DNA of 64,000 nt from Methylohalomonas lacus (GTDB taxonomy: Bacteria > Pseudomonadota > Gammaproteobacteria > Methylohalomonadales > Methylohalomonadaceae): assembly GCF_024808875.1 (NCBI RefSeq), contig NZ_JANUCT010000007.1, positions 62,001 to 126,000 on the forward strand, read 5' to 3'. Below, piece by piece: positions 1 to 64,000 of the stretch. How positions within the stretch are numbered: the first letter of the stretch is position 1; the number at the start of each line of letters is the position of its first letter. Under the pieces are notes generated by a model. That model was not told the origin of the DNA. It saw only the letters and a program-made list of their open reading frames with translations, and made no database searches. Made by a program: the position numbers and the translations under genes.

Positions 1-229
1 TGTAGCGCGCTATTGTTTCCATATCGAACTGATAAAATGCCCGGCGATACGCCGGACGCTTCCTGAGAATGGTCAGCCAGCTCAAACCTGCTTGCGCCCC
101 TTCCAGTATCAAGATTTCGAACAACCGTCGATCATTATGTACCGGCACACCCCATTCATGATCGTGATAAGCCACATAGTCAGCATCCTGACCACACCAG
201 GGGCAACGCTTGACCGCGGCTGGAACCAT
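1..229 (-). CDS. tag: DNA-3-methyladenine glycosylase I, 5' part only
   Basis: Reverse-strand reading from the ATG at 229 gives 76 residues that run off the left edge of the window. They begin MVPAAVKRCPWCGQDADYVA and contain YHDHEWGVP and the stretch LFEILILEGAQAGLSW followed by TILRKRPAYRRAF. These are the conserved N-terminal motifs of Tag, a monofunctional base-excision glycosylase that removes 3-methyladenine from alkylated DNA; the CPWC pair is the start of its zinc site. The family is about 190 residues long, so well over half is missing here. The start lies 2 bp downstream of the mscL stop codon, so the two are probably cotranscribed. Confidence is high because several motifs agree. 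Confidence 0.93.
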   Translation of the reverse strand, partial: MVPAAVKRCPWCGQDADYVAYHDHEWGVPVHNDRRLFEILILEGAQAGLSWLTILRKRPAYRRAFYQFDMETIARY

Positions 230-231
230 CT

Positions 232-636
232 CTAGCTGCGCTGCTTGAGCAAGTCACGTATTTCCTTGAGCAATACTTCCTGAGGCGGCGGCACGGCTGC
301 AGCTTCAGTGACCTGCTCTTCCTTGCGCTTGAGTTCATTCATGAATTTGATGGCGATGAATATTGCTGCGGCCACTATCATAAAATCAATGCAAGTCTGA
401 ATGAAGGCACCATACTTGATTGCCACGGCCGGGATATCACCGCTGGCGGCCTTCAAGATGATGGCCAGATCACCAAAATCCACACCACCTATCAGAATGC
501 CAATCGGCGGCATGACCAGGTCATTCACAAAGGATGAAACAACCTTGCCGAAAGCAGCGCCAATGATAATACCCACAGCCATATCAATAACATTACCCCG
601 TACCGCAAATGCCTTGAACTCCGTCAATAAGGACAT
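232..636 (-). CDS. mscL: Large-conductance mechanosensitive channel MscL
   Basis: A 134-residue inner-membrane channel that opens under membrane tension and releases solutes during hypo-osmotic shock. The N-terminal amphipathic segment ([16 protein letters not shown]) runs into TM1 (about 15-45, with the [12 protein letters not shown] pore constriction) and a periplasmic loop. TM2 (about 75-97) and a charged C-terminal helix bundle ending [13 protein letters not shown] follow. Length and both helices match the family (E. coli about 136 aa). The ATG at 636 is preceded by a strong GAGGAG ribosome site. It is followed within 2 bp by tag on the same strand. Confidence 0.97.
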
Positions 637-684
637 GAGACTCTCCTCTTGCTACCCGATAGTACCCCGGTGGTTTAAAACACT

Positions 685-1410
685 TTAATCACTCAGATAG
701 TAATCAACTGTTGAAACAACGCGCACGGTCTTGTCAATCTGGCTGGATTCATCAATGCCCGGCGCGCGATCGCGGGGCTGAATCACAAACACGCCCTGAT
801 TCGCTCTGCGAATGCCGCCGAGCCGGCTGCCGGAGCCCTCGGCAAACTGTTCTGCCGCAGTACGCGCATTGGCTGTCGCTTCAGCTATCATGTCCGGCTT
901 AAGATCACTCAGTTGTGTAAACAGATAGGTAGGCCCACCCTGCATGGCACCTTCATAGCTCAGTATCACGCCTGATTCGACCAGATCACTCACATTCTGG
1001 CTGGCCGCTGCAATCAGCGCGGGTTTATTAGTGCGTACCATCAGTGTCTGCGCAATAATGAACCGGTTTTGATAATCACCACTACGCCAGGCATTGGCCG
1101 TCACATCGGTCACCTCGAGGCGGTCCAGTTGAATTGATTCCTTTGGAACACCTTGCAGCGTTAGGAATGCTATTACCGTTTCACGACTTTTATTGATCGT
1201 CGCCTGGGCCTGAGCCAGATCGTTATCAGCGGCCACGTAACGCAACGGCCACAAGCCTACATCTGCCTGCACATCGCGCTCGGCAATACCCTTGACGGTC
1301 ACATATCGGTCGGTGGCCCGTCCCTCCTTGAAACCATTACCGATGAACCAGCCGGCGAGCGCTATGGCCAGTGCCAGCAAACCTGTCATGAGTATATAAT
1401 CGCGCTGCAT
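685..1410 (-). CDS. SIMPL (DUF541) domain protein, membrane-anchored
   Basis: A 241-residue protein with one N-terminal membrane anchor (about residues 5-25, LMTGLLALAIALAGWFIG) and a periplasmic SIMPL/DUF541 domain. The domain begins YVTVKGIAERDVQADVG and shows the usual pattern of an interrupted repeat, with N and A/Q-rich helices (QATINKSRETVIAFL, ATANARTAAEQFA). The biochemical role of this family is not settled; oxidative-stress and outer-membrane roles have been proposed for relatives such as YggE and BP26. The ATG at 1410 is chosen over the TTG at 1413 because AGGAGA lies 7 nt upstream of it. It sits 48 bp upstream of mscL on the same strand. Confidence 0.85.
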   Translation of the reverse strand: MQRDYILMTGLLALAIALAGWFIGNGFKEGRATDRYVTVKGIAERDVQADVGLWPLRYVAADNDLAQAQATINKSRETVIAFLTLQGVPKESIQLDRLEVTDVTANAWRSGDYQNRFIIAQTLMVRTNKPALIAAASQNVSDLVESGVILSYEGAMQGGPTYLFTQLSDLKPDMIAEATANARTAAEQFAEGSGSRLGGIRRANQGVFVIQPRDRAPGIDESSQIDKTVRVVSTVDYYLSD

Positions 1411-1526
1411 CAATCATCTCCTGACAATACTTGAGGCAAAGAGTAAGCTAAATGGTTAATAATCGGAAGAGTCCATGTTCATGACAACTGCCGACTCATG
1501 ACAGTATAGACGGCTTGTAAAAAACG

Positions 1527-3248
1527 ATGATCCGTTTTGATCGCATTGTAGATCGGGGAACCGATGCTGAACGTGAACGCCTGGGGCAGGTGCTGGAGCT
1601 GTTTCGTCGGGTATTCCCTCGTGAAGCCGAGTATGCCGAAGAGTTGGTCCACGAGATCAATGATGTACGGCAGAGTGGTTGCGAACCGGTTTTGCTGACC
1701 GCAGCCGATAGCCACGGGCACGTCATCGGCTTTGCCCATTTCTACTACTTCACCGCCGTACGCTGTGGTTATCTGAATTATATTGGCAGCGATCCGGATC
1801 GCCCGCGGCGCGGTATAGGGCGGGCGCTTTACGAGAGTGTTCGCGAATACCTTAACCATCGCGGTGCTGTCGGATTATTACTCGAATTTCCGCCGGACGA
1901 TCCCGACGCGGTCAGCGAGCCGGCGCGACTAAAGGCGAATCGCGATCGTGCGCGTTTCTACGAATCCTTCGGCGTACGACCGATACTCGGCACCTACTGG
2001 CAGAATCCGCCGCAAGACCCCGGCTACGATCCGCCCTGGCTGGCGTATGACGCGCTAGGTCGCAAGCAGCTATTGCGCCGCCGTACCCTGCGCGAGGCCA
2101 TGCGGGCAATACTTCATTATCGTTATCGAAAAGCCGATGACGACCCATTAATGCGCGCGATGCTCGAATCGGTCAACGATGATCCGGTACGCTTGCGGCC
2201 GGCCCGCTATGCCCGCAGCCAGCCGCCACTACCGGTGTCCGCCGGCAAGCTCAATCCGATCAAGCTCTTGGTACCCAGTCAGCATGCCATCCATCATGTA
2301 CGCCAGCGCGGCTATGTCGAACGGCCGGCACGTGTGGGCGCCATACTGCAGGCATTGAAGGATCTGCCGGTGCAGGAGCAACCAACGCGTCATTTCGGTG
2401 AAGATGTCATCAAGGCTGTACACGCGGTCGACTACGTCAACTACCTGCGCCGCGCCAGTGCCAATCTGCAACCAGGCCAAACCATATATCCGGAAGTGTT
2501 CCCGATCCGCCGGCCAAATAACCGGCCACGCGAAATGGCCATTCGGGCCGGCTATTACTGTATTGATACTTTCACGCCACTGTCGCTGGCGGCCTATCGT
2601 TCCGCGCGTGCGGCCGTCGACTGCGCCGCAACTGGCACGCGCCTGCTGATCGGTGGCGAACCGTTTGTCTATGCCCTGTGCCGGCCACCGGGCCACCATG
2701 CCGAACACCGCGCCTATGGCGGTTTCTGCTACTTCAACAACGCCGCCATCGCTGCGCAACTGCTGTCTGCGCGTGGTCGTGTCTGCATTCTCGACATCGA
2801 CTATCATGCCGGTAACGGGCAACAGGATATTTTCTATTCGCGCAGCGATGTACTCACCGTGTCGCTACACGGCCGGCCGCGCGATCACTATCCTTACTTT
2901 GCCGGTTACGCAGATGAAAAAGGTCAGGCTGACGGCCGTGGCTTCAATCGCAACTATCCACTGGCCGATCTGATCGGAGATGATGCCTATACCGAGGCAC
3001 TCAACAAGGCCCTGCAGGGTATTCGTGAGTACCGACCGGACTGGCTGGTCGTGGCATTGGGTTATGACACAATGCGCGGCGATCCGACCGGCAATTTTGA
3101 CCTCAGCCCCGGTGGCATCAAACGCATCGGCGAACTGATCGGCCGCATGGCCCTGCCGACACTCATCGTTCAGGAAGGCGGCTATTCACTGAATAACCTG
3201 CGCCAGGGTGCGCGTGCCTTCTTCAGTGGCCTGGTCAGCACCTGGTAA
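1527..3248 (+). CDS. GNAT acetyltransferase fused to class II histone-deacetylase-like amidohydrolase
   Basis: A 573-residue two-domain protein. Residues about 1-180 look like a GNAT N-acetyltransferase, with an acetyl-CoA loop RRGIGRA near residue 94 after a strand ending NYIGSD. Residues about 245-573 are an HDAC/acetylpolyamine-amidohydrolase domain. Its zinc enzyme residues are visible: the H390-H391 pair (PPGHHAE), D425 and H427 (DIDYHAGNG), D514 (GYDTMRGDP) and Y553 (QEGGYS). It should therefore be a zinc-dependent deacylase acting on acetylated polyamine, lysine or a related amine. The N-terminal half could acetylate the same kind of substrate or act as a sensor domain. No second start explains the GNAT part as a separate gene, since the frame is continuous. 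Substrate is unknown. Confidence 0.85.
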   Translation: MIRFDRIVDRGTDAERERLGQVLELFRRVFPREAEYAEELVHEINDVRQSGCEPVLLTAADSHGHVIGFAHFYYFTAVRCGYLNYIGSDPDRPRRGIGRALYESVREYLNHRGAVGLLLEFPPDDPDAVSEPARLKANRDRARFYESFGVRPILGTYWQNPPQDPGYDPPWLAYDALGRKQLLRRRTLREAMRAILHYRYRKADDDPLMRAMLESVNDDPVRLRPARYARSQPPLPVSAGKLNPIKLLVPSQHAIHHVRQRGYVERPARVGAILQALKDLPVQEQPTRHFGEDVIKAVHAVDYVNYLRRASANLQPGQTIYPEVFPIRRPNNRPREMAIRAGYYCIDTFTPLSLAAYRSARAAVDCAATGTRLLIGGEPFVYALCRPPGHHAEHRAYGGFCYFNNAAIAAQLLSARGRVCILDIDYHAGNGQQDIFYSRSDVLTVSLHGRPRDHYPYFAGYADEKGQADGRGFNRNYPLADLIGDDAYTEALNKALQGIREYRPDWLVVALGYDTMRGDPTGNFDLSPGGIKRIGELIGRMALPTLIVQEGGYSLNNLRQGARAFFSGLVSTW

Positions 3249-3332
3249 CCTGGCTATTGAACCCGGCAACCGGTTCCATGGTCGTATACTTTAATTGATC
3301 AATAGAATACGCTTCAACAAGGACCCATCATC

Positions 3333-3875
3333 ATGCGTCTTGGAATTGTACTGAACCTACTGTTTGCCACCCTGCTATTGGGCGGCTGTGCGACACACCC
3401 GCAACAGCCCCTGGAAACTGTCGATCATATCGATCTGGAGCGCTACATGGGCGACTGGTATGTCATCGCCCATATCCCGGCCTTTATCGAGGCCAACGCC
3501 TACAACGCGGTGGAATCCTATCATCTCGATGAAGGGGGCAGGATCCAGACGACCTATACCTTCCTGGACGGCGGCTTTGACGAGGAAATGGAAATCATGC
3601 AGCCGGTCGGCACGGTCAAGAACACCGACACCAATGCTGAATGGGGCATGCAGTTCATCTGGCCAATCCAGGCCGAATATCTGATCACCTATGTTGACGA
3701 CGATTACAGAACGACCATAGTAAGTCGCAGCCGCCGGGATTATGTGTGGATCATGGCACGTTCGCCGGAAATTCCGGACGAGAAGTACGAAAAGCTGGTC
3801 CGTATCGTTGAACGACAGGGTTATGACATCAGTGAACTACGCAAAGTACCACAGCGCTGGCCGGCCAAGCAGTAA
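3333..3875 (+). CDS. blc: Outer-membrane lipocalin (Blc family) lipoprotein
   Basis: 180 residues with a signal peptide ending in the lipobox LLGGC (Cys19), so it is lipid-anchored after processing; no Asp follows the Cys, consistent with Lol sorting to the outer membrane. The lipocalin signature appears as YMGDWYVIAHIPAF, and the strand pattern extends to VSRSRRDYVWIMARSP, the second Blc-type conserved block. Bacterial lipocalins bind fatty acids or lysophospholipids during envelope stress. A Shine-Dalgarno-like AAGGA lies about 10 nt before the ATG. It converges with the pil ATPase gene 23 bp away and appears monocistronic. Confidence 0.92.
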   Translation: MRLGIVLNLLFATLLLGGCATHPQQPLETVDHIDLERYMGDWYVIAHIPAFIEANAYNAVESYHLDEGGRIQTTYTFLDGGFDEEMEIMQPVGTVKNTDTNAEWGMQFIWPIQAEYLITYVDDDYRTTIVSRSRRDYVWIMARSPEIPDEKYEKLVRIVERQGYDISELRKVPQRWPAKQ

Positions 3876-3898
3876 TTACATTCTCTGCGTGGCGCGTC

Positions 3899-4957
3899 TC
3901 AACCGAAGTTGATCTTGGCTTCCAGGTTGGTGCGTGAATCGGCATTACCAAGCGCTTCCTCAAGTTCGATGCGGCCCTCCTTGTAAAGATTGAATAATGC
4001 CATGTCGAACGTTTGCACACCCTGAGAGCCGCTTGATTCCATTGCCGTACGCAATTCGTCGATCGCACCTTTAAGGATCAGCTCGGCAATATGTGGTGTA
4101 TTGATGAGGATTTCCACGGCGGCCACACGCATGCCATCTATACCAGTGACCAGGCGCTGCGAGATCACGGCGCGCAGATTCAATGACAGGTCCATGAACA
4201 ATTGCTTGTGCAATTCCTGGGGGAACAGGTTGACCACTCGCTCCATGGCCTGTGAGGCATTGTTGGCATGCATGGTGGATATTGCCAGGTGGCCGGTATT
4301 ACAGAGTTCCAGAGATGCTTCCATCGTTTCACGATCACGGATCTCGCCAATCAGAATCACGTCCGGGGCCTCGCGCAACGAAGAACGCAGTGCATTTCGA
4401 TAGGAAAACGTATCGACACCGATTTCACGCTGATTGACGATGGATTTCTTGTTCGGATGACTGAACTCGACCGGATCCTCGATGGTAAGAATATGGCCTG
4501 ACAGGTTCTCATTACGATGATTGAGCATCGCTGCCAGAGTTGTCGACTTGCCCGAACCGGTTGCACCTACCATCAGGATGAGACCACGCTTGTGCAGGAT
4601 CAAATCCTTTAGTACTTCTGGCAGACCAAAGTCATCCAGTTCCGGTATCTTGTTCGGGATCAGTCGCATGACCACGCCGATCTCGCCACGCTGACGGAAC
4701 ACGTTGACGCGAAAACGCGAATCGCTTTCGGGTAATGCTATTGCGAAGTCACACTCCATGTGTTCTTCGAAGTATGCGATCTGCTTATCGTTCATCAGCC
4801 CGTAGGCGACAGATTTGCACAAATCGCTGGTCAGAACCGTCTTGCCAACCGATGTGATCTTGCCCTCAATCTTGATCTTGACTTGCGTGCCCACGGTAAA
4901 AAACAGATCCGAGGCCTTTTTGTCGACCATCAACTTGAGGTAGGGCGTTATATCCAT
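3899..4957 (-). CDS. Third PilT/PilU-family retraction ATPase (PilU-like paralogue)
   Basis: A 352-residue secretion ATPase with Walker A (GATGSGKST), a Walker B/Asp-box region (LREAPDVILIGEIRDRET) and the His box (GHLAISTMHAN). Its C-terminal block (LILKGAIDELRTAMESS, then GVQTFDMALFNLYKEGRI) resembles that of the neighbouring PilU and not the AIRNLIRE block of PilT. I therefore read it as a duplication of pilU. PilT-family hexamers power type IV pilus retraction at the inner membrane. It is the last of three same-strand ATPase genes, 66 bp downstream of pilU. Whether it replaces PilU or modulates the motor cannot be seen from sequence. Confidence 0.9.
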   Translation of the reverse strand: MDITPYLKLMVDKKASDLFFTVGTQVKIKIEGKITSVGKTVLTSDLCKSVAYGLMNDKQIAYFEEHMECDFAIALPESDSRFRVNVFRQRGEIGVVMRLIPNKIPELDDFGLPEVLKDLILHKRGLILMVGATGSGKSTTLAAMLNHRNENLSGHILTIEDPVEFSHPNKKSIVNQREIGVDTFSYRNALRSSLREAPDVILIGEIRDRETMEASLELCNTGHLAISTMHANNASQAMERVVNLFPQELHKQLFMDLSLNLRAVISQRLVTGIDGMRVAAVEILINTPHIAELILKGAIDELRTAMESSGSQGVQTFDMALFNLYKEGRIELEEALGNADSRTNLEAKINFG

Positions 4958-5023
4958 AATGCTTTATTATCGTATGCGGGCAGGAATGGGATATTAATGA
5001 ATGTCGTCTATAACAGACGGCGA

Positions 5024-6196
5024 TTATCGCATCATGCCGCCTTTGGATTCATCTTCGGACTCATCCAGACTCAGATGATCAAGCCCACCTAGCTTGTCCT
5101 TGCCCTCATTTTCCTTGCTTTCAAGCTTGATGCGCAGACGCAGCTCGTTCATGGAATCGGCATTGCGCAGGGCATCTTCATAAGTAATGCGACCCGCCTC
5201 GTAGAGATCGAACAGGGCCTGATCAAAAGTCTGCATACCGAGCTCGCGCGATTTCTGCATCAACCCCTTGATTTCGTGCACTTCACCCTTGAGGATAAGA
5301 TCGGCCATCAATGGTGTATTGAGCATGATTTCAATGGCAGCAACACGGCCCTTGCCATCCTTGGTCCGCAAAAGACGCTGTGATACAACGCCCTTGAGAT
5401 TGAGAGACAGATCCATAAGCAATTGCTGGCGACGCTCTTCCGGGAAAAAGTTGATAATGCGGTCCAGAGCCTGGTTGGCACTGTTGGCATGTAACGTGGC
5501 CATGGCAAGATGGCCGGTCTCGGAAAAAGCGATACCGTATTCCATTGTTTCGCGATCGCGGATTTCGCCCAGCAGGATCACGTCCGGCGCCTGACGCAGA
5601 CTGTTCTTCAGGGCAATATCCCAGTCATCCGTGTCAACGCCGACTTCGCGTTGCATAACGATCGAGTTCTTGTGCGGATGCACATACTCGATAGGATCCT
5701 CGATCGTAATAATATGACCATAAGTATTCTCGTTGCGGTAGTCGATCATCGCGGCCAGCGACGTTGATTTACCTGAGCCGGTACCACCAACCATGATCAC
5801 CAACCCGCGCTTGGTCATACAGATTTCACGCATCACATCCGGCAAACCCAGTTTCTCAATCGTCGGCACGTCGGTATTGATGGTACGCAATACCATGCCA
5901 CAGTGACTTTGCTGCACGTAGGCATTGACGCGAAAACGCCCAATGCCCACTGGTGCAATGGCAAAGTTACATTCCTTGGTCGCCTCGTACTCCTTGAGTT
6001 GCTTGTCGTTCATGATGGCATAGGTCATTGCCTTGGTGTTCTCACTCGACAACTGCGTTTTCGACACCGGCGTGACTTTGCCGTCAATCTTGATCGCTGG
6101 CGGGAATCCCACGGTAATGAACAAGTCCGAGCCACCTTTCTCAACCATCAGCTTGAGCAGGTCGCGCATGAACTTGATAGCTTGATCTCTTTCCAT
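5024..6196 (-). CDS. pilU: Type IV pilus twitching motility ATPase PilU
   Basis: 390 residues, close to the usual 380 or so of PilU. It carries an N-terminal PAS-like domain, then Walker A GGTGSGKST, Walker B/Asp-box LRQAPDVILLGEIRDRETM and the His box GHLAMATLHAN. After the C-terminal block (MADLILKGEVHEIKGLMQ) comes an acidic, charged tail rich in Glu, Asp and Lys that is typical of PilU. PilU assists PilT-dependent pilus retraction as an accessory hexameric ATPase. It lies 80 bp downstream of pilT on the same strand, the arrangement known from Pseudomonas. Confidence 0.93.
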   Translation of the reverse strand: MERDQAIKFMRDLLKLMVEKGGSDLFITVGFPPAIKIDGKVTPVSKTQLSSENTKAMTYAIMNDKQLKEYEATKECNFAIAPVGIGRFRVNAYVQQSHCGMVLRTINTDVPTIEKLGLPDVMREICMTKRGLVIMVGGTGSGKSTSLAAMIDYRNENTYGHIITIEDPIEYVHPHKNSIVMQREVGVDTDDWDIALKNSLRQAPDVILLGEIRDRETMEYGIAFSETGHLAMATLHANSANQALDRIINFFPEERRQQLLMDLSLNLKGVVSQRLLRTKDGKGRVAAIEIMLNTPLMADLILKGEVHEIKGLMQKSRELGMQTFDQALFDLYEAGRITYEDALRNADSMNELRLRIKLESKENEGKDKLGGLDHLSLDESEDESKGGMMR

Positions 6197-6276
6197 ACCT
6201 GAGCGCCTCGATCCGCACCAGCAGGCTGTGCGAATTCAATGATGAATCTATGACTGTCGCCGGCGGCGCAGCCCGA

Positions 6277-7311
6277 TCAGAAGTTGTCCTTGTTGGCAGC
6301 CTTGGTACGCGCCTCATCACGTGTCACCAGGCCTTTCTGCACCAATTGTTGCAGATTCTGATCCAGAGTCTGCATGCCCGCCTGTTGACCCGTCTGGATG
6401 GCCGAGTACATCTGCGCGATCTTGTTTTCACGGATCAGGTTGCGAATGGCCGGCGTACCGATCATGACTTCGTGGGCGGCGACGCGGCCACCACCAATCT
6501 TGCGCAGCAGCGACTGGGAAATCACGGCGCGCAGTGACTCGGACAGCATGGCGCGGATCATGTCCTTTTCCGCGGCCGGAAAAACGTCGACAACACGGTC
6601 TATGGTCTTGGCGGCCGAGCTGGTATGCAGTGTGCCGAACACGAGGTGACCGGTTTCGGCAGCGGTCAGTGCCAGACGAATGGTTTCCAGGTCGCGCATC
6701 TCGCCAACCAGAATGACATCCGGATCTTCGCGCAATGCCGAGCGCAGCGCTTCATTGAATCCCAGTGTGTCCCGGTGCACCTCGCGCTGATTGATCAGGC
6801 ATTTCTTGGAATCATGCACGAATTCGATCGGATCCTCGACCGTGAGGATATGACCGTATTCGTTTTCGTTCTTGTGATTGACCATGGCCGCCAAGGTGGT
6901 CGATTTACCGGAACCGGTCGGCCCGGTAACCAGCACGATGCCGCGCGGATAGTCGGCAATGGTTTCGAAGGTTTTCGGCGCGTTGAGATCTTCCAGCGTC
7001 AGAATCTTCGAGGGAATGGTACGAAAAACGGCAAAGGCGCCGCGGTTCTGGTTGGCGGCATTGACACGAAAGCGGGCCAACTTCGGGATTTCGAAGGAAA
7101 AGTCACACTCGTAGAATTCCTCGAAGTCCTTGCGCTGCTTGTCGTTCATGATGTCATACACCATGTCATGAACGTCCTTGTGATCCATTGCCGGCACATT
7201 GATGCGGCGAATGTCACCATCGACACGGATCATGGGTGGCAGACCGGCGGACAGATGCAGGTCGGAGGCATTGTTCTTGACACTGAACGCCAGCAGTTCA
7301 CCAATATCCAT
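6277..7311 (-). CDS. pilT: Type IV pilus retraction ATPase PilT
   Basis: 344 residues, exactly the length I recall for Pseudomonas PilT. The protein starts MDIGELLAFSVKNNASDLHL. It contains Walker A GPTGSGKST, the Asp/Walker B region LREDPDVILVGEMRDLETI, the His box GHLVFGTLHTSSAA and the diagnostic AIRNLIREN motif in its C-terminal domain. PilT depolymerises the pilus from the cytoplasmic face of the inner membrane and so drives twitching and DNA uptake. It is the first of three ATPase genes on this strand and is divergent from yggS across 273 bp. Confidence 0.97.
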   Translation of the reverse strand: MDIGELLAFSVKNNASDLHLSAGLPPMIRVDGDIRRINVPAMDHKDVHDMVYDIMNDKQRKDFEEFYECDFSFEIPKLARFRVNAANQNRGAFAVFRTIPSKILTLEDLNAPKTFETIADYPRGIVLVTGPTGSGKSTTLAAMVNHKNENEYGHILTVEDPIEFVHDSKKCLINQREVHRDTLGFNEALRSALREDPDVILVGEMRDLETIRLALTAAETGHLVFGTLHTSSAAKTIDRVVDVFPAAEKDMIRAMLSESLRAVISQSLLRKIGGGRVAAHEVMIGTPAIRNLIRENKIAQMYSAIQTGQQAGMQTLDQNLQQLVQKGLVTRDEARTKAANKDNF

Positions 7312-7477
7312 TCAATTCCCCTAATTGATTCCGGTGTTTATTGTTCTAGCGCGTACAATGACCGGGCCTGAATCGTTGTTATCGTTATGATGCCCACTGC
7401 CGATATTCGCTGCATTAAAGTGCCAGCGGATATACCCAATACGTATACTAATACATGCTGTGGCACAGTCAGGACAC

Positions 7478-7497
7478 TATCCGGATCAATCCGGATA
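7478..7497. promoter_or_regulatory. Perfect 8-bp inverted repeat in the pilT-yggS divergent region
   Basis: tatccgga-tcaa-tccggata is a perfect palindrome with a 4-nt loop. It is placed about 165 bp upstream of pilT and 90 bp upstream of yggS. The rest of 7312-7584 holds no gene; a run near 7550-7572 (ttttaaagtatagact) contains TATAGA-like -10 candidates for yggS. The palindrome could be an operator or a small hairpin; no regulator can be assigned. Confidence 0.35.
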
Positions 7498-7584
7498 TAA
7501 CCCGGAAGCAACAAATTCTGTCCGGTAGCCGGATGCTTGGCAAACATGCTACTAACTTTTTAAAGTATAGACTACTGTAATAGC

Positions 7585-8271
7585 GTGAAAAACATCGCAC
7601 AAAGCCTGACAGACCTGCGTCACGAAATTGCAGCCTGTGCTCGTGAACACGGCCGCGATGCGACCGCGGTCAGCCTGCTGGCGGTCAGCAAGAAACAACC
7701 CGTCGCCGCCATCCGCGCTGCGCTGGATGCCGGCCAGACCGATTTCGGTGAAAACTACCTGCAGGAAGCCCTGGACAAGATGACAGCGCTGGCCGATAGC
7801 CACGCCTGCTGGCATTTCATCGGCCCGCTGCAATCGAACAAGACGCGCGCCGTCGCCGAGCATTTCGACTGGGTCCATACCCTGGATCGCGACAAGGTAG
7901 CCCGCCGCCTGAGCGAACAGCGACCGGCTGACCGGCCGCCACTGAATGTCTGTATCCAGGTGAATATCAGCGCCGAGGCGAGCAAGTCCGGCGTCGATCC
8001 CGCGCGGCTACCGGAACTGGCAGCGACGATCAGCAGCCTGCCAGGCCTGCGCCTGCGCGGCCTCATGGCGCTACCGGCGCCAACCGTGGACTTCGAGGCC
8101 CAGCGGCGACCCTTCCGGCAGTTGCGCGAGACGTTCGAGCAGCTGCGTGCCGGCGGGCTCGAACTGGACACCCTGTCGCTGGGCACCAGCGCCGATTTCG
8201 CTGCGGCCATTGCCGAGGGCAGTACGCTGGTGCGACTCGGCACCGCCGTTTTCGGCGCCCGGCCGGGCTAG
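7585..8271 (+). CDS. yggS: PLP homeostasis protein YggS (PLPBP/PROSC family)
   Basis: 228 residues forming a single alanine-racemase-like TIM barrel that binds pyridoxal phosphate and balances B6 vitamers and amino-acid pools. The PLP-lysine motif is LLAVSKKQP, followed by DFGENYLQEALDK and WHFIGPLQSNK. The phosphate-binding C-terminal motif is LGTSADFAAAIAEGSTLVRLGTAVFG. Translation starts at a GTG (7585), since no ATG lies before the barrel's first helix. It is upstream of proC with a 72-bp gap, the linkage seen across Proteobacteria. Confidence 0.96.
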   Translation: MKNIAQSLTDLRHEIAACAREHGRDATAVSLLAVSKKQPVAAIRAALDAGQTDFGENYLQEALDKMTALADSHACWHFIGPLQSNKTRAVAEHFDWVHTLDRDKVARRLSEQRPADRPPLNVCIQVNISAEASKSGVDPARLPELAATISSLPGLRLRGLMALPAPTVDFEAQRRPFRQLRETFEQLRAGGLELDTLSLGTSADFAAAIAEGSTLVRLGTAVFGARPG

Positions 8272-8343
8272 ATCGGCGTCGATCATGCAACGCCGCGGCG
8301 CTGTTGTTACACTCGCACGCTCAAGTCAGGAGAAGCTAACACA

Positions 8344-9186
8344 TTGAGCGATCAGACAAATCATCCGCGCATCGCGTTTATCGGCTGCGGCAACATGGGC
8401 GCCAGCCTGATCGGCGGCCTGGTTACCAGCGGCTATCCGGCCAACCGGATCACCGCGGCCGACCCGGATCCGGAAAAGCGCACGGTCATGGTCAACCGCC
8501 ACGGCATTGCCGCCTACGACGACAATGCCACCGCCTGCGCCGGCGCCGCCGCCGTGGTCCTGGCGGTCAAACCCCAGGTGCTCCGCGAGACACTGCAGCC
8601 GCTGGCCGCCAGGTTGCGCGGCAGCGACACAGTCATCATCTCGGTCGCCGCCGGCATCGATTCGGCGGCCATCGACCGCTGGCTGGGCGGTAACGCCGCG
8701 GTGGTACGCGCCATGCCGAACACGCCGGCGCTGATCGGCGCGGGGGCAACCGGCCTGTTCGCCAATGATCAGGTCAGCAGCCGCCAAAAGCAGCTGGCCG
8801 ACACCATTATGCAGGCCGGTGGCCTGACCCTGTGGCTGACGGACGAGTCACTGATCGACGCCGTCACCGCCATCTCCGGCAGCGGCCCGGCCTATTTCTT
8901 CTTCTTCATCGAGGCACTGGAGCACGCCGGTATCGAGCTCGGTCTGACCGCCGAACAGGCCCGGCAGTTGGCGTTGCAGACCGCCTTTGGGGCAGCCCGC
9001 ATGGCGCACGAGTCGGATGTCGACGCCGCCGCTCTGCGCGAGCGCGTCACCTCGCCCGGCGGCACCACCGAACAGGCGCTGAAGCAGCTCAGCGACGGCG
9101 GCCTTGAAAACCTCATCCAGCAGGCCGCCACCGCAGCCCGTGACCGTGCGCGCGAACTCGCCGCCACGCTGGGCGGCGAAAGCTAG
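8344..9186 (+). CDS. proC: Pyrroline-5-carboxylate reductase
   Basis: 280 residues. ProC catalyses the last step of proline synthesis, NAD(P)H reduction of 1-pyrroline-5-carboxylate. The N-terminal Rossmann fold shows IAFIGCGNMGASLIGGL, then VVLAVKPQVL and VRAMPNTPALIGAGATGL. The C-terminal dimerisation domain holds AISGSGPAYFFFFIEAL and the family signature LRERVTSPGGTTEQAL. The start is a TTG at 8344, because the Rossmann strand begins only eight residues later and the next ATG would remove it; AGGAG lies 11 nt upstream. It sits in the yggS-proC-yggT-yggU group. Confidence 0.97.
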   Translation: MSDQTNHPRIAFIGCGNMGASLIGGLVTSGYPANRITAADPDPEKRTVMVNRHGIAAYDDNATACAGAAAVVLAVKPQVLRETLQPLAARLRGSDTVIISVAAGIDSAAIDRWLGGNAAVVRAMPNTPALIGAGATGLFANDQVSSRQKQLADTIMQAGGLTLWLTDESLIDAVTAISGSGPAYFFFFIEALEHAGIELGLTAEQARQLALQTAFGAARMAHESDVDAAALRERVTSPGGTTEQALKQLSDGGLENLIQQAATAARDRARELAATLGGES

Positions 9187-9212
9187 GCAGCCCGGGATCG
9201 GCAAAGCACATC

Positions 9213-9548
9213 ATGCTGGGAACACTGCTCAAAGCCGGCGCCCTGTTCATTGTCGCCAACCTGCTGCTTACCCTGGTGCCGATCCACGATTTTGACCCGA
9301 CGTCGATCTGGACATTGCTGCTGCCGCTGGCCGTGGCCGGCGGCTTTTTCATACATCAGCTGCTGACCCGTGCCTGCCCGCATTGCGACAGCAATTTCGC
9401 GCTCCAGCGGCAGACGACCCGCCGCGAAATCGTTGTGGAACGGCCCGCATTGTTAAAGTACCGTTGCCGATTCTGCGGCGAAACCAGTTACCTGGAAGCC
9501 AGCTATGGCGGTAATCCGGGTGGTGGTGCCGGTGGTGGCGGGTGCTAG
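9213..9548 (+). CDS. Small membrane protein with a four-cysteine zinc-ribbon-like motif
   Basis: 111 residues, family not recognised. Two hydrophobic segments (about 4-22 and 32-52) are followed by a soluble tail with CPHC and, 31 residues on, CRFC. This C-x2-C...C-x2-C layout resembles a zinc ribbon. The tail ends in a Gly-rich stretch (GGNPGGGAGGGGC). It starts 26 bp after proC and ends 37 bp before yggT, so it is part of this operon, although I do not recall a gene here in the Pseudomonas arrangement. A cytoplasmic metal-binding domain on a two-helix anchor is the reasonable reading. Confidence 0.7.
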   Translation: MLGTLLKAGALFIVANLLLTLVPIHDFDPTSIWTLLLPLAVAGGFFIHQLLTRACPHCDSNFALQRQTTRREIVVERPALLKYRCRFCGETSYLEASYGGNPGGGAGGGGC

Positions 9549-9585
9549 CCGCGCCGTTTGAATATGACAGAATAGGAACCCGATC

Positions 9586-10173
9586 ATGAGCTACTTTCTT
9601 CAGGCACTGATTTTCCTGGTCCAGACACTGTTCGGCCTGTACCTGATTGCGCTGCTGCTGCGTTTCCTGATGCAGCTGTCGCGCGCCGATTTCCGTAATC
9701 CGATCGCCGGCGTTCTGGTGCAGATCACCAATCCGGTATTGCGGCCGCTGCGCCAGCTGATCCCCGGCTTCAGCGGTATCGACTGGGCGCTGGTACTGCT
9801 GATACTGGCAGTACAGCTGGCCGAGATCGTCATCGTCACCCTGCTGGGCGGCGGTGTCGCACCCGCCCTGCCGGGCCTGTTACTGCTGGCCGTCGGCCGC
9901 GTCCTGCAGCTGGTCGTCTACATTTACATCGTCGTCATCCTGATCGAGGTCATTCTCAGCTGGGTCAATCCGCACGCCCACAACGCCGCCACCGTGCTGG
10001 TCTACAGCCTCAGCGACCCGATCCTGCGGCCGGCACGGCGCATGCTGCCGCCCATGGGCGGGCTGGACCTGTCGCCCCTGATCGTGCTCATCGTCCTCAA
10101 TCTGCTGCTCATCGTGCTGGTCGCGCCGATCCTCGACAACGCCTACAGCCTGCTCGGGCAACGCCTGCCGTGA
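9586..10173 (+). CDS. yggT: YggT family integral membrane protein
   Basis: 195 residues with two copies of the YggT unit. Each copy has a hydrophobic helix, then a conserved FRNPIAGVLVQITNPVLRPLR-type or SWVNPHAHNAATVLVYSLSDP-type segment, and a second helix. E. coli YggT has the same duplicated architecture. Its relatives have been linked to cell division or envelope growth in cyanobacteria and chloroplasts and to osmotic stress in E. coli; the mechanism is unknown. The stop codon overlaps the GTG of the next gene (GTGA), indicating translational coupling. Confidence 0.93.
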   Translation: MSYFLQALIFLVQTLFGLYLIALLLRFLMQLSRADFRNPIAGVLVQITNPVLRPLRQLIPGFSGIDWALVLLILAVQLAEIVIVTLLGGGVAPALPGLLLLAVGRVLQLVVYIYIVVILIEVILSWVNPHAHNAATVLVYSLSDPILRPARRMLPPMGGLDLSPLIVLIVLNLLLIVLVAPILDNAYSLLGQRLP

Positions 10174-10478
10174 ATCCCGCTGCCTGGTACCGCTGGCGCG
10201 CGGATCAGCTGCTGCTCGACTGCCGGCTGAAACCACGCGGCCGGGCGAACCGTGTGCTCGGCCTGCGTCAGGGCCGGCTGCAGGTCCAGGTCAAGGCACC
10301 GCCGGTCGATGGCAAGGCCAACGCCGCGCTGTGCAGCCTGCTGGCGACCGAATTCCAGCTGCCCCGACAGCACGCCGAGCTCGTCAGCGGTGCCCGCGGC
10401 CCGAACAAAACCGTTGCCCTGCACCAGCCCGCGGTTCTGCCGGACTGGTTCAGCGAACTCAGCCAGTCGCCGGCCTGA
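10170..10478 (+). CDS. yggU: DUF167 (YggU) family protein
   Basis: 102 residues of the small alpha/beta DUF167 family: LLLDCRLKPRGRANRVLGL, then the conserved LQVQVKAPPVDGKANAAL and an ending FQLPRQHAELVSGARGPNKTV. The function of the family is unknown. The GTG start at 10170 overlaps the yggT stop codon by 4 nt (GTGA). It is the last gene of the yggS-proC-yggT-yggU set and precedes metX by 70 bp. Confidence 0.93.
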   Translation: MNPAAWYRWRADQLLLDCRLKPRGRANRVLGLRQGRLQVQVKAPPVDGKANAALCSLLATEFQLPRQHAELVSGARGPNKTVALHQPAVLPDWFSELSQSPA

Positions 10479-10548
10479 ATACCGGTCTGCCGCGACACCC
10501 CGAACCGGCCAATAGTCGTTATAATGCACAGCTCATACTGACCGCGAC

Positions 10549-11706
10549 ATGAAGGAAGCCTTGTCAGCCAAACCCGCGCAGCCCGCGAATTCCGTCGGAC
10601 TGGTAAGCCCCAAGACGCAGCACTTCAACGAAGCGCTGACGCTGGAGTCCGGCTCGACACTAAACGGATTCGATCTCGTCTACGAAACCTACGGTCAGCT
10701 GAACGCCGACAAGAGCAACGCGATCCTGATCTGTCACGCCCTGAGCGGTGACCACCATGTCGCCGGCTACCACAGTGACAGCGACCGCAAGCCCGGCTGG
10801 TGGGATAGCTGCGTCGGCCCGGGCAAACCGATCGATACCGACAAGTACTTCGTCATCGCGCCGAACAATCTCGGCGGCTGCAGCGGCTCGACCGGCCCGA
10901 CCACCATGAACCCCGACACCGGCCAACCCTACGGTCCGGAATTTCCGATCGTCACGGTGGGCGACTGGGTGAAGAGCCAGGCCATGCTCGCCGACGTGCT
11001 CGGCATTGAACGCTGGGCGGCGGTCATCGGCGGCAGCCTCGGCGGTATGCAGGTCATGCAGTGGTCATTCGACTACCCGGACCGGATACGCAATGCCTTC
11101 GTCATCGCCGCGGCGCCGAAACTGTCGACCCAGAACATCGCCTTCAACGAGGTCGCCCGCCAGGCGATCATGAACGACCAGGACTTTCACGGCGGTCATT
11201 ACAACGAACACAACGTCGTGCCCAACCGCGGCCTGATGCTGGCCCGCATGCTCGGCCACATCACCTACCTGTCCGATGACGTGCTCGACGAAAAATTCGG
11301 CCGCGAGCTGCGCGATGGGCGCATCAAGTTCGGTTATGACGTCGAATTCCAGGTGGAAAGCTACCTGCGCTACCAGGGCCGTTCGTTCGTCGACCGCTTC
11401 GACGCCAACAGCTACCTGCTACTGACCAAGTGCCTGGATTACTTCGATCCGGCCAGCCGCTTCGGTTCGCTGGCCAGCGCGTTTCGCGGCGCAACCGCCA
11501 AGTTCTATGTCATCTCGTTCAGCAGCGACTGGCGCTTCTCGCCAGCGCGTTCGCGCGAGATTCTGCGCGCCCTGCTGGACGCCGACCAGGACGTCACTTA
11601 CGCGGAGATCGAATCGAAGCAGGGCCACGACTCGTTTCTCATGCCCATTCCGCGCTACCACGAAGTCCTGCGCACAGCGCTCAACCGGATCCATCGCAAG
11701 CTATGA
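10549..11706 (+). CDS. metX: Homoserine O-acyltransferase MetX
   Basis: 385 residues of the alpha/beta-hydrolase homoserine O-acyltransferases, the first committed step of methionine synthesis. The nucleophile elbow is GGSLGGMQ; the acid and His of the triad are in FSSDWRF and KQGHDSF. The oxyanion region [12 protein letters not shown] is intact. Acetyl- and succinyl-CoA users share this fold, and proteobacterial MetX paired with MetW is often a succinyltransferase, so the acyl donor is left open. The ATG at 10549 has no obvious ribosome site, whereas the TTG at 10561 is preceded by AAGGAAG and may be the real start. It overlaps metW by 4 nt. Confidence 0.95.
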
Positions 11707-12323
11707 GTGAAATGCAACTGCGCACCGACCAGGTTCTGATCGCTGAATGGATTCAGCCGAACGCGCGCGTACTCGATCTCGGTTGCGGCGACGGCACCCT
11801 GCTGACCTATCTGCACGAACAACGCCAGATCACTGGCTACGGCCTGGAGATCGATCCGGACAACATCACTGCCTGCATCGATCGCGGCGTCCCCGTAATG
11901 CAGTCTGACGTCGACGCCGGCCTATCCGACTTTGATGACGATTCATTCGACTACGTCATCATGACGCAGACCTTGCAGGCGGTGCACTATCCGCATGAAG
12001 TACTCAATGAAATGCTGCGTGTTGGCCGCGAGGGCATCGTCACATTCCCGAACATGGGCCACTGGCGCGCACGCATGCAGGTCGCCCTGCGCGGCCGCAT
12101 GCCAATGACCATGGCACTGCCCTACAAGTGGTATAACTCACCCAACATTCACCTGTGTTCCGTGCGCGACTTCGAGGCCCTGTGCGAGGAAGAGGGCATT
12201 GAAGTGCTGGAATGCACGACGGTCGATCACGCGCATCGCACCAGCCTCGGCATGCGACTGCTGCCCAGCCTGCTCGGCGAGATCGCCATCTATCGCTTCC
12301 GCCGCGAGGCCGGACTTGGGTGA
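11703..12323 (+). CDS. metW: MetW, methyltransferase-like partner of MetX
   Basis: 206 residues with a class I SAM-methyltransferase fold: [14 protein letters not shown] (motif I), [10 protein letters not shown] and [13 protein letters not shown]. MetW is needed in many Proteobacteria for methionine synthesis with MetX and appears to act as its partner. The ATG at 11703 overlaps the metX stop (ATGA). The open frame extends upstream through metX to 11430, but that part is an antiphase shadow. The TGA stop lies inside the first unit of the GGTGATT tandem repeat, so changes in repeat number do not alter the protein. Confidence 0.95.
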
Positions 12324-12381
12324 TTGGTGATTGGTGATTGGTGATTGGTGATTGGTGATTGGTGATTGGTGATTGGTGATT
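12319..12381. repeat. Tandem repeat (GGTGATT)x9
   Basis: Nine perfect copies of the 7-bp unit GGTGATT, 63 bp in all, starting on the last codon and stop of metW. They end in an A-rich tract (ttaaaaaaag). Related but imperfect units on the opposite strand occur near 12625-12652 at the 3' end of xth (aatcactaatcaccag, accaatc). Perfect identity of all nine copies suggests recent slippage. Confidence 0.95.
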
Positions 12382-12459
12382 TAAAAAAAGTGACCGGCAC
12401 CGTTTCAGTGTCAAGGAAAAATTCAATCTCAATAACCAATTAACCAGTGAGCCACATCC

Positions 12460-12546
12460 GTAGGAGGCCCGACCTCGGGCCGAACAGAAAACCGATTATG
12501 CCGTGATATCTAAACCTTTACTTCGCGGCGGGGTCGCCGCTCCTAC
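12460..12546. repeat. GTAGGAG...CTCCTAC dispersed element, copy 1
   Basis: The element begins gtaggaggcccgacctcggg and ends ttcgcggcggggtcgccgct followed by cctac, with 7-bp terminal inverted repeats GTAGGAG/CTCCTAC and internal GC-rich palindromes (GGCCCG..CGGGCC and GCGGC..GCCGC). A shorter relative is at 20953-21018. It resembles REP-type elements. The rest of the metW-xth gap (12382-12641) shows no gene, and both flanking genes converge on it, so it may also serve as a bidirectional stem-loop end. Confidence 0.7.
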
Positions 12547-12641
12547 CTGCCCCATCAAGGGGGAAGAAGCTGAAGTGCACTTCGCGCTGTTGGTTGATGC
12601 ACTCACACAAAGGGCGGGCTTCGCCAATCACTAATCACCAG

Positions 12642-13415
12642 TTACCAATCAACCTCATAATCGATCGTCAACGGCGCATGATCGGAAAAACGTGCCTCCC
12701 GGTAAATGGAAGCATCCCGAATCGCGTCCTGCAGACCCGGTGAGACGATCTGGTAGTCGATACGCCAGCCGACGTTCTTGCTCCAGGCCTGGCCGCGGTT
12801 TGACCACCAGGTGTATTCATCTGCGGACTGGTTGACCCTGCGGAACGCGTCGACGTAGCCGACCCTATCGAACAGTTTATCCAGCCAGGCGCGCTCTTCC
12901 GGCAGAAAGCCGGAGTTCTTCTGGTTGCTGCGCCAGTTTCTGATGTCGTTTTTCGTATGGGCGATGTTCCAGTCACCGCATATGATGAACTCGCGTTTCT
13001 GGCGCCGCATGCGGCGAAACAGATCCATGAAGTAATCCAGGCACTCGTACTTGATGTCCTGACGTACGTCGCCGGTCGTGCCCGACGGCAGATACAGGGA
13101 TATGACGCTGAGCTTGCCGAAATCGGCACGGATGTAGCGGCCCTCGTCGTCCGCCCGCGGCCAGCCGAGCGTATCGTGAACCTTGTCCGGCTGGCGCCTG
13201 CAGTACAGTGCCACACCGCTGTAGCCGGGCTTTTGCGCATCGCGGAAATAGCCGTAATAGCCGTCCGGCTGGCGGATGTCATCCACCAGCTGATGCACCT
13301 GGGCCTTGGTTTCCTGTATACAGACGACATCGGCGCCCTGCTGCGGCAGCCAGTCGAAGAAACCCTTGCGGTGGGCCGCGCGGATGCCGTTGGCATTGAG
13401 TGTCATGACACGCAT
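12642..13415 (-). CDS. xth: Exodeoxyribonuclease III family protein at the crc locus
   Basis: 257 residues of the ExoIII/AP-endonuclease family. The catalytic residues of active enzymes are all visible: Asn in LNANGIR, Glu in CIQETKAQ, Asp-Trp-Asn in CGDWNIAH, Asp in GWRIDYQ and the His of SDHAPLTIDY. The gene is divergent from pyrE, which is where Pseudomonas carries crc, the catabolite-repression protein that is an ExoIII homologue with degenerate active-site residues. Here the residues are intact, so a DNA-repair nuclease (3'-5' exonuclease, AP endonuclease) is expected. AAGGA precedes the ATG. It could be called xthA or a crc orthologue with a retained active site. Confidence 0.9.
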   Translation of the reverse strand: MRVMTLNANGIRAAHRKGFFDWLPQQGADVVCIQETKAQVHQLVDDIRQPDGYYGYFRDAQKPGYSGVALYCRRQPDKVHDTLGWPRADDEGRYIRADFGKLSVISLYLPSGTTGDVRQDIKYECLDYFMDLFRRMRRQKREFIICGDWNIAHTKNDIRNWRSNQKNSGFLPEERAWLDKLFDRVGYVDAFRRVNQSADEYTWWSNRGQAWSKNVGWRIDYQIVSPGLQDAIRDASIYREARFSDHAPLTIDYEVDW

Positions 13416-13495
13416 GGACTGTTCCTTATAGTGACAGCCGGTTATGATAACGAATCAACGAACACATTCATCCCTTCGATCGGATCAGCCACCCC

Positions 13496-14152
13496 ATGCA
13501 GGACCCCAGCAGCAATTATCGCCAGGAATTTCTCGAATTCGCGCTTGAACGCCAGGCCCTGTGCTTCGGCGAATTCACCCTGAAGTCGGGTCGCCAGAGC
13601 CCGTACTTTTTCAACAGCGGCCTGTTCAACAGCGGTGCGGCACTGGCGCGGCTGGGGGCGTTCTACGCCCGCGCGATCATCGCCAGCGGCGTCGAATTCG
13701 ACATGCTATTCGGTCCGGCCTACAAGGGCATTCCGCTGGCCTCGGCGGTCGCCATCGCGCTGGCCGAACAGCACGATCGCGACGTGCCGTACTGCTTCAA
13801 CCGCAAGGAAGCCAAGGATCATGGCGAGGGCGGTATTCTGCTGGGCGCACCACTGGCCGGCCGGGTGCTGATTATCGATGACGTCATCTCCGCCGGCACC
13901 TCGGTCAACCTGTCGGTAGAGCTGATGCGCGAGGCCGGCGCCATACCGGCGGGCGTCGCCATTTCCCTGGACCGGCAGGAAAAGGGCAGCGGCGAACGCT
14001 CGGCGGTACAGGAAGTCGAGCAGCGCCACGGCCTGCAGGTGATCAGCATCGCCGCGCTCAGCGACCTGGTGGGTTTCCTGGAACAGCGGCCCGATTATAC
14101 CGATCGTCTGGCCGCCATCGCCGCCTATCGGCAAAGCTACGGTATTGATTGA
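13496..14152 (+). CDS. pyrE: Orotate phosphoribosyltransferase
   Basis: 218 residues. PyrE joins orotate and PRPP to give orotidine monophosphate in pyrimidine synthesis. The N-terminal signature [19 protein letters not shown] binds orotate, [11 protein letters not shown] contributes to the PRPP site, and the PRPP-binding loop is [29 protein letters not shown] is the flexible catalytic loop with the Lys-Glu pair. It is divergent from xth with 80 bp between, so promoters face away from each other. Confidence 0.97.
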
Positions 14153-14300
14153 ACCGTGACGCAGTTGGCAGTTCTATACTAGAGGTTGACGACAATGATC
14201 ACGGTACTGCTCAGGTAGACAGTTCATTCCATGATTTAGCGATTTTCTTTACAGGCCATTACAAATCGGGGGGACCTCGGTCGAGGGCGATTCAAGGCTT

Positions 14301-14936
14301 ATGAATAACAAAAGATTCAAACGATCACTGGCGACGCTGCTTGCCGCGGTACTTGCCGCGATGTTGCTCGGTCAGCCGGTAACGGCGAGCATTAAATGCT
14401 GGACCAACGACGAGGGTGTGCGCGAATGCGGCAACAGCGTACCGCCGGAATACGCCCAGCAGGGTCACAGCGAACTCAGCGAGCAGGGCATCGTCATCGA
14501 CCGCAAGGAACGCGCCAAAACCGACGAGGAACTGGCCGAGCAGCGCCGGCAGGCGGAAATCGCCGCCGAACGTGAACGCGAACTGCAGCGCCAGCGGCGC
14601 CACGATTCCATCCTGTTACAGACCTTCAGCAGTGAGCGCGACATCATCACCGCACGCGACGCCAAGCTGTCTGCCATGGACGGCCAGATCGCCCTGGCCC
14701 AAAGCCGCATTGAAAAACTGCGCGAGGATCTGGACAAGCGCGAGACCAAGGCCGCCTCGGCCGAACGCAGCGGCAGGGATCCGTCAGCGGATCTACTTGA
14801 GGATATTGCCTCGCTCAGGCGCCAGATCCGCAGCAACCAGACCTTTATCGAGGAAACCCGCGCCGATCAGGACGAACTGCGCGAAATCTACAACAAGGAC
14901 CTGGAACGCTTCCGCGAGCTGAAGGCGAAAGAATAA
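14301..14936 (+). CDS. Exported DUF4124-like coiled-coil protein
   Basis: 211 residues. A signal peptide (Lys/Arg-rich start, then LLAAVLAAMLLGQPVTA) precedes a short segment IKCWTNDEGVRECGNSVPP that resembles the DUF4124 motif (W-T-D-x-x-G...PP). From about residue 70 to the end the chain is almost continuously charged heptads rich in Glu, Arg, Gln and Ala, predicted as a long coiled coil. It should be periplasmic. The function of this family is unknown. It sits 148 bp after pyrE, so it likely has its own promoter, and it converges with slmA. Confidence 0.75.
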   Translation: MNNKRFKRSLATLLAAVLAAMLLGQPVTASIKCWTNDEGVRECGNSVPPEYAQQGHSELSEQGIVIDRKERAKTDEELAEQRRQAEIAAERERELQRQRRHDSILLQTFSSERDIITARDAKLSAMDGQIALAQSRIEKLREDLDKRETKAASAERSGRDPSADLLEDIASLRRQIRSNQTFIEETRADQDELREIYNKDLERFRELKAKE

Positions 14937-14967
14937 AGGCAGGCGAGCTACACGCGCGACGCAGCAA

Positions 14968-15573
14968 CTAGCCGTCGCGGAACAGACCCTGTGCCAGTAG
15001 CGGCCACTGCTCGCTCCAGTAGCGGGTCGGTTTATCGCTGAAACCGCTACGCGCGTACTGGCTCAGCTTGCCTTCGATCAGGGCCAGCATGGTATCGGCC
15101 GCGGCATCGATGCTGACCGCGGCACGTTCACCGCCACTGAGGTTGGCCTCACGCAGACTCTGTTTCAGTTGTGTGCGAATGCGCTCGAAAAACTGGCCGA
15201 CGCGCACGCGCAGGCGATCATTCTCGCCGACCAGCGCCTCGCCCAGCAGAATGCGCGTAATGCCGGGATTGTGCTCGGCAAAACCGAGCACGACCTGAAC
15301 GATCTTTTCGCAACGATCGCGGACACCGTTTTCCTGCACCAGGATCTTGCTGATCAGGCCGAACACGCTCTCCTCGGCAAAGTCGATCAATGCCTCGAAC
15401 ATCTTCGCCTTGCTGGCAAAGTGGCGATACAGCGCCGCTTCGGAAACCCCCACGGCCTTGGCCAGACCGGCAGTGGTAATACGCGAACCGGGATGGGTTT
15501 CCAGTTCGCGGGCCAGCGTCTCCAGGATTTGCTGGCGACGATTCGGCTTGTTCTTCTGTTCGCTTTCGGACAC
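14968..15573 (-). CDS. slmA: Nucleoid occlusion factor SlmA (TetR family)
   Basis: A 201-residue protein when started at the GTG at 15573, which has GGAGGAG 4 nt upstream; a longer frame begins at 15624. The length then matches SlmA (about 198 aa). It has a TetR-type HTH (RITTAGLAKAVGVSEAALYRHFASKAKMFEAL) and a C-terminal domain with NPGITRILLGEALVGENDRLR and QYARSGFSDKPT, characteristic of SlmA. SlmA binds specific chromosomal sites and blocks FtsZ-ring formation over unsegregated DNA. It is downstream of argB on the same strand, 67 bp apart. Confidence 0.9.
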   Translation of the reverse strand: MSESEQKNKPNRRQQILETLARELETHPGSRITTAGLAKAVGVSEAALYRHFASKAKMFEALIDFAEESVFGLISKILVQENGVRDRCEKIVQVVLGFAEHNPGITRILLGEALVGENDRLRVRVGQFFERIRTQLKQSLREANLSGGERAAVSIDAAADTMLALIEGKLSQYARSGFSDKPTRYWSEQWPLLAQGLFRDG

Positions 15574-15640
15574 CGGCTCCTCCCTCACAGCACCGTCTGA
15601 ATTCCCGCCGGACACGCTGGGCATGCCCGACCATTAACGT

Positions 15641-16651
<1,011 letters not shown>

Positions 16652-16654
16652 CTA

Positions 16655-19147
16655 TCAGAAAGGCACTTCCAATGCCGGATCTACCGCCTGGAGCGCATTG
16701 CGGAAGACGGCCTGGATGCGCTCCAGCGCCGGCTGGTTTTCCGCCTCGAAGCGCGTGACGAGAAACGGCGAGGTGTTCGATGGCCGGATCAGGCCCCAGC
16801 CGTCGCTGTAATCGATGCGCAGGCCGTCAACATCGTTGAGCTCGCCGCTTTCGGCGGCGAGCTGGTCCTTGAGCGCCTGCATGACCTCGGCGTGCCGCGT
16901 CTCCGGCAGTGGCACGCGCAGCTCGTGCGTCGAGATGGCGTCCGGCAGCTCGGCCAGCACTGCGGTCGGCGTATCGGCATGCCGGACGAGAATCTCGAGC
17001 AGACGCGCCGCGGTGTAGATGGCATCGTCGAAGCCGTACCAGCGTTCCTTGAAAAAGATATGACCGCTCATCTCGCCGGCCAGCGGCGCGTTGACTTCCT
17101 TCATTTTCGCCTTGATCAGCGAGTGACCGGTCTTCCACATCAGCGGCTGGCCGCCGGCCGATTCGATGATCGCCTTCAGGTAGCGGCTGCATTTGACGTC
17201 GAAAATGATCGATGCACCCGGATTGCGCGACAGCACATCCCGGGCCAGCAGCATCAGCTGCCGATCCGGCCAGATGATATTGCCGTCGGCATCGACCACG
17301 CCGAGCCGATCACCGTCACCGTCGAAGGCGAAACCGAGATCGGCACCGGTCTCCTTCACCCTGGCGATCAGGTCCTGCATGTTCTCCGGCTGACTCGGAT
17401 CCGGATGATGGTTGGGGAAGTTGCCGTCGATGTCGCAGTACAGCTCGATGACTTCATGGCCCAGCGCCCGATAAACCTGCGGCGCGATTTTCGCCGCCGC
17501 GCCGTTGCCGCAGTCGACCACGATCTTCAGCGCGTTGCCCAATGCCACCGGAATGTCCTCGGTCGCCCGGCGGATGTAGTCGGCAGTAATGTTGGCCATC
17601 TGCAGGTCGCCGGCGCCGCTGCTGAAATCCTGCGCCTGGATACGCTGATATAGCGCCTGGACGGTATCACCCGACAGTGTCTCGCCACCGAGCACCATTT
17701 TCAGGCCGTTGTACTCAGGGCCGTTGTGGCTGCCGGTGATCATGACGCCGCTATTCGGCTCGAGAAAATGCGTGGCGAAATACAGCACTGGCGTGGCCAC
17801 CAGGCCGATGTCGGTGACATCGACGCCGGCGGCGCGCAGACCGCGGCTCAGCGCCGCGGCCAGGTCCGGGCTGGTCAGGCGGCCATCGCGGCCGACCACC
17901 ATGCCCTTGAGATTGCGCGCGCGCACCTCGGAACCGAGCGCGCGGCCGAGCTGCTCGACCACCGCCGGGGTAAGTTCGGTTTCAACCAGGCCGCGGATGT
18001 CGTAGGCCCGGAAAATGCCGGCGGGCACCTGCGCCGCCTGGGCTGCTTCGGCGACTTCGGCCACGGCGGCTTCGGCCTTGACCACACGAGTAATGTCTTC
18101 ACGTTCTGCCGCTGCACTGGTTTCGCTGGTGTCTTTCTTCATGGGTTGTTGCGACTGCTTTTTCTGGGTGGGGCGGGGCAGGTTCGGAATGAGCTTGCCC
18201 AGCGATGGATGCGCGCCATCGATGAAGGCCTGTACCGCGCCACCGTAACTGATGGTGCTGTCATTGTCTGTGCGCTTGCCGCGGCGCCAGAGCAACACGA
18301 CAAGCAGGACGAACACGCCGGCACCGGCCGCAATGATCACCAGCGATGCGTTGATCGCCGGTAACAGCGACGTGCTTCCGCTCGGCGGTGGCCAGTAGCT
18401 GACCGTCCAGGTACTCGCCGGGATGGGCCGGGTGATCGAGACAAAATTCTGTTTGAACGCCGGGTCGCCCTGCTGGAGCAGCACGACCGGCTTGGCGCCC
18501 GGTACGAACTGCTTGATTTCCAGGTAGCCGGGCACGCCCTCGAGCGCGCCGACAGCCTGCGGCAGCAGGCCGGGCTCGAGACTGGCGTGGAGCAGGCCCA
18601 GCAAGTCGCCGGCGCTGTCGGTCACCTGCCGGGTCATGACGATGTGAGCACGCTCGGTGCCGGGCATGTGCAGCTCGGCGGCTACCGGGTCATCACTCTG
18701 GCGAGCCTGTTTGAGCATGTCCAGTGAGGCATAACTGAGCGGTGACTCGCTGTCCGGCTGGCGTTCGATCGCATCGGGCAATAGCAGGCGAACCCTGAGC
18801 AGGCCGTCGATTGCCGCGGCGTGATCGGCCGCGGCCGCGGCCAGCACTGTTTCCGGGTCGGAATGTGTCGCGGCCGTGGTCAGCACCTGCCTGATCGCGG
18901 CACTGGCAGCCAGTGTCTCCAGTTGTTTGCCAACCCGGGCGAGCCGTTCGGTGACCTTTGCGGCGACCGTATCAGCCACCTGTTCGGCGCGGGCGACTGT
19001 GGCAGCATGTTGGGCCGCGGCGCGCCGGTCGAGGTGAGACTGCAGCACATACCAGCCGACCACGCCCACGATAAGACCCATCGCGGCGACAATGGCATTG
19101 CGCAGGGTGCGGCGCCTGATACGCCGGCGTTTAATCGGTCCTTCCAT
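16655..19147 (-). CDS. algC: Membrane-anchored phosphomannomutase/phosphoglucomutase AlgC
   Basis: 830 residues from the ATG at 19147. Residues about 1-350 form an N-terminal extension with two membrane helices (about 15-35 and 255-280) enclosing a periplasmic sensor-like region. The remaining 460 or so are a full alpha-D-phosphohexomutase. That part holds the phosphoserine loop (TGSHNGPEYNG, Ser near residue 473), the metal loop FDGDGDRLG, the sugar loop GEMSGHIFFKE and the phosphate-binding RPSNTSPFLVTRFEAE. The enzyme interconverts hexose 1- and 6-phosphates for LPS and exopolysaccharide precursors. Long AlgC forms occur at this locus in pseudomonads. An alternative GTG start overlaps the dut stop (19191). 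Confidence 0.92.
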   Translation of the reverse strand: MEGPIKRRRIRRRTLRNAIVAAMGLIVGVVGWYVLQSHLDRRAAAQHAATVARAEQVADTVAAKVTERLARVGKQLETLAASAAIRQVLTTAATHSDPETVLAAAAADHAAAIDGLLRVRLLLPDAIERQPDSESPLSYASLDMLKQARQSDDPVAAELHMPGTERAHIVMTRQVTDSAGDLLGLLHASLEPGLLPQAVGALEGVPGYLEIKQFVPGAKPVVLLQQGDPAFKQNFVSITRPIPASTWTVSYWPPPSGSTSLLPAINASLVIIAAGAGVFVLLVVLLWRRGKRTDNDSTISYGGAVQAFIDGAHPSLGKLIPNLPRPTQKKQSQQPMKKDTSETSAAAEREDITRVVKAEAAVAEVAEAAQAAQVPAGIFRAYDIRGLVETELTPAVVEQLGRALGSEVRARNLKGMVVGRDGRLTSPDLAAALSRGLRAAGVDVTDIGLVATPVLYFATHFLEPNSGVMITGSHNGPEYNGLKMVLGGETLSGDTVQALYQRIQAQDFSSGAGDLQMANITADYIRRATEDIPVALGNALKIVVDCGNGAAAKIAPQVYRALGHEVIELYCDIDGNFPNHHPDPSQPENMQDLIARVKETGADLGFAFDGDGDRLGVVDADGNIIWPDRQLMLLARDVLSRNPGASIIFDVKCSRYLKAIIESAGGQPLMWKTGHSLIKAKMKEVNAPLAGEMSGHIFFKERWYGFDDAIYTAARLLEILVRHADTPTAVLAELPDAISTHELRVPLPETRHAEVMQALKDQLAAESGELNDVDGLRIDYSDGWGLIRPSNTSPFLVTRFEAENQPALERIQAVFRNALQAVDPALEVPF

Positions 19148-19190
19148 CGAGCGCGGTTCGATTATTGTGTTCTCGTCGTTCGGCTGGACA

Positions 19191-19643
19191 CTAGACGCCG
19201 GTATGACCGAAGCCACCGGCGCCACGGTCACTGGCAACAAACTCGTCCACCACTTCAAACGCCGCCCGTACCACCGGCACGAAAACCAGCTGGGCGACGC
19301 GATCCCCCGGTTCAATAGTGAAGCTATCGCGGCCACGATTCCAGCAGGAAATGAACAATTCGCCCTGGTAGTCGGAATCGATCAGGCCGACGAGGTTGCC
19401 GAGCACGATGCCGTGCTTATGGCCCAGTCCCGAACGCGGCAGGATCACCGCCGCCAGTTCCGGGTCCTCGATGTTCAGCGCGATGCCGGTCGGGATCAGC
19501 TCGGTCTCGCCCGGGCCCAGGATCAGCGTGGTCTCCAGGCAGGCGCGCAGGTCCAGGCCGGCGGAACCATCGGTGGCATAGTGCGGCAGCTCGATGTCGC
19601 TACCGAGCCGCGGATTGAGAATCTTGATCTGGATGTTGCGCAT
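19191..19643 (-). CDS. dut: Deoxyuridine 5'-triphosphate nucleotidohydrolase (dUTPase)
   Basis: 150 residues of the trimeric dUTPase family, which converts dUTP to dUMP and pyrophosphate. The conserved motifs are in order: [10 protein letters not shown] (1), [11 protein letters not shown] (2), [15 protein letters not shown] (3), [12 protein letters not shown] (4) and the Gly-rich C-terminal arm [12 protein letters not shown] (5). The start ATG lies 44 nt inside the 3' end of coaBC in another frame, with GAGCGA as ribosome site, so translation is coupled. AlgC follows 43 bp later. Confidence 0.97.
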
Positions 19644-20829
19644 AAAATCGCTCGACGATGAGGGTAATCAGTGCGCGCGCCAGCTGCTCCTTCGGCGCGC
19701 GCTCGAGTTCGCGGCTGCCGTCGGCCCAGTAGACACTCAGCGCGTTGTCCTCGACACCGAAACCGAGGCCGTCGCCGACCTGGTTGGCGGCGACCAGGTC
19801 GAGCCGTTTCCGTGTGAGTTTGGCGCGGGCATAGGTTTCGAGCTGCTCGGTCTCGGCGGCAAAGCCGACCGTGAAGACGTCCGGGCGCCGTTCGGCGACC
19901 TGGCCGAGGATGTCCGGTGTCTTTTCCAGCGACAGGATCAACCCGTCGGTGGATTTCTTCATTTTCTGCGCCGCCGGCTGGGCGCTGCGGTAGTCCGCCA
20001 CCGCGGCCGTGGCTATGAAAATATCAGCGTCATCGATGACCCGGTTCACCGCCGCTTCCATGTCCGCGGCGCTGGTGACATCGACGCGCTCGACCCCGGC
20101 CGGGGTGCTCAGGGTCACCGGGCCGCTGATCAGGGTCACGCATGCACCGGCCTCGGCCGCGGCACGGGCAACGGCGAAACCCATGCGCCCGGAACTGTGA
20201 TTCGACAGGTAGCGTACCGGATCCAGCGCCTCGCGGGTCGGCCCGGCGGTCACGACGACGTGGCGGCCGGCCAGGACAGCGCTTTTGAAAGCCTGGACGA
20301 CGTGCTCGACCAGTTCCACGGGTTCGAGCAGGCGGCCGGCGCCTTCCTCGCCGCAGGCCTGATCGCCGACGCCGGGCCCGAGCATGGCGACGCCGCGATC
20401 CTGCAGCGTGGTGACGTTCGCCTGCGTCGCCGGGTTGTCCCACATGACCCGGTTCATGGCCGGCGCCAGCAGCAGCGGCGACTCGGTTGCCAGACAGATG
20501 GTGGCGAGCAAATCGTCGGCCAGACCGTGCGTCAGCCGGGCGATGAAACTGGCGCTGGCCGGGGCGATCAGCACCGCGTCGGCCCAGCGCGCCAGCTCAA
20601 TATGGCCCATGCCGGCTTCGGCCTCGACATCGAACAGTTCGCTGCGCACGCGCTTGCCGGACACCGCCTGCAGGGTCATGGGCGTGATGAACTCGGCCGC
20701 ACCGCGCGTCATCACCACCTGCACCTCGGCACCGGCCGCACGCAGGCGGCGGCACAGATCGGCGGCCTTGTAGGCGGCGATACCGCCGGTGACGCCGAGC
20801 AGGATGCGTTTGTTGGCGAGCGCTTGCAT
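19600..20829 (-). CDS. coaBC: Bifunctional phosphopantothenoylcysteine decarboxylase/phosphopantothenate-cysteine ligase
   Basis: 409 residues. The N-terminal flavoprotein CoaC half has [21 protein letters not shown], the decarboxylase region [19 protein letters not shown] and the flexible loop [11 protein letters not shown]. The C-terminal CoaB half has [23 protein letters not shown] at the dinucleotide site and [11 protein letters not shown] with [10 protein letters not shown]. It performs two consecutive steps of coenzyme A synthesis. The reverse-strand order coaBC-dut-algC-argB-slmA matches the pseudomonad arrangement. The 3' end overlaps dut by 44 nt. Confidence 0.97.
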
Positions 20830-20870
20830 AGGCGGTAGAGTTTACCCTAGCTGATAGCCTGTAGCCCATA

Positions 20871-20900
20871 GCTTATAGTGACTGGGCTTATAGTCACTGG
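20871..20900. repeat. Tandem 15-mer gcttatagt(g/c)actgg x2
   Basis: Two adjacent 15-bp units, gcttatagtgactgg and gcttatagtcactgg, differ at one base. They sit just upstream of coaBC and may overlap its promoter region. Immediately before them, gatagcctgtagcccata is a looser set of related units. Confidence 0.7.
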
Positions 20901-20952
20901 CAGTCGCGGATACAATGCGCTACAGCCTTGAGGAACGAAAGGGATTCAGATT

Positions 20953-21018
20953 GTAGGAGGCCCGCCCCCGGGCCGAATTATTCGCGGCGAGGGTTCGCGG
21001 CGAGGGCGCCGCTCCTAC
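20953..21018. repeat. GTAGGAG...CTCCTAC dispersed element, copy 2
   Basis: Same ends and same internal blocks as the element at 12460-12546 (gtaggaggcccg, cgggccgaa, ttcgcggc, gccgctcctac), but 66 bp instead of 87 bp. It has an internal duplication of ttcgcggcgaggg. It lies between coaBC and radC and ends 45 bp before the radC start. Two copies with shared termini and divergent middles support a mobile or REP-like repeat family. Confidence 0.7.
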
Positions 21019-21063
21019 GATCAACCGTTAACCCATCAACTCGACGCAACACGGAGGTTGCCC

Positions 21064-21738
21064 ATGTCCATCACCACCTGGCCGGTGGCCGAACGGCCGC
21101 GCGAGAAACTGCTGCAGCGTGGCCCGGCCGCGCTGTCCGACGCCGAGATCCTGGCCATTTTCCTGCGTACCGGTGTCGCCGGCAAAAGTGCCGTCGACCT
21201 GGCGCGCGATCTGCTGGGCGAATACGGCGGCCTGCGCGGTCTGCTCGACGCCGACCAGGCCAGCCTGTGCCGGCACAAGGGTCTGGGCACGAGCAAATTC
21301 GCCCTGCTCGCCGCCGGCCTGGAACTCGGCCGCCGCTATCTCGCCACCACGCTGGAGCGCAGCGATGCCCTGAGCAGTCCCGCCGATACCCGCAACTTCC
21401 TGCGCGCCCGGCTGCGCGGTTATCCGCACGAGGTGTTTGCCTGCCTGTTCCTCGACAACCGTCACCGCGTGATCAGCTTCGACGAGCTGTTCACCGGTAC
21501 CATCGATTCGGCCTCGGTGCATCCGCGCGAAGTCGTGCGCCGGGCGTTGAAGCACAATGCCGCCGCCGTGATCCTGGCGCACAACCACCCGTCCGGCATC
21601 GCCGAGCCGTCGCACTCGGACGAGGCCATCACCCGCCGGCTGAGCGACGCGCTGGGCTTGATCGACGTGCGGGTACTGGATCACCTGGTAATCGGCGATG
21701 GTGAGGCGGTGTCCTTCGCCGAACGCGGCCTGCTGTGA
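21064..21738 (+). CDS. radC: RadC/YicR family JAB-domain protein
   Basis: 224 residues. An N-terminal helix-hairpin-helix-like region ([28 protein letters not shown]) is followed by the MPN/JAB domain. The metal motif is [15 protein letters not shown] (H-x-H-x7-S-x2-D), and the upstream acidic residue lies in the [18 protein letters not shown] region. The protein is named RadC, but its role in DNA repair is disputed; the fold is that of a metalloprotease. The ATG at 21064 is preferred over TTG 21058 because GGAGG is 6 nt upstream of the ATG but abuts the TTG. It is divergent from coaBC. Confidence 0.93.
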
Positions 21739-21795
21739 GAATGCGTTGATCGTTACCCGTGCCGCGTTGTTATTCCGCGTTTTTCGAAAATCCGC

Positions 21796-21818
21796 CCACG
21801 CCTGCGGGACAGGCGTGG
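21796..21818. other. Hairpin between radC and the P-type ATPase gene
   Basis: ccacgcctg-cggga-caggcgtgg forms a perfect 9-bp stem between the convergent 3' ends of radC and the ATPase gene. There is no clean T-run on either side (aaggcgttt on one, cggattttcg on the other). It may be a weak or processed 3' end and not a classical terminator. Confidence 0.45.
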
Positions 21819-21861
21819 AAGGCGTTTATTCAATGTCTTTCTTTTAGCAGTAGACCAGGCA

Positions 21862-24558
21862 CTACTCCGGCGCCGGAAACCAGAGGCGCAGCAGCCATTT
21901 CTCAATCTCCAGCACCAGAAACAGCACCAGGCCAGCGGCGACCACCCAGGCCAGTGACAGCAACGGCAGCGGCCGGCTGTCGAACAGCGCGTTCATGAAC
22001 GGCGCGTAGATGAACAGCAACTGCAGGCCGATCACCAGTGCCAGGCTGATCAGCACCGGCCGGGTACCCTGAACACCTTCATAGGTGAACGACGGCGAAC
22101 TGAGATAGCGCACGCTGAACAGGTACCAGACCTCCATGGCCACCAGCGCGTTGACCGCCAGCGTCCGGGCGACTTCTACATCCAGCCCGACCGCGATCGC
22201 CCCGCCGAAAAGACTGTAGATGCCGATGGAAAAGAGCGTCGACACGAGCACGATGCGCCAGACCAGAAACCGCGACAGCAACGCCTCGCCGCTGGCACGT
22301 GGCGGCCGCTGCATGATGTCGGGCTCGGCCGGCTCGAACGCCAGCACCAGTGCCAGCGCCACCGAACTGACCATGTTCACCCAGAGGATTTGCAGTGGCG
22401 CGATCGGCAGGGTGAGACCGAACAGGATGGCGATGATCAGACTCAGCGATTCGCCACCGTTGACCGGCAGCAGGAAGCCAATCGCCTTTTTCAGATTGTC
22501 GTAAACCGTGCGGCCCTCGCGCACGGCGGCGACGATCGAGGCGAAGTTGTCATCGGCCAGGACCATCTCGGCGGCCTCCTTGGCCGCCTCGGTGCCCTTG
22601 CCGCCCATGGCAATACCGATGTCGGCGCGCTTCAGCGCCGGCGCGTCATTGACGCCGTCACCGGTCATGGCAACCACCGCGCCGTCGCGCTGCAGTGCCG
22701 TCACCAGCCTGAGTTTATGCGTCGGGTTGGTGCGGGCGAAGATATCGACACGCTCAACCACGCCGGCGAGCTCGTCCTCGTCCAGCTTGTCGATATCGGC
22801 ACCGGTCAGAACCTCGTCGCTGTTGGCAAGACCGATCTGCGCACCGATCGCGCGCGCCGTTTCGGCATGATCGCCGGTGATCATTTTCACCCGAACACCG
22901 GCGCTGTGACATTCCCCGACCGCTGTGATGGCCTCCTCACGCGGCGGGTCGATAAGACCCAGTAAGCCGACCAGGATCAGATCGTCGGCGACATGTTCAT
23001 GGGCCAGCTCCGGCGGCGGCGGGTCCACCGGTTTACGCGCCAGGGCCAGCACGCGCTGGCCCTGTGCCGCCAGTTCGTGGATACGTTCCTGCCAGTCGGC
23101 GGCCAGCGGCTCGCTGCCGTCCGCCGTCAACTGCCGGTTGCACATCGCCAGGACCTGTTCGGGCGCACCCTTAACGACCACGTAGTGTGCGTCGTCGTCA
23201 TCCTTGTGCAACGTGGCCATGTAGCGATGGGCGGCATCGAACGGGATAAGGCCGTGCCGGGCCGTGGCATCTTCCAGTCCCGCCTTGCGCGCGGCGACCA
23301 CCAGCGCCGCCTCCATCGGATCGCCCACGGCCTGCCAGACACCGTCGGCCTCATGCAGCTCGGCATCGTTACAGTACAACGCGCCCCGCAGCAATTCGAT
23401 CAACACCGGTTCCCCGACCGGCTCAACGGTCTGCTCAGCCTTACTGAAGGTGCCCTGCGGATCGTAACCGCTGCCGCTGATGTCGTAGCGACCAGCGCCG
23501 GTAATGACGCTGCTGACAGTCATCTCGTTGCGCGTCAGCGTACCGGTCTTGTCGCTGCAGATGGTCGACACCGCGCCGAGCGTCTCCACCGCCGGCAGGC
23601 GGCGAATAATGGCCTGGCGGCCGGCCATGCGCTGCACGCCGATGGCCAGCGTCACCGTCAGGATGGCGGGCAGCCCCTCGGGGATGGCCGCGACCGACAG
23701 ACCGACCACCATCATGAAGACATCGTTGGGATTCAGATCGCGCAGCAGCCAGCCGAACAGGAACGTGGCGAGACCGACGACGAGGATGGCAAGGCTCAAC
23801 CAGCGGGTGAAAGTGCCCATCTGCCGCAACAGTGGCGTCGTCTGGGTATCGACCCGTTGCAACAGGCTGCTGATGTGGCCGATTTCGGTATTCGCGCCAG
23901 TGGCGACCACCAGTCCGCGCGCCTGGCCGGTGGTCACCAGCGTACCGGAAAAGGCCATGCCGGCGCGGTCGCCCAGCGCCGCGTCTGCCTCGACCGCCGC
24001 GGTCGACTTCTCCGCCGGGACCGACTCGCCGGTCAGCACCGACTCGTCGATCTGGACATTGTGGGCCTGCAACAGACGCACATCCGCCGGCACCCGGTCG
24101 CCGGCCTCGAGCAGCACGATGTCGCCCGGCACTAGCGCTTCGGCCGCAACTTCCTGGCGCCGACCCGCGCGGATGACCCGGGCGCGCGGGCTGAGCATGG
24201 CGCGTATGGCGTTCAGTGCCTGCTCGGCACGCCCCTCCTGGATATAACCGAACACGGCGTTGACGAGCACCACCGCCAGAATGACCGACATGTCGATATA
24301 ATGTCCCAGTAGCGCGGTAATAATGGCCGCCGCGACCAGGATCTGGATCAGCAGGTTGTTGAACTGGGCGGCAAAACGCTGCAGGCGGCCGCGCCCCTGC
24401 TGCTGCGGCAGGCTGTTGGGGCCATACTCGGCTCGGCGCTGGTCGATGGCAGCGGGCTCGAGGCCATTGGCAGCGCCGCCCAGACGAGCCAGCGCGGTAT
24501 CGGCGTCGAGGGTATGCCAGGCGGCTTCGTTAGCGTTTTCGGCAGTCTGCTTGGTCAT
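21862..24558 (-). CDS. P2-type cation-transporting ATPase
   Basis: 898 residues with the full P-type ATPase architecture. In order it has an N-terminal cation-ATPase domain, M1-M2, the actuator motif TGES (176-179), M4 with AIPEGLPA (about 292-299), the phosphorylation motif CSDKTGTLT (Asp336) and a nucleotide-binding domain with KGAPE. It then has the hinge TGDGVNDAPAL and six C-terminal helices. It resembles SERCA/PMCA-like bacterial pumps. M6 reads WVNMVSSVALAL: the Thr-Asp of the calcium pumps (N-x-x-T-D) is Ser-Ser, so calcium transport is doubtful and the ion is unassigned. It is convergent with radC and divergent from rpmB. Confidence 0.92.
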   Translation of the reverse strand: MTKQTAENANEAAWHTLDADTALARLGGAANGLEPAAIDQRRAEYGPNSLPQQQGRGRLQRFAAQFNNLLIQILVAAAIITALLGHYIDMSVILAVVLVNAVFGYIQEGRAEQALNAIRAMLSPRARVIRAGRRQEVAAEALVPGDIVLLEAGDRVPADVRLLQAHNVQIDESVLTGESVPAEKSTAAVEADAALGDRAGMAFSGTLVTTGQARGLVVATGANTEIGHISSLLQRVDTQTTPLLRQMGTFTRWLSLAILVVGLATFLFGWLLRDLNPNDVFMMVVGLSVAAIPEGLPAILTVTLAIGVQRMAGRQAIIRRLPAVETLGAVSTICSDKTGTLTRNEMTVSSVITGAGRYDISGSGYDPQGTFSKAEQTVEPVGEPVLIELLRGALYCNDAELHEADGVWQAVGDPMEAALVVAARKAGLEDATARHGLIPFDAAHRYMATLHKDDDDAHYVVVKGAPEQVLAMCNRQLTADGSEPLAADWQERIHELAAQGQRVLALARKPVDPPPPELAHEHVADDLILVGLLGLIDPPREEAITAVGECHSAGVRVKMITGDHAETARAIGAQIGLANSDEVLTGADIDKLDEDELAGVVERVDIFARTNPTHKLRLVTALQRDGAVVAMTGDGVNDAPALKRADIGIAMGGKGTEAAKEAAEMVLADDNFASIVAAVREGRTVYDNLKKAIGFLLPVNGGESLSLIIAILFGLTLPIAPLQILWVNMVSSVALALVLAFEPAEPDIMQRPPRASGEALLSRFLVWRIVLVSTLFSIGIYSLFGGAIAVGLDVEVARTLAVNALVAMEVWYLFSVRYLSSPSFTYEGVQGTRPVLISLALVIGLQLLFIYAPFMNALFDSRPLPLLSLAWVVAAGLVLFLVLEIEKWLLRLWFPAPE

Positions 24559-24695
24559 GGTTCATCGCTCAGGGTCGAAGGGGGCGGGGCAAGCCCGCCG
24601 ACAGGGGCTTGGCTAAGACGCCGTTTCCGGTTATGATCCGCGGTCTTTTCGAATCCACTTAATTGATTTCAGTCTAGCAATTCAGGAATATTGCC

Positions 24696-24932
24696 ATGTC
24701 GCGCGTCTGTCAGGTAACCGGCAAACGTCCCCAGGTCGGGAACAACGTTTCGCACGCCAACAACAAGACCAAGCGCCGCTTCCTGCCCAACCTGCATGTC
24801 CGCCGGTTCTGGGTCGAGGGCGAAAAGCGCTGGGTGAAGCTGCGCCTGTCCCGCCAGGGTCTGCGCATGATCGATAAACTCGGCATCGAGCAGATCCTCG
24901 CCGATCTGCGTGCCCGCGGCGAACGCGTCTAA
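24696..24932 (+). CDS. rpmB: 50S ribosomal protein L28
   Basis: 78 residues, the normal L28 length: [20 protein letters not shown], then [20 protein letters not shown] and a C-terminal helix [18 protein letters not shown] component of the large ribosomal subunit. It is followed 11 bp later by rpmG, and both should share a transcript ending at the terminator at 25124-25150. A region 24650-24695 (cacttaattgatttcagtct) precedes it, but a promoter was not confidently located. Confidence 0.98.
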
Positions 24933-24943
24933 GGAGGTCAGTC

Positions 24944-25099
24944 ATGCAGGAAAAAATTCGTCTGGTTTCCAGCGCCAATACCGGTCACTTCTACACCACG
25001 ACCAAGAACAAGAAGAACATGCCTGAAAAGATGGAGATCAAGAAATTCGATCCAACCATCCGCAAGCATGTCATGTACAAGGAAGCCAAGATTAAATAA
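24944..25099 (+). CDS. rpmG: 50S ribosomal protein L33
   Basis: A 51-residue protein below common ORF-length cut-offs. It begins [20 protein letters not shown] and ends [13 protein letters not shown], which are L33 motifs. No Cys pairs are present, so it is the zinc-independent (C-minus) form. AAGGAGG lies 5-6 nt upstream of the ATG and overlaps the end of rpmB. The rpmB-rpmG pair is conserved in Proteobacteria. Confidence 0.97.
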
Positions 25100-25123
25100 G
25101 CAGGCCTTGTAGTCGTTCATGAT

Positions 25124-25150
25124 AAAAACCCGCCCCTGGCGGGTTTTTTA
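25124..25150 (+). terminator. Rho-independent terminator of rpmB-rpmG
   Basis: aaaaacccgcc-cctg-ggcgggttttt type stem-loop: a 6-7-bp GC stem (cccgcc/ggcggg) followed by TTTTTT, 25 bp after the rpmG stop. The A-run on the left makes it partly bidirectional. Confidence 0.9.
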
Positions 25151-25164
25151 TTGTCTATAAATAC

Positions 25165-25355
25165 AACCGCAAATGAACGCGAATAAACGCTAATAGGTAA
25201 CTGGATTTTACTGCTCCAGGGCCTATTATCTGGGCAGCTGCCAAAACTGCAATGGCAGGTCGTATTGTAAGTACCAGCAACTGCCCGCCTGTTCACTTCA
25301 TTATTACTTACTGTTTCATTACTTTCATTTGCGTGCATTGGCGTTCATTCGCGGT
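25165..25355. repeat. MITE-like non-coding element A with about 30-bp terminal inverted repeats
   Basis: The left end (25165-25194, beginning aaccgcaaatgaacgcgaat) and the right end (25327-25355, ending gcgttcattcgcggt) are inverted copies matching at about 24 of 29 positions. Each arm has an internal 10-bp period built on CGC(A/G/C)AAT. The 132 bp between them contain no ORF. The element lies between the rpmG terminator and the terminator of the desaturase gene. A second element with the same arms is at 46431-46643. The remainder of 25100-25452 holds only the two terminators. Confidence 0.75.
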
Positions 25356-25366
25356 ATTCAAAATAA

Positions 25367-25394
25367 ATAACCCGCCTTGCGGCGGGTTTTTTCG
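25367..25394. terminator. Bidirectional terminator downstream of the desaturase gene
   Basis: ataacccgcc-ttgc-ggcgggtttttt: a 6-bp GC stem with a T6 tail on the plus strand and a ttatttattt tail on the minus strand. On the minus strand it lies about 60 bp after the desaturase stop codon, and I assign it mainly to that gene. Confidence 0.8.
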
Positions 25395-25452
25395 ATCAAT
25401 GTCACCGGGTTATCGAGGTTGCCTATCGGCGTCCTCGCAACGACAGCGGCAC

Positions 25453-26634
25453 TTATGCCGCTGTCGGCTGCTGGGTGTAGGCCCGCAGGTTGCGGGCAAA
25501 GTCCTGCAGCGCCTTGATGCCAGTGGCCTCGGCCTGCTGGCACCACTCCTGCAGTGACTGCATCAGCGCCTCGTGGCTGGCGGACTTCTGCTGCCACAGC
25601 TGGCGCAGCTGCTGCTTGTAGTAGTACACCGTTTCCAGCGTATTGTTGCGTTCCAGCACCGCCTGCAGCTTGCTGCGCGAGTGATCATCCATCAGTGTCT
25701 CATCGCGAATCAGCAGGCGCTTGCCACGCTTGAGCATATCGCGCGTGTAGCTGTCGGCCTTGGCGAGCTCATCGCGATAGACCTGACCGACCACATCACG
25801 GGCGTAGTGCGAAAACACGTGCAGGCGATGGTTGATCACGGCCTTGACCGTATCCATGTCGATACTCGACTTCTCCGGCGCAATGGCCGGCTGGCTGGCA
25901 ACCTTCTTCACCTTGGCCAGACCGATCGTCTCGAGCATGCGGATGTACATCCAGCCGATATCGAACTCCCACGGCTTGTTCGAGAACTTCGCCGAGCTGG
26001 CAAACGAGTGATGGTTGTTGTGCATCTCCTCGCCACCGATCAGGATGCCGAACGGCACGATGTTCGAGGACGTGTCCTCGGTCTCGTAGTTGCGATAGCC
26101 CCACCAGTGACCGATGCCGTTGATGACGCCGGCGGCAAAGAACGGGATCCAGGCCATCTGAATGGCCCACACGGCGACGCCGGCAAAACCGAACAGCGCG
26201 AAGTTGATGACCAGCATCGTCGCCGGTCCGGCAACGCTGGAGCGCGAATAGATATTGCGCTCGAGCCAGTCGTCCGGCGTGTTGTGACCATAGACGCGCA
26301 TGGTTTCCTTGTTCGGTACTTCAGCACGATACAGTTCCGCGCCCTCCCACAGCACCTTCTTGATGCCGTAGATCTTCGGGCTGTGCGGGTCTTCTTCAGT
26401 TTCCACCTTGGCGTGATGCTTGCGGTGAATGGCAACCCATTCCTTTGTCACCATGCCGGTGGTCAACCATAGCCAGAAACGGAAAAAGTGACTGACGATG
26501 GGATGCAGATCCAGCGCGCGATGCGCCTGGTGTCTGTGCAGATAAAGGGTTACCGACACGATCGTGATGTGGGTCAGCACGAGGGTCAGTACGATGTAGC
26601 CCCAGACGGGCAACGGCAGCAGGCCGTTCAACAT
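25453..26634 (-). CDS. desA: Membrane fatty acid (acyl-CoA delta-9) desaturase
   Basis: 393 residues of the membrane di-iron desaturase family, which inserts a cis double bond into acyl chains to tune membrane fluidity. The three histidine boxes are LHRHQAHRAL (about 32-41), AIHRKHHAKV (about 68-77) and HNNHHSF (about 205-211). Four hydrophobic helices flank them. The C-terminal 130 or so residues form a helical, charged extension, as in the roughly 394-aa DesA type I recall from Pseudomonas. It is monocistronic, with a 113-bp AT-rich promoter region upstream. Confidence 0.92.
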   Translation of the reverse strand: MLNGLLPLPVWGYIVLTLVLTHITIVSVTLYLHRHQAHRALDLHPIVSHFFRFWLWLTTGMVTKEWVAIHRKHHAKVETEEDPHSPKIYGIKKVLWEGAELYRAEVPNKETMRVYGHNTPDDWLERNIYSRSSVAGPATMLVINFALFGFAGVAVWAIQMAWIPFFAAGVINGIGHWWGYRNYETEDTSSNIVPFGILIGGEEMHNNHHSFASSAKFSNKPWEFDIGWMYIRMLETIGLAKVKKVASQPAIAPEKSSIDMDTVKAVINHRLHVFSHYARDVVGQVYRDELAKADSYTRDMLKRGKRLLIRDETLMDDHSRSKLQAVLERNNTLETVYYYKQQLRQLWQQKSASHEALMQSLQEWCQQAEATGIKALQDFARNLRAYTQQPTAA

Positions 26635-26747
26635 AAGCAGGATAACTCCCTAAATGTAACGAGATAAAAACACATTACTACACCGCGCATGCTAGCCCAT
26701 ATGGCAGCTACAAATCTACCATTGGCAGGCATTTAGCAGCTATTTCC

Positions 26748-28748
26748 TTAATTCAGCGCCAGCCGCAGGTTGCCGACACGGTCGACGCTGGCCCGCCAGC
26801 CCGGCGCCAGGTACAGCGTCGACACAGCTTCTGTGATAACCGCCGGACCGAACAGTTCCCGCCCGGCCGTCAGCGCGGCGCGCGGCCAGACCGGCACCTC
26901 GGCCGCAACACCGTACAGCCGGGTCGTCTGCGGCCCGGCTGCAGACTGCGGCTGCCAGTCCGGCAGTGCCAGCGTTTCCGCCGGCGCGCGCACGGCCTGG
27001 CGCACGTTGACCAGTTGCACCGGCGCCCGCAGCCGATGGCCATAACGCTGCTCATGCGCGGCGTGAAAGGCCTGCTCGCAGGCGCGAATTGCGGCTGCGC
27101 CGTCATCATCGCCCCACGCGATGTTGAGGGTATACGACTGGCCGCGATAGCACAGGTCCAGGCTCGGCTGACAATCCAGCCCCTCGGGCGACAAACCCTC
27201 CGCAATCAGGGCGTTGCGACCGCTATCGGCGAGCTCGGCGAGCGCCTGCCGGATGCTCTCGGGGTCGGCACTGGCCAGATCCACCGCCAGGGTACGCGAC
27301 AGCTGACGGCCGCGCGGTGCGGCCAGCATGCCCAGCGCCGACAGCACGCCGCCGTGGATCGGTGCCAGCGCCCGCTGCATGCCGAGCATCTCTGCCAGGG
27401 CGCAGACGTGCAAGCCGCCGGCACCGCCGAACGACACCAGCGCGAAGTCGCGCGGGTCCAGTCCGCGCTGCACGGATATCACCCGCAGCGCCTGGGCCAT
27501 ATGCTCATTGGCGATGCGGATCACACCCTCGGCAGCCTCTTCAGGCGAAGTGAGCCCCAGCTTTTCGGCCAGTGCGCCGAGCGCGCTACGGGCTGCCGCC
27601 GCGTCCAGGGCCATGCTGCCGCCCAGCGACTGGCCGGCCGGCAGGCGACCGAGCACGACATTAGCGTCGGTAACGGTCGCTTCAGTCCCACCGCGACCGT
27701 AGCAGGCCGGCCCGGGGTCGGCACCGGCCGAGGCCGGACCGACCGCCAGCAGGCCGCCGGCGTCGACCCCCGCGATCGAGCCGCCACCGGCGCCGATGGT
27801 GTGCAGGTCGACCATGGGCACGGCCGCCGGGTACGGGCCGACGCGCCCCTCGCTGGTCAGCCGGATGTCGCCGTCGATCATGGCGACATCAGTCGACGTA
27901 CCGCCCATATCGAATGTGAGTACTCGCTCATTATCGCTGGCGGCGGCCAGGTGGCGGGCCCCGGCGAGGCCCCCGGCGGGCCCGGACAGCAACAGGTGCA
28001 CCGCCTCGCCGGCGGCCTGGCCGGCGCTGCAGGTCTCGCCCGAGCTGCGCATGACCGCGAGCTTCGCGCTGCCGGCCTCGCGCTCGAGCGTCTGCCCGAG
28101 CCGGTTCAGGTAGCCCTCGACGCGCGGGCCGACGTAGCTGTTCAGCCAGGTGGTGATGCCGCGCTCGTACTCGCGGTACTCCGGCAGCACCTGCGACGAC
28201 CGGCTTATAAATAAGGTGTCGCCGAAGGCGTCGCGCAGCGCCTGCTCAATCCGCCGCTCGCTGCGGTCATCGAGGAACGAGAACAGCAGGTTGATGGCCA
28301 CCGCCTCCGGCTGGCGCGACCGGATTGCGGCCACCAGTTCCTCCAGATCGGCGTCGGTCAGCGGTTCCAGCACCTCACCGTCGGCGCTGACCCGGCCAGC
28401 GGTCTCCAGGCACAGTTCGCGCGGCACCGGCGGTGCCGGCTTCACCGGCTGCAGGTTGTAGAGTTCGGCTCGGGCCTGGCGGCCGATGGTGAGCACGTCG
28501 CCAAGACCGCGATTGGCGATGTACGCCGTCGTCGCACCCTTGCCCTCAAGCACCGCGTTGGTGGCGACCGTCGAACCGTGGACGATGCGCAGCTGCTGGC
28601 CGCCCAGATCCAGATCGCGCAGGCCCTGCAGGATCGCCTCTTCCGGTGCCGCCGGGGTCGACAGCACCTTGTGAATGCGCAGGGCGCCGCGGTCGTCGAG
28701 CAGGACGAAATCGGTAAACGTACCGCCGGTATCAATACCCAGCCACAT
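26748..28748 (-). CDS. hyuA: Hydantoinase A / oxoprolinase subunit, orphan
   Basis: 666 residues of the HyuA/5-oxoprolinase N-terminal family. The N-terminal ASKHA-type domain shows GIDTGGTFTDFVLLD, the middle GSTVATNAVLEGKGATTAY, and the central Hydantoinase_A domain LTFDMGGTSTDVAMIDG. VSFGGAGGLHVCALAEMLG follows near the C-terminal third. ATP-dependent opening of a hydantoin or 5-oxoproline ring needs a HyuB subunit in most systems, and none is adjacent. The ATG at 28748 follows GAAGAG by 5 nt, better than the GTG at 28754. Specific substrate is unknown. Confidence 0.88.
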   Translation of the reverse strand: MWLGIDTGGTFTDFVLLDDRGALRIHKVLSTPAAPEEAILQGLRDLDLGGQQLRIVHGSTVATNAVLEGKGATTAYIANRGLGDVLTIGRQARAELYNLQPVKPAPPVPRELCLETAGRVSADGEVLEPLTDADLEELVAAIRSRQPEAVAINLLFSFLDDRSERRIEQALRDAFGDTLFISRSSQVLPEYREYERGITTWLNSYVGPRVEGYLNRLGQTLEREAGSAKLAVMRSSGETCSAGQAAGEAVHLLLSGPAGGLAGARHLAAASDNERVLTFDMGGTSTDVAMIDGDIRLTSEGRVGPYPAAVPMVDLHTIGAGGGSIAGVDAGGLLAVGPASAGADPGPACYGRGGTEATVTDANVVLGRLPAGQSLGGSMALDAAAARSALGALAEKLGLTSPEEAAEGVIRIANEHMAQALRVISVQRGLDPRDFALVSFGGAGGLHVCALAEMLGMQRALAPIHGGVLSALGMLAAPRGRQLSRTLAVDLASADPESIRQALAELADSGRNALIAEGLSPEGLDCQPSLDLCYRGQSYTLNIAWGDDDGAAAIRACEQAFHAAHEQRYGHRLRAPVQLVNVRQAVRAPAETLALPDWQPQSAAGPQTTRLYGVAAEVPVWPRAALTAGRELFGPAVITEAVSTLYLAPGWRASVDRVGNLRLALN

Positions 28749-28923
28749 AGGCACTCTTCAGCAAAATGAAATGTCACCACTTGCAAGAATCAATGTGATC
28801 GGAATAATACCAGCCTGAAGCAACGATGGCTGAACCACGCCTTCAGTCGCCGGTCCATACAAACGTTGCCCACACCCGGCCGACAATCGGCCAGGGTTCC
28901 TGACCATAAGCATAAGCAGGCCA

Positions 28924-29897
<974 letters not shown>

Positions 29898-29901
<4 letters not shown>

Positions 29902-30644
29902 ACAGCGTATTTGCCATCGCCGGCCATGAACTGCGGCGCCTGTTCGTCTCGCCGCTGGCCTGGATTACGCTCGCCGCCGTCGAACTGCTGCTGGCGATCT
30001 TCTTTTTCGTACTGGTCTACCAGTTCCTGAACGCACCGGGCGTGGCGGAAATCGGCGTGACCAATTTCGTCGGCGCCGGCCTGCTGCAGGTGACCGGCAT
30101 CCTGCTGTTGCTGGTGACGCCGTTTGTGACCATGCGCCTGTTCAGCGAGGAATACCGCAGCGGCAGTCTGAAACTGCTGCTGTCATCGCCGGTCACGCTG
30201 ACCCAGATCGTGCTCGGCAAATACCTCGGCATTTATACGTTTCTGCTGATCATGCTGGCAATCATTGCCGCCATGCCGCTGTCGCTGGCAGTCGGTACGA
30301 CCCTGGACTTCGGCCAGCTCGGCGCCGGCCTGCTTGGCCTGGCATTGCTCATGGCCGCGTTTGCCGCCATCGGCCTGTTTATCTCCACGCTCACCGCGCA
30401 ACCGGCGGTCGCCGCCATCACCACGTTCGCGGTGCTGTTCATTCTCTGGATTCTTAACCTTGCCGCCAGCAGCGCCACCGAACATGTCGCCGCGGTGCTG
30501 TCGTACCTGTCGCTGCTGCAGCATTACAACGCGCTGCTCAAGGGCGTGTTCAACAGCGTCGACGTGGTGTTCTATGTGCTGCTGGTGCTGCTGTTTCTGA
30601 TCCTGACCATCTGGCGGCTCGACGGCGAACGTCTGCATGGATAA
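29898..30644 (+). CDS. ABC-2 type transporter permease (GldF-like)
   Basis: 248 residues with six hydrophobic helices (about 18-40, 58-80, 103-125, 137-160, 168-188 and 220-240). The motif MRLFSEEYRSGSLKLLLSSPV after helix 2 is typical of ABC-2 permeases. It is the membrane partner of the preceding ATPase, with ATGA overlap. The next gene starts 9 bp later. Confidence 0.9.
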
Positions 30645-30653
30645 GCCGACGGC

Positions 30654-32003
30654 ATGAAGCAAAGCAAACGTACACGCCTGCAATCACGACTCAACAGCCT
30701 GCTGTCGCTGGTGCTGTTGCTGGTGCTGTTCGGTCTCTTTGCCTGGGCCAGCACGCAATACACGATCGAGCAGGACTGGACCCGGACCGGCCGCCATTCG
30801 CTGTCGGAAGCCAGCAGGCAGGTCCTGCAGCAGCTCGATCAGCCGGTGCGCATCACCGCCTACGCGCGTGACGACATGGCGCTGCGCGAGGCGATCCGCA
30901 GCTACGTCAATCGGTACCGGCGATTTAAGGACGACATCAGCCTCGAGTTCGTCAATCCGGAGCGCGTGCCGGATCAGGTGCGTGAGCTTGGCGTCAGCGT
31001 CAACGGCGAACTGATCCTTCGCTACGGCGAACGCAAGGAACACGTCAAGAACATCAACGAGGAAACACTGACCAATGCATTGAGACGGCTGGTGCGCGGC
31101 AGCGAACGCCTGCTGGTCTTCATGAGCGGCCACGGCGAGCGCAATCCGCAGGGCGAGGCCAATCATGACCTCGGCGCCTGGGCGAGCCAGCTGACCGACA
31201 GCGGCTTCGCCATCCAGCGCATCGATCTGAACCGCGCGCAGACCCTGCCGGACAATATCAGCGCCCTGGTGCTGGCCGGCCCCGAGGTCGAGGTGTTTCC
31301 CGGCGAAATCGCCATCATCCGCGAGTACATCGAAAACGGCGGCAACCTGTTGTGGCTGAGCGACCCCGGCGCACAGCAGGGCCTGGAAAAACTGGCGCCG
31401 GATCTGGGTATCGAGCTGCAGGACGGCGTGGTCATCGACTTTGCCGGCCAGATGCTCGGCATCGACGACCCGACCATCGTCCTGACCACGCCCGGTCTCT
31501 ACGGTGACAGCGCGATTACCGCGGACTTTGAATACGCCAGCATTTACCCGGTCGCCGGCGGCATAACGGCACGGCCAAGCAGTGACTGGACCGCCACACC
31601 GTTTGTGACCAGCGGCGATCACACCTGGCTGGAAACCGGCGAACTGAACGAGGAAGTCAGCTTCAACCAGGGCGAGGAAGTGCAGGGGCCGATCAACATC
31701 GCCATGGCGCTGACCCGCGAACTTGAACACGGCCAGCAACGCGTGGCCGTGATCCGCGACGGCGACTTTCTGTCCAACAGCTATTACCAGAACGGCGGCA
31801 ACCTGGAGCTCGGCAACCGCATCGTCAACTGGCTCAGCGCCGACGACGAAATGATCAGCATCCCGGCACGTACGGCGCCGGACAACCAGCTGCAGCTGTC
31901 CAACACGGCGGCGGTGGTCATCGGTTTCGGCTTCCTGCTGGTACTGCCGGCCGGCCTGTTCGCCTGCGGCCTGATCATCTGGTGGCGCCGGCGGCGACGT
32001 TAA
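30654..32003 (+). CDS. GldG-like ABC transporter auxiliary protein
   Basis: 449 residues. One N-terminal helix (about 12-35) and one C-terminal helix (about 418-442) bracket a large periplasmic region of the ABC-transporter auxiliary (GldG) type: DQPVRITAYARDDMALREAI, then VFMSGHGERNP and LVLAGPEVEVFPGEIAIIREYI. It probably links the permease to an extracytoplasmic partner. It is the third gene of the operon; the DUF4340 gene starts 4 bp after its stop. Confidence 0.87.
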   Translation: MKQSKRTRLQSRLNSLLSLVLLLVLFGLFAWASTQYTIEQDWTRTGRHSLSEASRQVLQQLDQPVRITAYARDDMALREAIRSYVNRYRRFKDDISLEFVNPERVPDQVRELGVSVNGELILRYGERKEHVKNINEETLTNALRRLVRGSERLLVFMSGHGERNPQGEANHDLGAWASQLTDSGFAIQRIDLNRAQTLPDNISALVLAGPEVEVFPGEIAIIREYIENGGNLLWLSDPGAQQGLEKLAPDLGIELQDGVVIDFAGQMLGIDDPTIVLTTPGLYGDSAITADFEYASIYPVAGGITARPSSDWTATPFVTSGDHTWLETGELNEEVSFNQGEEVQGPINIAMALTRELEHGQQRVAVIRDGDFLSNSYYQNGGNLELGNRIVNWLSADDEMISIPARTAPDNQLQLSNTAAVVIGFGFLLVLPAGLFACGLIIWWRRRRR

Positions 32004-32007
32004 TACA

Positions 32008-32895
32008 ATGCGCCCGCGCCTGCTGCTGAACCTGCTGTTGCTGCTCGGTATCGGCGTGCTCGGCACCTGGTTCTGGCTGCAGCCCGCTTCCGAACAGGAC
32101 CGACCCGAATCGATCAGCCCGCTGAACATCAACGCCGTGCAACACCTGCGGATCGAGCGCCCGGACCAACCGACCATCGAACTGGAAAGACGTAACCGGG
32201 ACTGGCGCGTAATCGCGCCACTGCGGGCGGACGCCGAGGACAGCCGCGTCGAGAGCATTCTGCTGCTACCGCTGAGCGCCAGTGCCGGCCAGTTTCCCGC
32301 CAGTGATGCGAACCTGGAAGAATTCGGCCTCGAACCGCCGCAGCTGACCATCACCTATGACAGCGAGACGTTCGTCGTCGGCGACACCAGCCCGCTGGAT
32401 GAGGAGCGCCGCTACGTACTTTACGACGATGAAATCCACCTGTTCGATGCACGCCTGTACCAGCGCCTCAATGCACCGCTGAATTACTACATCAATCCAA
32501 GCCTGACGCCGACGGACAGCGAGCTGACCGGCATCCGCCTGCCGGGCGGGCAGATCCGCAAAGACGACGGCGACTGGCGGGCCGAGCCCGACAACCTCAC
32601 CCATACACCGGCCATCACGGCCGACGCCTGGCAACGGACACGCGCCAGTTACGTCAAACAGCACGAGAATAACGACGCTGAGTACGACCAGAGCGTCAGC
32701 CTGGAATTCGCCGGGCAGGATCCGATCCGCTACCGCGTCGTCGCCACCGATCCGCAGATCATCCTCGCGCGACCGGAACAGGGCCTGCAGTACCACCTGC
32801 CGGCCGAACTGCTCCTGGACCTGGGATTGACTACAGGCAAGACAGCCGACACGAACGACGCCGGCGAATACCGAACAAGCACCGATGAACCGTAA
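32008..32895 (+). CDS. DUF4340 domain protein
   Basis: 295 residues with an N-terminal membrane anchor or signal (LLLNLLLLLGIGVLGTWFWL). Repeated beta-rich DUF4340 units follow, such as IERPDQPTIELERRNRDWRVIAPL and FGLEPPQLTITYDSETFVVGD. It is the regular fourth partner of GldA/F/G-type operons in Gammaproteobacteria. A periplasmic role beside the exporter is inferred from position alone. Confidence 0.82.
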   Translation: MRPRLLLNLLLLLGIGVLGTWFWLQPASEQDRPESISPLNINAVQHLRIERPDQPTIELERRNRDWRVIAPLRADAEDSRVESILLLPLSASAGQFPASDANLEEFGLEPPQLTITYDSETFVVGDTSPLDEERRYVLYDDEIHLFDARLYQRLNAPLNYYINPSLTPTDSELTGIRLPGGQIRKDDGDWRAEPDNLTHTPAITADAWQRTRASYVKQHENNDAEYDQSVSLEFAGQDPIRYRVVATDPQIILARPEQGLQYHLPAELLLDLGLTTGKTADTNDAGEYRTSTDEP

Positions 32896-32950
32896 CGCCC
32901 GTCTGCATCGCTGGATATCCGTGCAGGAACGAACCGGGAACCAATAAGCC

Positions 32951-33766
32951 GTGCCCGAACTGCCCGAGGTCGAAACAACCCGCGTCGGCATCGCGCCGCA
33001 TGTCAGCGGCCGCACGATCAGCAAGGTCGTTGTCCGCAATGCCAGCCTGCGCTGGCCGGTGCCGAGCAACCTGGTCCGCACCCTGCGCCGCCAGACGGTG
33101 CAATCGCTCGAACGCCGTGCCAAGTATCTGCTGTTCAGGCTCGACCGCGGTCATCTCATGCTGCATCTCGGCATGTCCGGCAGCCTGCGCATCAACCCGA
33201 TCGATATCGAGGTCGGCCCGTACGATCATTTCGAATTGCAGTTCGCCGACGGCCAGTGCCTGCGCCTGCGCGATCCGCGCCGGTTCGGCTCGGTGCACTA
33301 CGTCACCGGCGATGTCAGCCAGCACCCGCTGCTGGCGAGCCTGGGTCCGGAACCGCTGGACGAGCATTTCAGCGGCGACTATTTGTATCAGCGCTCGCGC
33401 AAGCGCCGGCAGTCAGTCAAAACCTTCATCATGGACAGCCGCACGGTGGTCGGTGTCGGCAACATCTACGCCAGCGAGTCCCTGTACGAGGCCGGCATCC
33501 TGCCCGGACGTCAGGCCGGCCGCGTGTCGCGCGCGCGTTACGACCAGCTGGCCGGAGCCATCAAGTCGGTATTGCAACGTGCCATCGCCAAGGGCGGCAC
33601 CACCCTGCGCGATTTCATCAGCTTCGCGGGTCAGCCCGGCTATTTCCGCCACGATCTGCAGGTTTACGATCGCGCCGGCGAGCCCTGCCGTGGCTGCGGT
33701 CAGCCCGTACGCAACAAAAGACTCGGCCAGCGTTCGACTTTTTACTGTTCCCGTTGTCAGAGCTGA
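32951..33766 (+). CDS. mutM: Formamidopyrimidine-DNA glycosylase
   Basis: 271 residues. Fpg/MutM removes 8-oxoguanine and formamidopyrimidines and nicks the abasic site. After Met removal the catalytic Pro-Glu start is PELPEVETTRVGI. The conserved Lys follows in ERRAKYLLF, the DNA-binding loop is MDSRTVVGVGNIYASE, and a C-terminal C4 zinc finger (CRGCG...FYCSRC) ends the protein. The start is GTG (32951), which fits the fixed N-terminus. It is followed 1 bp later by the EEP phosphatase gene. Confidence 0.97.
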   Translation: MPELPEVETTRVGIAPHVSGRTISKVVVRNASLRWPVPSNLVRTLRRQTVQSLERRAKYLLFRLDRGHLMLHLGMSGSLRINPIDIEVGPYDHFELQFADGQCLRLRDPRRFGSVHYVTGDVSQHPLLASLGPEPLDEHFSGDYLYQRSRKRRQSVKTFIMDSRTVVGVGNIYASESLYEAGILPGRQAGRVSRARYDQLAGAIKSVLQRAIAKGGTTLRDFISFAGQPGYFRHDLQVYDRAGEPCRGCGQPVRNKRLGQRSTFYCSRCQS

Positions 33767-33767
33767 T

Positions 33768-34532
33768 ATGCGTAACCAGCCGTTCAAGATACTGACCTAT
33801 AACATTCACAAAGGCTTCGACCTGGCTAACCGCGAATTCGTCCTGCACGACATCCGCGACGAACTGCATGCCTCCGACGTTGACCTGGTCTTCCTGCAGG
33901 AGATCCACGGCGAGCAGCAGCGTCACGAACAGCGGCTCGACAACTGGCCGGCGGTCTCACAGTATGAATTTCTCGCCGACCAGCTATGGCCGCACTTCGC
34001 CTACGGCAAGAACGCGATCTATTCCAAAGGCCACCACGGCAACGCCATCCTCAGCAAGCACCCGTTCCACAGCTGGGAAAACATCAATCTGTCCAGCCTC
34101 AAACGCGCCAGCCGCAGTCTGCTCCATGGCGTCATCCACCACCTTGATGATGAAGACAGCAGCCTGCACATCCTCTGCGTGCACCTGGACCTGGTCGGTT
34201 TCGAGCGCCGCCGCCAGCTGCGTATCGTCAAGCGTCATATCCGCGACCACATCCCCGCCGATCAGCCGCTGATCCTGGCCGGTGATTTCAACGACTGGAA
34301 CGGCCGCATGCGCACCGGCCTGGAAAGCGAACTGAACCTGCGTGAAGTCTTCAAGTCGCAGTACGGCCGTTATGCCAAGACCTATCCATCCATGTATCCA
34401 ATGCTGAGCATGGACCGCATCTACTACCGTGGCCTGGAACTTCTGGATTGCGCTTCCTATACCGGCAAGCCCTGGAAGAAACTGTCGGATCATTCACCGC
34501 TGTACGCCGAATTCAGCTACAGCGCGCCATGA
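33768..34532 (+). CDS. Endonuclease/exonuclease/phosphatase (EEP) family hydrolase
   Basis: 254 residues from the ATG at 33768. The motifs of the metal-dependent EEP fold are YNIHKGF, DLVFLQEIHGEQ, CVHLDLVGFERRRQL, ILAGDFNDWN and LSDHSPLYAEF. Members include nucleases, phospholipases and sphingomyelinases. It is paired with a CDP-alcohol phosphatidyltransferase whose ATG overlaps its stop, so a role in phospholipid metabolism is plausible, as in the ybhP-clsB pair. The frame stays open upstream across mutM, which is not coding. Confidence 0.87.
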   Translation: MRNQPFKILTYNIHKGFDLANREFVLHDIRDELHASDVDLVFLQEIHGEQQRHEQRLDNWPAVSQYEFLADQLWPHFAYGKNAIYSKGHHGNAILSKHPFHSWENINLSSLKRASRSLLHGVIHHLDDEDSSLHILCVHLDLVGFERRRQLRIVKRHIRDHIPADQPLILAGDFNDWNGRMRTGLESELNLREVFKSQYGRYAKTYPSMYPMLSMDRIYYRGLELLDCASYTGKPWKKLSDHSPLYAEFSYSAP

Positions 34533-35068
34533 CACTACCCAACCTGCTCAGTCTCTTGCGCCTGCTGCTGTGCGCGCCCCTGCTCTACCTGGCCTACAGC
34601 GATCACCCGCACGTTTTCCTCGGCCTCCTGCTGTTCGCCTTTCTGCTCGATGCACTCGACGGCATGATCGCGCGCTGGATGCACCAGCTGTCCAGCTTCG
34701 GCGCACTGCTCGACAGCTGGGCGGACTTCACGCTGTACATGACCCTCGGTCTCGGTGCCTGGTGGCTGTGGCCGGAAATTATTGAACGCGAATTCGTTTA
34801 CGTGGGACTCATTCTCGGCAGCATCGTCGTGCCGCCGCTGGTGGGCCTGATCAAGTTCCGCCAGATCACCAGCTACCACACCTGGCTGACAAAGCTCGCC
34901 GTCATCCTGACCGTGCCCGGTATTCCGTTGCTGTTTCTGGAGATTATGGTCTGGCCGTTTCATGTGGCAGCCTTTGTCTGCCTGCTCGCCGCGATCGAGG
35001 AAATTGCGATCACCCTGGCAGCGAAAAGACCGCCCGCCGACATCCGGTCGTTCTGGCAGGTTAAATAA
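34529..35068 (+). CDS. CDP-alcohol phosphatidyltransferase family protein
   Basis: 179 residues, five or six hydrophobic helices, with the complete catalytic motif D-x2-D-G-x2-A-R-x8-G-x3-D-x3-D (DALDGMIAR...GALLDSWAD, about residues 36-61). Such enzymes move a phosphatidyl group from CDP-diacylglycerol to an alcohol such as glycerol phosphate, serine or inositol. The acceptor is not deducible. The ATG overlaps the preceding stop by 4 nt. It ends 84 bp before the tetR promoter. Confidence 0.88.
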   Translation: MTLPNLLSLLRLLLCAPLLYLAYSDHPHVFLGLLLFAFLLDALDGMIARWMHQLSSFGALLDSWADFTLYMTLGLGAWWLWPEIIEREFVYVGLILGSIVVPPLVGLIKFRQITSYHTWLTKLAVILTVPGIPLLFLEIMVWPFHVAAFVCLLAAIEEIAITLAAKRPPADIRSFWQVK

Positions 35069-35152
35069 GTAATCCCGGGAGTAAGTACCCGGAAGCAACT
35101 CTTCTGTATTCCTCGGCTTTCATTTCATTTTTCTGTAGGCATGCCAGGCCTG

Positions 35153-35181
35153 TTGACATTACTAGACGACCGGTCTAATGT
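35153..35181 (+). promoter_or_regulatory. tetR promoter with GACCGGTC operator between -35 and -10
   Basis: TTGACA (35153-35158) and TAATGT (35176-35181) are spaced by 17 bp. The spacer carries tagacgaccggtcta (35163-35177), whose core GACCGGTC is palindromic and recurs at 35813-35824. A repressor bound there would block RNA polymerase, indicating autoregulation. The TetR ATG starts only 8 nt after the -10 box. Confidence 0.7.
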
Positions 35182-35188
35182 ATGTGCC

Positions 35189-35776
35189 ATGACACGCACC
35201 CAGACCCGCGACGAACTGATCCAGGTCGGTACCGAAATCATTGCCCGGCATGGTTTCGGCACCACCGGCATCAATGCCGTTCTAAGCACCGCCAATGTGC
35301 CAAAGGGTTCTTTTTATTACTATTTTTCCAGCAAGGACGACTTCGGTATGGCGGTCATCGAGGCCTCGTCGCGGGCCTATGCCGAGCGCATCGACAGCTT
35401 CCTGAAGGATGCCAGCTTCAGCCCGGTCGAGCGTATCCGCAACTACATGAAGGACGGAATGGCGGCTGTCGGTGCCAGTGAGTGCAAGGTCGGCTGCCTG
35501 ATCGGCACCCTGAGCCAAGAGCTGTCCAGCCACAACGAGAAATTCCGCGAGCGCCTGGACGAGGTGTTCCGCGGCTGGCAGCAGCAGTTCGTCGAGTGTC
35601 TCGACGAGGCCCGCGCCGCCGGCGAGATCCCGGCCGACAGCGACACGCGCCAGCTGGCCGAGTTTCTGCTGGCTGGCTGGCAGGGCGCGATACTGCGCGC
35701 CAAGATGGGCAAGTCGACTGCGCCGATGCAGGCGTTCATCGACATCGTCTTCAGCCAGGTGCTGAAGGCCGATTGA
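35189..35776 (+). CDS. TetR family repressor, NemR/AcuR-like
   Basis: 195 residues from the ATG at 35189 (a longer frame begins at 35141, upstream of the promoter). The HTH is GFGTTGINAVLSTANVPKGSFYYYFSSKDDFG. The C-terminal TetR_C domain has CKVGCLIGTLSQELSSHNEKFRERL, with two cysteines three residues apart (C-K-V-G-C), and LAEFLLAGWQGAILRAKMGKS. This resembles the NemR/AcuR branch, whose E. coli member senses electrophiles through Cys. It precedes an old-yellow-enzyme operon, the classic nemRA arrangement. It probably represses the downstream genes through the palindromes at 35163 and 35802-35824. Confidence 0.88.
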   Translation: MTRTQTRDELIQVGTEIIARHGFGTTGINAVLSTANVPKGSFYYYFSSKDDFGMAVIEASSRAYAERIDSFLKDASFSPVERIRNYMKDGMAAVGASECKVGCLIGTLSQELSSHNEKFRERLDEVFRGWQQQFVECLDEARAAGEIPADSDTRQLAEFLLAGWQGAILRAKMGKSTAPMQAFIDIVFSQVLKAD

Positions 35777-35801
35777 GGCTCACCGGAAATATATTTTTTG
35801 C

Positions 35802-35824
35802 CCGGTCACTAGTAGACCGGTCTA
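35802..35824 (+). promoter_or_regulatory. Operator of the redox cluster (overlapping palindromes)
   Basis: CCGGTC-ACTAGTA-GACCGG (35802-35820) overlaps the perfect 12-bp palindrome TAGACCGGTCTA (35813-35824). Both are inside a plausible promoter (TTGCCC near 35798). The site lies between tetR and the first structural ORF and shares ACTAG and GACCGGTCTA with the tetR promoter site. Confidence 0.7.
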
Positions 35825-35867
35825 GACAAAGGCCGAATGGCTGTTGAAGCGAAGGGAGAATGCCCCA

Positions 35868-36080
35868 ATGACAAGGAATCCAATAGCAATGAACAACGTG
35901 ACGCGGTTTCTGTTCGAGTCCGCCATCTATCTTGACCTCGATCCGGCGCAAGCGTTCCGCAAGCTGTGCGCCGGTGCGGATGAGCGCACGCATGACGACG
36001 CGAGCGCCGGTGACGCCTGGCTGCACGACGCACTTTGTCACAAGCAAGCGATCACTTATTCACAACCCTGCAATCAATAA
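35868..36080 (+). CDS. Small unknown protein at the head of the redox operon
   Basis: 70 residues from the ATG at 35868 (GGGAG about 10 nt upstream); another in-frame ATG is at 35889. The sequence is mixed helical, with MNNVTRFLFESAIYLDLDP and an acidic middle DERTHDDASAGDAW, and it carries two Cys (Cys33-type and Cys58-type positions). I do not recognise the family. Its placement between operator and trxA, with a 16-bp gap to trxA and a GAGGAG site, suggests a translated first gene. It might instead be a leader. Confidence 0.5.
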   Translation: MTRNPIAMNNVTRFLFESAIYLDLDPAQAFRKLCAGADERTHDDASAGDAWLHDALCHKQAITYSQPCNQ

Positions 36081-36096
36081 CCGAGGAGCGATTCTG

Positions 36097-36420
36097 ATGA
36101 GTGCTTTAGTTGAATTGAACGATGATTCCTTCGAACAGGAAGTTCTCCAGGCCGAACAACCGGTGCTGGTCGACTACTGGGCGCCGTGGTGCGGCCCCTG
36201 CAAGATGCTGATGCCGATCGTCGAACAGGTCGCCGGCGACCGTGACGGCGAGGTCAAGTTCGGCAAGGTCAATGTCGACGAGAACGAGAACATCATGACC
36301 AAGTATGGTATTCGTGGCGTGCCGACCCTGATGCTGTTCAAAGGCGGCGAAGTGGTCGCAAGCAAGTCCGGCGCGATGTCGAAGGCCCAGCTGGACGCCT
36401 TTCTCGACCAGAATCTGTAA
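36097..36420 (+). CDS. trxA: Thioredoxin
   Basis: 107 residues, the size of Trx1, with the active site WAPWCGPCKM (Cys32/Cys35-type), the cis-Pro motif GVPTLMLFKGG and the core strand VKFGKVNVDENE. The cytoplasmic disulfide reductant probably supports its neighbours or keeps the regulator reduced. GAGGAG lies 8 nt before the ATG at 36097. An upstream extension of the frame (from 35932) is non-coding. It is cotranscribed with the old-yellow-enzyme gene 30 bp away. It is likely an accessory copy and not the housekeeping thioredoxin. Confidence 0.95.
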   Translation: MSALVELNDDSFEQEVLQAEQPVLVDYWAPWCGPCKMLMPIVEQVAGDRDGEVKFGKVNVDENENIMTKYGIRGVPTLMLFKGGEVVASKSGAMSKAQLDAFLDQNL

Positions 36421-36450
36421 GTAACGGCCGCGAACGGCCAAGGAGACAAC

Positions 36451-37602
36451 ATGAGCAAGGTTCATTCGCATCACGATCGGGTTGCGTCACCGGATCTGTT
36501 TACGCCGGTGCAGATCGGTGCCCTGTCGCTGCCGCACCGCGTCGTGATGGCGCCGCTGACGCGTAACCGGTCGAACCCGGACAACTCGCCGAACGATCTG
36601 AACGTCGAGTACTACTGCCAGCGCGCCGATGCCGCGATGATCATCAGCGAGGCCACACAGGTATCGCCGCAGGGTGTCGGCTATCCGCTGACGCCCGGTA
36701 TCCACAGCGAGCCCCAGGTAGCCGGCTGGCGCAGCGTGGTCGATGCCGTGCACGACGCCGGCGGCCGCATGCTGCTGCAGTTGTGGCACGTCGGCCGCAT
36801 CTCGCATCCAAGCCTGCAACCGAACAGCGAGCAACCGGTCGCGCCGAGTGCGATCCGACCTGAAGGCGAGGCGATCACCTATGAGGGCATTAAGCCGTTC
36901 CAGACGCCGCGGGCGCTCGAACTCGACGAAATCCCCGGCATCGTTGAGCAGTACCGCCAGGGTGCGGAGAACGCGAAGCGGGCCGGTTTCGACGGCGTCG
37001 AACTGCATAACGCGAACGGCTACCTGCTCGACCAGTTCCTGCGCGACGGCACCAACAAGCGTACCGATGCCTACGGCGGCTCGCTGGAAAACCGGGCGCG
37101 GCTGTCGTTCGAGGTACTGGAAGCGATACTGAGCGTCTGGCCGGCGGATCGCGTCGGTATCCGCATTTCGCCCAGTGGCGTGTTCAACGATATGAGCGAT
37201 TCCGACCCGCGCCGGACTTTCGGCTATTTCGTCGAGCAGCTAAACCGCTACGACCTGGCGTATCTGCACGTCGTCGAACCGGACCAGGCGGACCGCGACG
37301 CCGGCGTCACGCTGGTGCCGTCGCGCGAGTTACGCTCGATCTTCAACAACGCCATCATTCCCTGCGGCGACTACGATCGCGACAGCGGCAATCTTGCCAT
37401 TGCCAACGGTCATGCCGACGCCGTCGCCTACGGCAAGAAGTTCCTTGCCAACCCGGATCTACCCCGGCGCTTCATGCTGAATGCACCGCTGAACGAACAG
37501 GACCGGGCGACGTTCTATGGCGGCACGGAAGTCGGCTATACCGATTATCCGTTCCTGGAATCGGCCCAGGAATCAGCCCAGGAACCGGCCGAGGTCGCGT
37601 AA
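36451..37602 (+). CDS. nemA: Old yellow enzyme family alkene reductase (NemA-like)
   Basis: 383 residues, FMN-dependent TIM barrel. The motifs are [10 protein letters not shown], then [32 protein letters not shown] and the FMN-phosphate signature [13 protein letters not shown], with [15 protein letters not shown] near the end. NemA-type enzymes reduce activated C=C bonds, maleimides, quinones and nitro-compounds with NADPH. AAGGAG precedes the ATG by 7 nt. Its stop overlaps the SDR start (TAATG). Confidence 0.95.
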
Positions 37603-38363
37603 TGACGAACCCGGCCGCCAACGACAATCTCAACGGCAAGGTGGTGGTCATCACCGGTGCCAGCAGCGGCATCGGTGAAGCCACCGCGCGACTGCTGGCG
37701 CGGTACGGTACCCGCCTGATGCTGGGCGCGCGCCGCGGCGAGAAGCTGCGCGAGCTGGTTACGGTGCTGGAGAGCGCGCATGACGACACCATGGCCGCCT
37801 TCGAGGTGACCGACGTAACGCAACGCGATCAGGTACAGGCGCTGGTCGATGCTGCCAAACAGAAGTTCGGCCGCGTCGACGTGCTGATCAACAACGCCGG
37901 TCTGATGCCGGTGTCGTATCTTGACGAGCTCAAGGTCGACGAATGGGACCGGATGATCGATGTCAACATCAAGGGCGTGCTCTACGGCATCGCCGCGGTA
38001 TTGCCCATCATGCGGGCGCAACACGGCGGACATGTTATCAATGTATCGTCGGTGGCCGGTCATCGCGTGCTACCGACCTATTCGGTCTACAGCGGTACCA
38101 AGTATGCGGTGCGTGCGATCAGCGAGGGCCTGCGTCAGGAGTCGCGTGGCGAGATCCGTTCGACCATCATCTCGCCCGGTCTGACCAGCACCGAGCTGCC
38201 GTCACACATTACCGATCCGAACGCCGCCGAGACCATGGACAAGATGTTCGCCATCGCCATCGATGCCGACGCCATCGCCCGGTCCATCAAGTACGCGATC
38301 GAACAGCCGGACGATGTCGACGTCAACGAGATCGTCGTCCGGCCGACGAAGCAGGAACGCTAG
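37602..38363 (+). CDS. Short-chain dehydrogenase/reductase
   Basis: 253 residues of the classical SDR fold. The cofactor loop is [12 protein letters not shown] (about 19-30), the NNAG motif is LINNAGLMP, and the catalytic residues are Ser (NVSSVAG) and Tyr-x3-Lys ([11 protein letters not shown]). The C-terminal motif [12 protein letters not shown] completes it. The start overlaps the previous stop (TAATG), so translation is coupled. It probably reduces a carbonyl product of the cluster; the substrate is unknown. Confidence 0.95.
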
Positions 38364-38380
38364 AACCGGTTTCATGCCTG

Positions 38381-38399
38381 CCGGTCACTAGAGTACTGG
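38381..38399 (+). promoter_or_regulatory. Degenerate second copy of the cluster operator
   Basis: ccggtcactagagtactgg shares its first 11 bases with the site at 35802-35820 (ccggtcactag) and has a degenerate right arm (TACTGG for GACCGG). It lies in the 90-bp gap between the SDR and DJ-1 genes, the only long gap inside the cluster. It may be an internal regulated promoter. Confidence 0.4.
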
Positions 38400-38453
38400 C
38401 ACGATCTGCACAAGAGTTTGTTCAGCGTCCGCAAGGGACGCACGGAGGTAACG

Positions 38454-39143
38454 ATGAAAGTATTAATGGTCCTGACATCCCACGACGAGCTGGGCGATAC
38501 CGGCGAGAAGACCGGCTTCTGGCTGGAAGAGTTTGCCGCGCCCTACTATGTATTCAAGGACGCCGGCGCCGACATCACCCTGGCTTCCCCCATAGGCGGT
38601 CAGCCGCCGCTGGATCCGAAAAGTGACCAGCCGGACTTCCAGACTGCGGCAACCGAACGCTTCAAGCAGGACTCCGAGGCGCGCGTTGCACTATCAAAGA
38701 CGCAGCCACTGGCCAACATCAACCCGGACGACTACGACGCGGTGTTCTATCCCGGCGGTCACGGCCCGCTCTGGGACCTGGCCGAAGACGAACACTCGAT
38801 CGCGCTCGTCGAATCACTCTACGCCGCCGGCAAACCGGTGGCCGCAGTATGCCACGCACCGGGCGTATTCCGGCACGCGCACACCGCTGACGGTAAGCCG
38901 CTGGTAGAGAACAGGAAGGTGACCGGTTTTGCCAACTCGGAAGAGGAAGCGGTCGGTCTGACCCAGGTCGTGCCGTTCCTGGTTGAGGACATGCTGAAAC
39001 AGAATGATGGCGACTACTCCAAGGCGGCCGACTGGCAGCCGTATGTCGTCACTGACGGCCATCTGATCACCGGCCAGAATCCGGCCTCCTCGGAAAGCGC
39101 CGCCGAGGCGACACTGAAACTGCTGCGCCAACAGAACGATTAA
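38454..39143 (+). CDS. DJ-1/PfpI superfamily protein (Hsp31/glyoxalase III-like)
   Basis: 229 residues from the ATG at 38454, which has GGAGGT 5 nt upstream. It is the 'type 1 glutamine amidotransferase' fold: YDAVFYPGGHGPLWDL, the nucleophile elbow AAVCHAPGVFRH (Cys) and the C-terminal DGHLITGQNPASSESAAE. The long N-terminal segment with EEFAAPYYVFKDAGADITLAS places it with Hsp31-type chaperone/glyoxalase III proteins, which detoxify methylglyoxal without glutathione. That fits the electrophile theme of its neighbours. The next gene starts 11 bp later. Confidence 0.92.
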   Translation: MKVLMVLTSHDELGDTGEKTGFWLEEFAAPYYVFKDAGADITLASPIGGQPPLDPKSDQPDFQTAATERFKQDSEARVALSKTQPLANINPDDYDAVFYPGGHGPLWDLAEDEHSIALVESLYAAGKPVAAVCHAPGVFRHAHTADGKPLVENRKVTGFANSEEEAVGLTQVVPFLVEDMLKQNDGDYSKAADWQPYVVTDGHLITGQNPASSESAAEATLKLLRQQND

Positions 39144-39154
39144 GGAGTCGAGCC

Positions 39155-40153
39155 ATGAGCAAGATCGTGCGTTTTCACGAGACCGGCGGCCCGGAGGTAT
39201 TAAAGATAACCGACGAAACGATCGGCGAGCCCGGACCGAATGAACTGCGCGTCCGCATCCAGGCCATTGGCCTTAACCGTGCCGAGGCCATGTTCCGTTC
39301 CGGCATGTACCTGGAAGAGCCGCGCACGCCGGCGCCGATCGGCTACGAGGCCGCGGCCGTGGTCGAGGCACTGGGCGAAGCGGTGCACGGTTTCGAGATC
39401 GGCGAACCGGTCTGCGTCATTCCGGCTTTTTCCATGAACGAATACGGCGTTTACGCCGAACAGGCGATCGTACCGGCAAACGCGGTGGTTAAGCGGCCGC
39501 CAGGGCTGGACGCCAAAACCGCAGCGGCGGTGTGGATGTCCTACCCGACCGCCTGGGGGGCATTGTTCGATATCGCCAACATGACCTTCGGCGACACGGT
39601 ATTGATCACGGCGGCATCCAGCAGCGTCGGCCTGACTGCCATCCAGATGGCCAACGCCGTCGGCGCGACACCGGTCGCGATCACACGTACCGATGCCAAG
39701 GCCGAAGCACTGAAACAGGCCGGCGCCGCGCACGTCATCGCCAGCGAGCAACAGGACCTGGTGCAGGAAGTCATGCGCATTACCGACAACCAGGGCGCGC
39801 GCATCGTCTTCGATCCGATCGGCGGGCCGATCCTCGAGTCCCTGGCCGCGGCCACGGCCCGGTTCGGCACCATCTTTCAATACGGGGCACTGAGTACCGA
39901 GCCGACACCGTTCCCACTGTTCGCCGTACTCGGCAAGGGGATTACGGTTCGCGGCTATACGCTGTTCGAGTTCATCACCAACCCGGCCAAGCTGGCGCAA
40001 TGCGTCGACTTCGTGAACAAGGGCCTGGCTGACGGCCAGTTCAAGCCGGTTATTGCAAAAACATTTACGCTCGACAATATCGTCGAAGCACATCGCTACA
40101 TGGAATCGAACGAGCAGTTCGGCAAGATCATTGTCGAGGTGCCGGGTCAATGA
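39155..40153 (+). CDS. MDR family NADPH:quinone/zinc-free alcohol dehydrogenase
   Basis: 332 residues. The GroES-like N-terminal domain contains GPNELRVRIQAIGLNRAEAM and APIGYEAAAVVEALG. The Rossmann domain has the loop AASSSVGLTAIQMANAVGA and an NADP-type segment VAITRTDAKAE. The zinc-ligand residues of classical alcohol dehydrogenases are not evident, so a quinone or enal reductase is likely. AAGGAG is 7-8 nt before the ATG. It is followed by the secreted PQQ-type protein after 40 bp. Confidence 0.92.
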   Translation: MSKIVRFHETGGPEVLKITDETIGEPGPNELRVRIQAIGLNRAEAMFRSGMYLEEPRTPAPIGYEAAAVVEALGEAVHGFEIGEPVCVIPAFSMNEYGVYAEQAIVPANAVVKRPPGLDAKTAAAVWMSYPTAWGALFDIANMTFGDTVLITAASSSVGLTAIQMANAVGATPVAITRTDAKAEALKQAGAAHVIASEQQDLVQEVMRITDNQGARIVFDPIGGPILESLAAATARFGTIFQYGALSTEPTPFPLFAVLGKGITVRGYTLFEFITNPAKLAQCVDFVNKGLADGQFKPVIAKTFTLDNIVEAHRYMESNEQFGKIIVEVPGQ

Positions 40154-40193
40154 ACGCGATTCCCGATCATCTTTTCACACAACGGAGGGATTC

Positions 40194-42137
40194 ATGAAAT
40201 CCGGATACCATTCAATCACCGCCGCCGCGGCGCTGCTGGGGCTGTCTGCTACAGCCGGCACGGCAACCGCGGACGTCGATGACAACCTGAGCAAACTGAA
40301 CCTGCCGGACGGCTTCAACATTGAAGTCTATGCCGAGGTGCCCAGCGCCCGGCAGATGGCCTTGGGCCAGTCAACCGGCACCGTCTTTGTCGGCACCCGC
40401 GGCGAGAAGGTCTACGCCGTGGTCGACAAGAACAAGGACCGCAAGGCCGACAAGGTCGTCACCATCATGGACGATCTCAAGGTTGGTAACGGCGTCGCCA
40501 TGTACCAGGGCAACCTGTACGTGGCCGAGCAGCACCGCATCGCACGTTATTCGGCCCCGGGCTTTGATCTCAACCTGCCGTTCTCGGAAATGCGCGACGT
40601 CATCTATGAGGACCTGCCGGACAAGTCGCACCACGGCTGGCGTTACATCGACTTCGGTCCGGACGGCAAGCTGTACGTCACCGTCGGCGCGCCCTGCAAC
40701 ATCTGCGAAGTCAGCGGCATTGAGGCGACAATCATCCGCATGAACCCGGATGGCTCCGACGCTGAAATCTACGCACATGGCATTCGCAATTCGGTCGGCA
40801 TCGACTTTCATCCGGAAACCGGTGTGCTGTACTTCACCGATAACAACACCGACATGATGGGCGACGACAGACCGCCGGGTGAATTCAACGCCGCGCCCGA
40901 GAAGGGCATGCACTTCGGCTTTCCGTACTACGCCGGCGGCCGTGATCGGCACGAGGACTGGAAGGACAAGGAACCGCCGCAGGAAGTGACCTTCCCCGAA
41001 GTCGAATTCCAGGCACATACCGCCAATCTCGGCTTCAAGTTCTATACCGGCGACATGTTCCCGGCCGACTACCAGGGCGACGCGATCGTCACCCAGCATG
41101 GTTCCTGGAACCGCACCGAGCCGGTCGGTTACAAGCTGATGCGGGTCACCTTTGACGACAATAATGAGGTCAGTGGCAAGGAAGTCTTCATCGACGGTTG
41201 GTTGCAGGATGGCGAGGCCTGGGGACGCCCCACCGACGTGCTGCAACTGCCGGATGGTTCACTGCTGGTCTCTGACGACTACAACGGCGTGATCTACCGT
41301 ATCAGCTATGGCGAGGAAGACACGGGCAAGACCCATTCGGTACGCGCGACGGGTGAGCAAACGCCTGAAGCCGTCAGTGGCCTGGCCATGCCGGAATCCG
41401 CCGTGGCCCACCCGGACGGCCGTGTCTTTATCTCCGAGATCGGCGAGTTCGGCAAGGATGGTGACGGCCAGATCAGTGTCATCGGCAGCGATGGCAGCAA
41501 GTCGACCCTGGCGCAATTCCTTGATGATCCCAAAGGCATCGATCTGTGGAACGACAGACTCTACGTCGCCGATAATGACAAGCTACTGGAAATCAACATG
41601 GATGGTGATGTGAAGGTCTTTGCCAAGCCGGAAGACTTTCCGGGGACACCACAGTTCCTGAATGACGTCGAGGTCGACGGTCAGGGCAATATTTATGTCT
41701 CTGACAGCGGCAAGGATAATGGTGATAACAGCGGCATATACAAGGTCACCCAGGCCGGCGAAGTCAGCGAAATCATCGGCAGCGATGCCGGGATCAAGCG
41801 CCCCAATGGTCTGTTGATGGATGGCCCCGGCCAGCTGCTGGTAGCCGATTTTGGTACCGGTGACCTGTATCGACTGGATATCAACAGCGGCAAGCTCACC
41901 GCCCTGAACAGCGGCTTCGGCGGTGCTGATGGCCTGGTCCGTGACAGTCGCGGCTACCTGTATGTATCCGACTGGAACAACGGCAAGGTCTGGCAACTGA
42001 CCGAACCGAAGGCAACACCACAGTTGATTGGTGATGGCTACGAGGCGGCTGCCGATATCGGTCTGGCAACGGATGGCAAACACCTGCTGCTACCGGACAT
42101 GAAAGCCGGCCAGCTGCATTATCTGTCTATCCGTTAA
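40194..42137 (+). CDS. Secreted PQQ-dehydrogenase-like (sorbosone DH) protein fused to an SMP-30/NHL propeller
   Basis: 647 residues from the ATG at 40194 (GGAGGGA upstream). A signal peptide with probable cleavage after TAGTATA (about residue 26) is followed by two regions. Residues about 30-390 are a soluble-glucose/aldose-dehydrogenase-like beta-propeller: GWRYIDFGPDGKLYVTVG, APCNICE, YAHGIRNSVGIDFHPETG and FTDNNTDMMGDD. Residues about 400-647 are a second propeller of NHL/SMP-30 type (FLNDVEVDGQGNIYVSDSG, RPNGLLMDGPGQLLVADFG, ADGLVRDSRGYLYVSD). There is no CxxCH haem motif. It may oxidise a sugar or aldehyde in the periplasm and hydrolyse the lactone. It is the last gene of the redox cluster and ends at a clear terminator. 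Confidence 0.8.
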   Translation: MKSGYHSITAAAALLGLSATAGTATADVDDNLSKLNLPDGFNIEVYAEVPSARQMALGQSTGTVFVGTRGEKVYAVVDKNKDRKADKVVTIMDDLKVGNGVAMYQGNLYVAEQHRIARYSAPGFDLNLPFSEMRDVIYEDLPDKSHHGWRYIDFGPDGKLYVTVGAPCNICEVSGIEATIIRMNPDGSDAEIYAHGIRNSVGIDFHPETGVLYFTDNNTDMMGDDRPPGEFNAAPEKGMHFGFPYYAGGRDRHEDWKDKEPPQEVTFPEVEFQAHTANLGFKFYTGDMFPADYQGDAIVTQHGSWNRTEPVGYKLMRVTFDDNNEVSGKEVFIDGWLQDGEAWGRPTDVLQLPDGSLLVSDDYNGVIYRISYGEEDTGKTHSVRATGEQTPEAVSGLAMPESAVAHPDGRVFISEIGEFGKDGDGQISVIGSDGSKSTLAQFLDDPKGIDLWNDRLYVADNDKLLEINMDGDVKVFAKPEDFPGTPQFLNDVEVDGQGNIYVSDSGKDNGDNSGIYKVTQAGEVSEIIGSDAGIKRPNGLLMDGPGQLLVADFGTGDLYRLDINSGKLTALNSGFGGADGLVRDSRGYLYVSDWNNGKVWQLTEPKATPQLIGDGYEAAADIGLATDGKHLLLPDMKAGQLHYLSIR

Positions 42138-42160
42138 GCCATTACCAGAGCGTTAACCTG

Positions 42161-42190
42161 AAAGCCGGGGCCACAGCCCCGGCTTTTTTA
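42161..42190 (+). terminator. Rho-independent terminator of the redox cluster
   Basis: aaagccgggg-ccaca-gccccggctt followed by T5: a 9-10-bp GC-rich stem with a T-run, 24 bp after the stop of the PQQ-type gene. It ends 6 bp before the stop of the convergent membrane-protein gene. Confidence 0.92.
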
Positions 42191-42195
42191 TGCGC

Positions 42196-42876
42196 TTACC
42201 GATCAGGATTCATACCATTGCGCTGCCGACCGGCATGCAATCGTGACAGGCAGGCGCCATAAAAGACGAACACGTAGCCGAACAGCTCCAGGCCTTCCTG
42301 AATCACGCTGCGGAAATGGGCTGTATAGCTGCTGCCCAGCGCCTCTTTCCAAACCAGATTGCCGCTACCGAACACGCGACTGAATACCAGAGTAATCAAC
42401 AGACCGATGGCGAGAAACACGTAGGCGCGCGTTCCCATGAAGTGGGCCATTGGAAGCGGGATCGTGGCCCGATTGATGGCAGCATAAAGAATCGAGCCTA
42501 TGGCCATGAGCATGGCCGGATAGAACCAGAACCCATGGACAACCTGATCAAAGACGTAATCCAGTTCGCGAATGAACATGCAGGAGAGCAGGCCGGCCAC
42601 CAGTACCATGAAACCGCGGGCATGCGGCTCCCTGACAACGGCGACCCAGAACAACACGGCCGAGATGAACAGTAAAAATTCCTGGGTCACCTCGACAAAA
42701 GAAAGCTCGGTAATGGTCCTGTCACCGATCGTCAGATCCAGATAGACGGTGATGACCGGCAGCATCATCAACAGGCTCAGTACAATAACCTCGAGCAGTG
42801 AATGCAGCAGGCTGCGCTTGATGTCTTGCATAGTGGTACTTTGTTGTTTTGTCTTGTTTTGAAACGGATCAGTCAT
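42196..42876 (-). CDS. Polytopic membrane protein, family not recognised
   Basis: 226 residues from the ATG at 42876 (another ATG 16 codons later is possible). It has six or so hydrophobic segments: EVIVLSLLMMLPVITVYL, TQEFLLFISAVLFWVAVV, GFMVLVAGLLSCMFI, GFWFYPAMLMAIGSILYAAI, TRAYVFLAIGLLITLVFS and LELFGYVFVFYGACL. The loop RELDYVFDQ is strikingly charged. It lies 33 bp downstream of the CLC gene on the same strand and may be cotranscribed. Function is not deducible. Confidence 0.72.
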   Translation of the reverse strand: MTDPFQNKTKQQSTTMQDIKRSLLHSLLEVIVLSLLMMLPVITVYLDLTIGDRTITELSFVEVTQEFLLFISAVLFWVAVVREPHARGFMVLVAGLLSCMFIRELDYVFDQVVHGFWFYPAMLMAIGSILYAAINRATIPLPMAHFMGTRAYVFLAIGLLITLVFSRVFGSGNLVWKEALGSSYTAHFRSVIQEGLELFGYVFVFYGACLSRLHAGRQRNGMNPDR

Positions 42877-42908
42877 CAACGTTCACCACCCGCGGCGGCC
42901 GTGCAGGA

Positions 42909-44648
42909 TTAACGCAACGAATAGCTGGCCTGTATGTCCTGGTGCTGCAGCACACCCAGGATACGATAGCTGCCTGCGCCGGCCGGGCGGCGTACATAAA
43001 CGGCATCGACCTTGTACTCGTCCAGCAAGCGGCGAGCTTCGTAGAGCGTCGCCCGCGAGTCGACCGCCACGACTTCCTGGCGCTGGCCCGGCACTTCGCG
43101 CAACTGGATAGTCTCCGGAAGTGACTCGCTTTCCAGGTAAGCTGCCAGATTGGAGCCCGGCATCAGCAGGTCCTTGTCGCCGGATTGTCGAATAACAATC
43201 CACTGCGGCTCCTGCGACAATAGCTGGCGTGCGTATTTTGCCGTAATTTCCGCATCACAGCTAACGACCCGGCGATTCATGACGGCGGTAACACCGATGC
43301 GACGCAAACCGAGGGACACCGGGTCCGAACGGTAAACCATACCCGAGTCCTGCAGCATCTGCAGGAAGACCGAACGCTGGCCGAACAGCGATTTCGCCGC
43401 CATGTTGGCGCTGACGACGGCCAGCATCGCCGGCATGATCAGAGCCGGACTGGCGGTCATTTCCAGCAATGCCAGCAACGCCGCGAGCGGCGCCTGCAGT
43501 GCCGCGCTCATCATCGCGCCCATGCCGAGCACGGTGTACAGCACCGGGTCGGCGGTTACCGCCGGTAGCTGGCTGACAAACTGCGCGAACAGGCCGCCGG
43601 CCATGCAGCCCATGACGATGGTCGGACCGATGAGACCGCCCGGTATACGGCCGGACACGCAGATGGCACTGGCGACAAACTTCGCCAACAATATAAGCGC
43701 CATCAGTGTCATGCCAAGCTGGCCGCTGACCGCCAGGTTCACCGAATCGTAACCGGTACCCAGCACCTCGGGTATGAAAATACCAAGACCGCCGACGGCG
43801 AGACCCGCCAACGGCATGACCAGTAGCAGTGACCAGTTCAGTGAAATCCGGCGCAGGTGCCGGATCAGGCCGACAAAAGCCGCCGAAGCCGCACCAATGG
43901 CCACACCCATGACGGTGATGTAGAACAGGTCCGATAATGACGCCGAACCCACCGTCGGCACGATAAAGGCCGTCTCCTCACCGAACACGGCACGGCTCAT
44001 GGCCGTCGCCACCACCGCCGCGAGGATCACCGGCGTGAAGCCGGCGATCGTGTATTCCATAACAATGACTTCCATGGCAAAGATGACACCGGCCAGCGGC
44101 GTATTGAAGGAAGCGGCGATTGCCGCGGCCGAACCGCAGGCCACGAGTGTGCGGATGCTGTTGTTGGGCAGGGATAGATAGCGCCCGGTCAGGCTGGAAA
44201 CGCCGGCACCTAGGTGAACGCTCGGCCCCTCGCGCCCTACCGACTGCCCCGAGGCCAGGGCGACGATACCGCCGAAGAACTGCACCAGCAGATTGCGCAG
44301 TGGCAGATGGCCTTCGTGATACTGCAGGCGTTCAAGGACGTGGACAATACCGACCGAACGCGAGGCCACACTAATCAGCCAGAAACCGACACCGAGAACA
44401 ACTGCACCGAACAGCGGCAACAGAAAACGCATCGGTGTCGACAGTCCTTCAAAAGTGTCAGCCGCATCCAGCGACAACAGTCCCAGTTGCAGTGTTTCTA
44501 TGCCCAGACGGAAACTGATGATAAGACCCCCGGACAGGAGTCCGACGACTAGCCCCAAGAATGCCAGGGTGATTTCAGCCTGACGGGTCGCCAGAAAGTG
44601 ACGGCGACGCTCGAGGGTGGTCCTGAGTTTTTCCCGGAATCGGTTCAT
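42909..44648 (-). CDS. clcA: CLC-family chloride channel/transporter with CBS domains
   Basis: 579 residues. The CLC membrane domain spans about 25-440 and a C-terminal pair of CBS domains about 450-575. The gating glutamate is Glu140 in GREGPSVHLG, and the GxFxP-type segment is RIPGGLIGP. The selectivity motif GSGIP is replaced by SVGIV (98-102). The internal proton glutamate of E. coli ClcA (Glu203) aligns with Val194 (AMEV at 191-194). These substitutions raise the question of channel versus Cl-/H+ exchanger behaviour. The CBS pair may bind nucleotides and regulate gating. Confidence 0.9.
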   Translation of the reverse strand: MNRFREKLRTTLERRRHFLATRQAEITLAFLGLVVGLLSGGLIISFRLGIETLQLGLLSLDAADTFEGLSTPMRFLLPLFGAVVLGVGFWLISVASRSVGIVHVLERLQYHEGHLPLRNLLVQFFGGIVALASGQSVGREGPSVHLGAGVSSLTGRYLSLPNNSIRTLVACGSAAAIAASFNTPLAGVIFAMEVIVMEYTIAGFTPVILAAVVATAMSRAVFGEETAFIVPTVGSASLSDLFYITVMGVAIGAASAAFVGLIRHLRRISLNWSLLLVMPLAGLAVGGLGIFIPEVLGTGYDSVNLAVSGQLGMTLMALILLAKFVASAICVSGRIPGGLIGPTIVMGCMAGGLFAQFVSQLPAVTADPVLYTVLGMGAMMSAALQAPLAALLALLEMTASPALIMPAMLAVVSANMAAKSLFGQRSVFLQMLQDSGMVYRSDPVSLGLRRIGVTAVMNRRVVSCDAEITAKYARQLLSQEPQWIVIRQSGDKDLLMPGSNLAAYLESESLPETIQLREVPGQRQEVVAVDSRATLYEARRLLDEYKVDAVYVRRPAGAGSYRILGVLQHQDIQASYSLR

Positions 44649-44717
44649 GGTACTCGCCTATTCACCGCACTTGATTGCGTCAGGCAATCCGTGTCGGTTG
44701 CCGGGCTTAACCCCGCC

Positions 44718-46400
44718 TCAGCGTGGCGGCTGCTTTTCCGCGCTGCCCTCGCCACGAGGATCGCTCGCCGCGAAGATCAGGTTGGTCGGCCGGTGCCAGA
44801 GTATCGCCTGCATGTTGCCGTACTGACGGCCGACGCTTTCCAGGGTATGGCCACGTTCACGCAGTGCATTCATTAACCGGTCGGACAGGGCATCCGGTTC
44901 GTGCTGAACAACATCGGGCAGGTATTGATGATGATAGCGTGGCAGGGTCACCCAGTCGCCCGGCAGATCACCGTCGGCAAATGCAAGCGTGCCCAGCAGG
45001 ACCATGCTGATAATACGGCTGCCGCCGGGCGTGCCCAGGATAGCAACCTTGTCATCCGTTTCCAGGAACGTCGGCGTCATGCTCGATAGCGGCCGCTTGC
45101 CCGGCTCAATCGCATTGGCTTCGCCACCGACCAGACCATAGGCATTCGGCTCCTGCGGCTGCAGGGCAAAGTCATCCAGCTCATTATTCAGCAACACACC
45201 GGTATCACCGGCCATCATCGCATTGCCGAACGGCAGGTTGATGCTCAGCGTGGCACTGACCCGGTTACCGTCCGCGTCGATAACGGAAAAATGCGTCGTG
45301 TCCGCACCGAGCCCCTGGTGATCGCTAAACGGCGGCATACTCTTGCTGTCCGTCGCCTTGTCTTCATCGATGTCGACGGCCAGGCCTGCCGCATAGTCCT
45401 TGTTCAGCAGACGCTCGACCGGCACATCGACGTAATCGCTGTCGCCGAGATAAGCGGCGCGATCGCGGTAGGCTCGCCGCATCGCCTCGATAATGACGTG
45501 CTTGCGCGTCGCTTCATCCATGCGCGGCAGGTCAAAGTTCTCGAGTATATTCAGCGCCTGACCCAGGACAATGCCGCCGGACGACGGCAGTGCTGCGGAA
45601 ATGACGCGCATGTCATGGTAGCTCGTGACGATCGGTTCGCGCTCGACAACGCGATAGCTCGACAGATCCCGCAGTGTCCAGTCCCCGCCGGCGGCGTTGA
45701 CACCATCGACGATGCGTTCGGCCAGCTCACCCTCATAAAATGTTTTGCTGCCCTGCCCGGCCAGCGCGCTCAGGGTGTCAGCCAGTTGCGGCTGTATGAT
45801 CACGTGGCCCGTTTCCGGAACGTCATTATCCTGCAGGAAAATTGCGGCCGTCGCCGGGTTGCGGCGCATCACATCCAGCCGGAAGCCGGCCAGCTTGCGA
45901 TAACGCTCGCTGACGGCAAAGCCCTCGCGAGCGTGTTTTATGGCCGGCGCCAGGGTCTCGGCCAGCGGCAGCTGGCCATACTCGCGGGCGAGGTGTTCCA
46001 GCGCCTTCGGAATACCGGGAATGCCGGCGGCCTTGGCGCTGTTGATGCTGATGTCGCGATCCAGGTCACCCGCGCTGTTCAGGTAATGCGCCTGTCTGGC
46101 ACTCGCCGGGGCGATTTCGCGTGCATCGAGCATGATGTCGCGATCCTGATCGGCCTGATGCAGCAGATAGAAGCCACCGCCACCGATACCGGAACTGTAC
46201 GGCTCGACCACCGCCAGCGTGGCACTGACCGCCACGGCGGCGTCGAACGCGTTACCACCCTGTTCCAGGGCCGCCAGCCCCGCTTCGGTGGCCAGTGGAT
46301 GGGCACTGGCAATCGCCGCCTCGCCCGGCTTCTGCGCCAGCGCGACAGCAGGCAACAGGCAAAGAACAAAAACGAATATTTTCAGGTGACGGCTCAGCAT
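44718..46400 (-). CDS. ggt: Gamma-glutamyltranspeptidase
   Basis: 560 residues with a signal peptide (IFVFVLCLLPAVALA). GGT cleaves gamma-glutamyl bonds of glutathione in the periplasm after self-processing. The autocleavage site is before Thr about 368 in GADTTHFSVID. The large subunit carries GGNAFDAAVA and SSGIGGGGFYLL; the small subunit carries KRPLSSMTPT and GTPGGSRIISM. All core motifs are present, so an active enzyme is expected. Upstream (46401-46650) is the inverted-repeat element B. Confidence 0.94.
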   Translation of the reverse strand: MLSRHLKIFVFVLCLLPAVALAQKPGEAAIASAHPLATEAGLAALEQGGNAFDAAVAVSATLAVVEPYSSGIGGGGFYLLHQADQDRDIMLDAREIAPASARQAHYLNSAGDLDRDISINSAKAAGIPGIPKALEHLAREYGQLPLAETLAPAIKHAREGFAVSERYRKLAGFRLDVMRRNPATAAIFLQDNDVPETGHVIIQPQLADTLSALAGQGSKTFYEGELAERIVDGVNAAGGDWTLRDLSSYRVVEREPIVTSYHDMRVISAALPSSGGIVLGQALNILENFDLPRMDEATRKHVIIEAMRRAYRDRAAYLGDSDYVDVPVERLLNKDYAAGLAVDIDEDKATDSKSMPPFSDHQGLGADTTHFSVIDADGNRVSATLSINLPFGNAMMAGDTGVLLNNELDDFALQPQEPNAYGLVGGEANAIEPGKRPLSSMTPTFLETDDKVAILGTPGGSRIISMVLLGTLAFADGDLPGDWVTLPRYHHQYLPDVVQHEPDALSDRLMNALRERGHTLESVGRQYGNMQAILWHRPTNLIFAASDPRGEGSAEKQPPR

Positions 46401-46430
46401 TCGGACTCCGGAAACGGGTGATTAATCAAT

Positions 46431-46643
46431 TAACCGCAAATACACGCCAATTAACGCAAATAAAAATAAAAGTTTGTATGGGCATGGCTATACAGCACAG
46501 GTTTTAGCGCAGTGCCCTGGCCTGGCGACCCTCTCGATCCGATTTACAAATATCCGGTTATGAGTCGATCGATGAAACCAGGATGGCGAATGCAGCTTCT
46601 ATATGATTCTTCATTTGCGTTAATTGGCGTGTATTTGCGGTTA
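46431..46643. repeat. MITE-like non-coding element B with perfect 31-bp terminal inverted repeats
   Basis: 46431-46461 (taaccgcaaatacacgccaa and the next 11 bases) and 46613-46643 are exact inverted copies, 31 of 31. The arms consist of CGC(A/C)AAT units repeated every 10 bp. The 151-bp centre has no ORF and no similarity that I can see to the centre of the element at 25165-25355, whose arms belong to the same family. It fills most of the ggt-coaD gap; the right arm ends 7 bp before the coaD stop codon. No target-site duplication is obvious. Confidence 0.85.
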
Positions 46644-46650
46644 GACATAG

Positions 46651-47142
46651 TCACTGGTCCGTTCGGACAATGCGTTCGGCCAGTGCCTTCTGCACATCGG
46701 CGGTGACGAAATCGGAGACATCACCGCCGAGGCGCACGATCTCGCGCACCAGACTCGAAGAGATGCAGTTGTACTGCTCGGCCGGCGTCAGAAACACGGT
46801 TTCGGCATCGGCAAACAGCTTTCGATTCATGCCCGCCATCTGGAACTCGTAGTCAAAATCGGACATCGCCCGCAGACCGCGGATCAGCACCCGTGCGCCC
46901 TGGCGTTTGGCCAGGTCGGTAACCAGTGAATCAAATCCCATGACTTCGACATTGGCGGTCTCGCGCAGGGCACTGCGGGCCATGGTGAGTCGTTCCTCGT
47001 GTGAGAAAGCCGGTGTCTTGTTGCCGGCCCCGGCAACCGCCAGGATCACTTTATCGAACAACGATGCCGCGCGCCGGGCGATATCGGTATGCCCATGCGT
47101 GATTGGATCGAAGGTACCGGCATAGATCGCCGTTATGTTCAT
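46651..47142 (-). CDS. coaD: Phosphopantetheine adenylyltransferase
   Basis: 163 residues. CoaD adenylates 4'-phosphopantetheine, the penultimate step of coenzyme A synthesis. It has the nucleotidyltransferase motif AGTFDPITHGHTDIARRA (T/HxGH), the substrate segment LIRGLRAMSDFDYEFQMA and the C-terminal ATP motif SSSLVREIVRLGGDVSDFV. It follows rsmD by 27 bp on the same strand, the usual rsmD-coaD pair. Confidence 0.97.
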   Translation of the reverse strand: MNITAIYAGTFDPITHGHTDIARRAASLFDKVILAVAGAGNKTPAFSHEERLTMARSALRETANVEVMGFDSLVTDLAKRQGARVLIRGLRAMSDFDYEFQMAGMNRKLFADAETVFLTPAEQYNCISSSLVREIVRLGGDVSDFVTADVQKALAERIVRTDQ

Positions 47143-47169
47143 GGCTGAATCCCTGTTGCTGATGCTGCG

Positions 47170-47754
47170 TTATGCGTCCGGTGTGGCCTGTTTTAACAGA
47201 CAGGCCTCGACCTGGCCGGCCCGCGTTTGCCGATGCAGCAACCAGCCATCGGCCAGCGGCGCGCCGCGTGACTGCTCGACATAGACCAGACCATCGGACC
47301 GCAGAATAGCCCGATCGGCTATGACAGATAAAGCCGCGTCAAGCAAATCACCGGCAAACGGTGGATCAAGAAAGATGATGTCGAACCGGGCCGGCGTCTG
47401 CTGCAACCAGCTGATGGCGTCGGCGGTTTGAATCTCGATATTGTCGGCCGCAAAGGCCAGCGCCTGCTCCTGCAGCAGTCGCGCCTGGGGCGGGTCGCGT
47501 TCGATCAGCGTGACCTGACGGGCACCGCGGGATGCGGCCTCGAAACCCAGCGCGCCGCTGCCGGCGAAAGCATCCAGGCAGTCGCTGCCGGGCAGGGTCA
47601 TCTGCAGCCAGTTGAACAAGGTTTCGCGCACCCGGTCCGGGGTCGGCCGCAGACCGGTCAACGCCGGGACCGACAGGCGCCGGCCACGCCAGTCACCACC
47701 GATAATCCGGATCCGGCCGGTTGCCTGCTGTGCGCGTTGTCGGGATCGGGCCAA
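47170..47754 (-). CDS. rsmD: 16S rRNA (guanine(966)-N(2))-methyltransferase RsmD
   Basis: 194 residues. RsmD methylates G966 of 16S rRNA. The N-terminal RIIGGDWRGRRLSVPALTGLRPTPDRVRETLFNWL is family-specific; motif I is CLDAFAGSGALGFEAASRG and the catalytic motif is IIFLDPPFAG. The start is a TTG at 47754 with no good ribosome site, so the exact N-terminus is uncertain. It lies downstream of the M16 peptidase pair with 94 bp between. Confidence 0.94.
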   Translation of the reverse strand: MARSRQRAQQATGRIRIIGGDWRGRRLSVPALTGLRPTPDRVRETLFNWLQMTLPGSDCLDAFAGSGALGFEAASRGARQVTLIERDPPQARLLQEQALAFAADNIEIQTADAISWLQQTPARFDIIFLDPPFAGDLLDAALSVIADRAILRSDGLVYVEQSRGAPLADGWLLHRQTRAGQVEACLLKQATPDA

Positions 47755-47848
47755 GAGGGTTACCGGTTTTATTCAGGAACGCTCATTCTAACGCATACGG
47801 CCGCTCAGGGGGGCAGACGCTGCCACAGACAGCAACGCCTGCCGTACG

Positions 47849-49168
47849 TCAGTCGTCGGCGTTATCGTCCGGTTGCCGCCCGACCATGATGGTATCGAAC
47901 TCGGCGACATCCAGGCGCCGCTGGAATGCATCGACAATATCTTCCCGCGTAACCGCTTCAACCCGGTCGTTGAATTTGTCGAGATAGTCGAGCGGCAGAT
48001 CGTAGAAACCGATCACGGCCAGGTAGGAGACGATGCTGCTGTTGCTGTCGATGCGCAACGGGAAGCCGCCGGTGATGTTCTGCTTCGACGCTTCCAGTTC
48101 GTCGGCGGTCGGGCCGTTCTCGATATAGTCGCGGATCTCGTTGCGCAGCACCTCCAGGGCGGCATCGGCCTGGGCGGTGCTGGTTTGCAGGCCGGCGACG
48201 AACGGTCCGGATTTCGCCAGCGGATAAAAGTAACTGTAGACGCTGTACGAGAGCCCACGCTCTTCGCGGATGGAGTTGAACAGCCGGGTAACCATGCCGC
48301 CCCCGCCAAGCACATGATTACCGACATACAGCGGGAAGTAATCCGGATCCTTGCGCTCGACCACGGGCGTGCCGATCAATATATGCGTCTGGCTGGATGG
48401 AAACTCGATGCGCTCCTCGCTGGATGTGGCCGCCGGCACATCCGCCAGCGCCGGCAATGATTCGCCAGCCGGTAACCGTGCCACCAGACGGTTCGCCAGA
48501 TCCTCGACCTCGTCGCGCGTCAGTGCACCGACGACGGCGATCGTCGCGTTGCTGGCGGTGTAGTGTTTCTCGTGGAAAGCCCTGAGATCAGCGGGCGTCA
48601 GCGCCTTGATGCTGTCCTCGGTACCGGAGGTCGGATGGGCATACGGATGATCGCCGTAGAGCGCTGCGTAGAACGCGTCGCTGGCCACTGAACCGGGTTT
48701 CTGCTTCTTCGCTTGCAGACCGACCAGGCTGCGCTGTTGTTCGCGTTCGAAATCCGATTGCGGGAAGTCCGGCTCGCTCAGGACCTTGATCAGCATGTCG
48801 ACCGCCGCCGTGCGGGCCTCTTCCTCGGCCAGTGTACGCAACTTTACGCTCGCCATATCGCGATCCAGGCTGGTGCCATACTCGGCACCGACCGACTCGA
48901 ACGCCTGGCTGATCGCGTTGGCACTCATGCCGTCGGCGCCGTCGGCGAGCATGCCCAGCGCCATGCCGGCGACGCCGGCATGGTCGCCGTCACGCGCGCT
49001 GCCGGCATCAAAGACGACGTGGATATCGACAATCGGTATTTCATCGGCGGCGACAAAATAAACATCGACGCCATGCTCAGTCTGCCAGTGCTGGATATCC
49101 GGTGTCGCCTTGAGCACCGGCGCGGTAACCAGCAGGACCAGGGTCAATAGGTAATGCTTAGTGGACAT
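47849..49168 (-). CDS. M16 peptidase family protein lacking the zinc motif
   Basis: 439 residues from the ATG at 49168 (GAGGAAG 7 nt upstream). A signal peptide (YLLTLVLLVTAPVLKA) is followed by two M16 half-domains. Where active members have HxxEH, this one has GVAGMALGMLADG, so it cannot hold zinc there. GGGGMVTRLFNSIREERGLSYSVYS is the typical C-terminal R/Y pair. It is the non-catalytic partner of the next gene, with which it overlaps, like other two-subunit periplasmic M16 proteases. Confidence 0.92.
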   Translation of the reverse strand: MSTKHYLLTLVLLVTAPVLKATPDIQHWQTEHGVDVYFVAADEIPIVDIHVVFDAGSARDGDHAGVAGMALGMLADGADGMSANAISQAFESVGAEYGTSLDRDMASVKLRTLAEEEARTAAVDMLIKVLSEPDFPQSDFEREQQRSLVGLQAKKQKPGSVASDAFYAALYGDHPYAHPTSGTEDSIKALTPADLRAFHEKHYTASNATIAVVGALTRDEVEDLANRLVARLPAGESLPALADVPAATSSEERIEFPSSQTHILIGTPVVERKDPDYFPLYVGNHVLGGGGMVTRLFNSIREERGLSYSVYSYFYPLAKSGPFVAGLQTSTAQADAALEVLRNEIRDYIENGPTADELEASKQNITGGFPLRIDSNSSIVSYLAVIGFYDLPLDYLDKFNDRVEAVTREDIVDAFQRRLDVAEFDTIMVGRQPDDNADD

Positions 49169-50594
49169 GGTCATCTTCCTCGCTGGTGGGGGCCGGTAGC
49201 GCCGGCATCAGGCTTTCGCTGGCGAGCGGTTCCAGCTCGGCGATCGTCAGACGGTCGTCGGTGAGGTATTTTTTTGCCACCTCCTGCACTTGCTCCGGCG
49301 TTACCGCCTGCACCTTGCCCACGTATTCATCGATCATGCGCCAGTCGAGACCGACCGTTTCAAGCAGGCCGATCAGATAACCCTGATAGAACACCGAGTC
49401 ACGCTGGTAGACATCGGATGCGACAACCTGGGTCTTGATACGCTCAAGCTCGGCGGCCTCCACCGGTTTGTCCTTGAGCTTTGCCACCTGCTCGCGCAAC
49501 GCCTGTTCGAGTTCATCAACGTCATGGCCCTGCGCCGGCGTACCGGACAGGGTCAGCAGGCTGGTCGGCAACCGCGCGGTCATGTTGTAGCTGGCGCCGG
49601 CGCTGGCCGCGACGCGCGACTCGCGTACCAGGTCGCGGCTGAAGCGGGCGCTATCGCCGCCGTCGAGAATGCCGACCAGCACCTCGAGGGCATAGGGTTC
49701 CCACTCCGCCACGCCGGCGGCAGTGTCATCCAGCAAAGTGGTCTTCAGTACCGGGACCTTGTAGGACATCATCAGGTAGGGCAGCTGCGCCGGCCGCTGG
49801 ACCTTGACGCGTTTCATGCCGCGCTGCTCGACTTCCGGTCGCGGCGCCGGTGGCGTGACTTCGGCGCGCGGGATATCGGCAAAGTGCTTCTGCGCCAGTT
49901 CGTGCACCGCGTCCGGCTCGACGTCACCGACCACCACCAGGCGGGCGTTGTTCGGTGCATACCAGCGGTCATACCAGTCGCGCAGGTCGTCAACCGTCAG
50001 GTTATGCAGATCGTGCATCCAGCCGACGATCGGCTGACCGTAGGGACTGGTCTGGTAGGCCGTCGCCATGGCCGTCTCATAGGTGAAGCTTTGCGGGTTG
50101 TCCTCGGTGCGCATGCGCCGCTCTTCCTTGATCACCTCGATCTCTTTTTCGAAGTCGGCTTCCTTGAGCAGCAGGTTACGCATGCGATCGGCCTCGAGCT
50201 CGAAGCTGATCGGCAACCGCGATGCCTCCAGTTTCTGGTAATAGGCGGTGTAGTCGGCGCCAGTGAAGGCGTTTTCCTCGCCGCCGTTGGCCGAAATGAT
50301 TTCCGAGAACTCGCCATCCGGGTACTTGTCGGTACCCTGGAACATCATGTGTTCCAGGGCGTGGGCGATACCGGTCTTGCCCGGCAGTTCATAGCTGCCG
50401 CCGACACCGTACCAGACCATAGAATTAACAACCGGTGCGCGTTCGTCCTGCTGGACAAACAGCTGCAGGCCGTTGTCGAGTTCGTATTCCTGTACCTTGG
50501 TGGCCTGTGCCGGCGCGACTGCCAGCAGCAGGGCCGCCGTCAGGCCACCGGTGAGTAATTTGCGTGGCAAGGGGAAACTCCTTGGATAGCTCAT
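49158..50594 (-). CDS. M16 zinc metallopeptidase, catalytic subunit
   Basis: 478 residues. A signal peptide (LLTGGLTAALLLAVAPAQA) precedes an M16A domain with the inverted zinc motif HALEH (in GIAHALEHMMFQGTD, about residue 80) and the downstream Glu in the ENAFTGADYTAYY/DRMRNLLL region. Periplasmic processing of peptides or signal sequences is expected. The last residues are HVH. Its 3' end overlaps the start of the inactive partner gene by 11 nt, indicating coupled translation of a heterodimer. It is divergent from ftsY. Confidence 0.94.
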   Translation of the reverse strand: MSYPRSFPLPRKLLTGGLTAALLLAVAPAQATKVQEYELDNGLQLFVQQDERAPVVNSMVWYGVGGSYELPGKTGIAHALEHMMFQGTDKYPDGEFSEIISANGGEENAFTGADYTAYYQKLEASRLPISFELEADRMRNLLLKEADFEKEIEVIKEERRMRTEDNPQSFTYETAMATAYQTSPYGQPIVGWMHDLHNLTVDDLRDWYDRWYAPNNARLVVVGDVEPDAVHELAQKHFADIPRAEVTPPAPRPEVEQRGMKRVKVQRPAQLPYLMMSYKVPVLKTTLLDDTAAGVAEWEPYALEVLVGILDGGDSARFSRDLVRESRVAASAGASYNMTARLPTSLLTLSGTPAQGHDVDELEQALREQVAKLKDKPVEAAELERIKTQVVASDVYQRDSVFYQGYLIGLLETVGLDWRMIDEYVGKVQAVTPEQVQEVAKKYLTDDRLTIAELEPLASESLMPALPAPTSEEDDHVH

Positions 50595-50737
50595 TGATTC
50601 GGTCGTTATTAGCGAGTGCCCACGTTAGAGCCGGTGACGGCGGTCAAGTTCGACCGGCCAGAAGCGGTATCACGACTGGCACTCATTGACGGGAATAATG
50701 ATACGATAATGCTTTATTCCAATCCTGTCGTCACCCA

Positions 50738-51706
50738 GTGTTCAGTAAAGGTTCCAAACAGAGCAATGATGCCCCGCCGGCCGCGGCGGAGAAATCCGGC
50801 GGCCTGCTGAAAAGTCTCAAACGCGGCCTGAGCAAGACCCGCGATCTGCTGCTTACCGATGTCGGCGACCTGGTGCCGCGCGGCGGCAAGATCGACGAGG
50901 CCGCGCTCGAGGAGCTGGAGAACCGCCTGCTGCAGGCGGACGTCGGCATCGATGCGACCAGCGCCATTCTCGACAACCTGCGCGAGCGCGCGCGCAAGGC
51001 CGGCGACGGCGATCCTGGCGACCTGTTGCGCGCCGCCATGCTGGACATACTGGCGCCGGTAGCACAACCGCTGGATGTCAGCACTGCAAACAAGCCATTC
51101 GTCATCATGGCCGTCGGCGTCAACGGTGTCGGCAAGACCACCACGCTGGGCAAGCTGGGCGCGCACCTGCGCGACAGCCATCACAAGGTGCTGCTCGCCG
51201 CCGGCGACACGTTCCGCGCGGCTGCCATCGAACAACTGCAGGAATGGGGCGAACGCACCGGCCTGCCCGTGATCGCGCAAAGCCACGGCAGCGACGCCGC
51301 CTCGGTCGTGTTTGACGCCATTCACTCGGGACGGGCACGCGGCAGCGACGTGGTGCTGGCCGACACCGCCGGTCGTCTGCATACCAAGGACTACCTGATG
51401 ACCGAGCTCAAGAAGGTGCGCCGCGTGATCGACAAGATCGAGCCGCGGCCGGACTACGAGGTTTTGCTCGTCATCGACGCCAGCACCGGTCAGAATGCGC
51501 TGGTGCAGGCGAAGGAGTTTCACCAGGCAATCGGCCTGACCGGTATTGTGCTGACCAAGCTCGATGGTACCGCCCGCGGCGGCATTGTTTTTGCCCTGGC
51601 ACAAAACCTGGGTCTGCCGATCCGTTATATTGGTGTCGGTGAACGGATCGAGGACCTGCGGCCGTTCGATGCTGAAAGTTTTGTCGATGCCTTACTGGCC
51701 CAATAG
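50738..51706 (+). CDS. ftsY: Signal recognition particle receptor FtsY
   Basis: 322 residues. The N-terminal A domain is very short here (about 25 residues against about 200 in E. coli). The NG domain has the N helices LENRLLQADVGIDATSAIL, G1 GVNGVGKTTTLGKLG, DTFRAAAIEQL, G3 LADTAGRLHTK and G4 TKLDGTARGG. It docks ribosome-SRP complexes at the membrane. Translation starts at GTG 50738. It opens the ftsYEX-rpoH group and is 143 bp from the divergent M16 gene. Confidence 0.96.
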   Translation: MFSKGSKQSNDAPPAAAEKSGGLLKSLKRGLSKTRDLLLTDVGDLVPRGGKIDEAALEELENRLLQADVGIDATSAILDNLRERARKAGDGDPGDLLRAAMLDILAPVAQPLDVSTANKPFVIMAVGVNGVGKTTTLGKLGAHLRDSHHKVLLAAGDTFRAAAIEQLQEWGERTGLPVIAQSHGSDAASVVFDAIHSGRARGSDVVLADTAGRLHTKDYLMTELKKVRRVIDKIEPRPDYEVLLVIDASTGQNALVQAKEFHQAIGLTGIVLTKLDGTARGGIVFALAQNLGLPIRYIGVGERIEDLRPFDAESFVDALLAQ

Positions 51707-51735
51707 CGCAAACACGGACTGACAGACTCTCGATC

Positions 51736-52410
51736 ATGATTCGCTTCAGCAACGTCTCGAAGCAGTATCCCGGCGGCATCGAGGCGCTCAGGCAAATCAA
51801 TCTACATATCGAGGAAGGCGCCATGGCCTTCGTCACCGGCCGTTCCGGCGCCGGCAAGAGCTCACTGCTGCGGCTCATCGCCCTGATCGAACGGCACACC
51901 CGCGGCCAGATCATCATCAACAACCAGAACCTGGAGCGCGTGCGCGGCCGGCGCGTGCCACTGTTCCGGCGCAACATCGGCTTCATGTTCCAGGATCACC
52001 GGCTGCTGCACGATCGCACCGTATTCGACAACGTCTCGCTGCCGCTGGTCATCGCCGGCGCGCGCCACCAGGACATCGTCAAGCGCACCCATGCCGCGCT
52101 CGACAAGGTCGGCCTGCTGCACAAGGAAAAAGCCTATCCGGTCGCGTTATCCGGCGGTGAGCAGCAGCGCGTCGGCATTGCCCGTGCGGTGGTGCACCGA
52201 CCGGCACTGCTGCTGGCCGACGAACCGACCGGCAACCTCGATCCGGCGCTGTCCTGGGAAATCATGCAGCTGTTCGAACAGTTCAACCAGGTGGGCGTCA
52301 CCATTCTGCTGGCCAGCCACGATCTCGACATGATCAAGCGCATGCGCAAGCGCATCATCACCCTGCGCATGGGCCGCATACTCGACCAGGGTCGCGACGA
52401 TGAAAAATAG
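51736..52410 (+). CDS. ftsE: Cell division ATP-binding protein FtsE
   Basis: 224 residues. It has Walker [15 protein letters not shown]-loop [18 protein letters not shown], the signature [15 protein letters not shown] and Walker [13 protein letters not shown]. FtsEX is not a transporter: it activates periplasmic septal peptidoglycan hydrolases through FtsX. It overlaps ftsX by 11 nt and follows ftsY by 29 bp. Confidence 0.97.
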
Positions 52411-53425
52411 GTTCATCGGCAAGGGCAAGAGCGAGCGGCGCGAAAAGCCCCGCAGCCGCCGTGGCGGTGCCTCGCGCCGACGCTACTTCGGCGAGCGTAT
52501 CAAGGACGGCGGCAAGGTCTGGCTGCTGCAGCACATGCAGGCGGCGGTGTTCAGCTTCGGCCAGCTGGCCCGCAACCCGTTCGGCAGCATCATGACCATC
52601 GCCGTGATCGGTATCGCGCTGGCCCTGCCGGCCGGTTTCTACCTGATCCTCGACAATACCCAGCGCGTCGCCAGCGGTTTCGACACCACCCTGCAGATCG
52701 CCACCTACCTGAAGCTCGACACCAGCGCCGAACGCGCCGCACATCTGGCCGCGGAGCTGCGCGCCGATGAGGCAATCGGTGCGGTCGAGTACATCAGTCG
52801 CGACGAGGCGCTGAGCGAATTCCGCGAACGTTCCGGCTTCAGCGACGCCATCGACGCGCTGCGCGACAATCCGTTGCCGGCGCTGCTGCTGGTGCAGCCG
52901 GCCGGCAACGCACGCGACACGGCGGCCTACAACAACCTGCTCAAGCGTCTGCGTGGCATGCCGGAAGTCGACCAGGCGGACTTTGACCACCAGTGGTTGC
53001 AACGGCTGCAGGCGATCATCGAGACCGTGCAGCGTGCGGTACTGGTGCTGTCGGTCGTGCTCGGCATGGCGGTACTGCTGATTGTCGGCAATACGATTCG
53101 ACTGGGCATTTTCAACCGCCGCGCCGAAATCGAGATCACCAAGCTGTTCGGTGCCACCGATGCCTTCATCCAAAGGCCGTTTCTCTATACCGGCTTCTGG
53201 TACGGGCTGCTCGGCGCCATTTTCGCCTGGCTGCTAATCACCGCCGCCGTACTCTTCCTGCGTGGCCCGGTGCAGGACCTGGCGAGCCTTTACGCCAGCG
53301 ACTACCGCCTGCGGGCGGCGTCGTTACTGCAGCTGCTGGCACTGTTCGGCTGCGGCGTCGGCCTCGGCCTGGCCGGCTCCTGGATCGCCGTGCAACGTCA
53401 TATCAAGGCCATCGAACCAGCCTGA
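52400..53425 (+). CDS. ftsX: Cell division protein FtsX
   Basis: 341 residues. A strongly basic cytoplasmic N-terminus (about 1-55, [17 protein letters not shown]) is followed by TM1 (about 70-92) and a periplasmic loop with [20 protein letters not shown] that normally contacts the hydrolase activators. Three C-terminal TM helices (about 215-240, 260-285 and 305-330) include [30 protein letters not shown], the FtsX permease signature. It overlaps ftsE by 11 nt. Confidence 0.95.
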
Positions 53426-53469
53426 GACCGCGCCCGAGACGGGCGCCGGTGCCCGAACTCATGCCGTGT

Positions 53470-53499
53470 TTAGCACTCTAAGCCAAGGACTGCTAAAAT
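53470..53499 (+). promoter_or_regulatory. CIRCE-like HrcA operator over the rpoH promoter
   Basis: TTAGCACTC-N9-GACTGCTAA (53470-53496) matches the CIRCE consensus TTAGCACTC-N9-GAGTGCTAA at 17 of 18 arm positions with the exact 9-nt spacer. A -10 box TAAAAT (53494-53499) overlaps its right end; a -35-like TTAGCA (53470-53475) is 18 bp before it. The element thus covers the whole promoter, and rpoH begins 27 nt after the -10 box. HrcA repression of rpoH is inferred. Confidence 0.75.
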
Positions 53500-53526
53500 A
53501 GAGACATGATGTTTGAGGAAAACACG

Positions 53527-54384
53527 ATGAATACCAAGCTCGCCAATCTGCAGCTGGCCCTGCCAAGCGGATCGCTGGAGGCCTACGTCCAGGCCGTCAA
53601 CCAGATCCCGGTGCTTGGCGCCGAGGAAGAGCACGAGCTGGCCGAGCGCTACCAGCGCGACAACGACCTGGACGCCGCCCGCCAGCTGGTGCTGTCGCAC
53701 CTGCGCTTTGTCGTCCGCGTGGCCCGTGGCTACCGCGGCTACGGCCTGCAGGAAGCCGACCTGATCCAGGAAGGCAATATCGGCCTGATGAAGGCGGTCA
53801 AGCGCTTTGACCCCAGCGTCGGCGTGCGCCTGGTGTCGTTCGCGGTACACTGGATCCGCGCCGAAATGCACGAGTTTATTCTGCGCAACTGGCGCATCGT
53901 CAAGGTGGCGACCACCAAGGCGCAGCGCAAGCTGTTTTTCAACCTGCGTTCGGCGAAAAAGCGGCTCGGCTGGATGAATCATGACGAGGTCGAGGCAGTC
54001 GCCAGGGACCTCGGCGTGACGAGCAAGGACGTACTGGAAATGGAATCGCGCCTGAGCGCCCACGATGCGGCCTTCGATGGCGGTGCCGACAACGACGACG
54101 ATGAGCACGCGTCACCGGCGCCGATGAACTACCTCGAATACCAGGGCGATGGCCCGGAAGCGGAGCTGGAAAACACGGAATTCGAGTCGCAGCAACTGTC
54201 GCGGCTGACAACGTCGCTGTCGCAGCTTGACGAGCGCGCCCGCGACATCATCAAGCGCCGCTGGCTGGCTGACGACAAGGCGACGCTGCACACGCTCGCC
54301 GCCGAATACAATGTCTCCGCCGAACGCATCCGCCAGCTTGAGCAGCAGGCGATGAAGAAACTGCGCACCGGCCTGGCGGCCTGA
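53527..54384 (+). CDS. rpoH: RNA polymerase heat-shock sigma factor RpoH (sigma-32)
   Basis: 285 residues from the ATG at 53527, 7 nt after GAGGA; a frame opening at 53506 adds MMFEENT and lacks a ribosome site. Region 1.2/2.1 is [18 protein letters not shown]; region 2.2-2.4 is [19 protein letters not shown] and [29 protein letters not shown]. The RpoH box is [17 protein letters not shown]. Region 4 ends [20 protein letters not shown]. It directs RNA polymerase to heat-shock promoters. It lies at its usual site after ftsX and has its own promoter under the CIRCE-like element. Confidence 0.97.
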
Positions 54385-54415
54385 CGCCCGCAGCCGCGCA
54401 GCAAGACACTGAAAG

Positions 54416-54438
54416 AACGGCCTGCTGGCCGTTTTTTT
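54416..54438 (+). terminator. Terminator of rpoH
   Basis: aacggcc-tgct-ggccgttttttt: a 6-bp GC stem followed by eight T residues, 31 bp after the rpoH stop. The T-run reaches the stop codon of the convergent XRE gene. Confidence 0.93.
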
Positions 54439-54851
54439 TAGCGCTTTTTCCCGCCATCGCCGGCGTTCGGCGTCGACGGCTTGTCGGCCATGCCGGATAG
54501 CAACTTCAGCAACGCCGCCTGGGCTGAAGTGCTCAGGCGATCGAACAGCGCCAGCAATTCACGTTGCTGCGCCGTAAGCCGCTGGCCGGAGCGTTCATCA
54601 GAGCCCGTCATGAAGATATTCTGAACTTCACTGTCGTCGTGCCCGCCACTGTGGCCGGTGGCCAGCCATTCGTAGCTGATGTCCAGCAACCTGGCAATTT
54701 CGGCCAGCCGCTCACCGCGCGGTGAGGTGCCGCCACCCGAAAGCTCCCACTGGCTGCAGGCACTCCGCGTCACGCCCAGCAGGTTGGCTAACCTGACCTG
54801 GGAAATGCCGGCAGCCAGCCGGGCTTTCTTTATCCGAACCCCGATATCCAT
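54438..54851 (-). CDS. XRE/HTH transcriptional regulator
   Basis: 137 residues. The N-terminal Xre-type HTH is MDIGVRIKKARLAAGISQVR through LANLLGVTRSACSQWE (about 1-60). It is followed by a linker and a helical C-terminal region with LTAQQRELLALFDRLSTSAQ, ending KPSTPNAGDGGKKR. It is of the phage-repressor-like, single-domain type. A perfect palindrome (TATACAC-GTA-GTGTATA) lies 2 bp before the ATG and is likely its own operator. It lies 250 bp downstream of cyoE on the same strand. Targets unknown. Confidence 0.88.
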   Translation of the reverse strand: MDIGVRIKKARLAAGISQVRLANLLGVTRSACSQWELSGGGTSPRGERLAEIARLLDISYEWLATGHSGGHDDSEVQNIFMTGSDERSGQRLTAQQRELLALFDRLSTSAQAALLKLLSGMADKPSTPNAGDGGKKR

Positions 54852-54852
54852 A

Positions 54853-54869
54853 TATACACGTAGTGTATA
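54853..54869. promoter_or_regulatory. Palindromic operator candidate of the XRE gene
   Basis: tatacac-gta-gtgtata is a perfect 7+3+7 palindrome immediately upstream of the XRE start codon. Position and symmetry suit negative autoregulation by the XRE protein. Confidence 0.6.
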
Positions 54870-54901
54870 ACCGGGGACTTGTGCTCGAGAATGTTAGACT
54901 T

Positions 54902-54921
54902 TCTGTACAAATCTGTACAGC
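54902..54921. repeat. Direct repeat tctgtacaaa/tctgtacagc
   Basis: Two 10-bp units placed exactly one helical turn apart, each with a palindromic TGTACA core. They sit about 50-70 bp upstream of the XRE start. A further perfect 12-bp palindrome, CACTTATAAGTG, is at 54992-55003. No gene lies in 54852-55101. Confidence 0.5.
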
Positions 54922-55101
54922 AAATCTAATCACCAGACACGGGCGGCCTGGCTCCTCGCACAGTGCCCCGTGTGTATTGTTACAACTGCTCCACTTATAA
55001 GTGTGGTAGAAAATTCGGCAAATGCGAACCCGATTCACGGGCTGCCATGTTGCACTGCGTCAAGGACGCCGGCTGGATACGCAGAGGGCGGGGTAGCAGT
55101 C

Positions 55102-56034
55102 CTATCCGGCCAGTCCCAGCATCGAGATGGCGGTAGGCACATGGTGGTCGACCAGCAGCACAGCGAACAGTGCCATCAGGTACCAGACCGAGAACTTGAA
55201 GGTCTTCATGGCCAGCCGGTCGCTGTGATCGAACTGCATGCGAATGGCGTAGTAGAGGAAACCGCCGTTGAGCAGCAGCGCGCCGATCAGGTAGAGCAGG
55301 CCGCTCATATAGATGAGATAGGGGAACAGGCAGACGATGAACAGTACGATCGTGTACAGCAGGATCTGCAGGCGCGTGAATTCGACGCCATGGGTGACCG
55401 GCAACATGGGTATATCGGCACTGGCATACTCATCGCGCCGGTAGATGGCCAGCGCCCAGAAGTGCGGCGGCGTCCAGGCGAAGATGATCAGGAACAGGAG
55501 CAGCGCGTGCGGCTCCAGCGCACCGGTCACCGCGGTCCAACCCAGCACCGGCGGTGCGGCGCCGGCGGCGCCGCCGATGACAATATTCAGCGGCGTTGCC
55601 CGTTTCAGGTACAGGGAATAGATGAAGCCGTAGCCGATCAGCGAAAACAGCGTCAGTAACGCGGTGAGCACGTTGACGTATTCGGCCAGCACGAACATTG
55701 CCAGGGCGCCGAGTATGAACGAGAACGCAATGGCCGACTGCGTGTTGACGTAGCCGCGCGGCAATGGCCGGCGCCTGGTGCGTGCCATGACCGAATCGAT
55801 CTTGTGATCGACGACGTGATTGATTGCCGCGGCCGAGGCCGAGGCCAGGCCGATACCCAATGTCGCGAACAGCAATATGGACCACGGCACCATGCCCGGC
55901 GTGGCCAGGAACATACCGACCACGGCGGTGAACACGATCAGCGCCACGACCTTCGGCTTGCACAGCGCCAGGTAGTCTTCCCACTGGCCAAGAACACGCA
56001 TTGTCAGGCTTGGTTGATCAGTATTCACGATCAT
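55102..56034 (-). CDS. cyoE: Protohaem IX farnesyltransferase (haem O synthase)
   Basis: 310 residues, nine or so TM helices. CyoE/CtaB attaches a farnesyl group to haem B, giving haem O, the precursor of haem A. The prenyltransferase Asp motif NHVVDHKIDSVMARTRRRPLP is intact, and the second conserved block is FAWTPPHFWALAIYRRDEYASADIPM. It ends the oxidase assembly operon ctaA-cyoE, 30 bp after ctaA. Confidence 0.96.
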   Translation of the reverse strand: MIVNTDQPSLTMRVLGQWEDYLALCKPKVVALIVFTAVVGMFLATPGMVPWSILLFATLGIGLASASAAAINHVVDHKIDSVMARTRRRPLPRGYVNTQSAIAFSFILGALAMFVLAEYVNVLTALLTLFSLIGYGFIYSLYLKRATPLNIVIGGAAGAAPPVLGWTAVTGALEPHALLLFLIIFAWTPPHFWALAIYRRDEYASADIPMLPVTHGVEFTRLQILLYTIVLFIVCLFPYLIYMSGLLYLIGALLLNGGFLYYAIRMQFDHSDRLAMKTFKFSVWYLMALFAVLLVDHHVPTAISMLGLAG

Positions 56035-56064
56035 CAGGATCCGTCGTTGGCTTTTTGCCGCTGG

Positions 56065-57090
56065 CTAGCGGTCGCCGCGTGCTGTCGTCTGGTGCAACAG
56101 GGTCACCGCCGCCAGCAATAACAGGGCCGCACCGGCATTATGCGCCACCGCCAGCGGCAAGGGCAGCATCCAGACAATGTTGGCAACGCCCAGTGCCAGC
56201 TGCAACAGCAACAGCAGCAGCAAGGCGATGGCGCTCTGCCGTAATGCTAGCGAGCCGCGAATCATAACACGTGCCGCCACCGCGCCCACCACCAGCAGAG
56301 TCACCACGGCGCCGATGCGATGACTGACATGGACCGCAGTCATTGCTTCGGGGCCAAGAACACCGTATTCGTAATCGACGCCGAGGCCGCGCCAGAAGGT
56401 GAAGCCATCAGCGAAATCCATCGGCGGCCACCACTGGCCCTGACAGGTCGGCAGGTCGGCGCAGATCAGTGCGGCATAGTTGGTACTCACCCAGCCACCC
56501 AGGGTAATCTGCGCGGCGATGACGACCAGGGCCAGCACGGCCAGCGGCGTTATCCGGCGATCGCTGTCCGCGCGGGTCGCGAGCGGCGGACCCGCCGGCG
56601 AAGGTGTGCGCAGAAAGCTCCACCAGATCAGCGCGAGCACACTCATGCCGCCCAGCAAATGCAGCGTAACGACCGCCGGTTTCAGGAGCAGCGTAACCGT
56701 CCACATACCCAGCGCGGATTGAAAAATGACCAGGCCGACCAGCAGCAGCGGCACCTTGCAGGGTTGCCCCGGCAGTGCCCGGTAGCGCCAGCCAAGCACG
56801 GCCATCGCGAGTATCAGCAGGCCGAGACTGCCGGCCAGATAGCGATGTGCCATCTCCTTCCAGGCCTTGTCGTGCTCATACGGCCTGTCGTAGCCGGATT
56901 GCGCCGCGATCTCGGCATGTCGTCCGGAATCGGACATGAACAGCTCGCCATAGCAGCCGGGCCAGTCGGGGCAGCCAAGCCCGGCGTCGGACAGACGTAC
57001 GTAGGCGCCGAGCACAACCACGATCAGCGCCAGGGCAGTCGCCAGCCCGGCAATGAGCTTGAATGGCCGATTATCCAACAGGCCGCGCAT
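56065..57090 (-). CDS. ctaA: Haem A synthase
   Basis: 341 residues with eight TM helices. CtaA oxidises the C8 methyl of haem O to a formyl group. The N-terminal helix LVVVLGAYVRLSDAGLGCPDWPGCYG has the Cys pair and YVRLS motif of the family. The four conserved His-containing helices are recognisable (HRYLAG, HLLGG, HVSHRIGAVVTL, AHNAGAALLL). The ATG overlaps the stop of the preceding SCO-like gene. Confidence 0.94.
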   Translation of the reverse strand: MRGLLDNRPFKLIAGLATALALIVVVLGAYVRLSDAGLGCPDWPGCYGELFMSDSGRHAEIAAQSGYDRPYEHDKAWKEMAHRYLAGSLGLLILAMAVLGWRYRALPGQPCKVPLLLVGLVIFQSALGMWTVTLLLKPAVVTLHLLGGMSVLALIWWSFLRTPSPAGPPLATRADSDRRITPLAVLALVVIAAQITLGGWVSTNYAALICADLPTCQGQWWPPMDFADGFTFWRGLGVDYEYGVLGPEAMTAVHVSHRIGAVVTLLVVGAVAARVMIRGSLALRQSAIALLLLLLLQLALGVANIVWMLPLPLAVAHNAGAALLLLAAVTLLHQTTARGDR

Positions 57091-57713
57091 CAGTCGATAC
57101 TCGAGTTTTTCAGCAGACGCTTCACATCGCTGATGATGCCGCCCGGTTCGACCCCCTCGCGATAGCGCAATACCAGATAGCCCTGAGGATCGATCACATA
57201 GATCGCGTCTTCACTCAGCGGCTCGTTAACCGGCGGCATGGCGAAATCGTCCGGCGTCAGTTCAGTCGTCGCCCGGCTGTCCAGCACCAGCGTACCGGCG
57301 TAGTCGTTGAGCGCCTGCCGCAATGCGCTGTCGTCCTGCAGATCGGTCATCCACACGCGTTGCAGATTGCGCGCATAACGGCTTAGTGCAAGCCGAATCT
57401 GGCGCAGGCTGTATAGCTTGAAATCGCAGTCCTCGCCACAGGCGCCGCTGTTCATGTACAACAGCGACCACTTGCCGTAGAGCGTAGCATCGGTGTCTTC
57501 CTCGACGAGCGGATTGCGCAACTCGACGTTCGGTAACTTGACCATCGGATCGTACAGGTCGCCATGCTGCATGCCGCCACTGTCGATCAGGTTGGTATAG
57601 TTGAAGATGATCCACGAGCCCAGCAGCGGGGCGCTGAACAGCAGCACCAGCACGATGAAGATCAGCCGCGGATTGCCGCGCTTCGCCGCGGCCGTGTTAT
57701 CTGTTTCAGTCAT
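57090..57713 (-). CDS. SCO1-like/thioredoxin-fold oxidase assembly protein
   Basis: 207 residues. One N-terminal helix (about 16-38, LIFIVLVLLFSAPLLGSWII) anchors a periplasmic domain. The motif GACGEDCDFKL carries a C-x3-C pair like SCO copper chaperones, and YVIDPQGYLVLRYREGVEPGGIISDVKRLL is a thioredoxin-fold ending. It is the gene that sits between SURF1 and ctaA in this operon. A role in copper delivery or thiol reduction for the CuA site is inferred. Overlaps: 8 nt with the SURF1 gene, 1 nt with ctaA. Confidence 0.8.
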   Translation of the reverse strand: MTETDNTAAAKRGNPRLIFIVLVLLFSAPLLGSWIIFNYTNLIDSGGMQHGDLYDPMVKLPNVELRNPLVEEDTDATLYGKWSLLYMNSGACGEDCDFKLYSLRQIRLALSRYARNLQRVWMTDLQDDSALRQALNDYAGTLVLDSRATTELTPDDFAMPPVNEPLSEDAIYVIDPQGYLVLRYREGVEPGGIISDVKRLLKNSSID

Positions 57714-58446
57714 TGTCGGTTGGTCGTTTTTTCAGGTTAACAATCAAATAAATCAATAACAGGGTTGCGGCCAGCGCAAACCACTGGAAAGCATAGCCCA
57801 GATGGCGTTCACGGCCGAAGCCGCCGAGCGCGGCGGCCTGATCATCCTCGGCGTGTGCCGCGTCATGCAGACGTACGACATACGGCAATAATTCCAGGTC
57901 GCTGTGCCGGGCCAGTTCGGCGGGCTTGATGCGTTGCACGCGAAACAGCTGCGTTGCCAGCGGCTCGATACGATGCTCCGCCAGCATAATGCCGGTTGCC
58001 GGCGCCGGCACGACGCGACCGGACAGTTCCACGCGCCCGCCCGGTGTATCGAACTGTGGCACCTGCGAGCGATCGGCGCCCAGCGGCAGCCAGTCACGCT
58101 CGACCAGCACCGCGCCGTCGGCGGCCGCCAACTGCAACGGGCTGTACAGCCGATAACCGGGGTCGCCCTGGAACACCTGGTTGTCGAGCAGGTAGTGCGG
58201 CTCGCTAAAGTGTCCGGTCAGCGTGACTTCACGCCAGCGCAGGTCGTCAGCATCCTGATGCCCGATCGCTTCGGCGAGCGCCACAGCAGGCTGATCGTAA
58301 CGCGCGCTGAATTCCGCCTGCATGGCCGCTTTCTGGTCCGCGCGGTCAAGCTGCCAGAAGCCGAGCGCCAGCAGGATCGGCAGCATCACCAGGGTGGCCA
58401 GGCTTGGCCACAGGCCCGGCCGGAATTGGTAGCGCTTTAACTGCAT
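57706..58446 (-). CDS. SURF1 family oxidase assembly protein
   Basis: 246 residues with two TM helices (about 12-32 and 212-232) around a periplasmic SURF1 domain. Conserved blocks are LGFWQLDRADQKAA, DLRWREVTLTGHFSEPHYLLDNQ and VLVERDWLPLGADRS. SURF1 helps haem a insertion into subunit I. It is upstream of and overlapping with the SCO-like gene on the minus strand, and is divergent from the DUF2909 gene by 90 bp. Confidence 0.93.
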   Translation of the reverse strand: MQLKRYQFRPGLWPSLATLVMLPILLALGFWQLDRADQKAAMQAEFSARYDQPAVALAEAIGHQDADDLRWREVTLTGHFSEPHYLLDNQVFQGDPGYRLYSPLQLAAADGAVLVERDWLPLGADRSQVPQFDTPGGRVELSGRVVPAPATGIMLAEHRIEPLATQLFRVQRIKPAELARHSDLELLPYVVRLHDAAHAEDDQAAALGGFGRERHLGYAFQWFALAATLLLIYLIVNLKKRPTDND

Positions 58447-58536
58447 GTCCTAGACAGGGATTTCCGGAAGTCGTGTGTGGTCGAAACCGTGCAACGTTAT
58501 AATGCCTGACACATTGACCAAGACGGACACAAAACC

Positions 58537-58794
58537 ATGCTACCCACCGCCGTATCCAACACCATCATCATTCTGTTCCTGATCGCAATTTTCGGTTCCC
58601 TGACCAGCGGCCTTTATTACCTGATTCGCGATCGCGGCCAGTCACAGCGTACGGTCAAGGCCCTGAGCTGGCGCATCGGCCTGTCGCTGCTACTGTTCTT
58701 CCTGCTGATTATCGGTTTTGCTGCCGGCGTGATTCAGCCGCATGGCCTGTCCCAGCAAACACCGGCGACGCAAACAGAAAAGGCGCCGTCCTGA
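58537..58794 (+). CDS. DUF2909 twin-transmembrane protein
   Basis: 85 residues with two TM helices (about 7-28 and 42-68) and a short cytosolic RDRGQSQRTV loop between. It belongs to the small DUF2909 proteins that occur beside cox genes in Pseudomonas-type clusters. It is on the opposite strand to the oxidase operon, between coxC and SURF1. Function unknown. The stop codon lies inside the loop of the hairpin at 58779-58806. Confidence 0.85.
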   Translation: MLPTAVSNTIIILFLIAIFGSLTSGLYYLIRDRGQSQRTVKALSWRIGLSLLLFFLLIIGFAAGVIQPHGLSQQTPATQTEKAPS

Positions 58795-58806
58795 AACAGC
58801 GCCTTT
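58779..58806. terminator. Hairpin at the convergent DUF2909/coxC ends
   Basis: aaaggcgc ... gcgccttt forms an 8-bp stem with a 12-nt loop, symmetric on both strands. It has TTT on one side and AAA on the other. It probably ends both convergent transcripts. Confidence 0.65.
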
Positions 58807-58831
58807 CCTGCTGGCGAATTGGCTCCGACTG

Positions 58832-59707
58832 TCAGAGCCAGTAGACGAATATAAACAGGAACAGCCAGACCACGTCGACGAAGTGCCAGTACCAGGCCAC
58901 CGCCTCGAAGGCAAAATGGTTTTCCGGCGTAAAATGGCCCCTGATGGCGCGCAGCATGATGATGAAGATCATCAGCGCGCCCATGCTGACATGAAAACCG
59001 TGGAAGCCGGTCAGCAGGAAGAAGGTGGCCCCATAGATACCAGAGTTCAGTGTCAGGCCCAGATCCTGATAGGCGTGAATGTACTCCTCACCCTGCAGGA
59101 AAATAAACAGCACACCCAGCGCCACCGTCGCGGCCAGCCACCAGACCAGCGGGCTGCGCTTGTTCTTGACCAGGGCCCAGTGCGCAAACGTAATGGTCGC
59201 GCCCGAAGTCAGCAGGATGAGCGTATTGATCGCCGGCAGGCCCCAGGCGCCGATGATGCCACTCGGTGCACTGTAGAAGGAGCCTTCCGGGAAACTCAGC
59301 ATCGGCCAGGTATAAGCAAACTCGGGCCACAGAAATTCATTGGTCGCAAAACCCTTGCCCTCGCCACCCAGCCACGGCCCGGCATACATGCGGGCATAGA
59401 ACAGCGCGCCGAAGAACGCAGCAAAGAACATGACCTCGGAAAAGATAAACCAGCCCATGCTCCAGCGAAAACTGACATCGACCTGATGATTGTACTTGCC
59501 GGTTTCGCTTTCACGAATGACCTCGCCAAACCAGCCGAACATGAAATACAGGACCAGGGCCACAGCCAGACCCAACACATAGGGATAGGCAGCGTAATCA
59601 TTCAGCCACATCGCGGTACCGCCGAACAGGCAAAACAGGGCGATCGATGAAACGATCGGCCAGTGGCTCGATTGCGGTACGTAATAAGCGCCGTGAGAAT
59701 CAGACAT
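58832..59707 (-). CDS. coxC: Cytochrome c oxidase subunit III
   Basis: 291 residues. Hydrophobic helices bracket SGATITFAHWALVKNKR and LQGEEYIHAYQDLGLTLNSGI. The core block GFHGFHVSMGALMIFIIML and the C-terminal FEAVAWYWHFVDVVWLFLFIFVYWL are diagnostic. The subunit stabilises the aa3 core and helps proton uptake. It follows ctaG on the minus strand with 53 bp between. Confidence 0.97.
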   Translation of the reverse strand: MSDSHGAYYVPQSSHWPIVSSIALFCLFGGTAMWLNDYAAYPYVLGLAVALVLYFMFGWFGEVIRESETGKYNHQVDVSFRWSMGWFIFSEVMFFAAFFGALFYARMYAGPWLGGEGKGFATNEFLWPEFAYTWPMLSFPEGSFYSAPSGIIGAWGLPAINTLILLTSGATITFAHWALVKNKRSPLVWWLAATVALGVLFIFLQGEEYIHAYQDLGLTLNSGIYGATFFLLTGFHGFHVSMGALMIFIIMLRAIRGHFTPENHFAFEAVAWYWHFVDVVWLFLFIFVYWL

Positions 59708-59760
59708 ACAAATACCCCACTCTTTAATATCTGGTTATAGTTATTGCTTGAGGCAACACG

Positions 59761-60351
59761 TCAGCTCCTGCTGCCCGCCTCGGCATGTTCATCATCTGTC
59801 TTCTTTGCAGCCTTGTCGCCGCGGGAATCAGACGTTTCAAAAAACGTGTACGACAGGGTTACGCCCTTGATCTTGCGGGGCAGTTCCGTATCGATCACGA
59901 AGCGCATTGGCATTTCCAGCTTTTCACCCGGCTCCAGCGTCTGCTCGGTATAACAAAAGCACTCGGTCTTGCTGAGATAGATCGACGCTTCAGCCGGCGA
60001 AACGTTGTAGATGGCACGACCGACAATGGTTTCGTCCGAAGTGTTCTCGACCACGAAATGCGCTTCGTTCAGGGCGCCCGGGTGGATGCGCGTGGTACCG
60101 GTCAGTGACTTGAACGCCCATGGCAGATCGCCATTTGTTGAAGTCAGGTACTCCATCTTGATCTGACGGCTACGATCAACGCCGGCCGGATCGATCTGAT
60201 CGGCTGTGGTCTGCTGAACGCCGCGACCACCGAGTCCGGTCAAGTCACAGAACACGTCATACAAAGGCACCAGCGCATAACCGAAACCAAACATGGCCAC
60301 CGGTATAAGCGCCAGTTTCAGCGCCATCTTTTTGCCCTGGTTTGCACTCAT
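59761..60351 (-). CDS. ctaG: Cytochrome c oxidase assembly protein CtaG (Cox11)
   Basis: 196 residues. One N-terminal TM helix (about 11-30, LALIPVAMFGFGYALVPLY) anchors a periplasmic beta domain. Its copper-binding motif ECFCYTEQTLEPGEKLEMPM includes C-F-C. CtaG delivers CuB copper to subunit I. Its start overlaps the 43-aa gene upstream (ATGA). Confidence 0.95.
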   Translation of the reverse strand: MSANQGKKMALKLALIPVAMFGFGYALVPLYDVFCDLTGLGGRGVQQTTADQIDPAGVDRSRQIKMEYLTSTNGDLPWAFKSLTGTTRIHPGALNEAHFVVENTSDETIVGRAIYNVSPAEASIYLSKTECFCYTEQTLEPGEKLEMPMRFVIDTELPRKIKGVTLSYTFFETSDSRGDKAAKKTDDEHAEAGSRS

Positions 60352-60479
60352 ATCAGTGTCCTGTAAACGAAGTAGCCCACATAGACCAGCACAGCCACAA
60401 GGCCCAGTATCAGCGCTGTGAGCTTGATCCGCCGGGCCTGTGCCTTGCGATCCGTATTTTCGGACTGCGTATCAGACAT
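60348..60479 (-). CDS. Small single-TM protein between coxA and ctaG (43 aa)
   Basis: Minus-strand ATG at 60479 to TGA at 60348-60350. A basic, polar N-terminus (MSDTQSENTDRKAQARRIKL) is followed by one TM helix (TALILGLVAVLVYVGYFVY). It overlaps ctaG by 4 nt and begins 22 bp after the coxA stop. Small membrane proteins occupy this position in many Pseudomonas-type cox operons and are annotated as cytochrome oxidase small assembly proteins. It is too short for most ORF callers. Confidence 0.82.
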   Translation of the reverse strand: MSDTQSENTDRKAQARRIKLTALILGLVAVLVYVGYFVYRTLI

Positions 60480-60501
60480 TATTACAGCTCGCCGTTTCCG
60501 A

Positions 60502-62097
60502 TCAGCTATGGGCGACGGAGTCCGTCACCTTCGGCGGTGTCGTGAAAGTATGTGCCGGCGGCGGTGACGGCAGCGTCCACTCGAGACCATGCGCGCCTTC
60601 CCAGACCTGATTGGTCGCCTTGGCGCCGCCGCGGATGCACTGGATGACCACGACAACGAACAGCAACTGGCTCAGACCGAAGACGAACCCTCCGATACTG
60701 GAAACCATGTTCCATTCGGTGAACTGAACGGCATAGTCCGGAATACGGCGCGGCATGCCGGCTAGGCCGAGAAAGTGCTGCGGGAAGAACAGCACGTTCA
60801 CGGAGATGGTCGACAACCAGAAGTGCCACTTGCCGAGTGTCTCGTTGTACATATGGCCGGTCCACTTCGGCAGCCAGTAATAGGCGCCCGCGAACAGCGC
60901 AAAGACCGCGCCGGTAACCAGTACGTAGTGGAAATGCGCCACCACGAAGTAGGTGTCGTGATACTGGAAGTCGGCCGGCGTAATACCCAGCATCAGACCG
61001 GAGAAACCGCCGATCGAGAACAGCAACACGAAGGCGACGGCGAACAACATCGGCGTTTCGAACGTCAGTGAGCCCCGCCACATGGTAGCCAGCCAGTTGA
61101 AGATCTTCACGCCCGTAGGTACCGCAATCGACATGGTCGCGTACATAAAGAACAGCTCACCGGCCAGCGGCATGCCGACGGTGAACATGTGGTGCGCCCA
61201 GACGAAGAACGACATGAAGGCAATGGCCGCGGTCGCGTAGACCATCGACTCGTAACCGAACAGCGGCTTGCGCGAAAACGTCGGGATAACCTGCGAGACG
61301 ATGCCGAATGCCGGCAGAATAAGGATGTACACCTCGGGATGACCAAAGAACCAGAAGATGTGCTGGAACATGACCGGGTCACCACCGCCAGCGGCGTCGA
61401 AGAAACTGGTACCGAAGTACTTGTCGGTCAGCAGCATGGTCACCGCACCGGCGAGCACCGGAATCGAGGCGATCAGCAGGAACGCGGTAATGATCCAGGC
61501 CCAGACGAACAGCGGCAATTTCATGAACGTCATGCCCGGGGCACGCATGTTGAACACCGTTGCGATGATATTGATCGCGCCCATGACCGAGGAGAAGCCG
61601 AGGAAGTGAACGGCAAAGATCACGAACGGGAAGGCATCACCGGTCTGCAGCATCAACGGCGGATACATTGTCCAGCCGCCGGCAGGACCGCCGCCCGGCA
61701 GGAACAGCGTCACCAGCAGCAGCGTAAAGGCGAACGGCAGAATCCAGAAGCTCCAGTTATTCAGTCGCGGCAAGGCCATGTCCGGTGCACCGATCATCAT
61801 CGGGATCATCCAGTTGGCGAAGCCGACTGCCGCTGGCATGACCACACCGAAAATCATAACCAGCGCATGCATCGTGGTCATGGAGTTGAAGAACTGCGGG
61901 TCCACAAACTGCAGCCCCGGCTGGAACAGCTCCAGGCGAATCACCATAGCCATGGCGCCACCGATAAAGAACATGACCAGCGAGAACAGCAGGTACAGGG
62001 TACCGATGTCCTTGTGGTTGGTGCCGAAAAACCAGCGCTGGATAAAACCAGGATGATGCTCGTGATGATCATCGTGATGGATTGCTGCTTCGCTCAT
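60502..62097 (-). CDS. coxA: Cytochrome c oxidase subunit I
   Basis: 531 residues, 12 TM helices. It binds haem a and the haem a3-CuB site where O2 is reduced. GHPEVYILILP carries the CuB His, the cross-linked Tyr and the Glu of the D-channel (A1 type). APDMALPRLN carries the D-channel entrance Asp, and VWAHHMFTVGM gives the CuB His pair. The HYVLVTG/VVAHFHYV segment holds the haem ligands. The N-terminus has a short His-rich run (HHDDHHEHH). It lies between coxB and the 43-aa gene. Confidence 0.97.
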   Translation of the reverse strand: MSEAAIHHDDHHEHHPGFIQRWFFGTNHKDIGTLYLLFSLVMFFIGGAMAMVIRLELFQPGLQFVDPQFFNSMTTMHALVMIFGVVMPAAVGFANWMIPMMIGAPDMALPRLNNWSFWILPFAFTLLLVTLFLPGGGPAGGWTMYPPLMLQTGDAFPFVIFAVHFLGFSSVMGAINIIATVFNMRAPGMTFMKLPLFVWAWIITAFLLIASIPVLAGAVTMLLTDKYFGTSFFDAAGGGDPVMFQHIFWFFGHPEVYILILPAFGIVSQVIPTFSRKPLFGYESMVYATAAIAFMSFFVWAHHMFTVGMPLAGELFFMYATMSIAVPTGVKIFNWLATMWRGSLTFETPMLFAVAFVLLFSIGGFSGLMLGITPADFQYHDTYFVVAHFHYVLVTGAVFALFAGAYYWLPKWTGHMYNETLGKWHFWLSTISVNVLFFPQHFLGLAGMPRRIPDYAVQFTEWNMVSSIGGFVFGLSQLLFVVVVIQCIRGGAKATNQVWEGAHGLEWTLPSPPPAHTFTTPPKVTDSVAHS

Positions 62098-62157
62098 CGC
62101 TCTATCCTCGGATTCTTTGTCGCTTCTTTAATAATAATTTTAATTGGTCATGCCGGC

Positions 62158-63300
62158 CTAGCGCAGATCGTTGACTTCGCTCGGCTGCACCATATCACCC
62201 ATTTCATTGCCCCAGGCGTTACGCTCATAGGTGACGACGGCGGCAATTTCGGCATCACTCAGCTGGTCGCCAAAAGCGGCCATGGTCGTACCGTCGACAC
62301 CATGCAAGACCACATCAACATGGTCTTCCTTCGGCCCGAAGATAATGTCGCTTTCGGTCAGTGACGGGAACGCGCCCTCGACACCCTCGCCGTTGGCCTG
62401 GTGACAGGCGGCGCAGTTGGTGCCATAAACTTCCTCACCCTTGGCCATCAGCTCATCCATGCTCCATTCGCGATCAGCCTCGGCGGTTTTTTCCTGCTCG
62501 GCCTTTTTCTCGGCCAGCCATTTCTCGTACTCATCCTTTTCCTTGGCCACCAGCACGATCGGCATGAAGCCATGATCACGGCCACAGAGTTCCGCGCACT
62601 GACCGCGATAGGTGCCCGGCTCCTCGATGACGGCCCAGGATTCATTGATAAACCCGGGAATGGCGTCGCGCTTCCAGCCGAGATCCGGCACCCACCAGGC
62701 GTGAATCACGTCGTTGGCGGTGGTCAGGAAGCGGATCTTGGTATCGACCGGCACGACGACGGGATTGTCGACGTCGAGCAGATAGTTCGGCACTTCGTTG
62801 GGGTCGAGTCCGGCGCGCAACTGGCGCGCCTGATTGCTCGCACTGTCGAGCGTGCTGAAGAAGCTGACGCCCTCATCGATGTAATCGTATTCCCACTTCC
62901 ACTGATAACCGGTGACCTTGATGCTCATTTCGGAATCGCCGGTGTTCTCCATCGCGATCAGCACCTTGGTTGCCGGAATCGCCATGCCGACCAGGATCAG
63001 GATCGGGATGATGGTCCAGGCGATTTCCGCCTTGGTACTGTGATGGAACTGGGAAGCCACCGCGCCCCGCGACTTGCGGTGGTAGAAAATGGACCAGAAC
63101 ATGATGCCGAACACCACGACACCAATGGCCACACAGATCCACATGATGATCATGTGCAGATCATAGATATCCTTACTAAGCGGCGTCACACCCTGGGTCA
63201 TGTTGAGCTGTTCGTAGCCCGCCATAGCAGCGCTGCTCAACAGCAACAACGGTAAAACTGCGACCCGGGCCAGCCTATCGCTCAGTGATTTAATAGACAT
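62158..63300 (-). CDS. coxB: Cytochrome c oxidase subunit II with fused cytochrome c domain
   Basis: 380 residues. A signal peptide and two TM helices are followed by the CuA domain with the binding motif GQCAELCGRDHGFM (C-x3-C...H..M), as in QWKWEYDYIDEG-type subunits. A C-terminal cytochrome c domain carries CAACH at about residue 299 and a later candidate Met ligand (TTMAAFGD). This makes the enzyme caa3-like. It accepts electrons from soluble cytochrome c or directly through the fused haem. It lies 61 bp upstream of coxA. Confidence 0.96.
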   Translation of the reverse strand: MSIKSLSDRLARVAVLPLLLLSSAAMAGYEQLNMTQGVTPLSKDIYDLHMIIMWICVAIGVVVFGIMFWSIFYHRKSRGAVASQFHHSTKAEIAWTIIPILILVGMAIPATKVLIAMENTGDSEMSIKVTGYQWKWEYDYIDEGVSFFSTLDSASNQARQLRAGLDPNEVPNYLLDVDNPVVVPVDTKIRFLTTANDVIHAWWVPDLGWKRDAIPGFINESWAVIEEPGTYRGQCAELCGRDHGFMPIVLVAKEKDEYEKWLAEKKAEQEKTAEADREWSMDELMAKGEEVYGTNCAACHQANGEGVEGAFPSLTESDIIFGPKEDHVDVVLHGVDGTTMAAFGDQLSDAEIAAVVTYERNAWGNEMGDMVQPSEVNDLR

Positions 63301-63335
63301 GCAACTATCCTCAGCACTCGTCAGTCATTATGTTT

Positions 63336-63830
63336 TTATGGTTTCACGGCCTCGAGCGGCGTAATCATTCTGATCAGCAGCTGTGCGAGCCCCCGACGTT
63401 CCTCTTCATTAAGAAACTGCCCGACTTCCACCTGGCGGCCGTGCGAGCGAATCAGCAAACGGCTCGGATGCCAGCTAACCGGCGGATGTTCGAGTATCAC
63501 CTTCGTCCAGCTCCGCTGGAATTCGTAGCGTTCAACCGGTTTGTCCCGGCCGACTTCCACGGCCACCGATTGATCATCGACAGTAACCACCTCGCGGATA
63601 CTGTTGCGCCAAGATGTTACATAAAGCGCCGCACCCAGCGCCAGCATTTCCAGCCCGCAGAACGGCAACACCAGCGTTAAGCCGATGTGAAAATAGGCGA
63701 GTCCGATGGCCAAGGACACAAACACCATCAGTAGATATAACGATACCAGTGTTTGCCAGGACATGGATCGATTCGGCTCGATGACCAGACACTGGGTGTC
63801 GGCATCAGGCCCGCTCAGCGCCGATATCAC
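63336..63830 (-). CDS. DUF2244 domain protein
   Basis: 164 residues with two TM helices (about 28-46 and 48-68, SLYLLMVFVSLAIGLAYFH and GLTLVLPFCGLEMLALGAAL). A soluble domain with VAVEVGRDKPVERYEF and VSWHPSRLLIRSHGRQVEVGQFL follows. DUF2244 proteins are commonly found near cox genes; the role is unknown. The start codon is GTG (63830). It lies 35 bp upstream of coxB on the same strand and is probably the first gene of the cluster transcript. Confidence 0.87.
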   Translation of the reverse strand: MISALSGPDADTQCLVIEPNRSMSWQTLVSLYLLMVFVSLAIGLAYFHIGLTLVLPFCGLEMLALGAALYVTSWRNSIREVVTVDDQSVAVEVGRDKPVERYEFQRSWTKVILEHPPVSWHPSRLLIRSHGRQVEVGQFLNEEERRGLAQLLIRMITPLEAVKP

Positions 63831-63947
63831 TGCTTAAACAACTCCGCGAACGAAATAGGCTCCCTACGCATATTTCGGGTGCAAGGTTAACAATATGCCC
63901 GATTCCACTCGCTTGACGCAAGTCGCAATCCGCGCTAGGCCCCTGAT

Positions 63948-63961
63948 TTGATTCAGATCAA
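63948..63961. promoter_or_regulatory. FNR/Anr box
   Basis: TTGAT-TCAG-ATCAA matches the FNR/Anr consensus TTGAT-N4-ATCAA perfectly. It lies 118 bp upstream of the DUF2244 start on the minus strand. It could control the oxidase cluster or a gene to the right of the window. The rest of 63831-64000 shows no complete gene. Confidence 0.65.
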
Positions 63962-64000
63962 AACACGTATCAGTCAAATACCCGCGCCTCGGCCAGCGAT

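Follow-up and report, generated by a model that had tools for sequence, protein, structure and literature searches.

A predicted HrcA operator fused to the promoters of the sigma-32 gene rpoH in Methylohalomonas lacus and other Gammaproteobacteria

Introduction

An inverted repeat lying just ahead of the sigma-32 gene rpoH in Methylohalomonas lacus raises the question of whether the two heat-shock regulators of this bacterium are linked, because the HrcA repressor and sigma-32 are usually presented in textbooks as parallel or independent strategies. According to the original prediction, the repeat is a CIRCE element, the operator of HrcA, placed over the only good promoter of rpoH, so that HrcA would nest one heat-shock circuit inside the other. 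Here we analyse the repeat in a stretch of 64,000 nucleotides (the window), in the rest of the genome and in other genomes of the phylum.

Results

The identification of rpoH was supported by an equivalog score above the cut-off and by the genes for FtsY, FtsE and FtsX found upstream (Table 1). The longest rpoH frame begins at 53506, which is about where transcription from the TAAAAT hexamer would begin, and for this reason the start codon was moved to the ATG at 53527 as the most likely one.

Table 1. Coordinates of genes and of predicted regulatory elements around rpoH in the window
Feature	Positions	Strand	Remarks
ftsY-ftsE-ftsX	50738..53425	+	Conserved neighbours on the 5' side of rpoH; arranged as in E. 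coli
Sigma-E-type -35 core, GAACTC	53455..53460	+	GAAC in conserved register before the left arm
CIRCE element (HrcA operator, predicted)	53470..53496	+	TTAGCACTC-N9-GACTGCTAA; departs from consensus at one arm base, 53490; conserved at rpoH in the class
Left arm of CIRCE, TTAGCACTC	53470..53478
-35-like TTAGCA	53470..53475		First bases of the left arm; separated from TAAAAT by 18 bp
Sigma-E-type -10, TCTAA	53477..53481	+	Spans the final two bases of the left arm and the initial three of the spacer; 16 nt after the -35
Spacer (N9) of CIRCE, TAAGCCAAG	53479..53487
Right arm of CIRCE, GACTGCTAA	53488..53496		Directly followed by AAT
Sigma-70 extended -10, TGCTAAAAT	53491..53499	+	TG 53491-53492, C 53493, TAAAAT 53494-53499; uses bases of the right CIRCE arm
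Shine-Dalgarno sequence, GAGGA	53515..53519		Ahead of ATG 53527
rpoH (sigma-32), 285 aa	53527..54384	+	TIGR02392, 412 bits (cut-off 323)

The repeat fits the CIRCE consensus TTAGCACTC-N9-GAGTGCTAA at 17 of 18 arm positions and with the exact N9 spacing, just as had been claimed, the sole arm mismatch being a C in place of a G. It lies 30 nt before the start codon and overlaps the -10 hexamer TAAAAT. In the window this was the single match at three or fewer mismatches, with 0.01 expected from shuffling, and the whole 2.76 Mb genome contains four CIRCE-like matches at the same threshold and none to a reversed-pattern control; at one mismatch or fewer, about 0.001 sites would be expected in the genome from its base composition. 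A chance palindrome was ruled out by these low expectations for window and genome, together with the conservation of the site at rpoH described below.

Of the four CIRCE-like sites, two lie ahead of groESL operons, one ahead of the hrcA-grpE-dnaK genes and one ahead of rpoH. Each of the two groES genes, which are located on different contigs, has a perfect CIRCE before it (positions 1501-1527 of L002, G000 contig C8, and 1501-1527 of L003, G000 contig C14), and the site of hrcA itself carries two mismatches. The presence of hrcA, on which the original prediction depended, was confirmed: one copy was found in the genome (TIGR00331, 349 bits, cut-off 197), followed by grpE and dnaK in an order read from the translations. 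The sigma-E gene rpoE is also present (310 bits, cut-off 236). The palindrome might instead serve a different repressor, but we consider this extremely improbable, given that the genome has the same sequence ahead of groES and hrcA and that the presence of the rpoH site follows that of hrcA from genome to genome.

The overlap of the operator with TAAAAT, which shares its TAA with the right arm, was as originally described; the claim that this is the only good promoter did not hold, because a sigma-E-type promoter predicted from the sequence, GAACTC-N16-TCTAA, overlaps the left arm. Its -35 matches the GGAACTT-like element at five of seven positions. The same arrangement recurs at the CIRCE sites found before rpoH in other Gammaproteobacteria. 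For 79 of 112 such sites a GAAC occurs 14-16 bases 5' of the left arm, against an expectation of 1.3, and in 113 sites the first base of the spacer is T in 68% and the third is A in 80%, which together complete a TCTNA. On the other side of the operator, the third base after the right arm is T in 90%, giving TANNNT in 101 of the 113 sites, and an extended -10 of the form TG-N-TA occurs in 111/113. In contrast, CIRCE at groES follows a TTGAC...TATTA-type promoter, with GAAC in register in none of 14 sites and TANNNT in two. Furthermore, the third base of the left arm is G in 31/113 rpoH sites (TTGGCA, closer to the -35 hexamer), whereas its mirror base in the right arm, the first of the -10, is altered in only two of 113 (p = 2e-8, a value that ignores shared ancestry). 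The two arms appear to be under different extra constraints, in keeping with a second role for each as a promoter part. Judged from these patterns, the predicted operator is fused to the promoter region, its right arm forming part of a putative sigma-70 extended -10 and the end of its left arm part of a putative sigma-E-type -10.

Because both arms overlap promoter elements, the palindrome could in principle be a by-product of TTAGCA, TCTAA and TGCTAAAAT being kept for sigma-70 and sigma-E, with no action of HrcA. Survival of sigma-E-like motifs in 14 of 40 rpoH upstream sequences devoid of CIRCE, against 0.5 expected, fits with such a view. However, GCACTC and GAGTG, arm sequences that hardly vary, correspond to no promoter consensus, and in genomes without hrcA the palindrome can disappear, or slip by one base, with the promoter parts left in place. 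A one-base slip is seen in two members of one family lacking hrcA (L195 of G070 and L200 of G184), in which GAACTT, TTGGCACTC and TGCTAAAAT are kept and the right arm is shifted one base; this is apparently a decaying operator, whose promoter parts remain and whose operator spacing is lost. Matching changes in both arms of several relatives also speak against a by-product. The C at 53490 recurs in other rpoH sites as GACTGC in the right arm, and in xanthomonad-type relatives (L054, L061, L071, L080) the same base is changed in both arms, TTAGCAGTC/GACTGCTAA. With both arms changed alike the palindrome is kept, as expected of a palindromic operator, which argues for this variant being tolerated, or even recognised, by HrcA. 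A promoter by-product is thus very unlikely, and we rejected it on the near invariance of the arm bases outside the hexamers and the decay of the repeat without hrcA.

Conservation was examined in 151 gammaproteobacterial genomes, sampled evenly and in most cases with a single genome per family, by comparing the rpoH upstream sequences with a search for hrcA and counting the site as present at four or fewer mismatches. The closest genomes compared were related at class level only, each in its own family. A majority of the first 30 rpoH loci already had, in the corresponding position, a CIRCE that was close to perfect. In the full sample, both arms were kept upstream of rpoH in 106 of the 116 genomes with hrcA (absent in 10) and were mostly gone without it (present in 5/35, absent in 30), so that the conservation among relatives called for by the original prediction was found. 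The operator was free of mismatches in 57/116 genomes with hrcA, and the mismatch counts at rpoH were two-peaked, 0-3 versus 6-9. The association between hrcA and the rpoH site gives a Fisher p of 4e-18, which ignores shared ancestry and is not to be taken at face value. It is weakened by shared ancestry: a poorly resolved tree of 102 RpoH proteins held only two independent hrcA/CIRCE contrasts on supported branches. In a set of named genomes, which overlaps partly with the 151, hrcA was found in 18 of the 19 with the rpoH site, including the genera Dyella, Luteimonas, Pseudoxanthomonas and Pleionea, and was missing from 25 of the 31 without the site, including Aeromonas, Alteromonas, Halomonas, Acinetobacter, Psychromonas and Legionella. 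As for the five genomes with a site and no hrcA, a congeneric sister of one of them carries hrcA, and two, from one family, have decayed sites; it is possible that some of the five are incomplete assemblies. The site, its overlap with the promoters, hrcA, rpoE and the conservation are all directly observed.

Two departures from the common arrangement were also seen. One of the ten genomes with hrcA and no standard site has a CIRCE-like site at rpoH with a spacer of 8 nt and not 9 nt (L153 of G100). In another genome (L024 of G010, positions 2383-2441) a single rpoH is preceded by two tandem CIRCE, 5 bp apart; an AAT-like -10 comes after the right arm of each, perhaps making two promoters.

Of 28 genomes taken from elsewhere in the phylum, outside this class, 21 contain a CIRCE-like site somewhere and none has one at rpoH; this check used the upstream sequence for loci with a recognised rpoH frame and the site coordinates for the remainder. 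An rpoH CIRCE as a property of the whole phylum was therefore ruled out.

Discussion

We find it highly probable, from the comparison of these sequences, that HrcA, maintained by GroEL, represses rpoH by occluding both promoters and that folding stress frees them. GroEL would keep HrcA folded and active, and HrcA bound to the inverted repeat would cover the sigma-70 extended -10 and the sigma-E-type promoter at once. HrcA would leave the operator, and rpoH would be transcribed, once GroEL is taken up with misfolded protein or HrcA itself is unfolded by heat; sigma-32 would then raise the chaperones, including GroEL, so that HrcA would be restored and the loop closed. Envelope stress would add to this response via sigma-E, but only within the bounds set by HrcA. 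At the rpoH promoter we infer HrcA occupancy, repression and heat induction; in several bacteria HrcA has been reported to need GroE for DNA binding, and misfolded protein to titrate GroE (reviewed in PMC6032397). The presence of hrcA and the conserved arms lend good comparative support to the nested circuit originally put forward, with HrcA placed over sigma-32. Counting against it, RpoH and HrcA are reported to act independently of each other in Agrobacterium, which belongs to a different class (Nakahigashi 1999, cited in PMC11764788).

A working operator does not have to be the main heat switch. HrcA might mainly limit basal transcription of rpoH, with heat induction set by translation or protein stability as in E. 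coli, a reading that overlaps with the repression proposed above and to which we give a lesser but appreciable chance. In E. coli, control of sigma-32 is largely post-transcriptional. In line with this alternative, sigma-32 activity and stability are under chaperone control (PMC6032397). In addition, a search for a terminator between ftsX and rpoH found none, so that read-through from ftsYEX could bypass HrcA, and part of the rpoH mRNA may originate further upstream. On the other hand, near-consensus operators at rpoH in most genomes with hrcA suggest tight, stress-responsive control, which counts against this alternative.

When compared with the classical control of groESL and hrcA-grpE-dnaK by HrcA and CIRCE, the rpoH site has the operator sequence, the 9-bp spacing and the repressor in common, and the GroEL feedback is expected to act alike. 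It differs in that the target is a sigma factor and that the operator is fused with promoter -10 elements. In E. coli, the sequence upstream of rpoH contains GAACTT-N16-TCTGA, with a spacing equal to that of GAACTC-N16-TCTAA here, and the ftsYEX neighbours are the same. The E. coli element is known as the sigma-E-dependent promoter P3 of rpoH. E. coli, used as a control in the profile search, yielded no hrcA, and CIRCE is absent at the corresponding place of its rpoH upstream sequence.

It is somewhat probable that repression by HrcA of a fused sigma-E/sigma-70 promoter is ancestral for gammaproteobacterial rpoH, and that in E. coli the sigma-E promoter outlasted both hrcA and the operator, which were lost. 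Operator and promoters would have evolved as one element, each arm doubling as a promoter part, and a single repressor would gate both cytoplasmic and envelope stress. The layout, which would place one heat-shock circuit atop the other, is found in most of the sampled gammaproteobacterial families with hrcA and not in E. coli, so that the textbook separation of both circuits may be the exception. If HrcA does bind, the E. coli scheme, where translation and proteolysis are the main determinants of sigma-32, probably represents a derived state that arose once HrcA had been lost. Lineages with hrcA, with hrcA recently lost and with hrcA long lost would in that case provide a natural series for the decay of a regulatory layer over a surviving promoter.

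In 2004 a CIRCE free of mismatches was predicted in Geobacter sulfurreducens, 51 bp ahead of the start codon of rpoH (PMC545781, Table 8), which is the same regulatory link in a bacterium with hrcA and likewise a computed one. That organism is a delta-proteobacterium, and the prediction concerns one species, G. metallireducens being unlisted; promoter overlap, sigma-E input and class-wide conservation are not described there (PMC545781). In view of the Geobacter prediction, the link between HrcA and rpoH is not new in kind. No description of the class-wide rule, the association with hrcA or the fused operator-promoter was found in the open literature. A 2003 survey of regulons in beta-, gamma- and epsilon-proteobacteria (Permina and Gelfand 2003, cited in PMC545781) covers the right classes and regulators and may already list rpoH under HrcA; we found no report of a gammaproteobacterial rpoH CIRCE in the open literature, and priority is uncertain as that survey was outside our reach.

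Lastly, two features were observed in the window on the 3' side of rpoH. A terminator-like hairpin with a T run lies just after the gene, at 54417-54440 (ACGGCCTGCTGGCCGTTTTTTTT), and a small open frame on the minus strand, at 54438-54851, is convergent with rpoH and resembles by eye a helix-turn-helix regulator of the XRE type.
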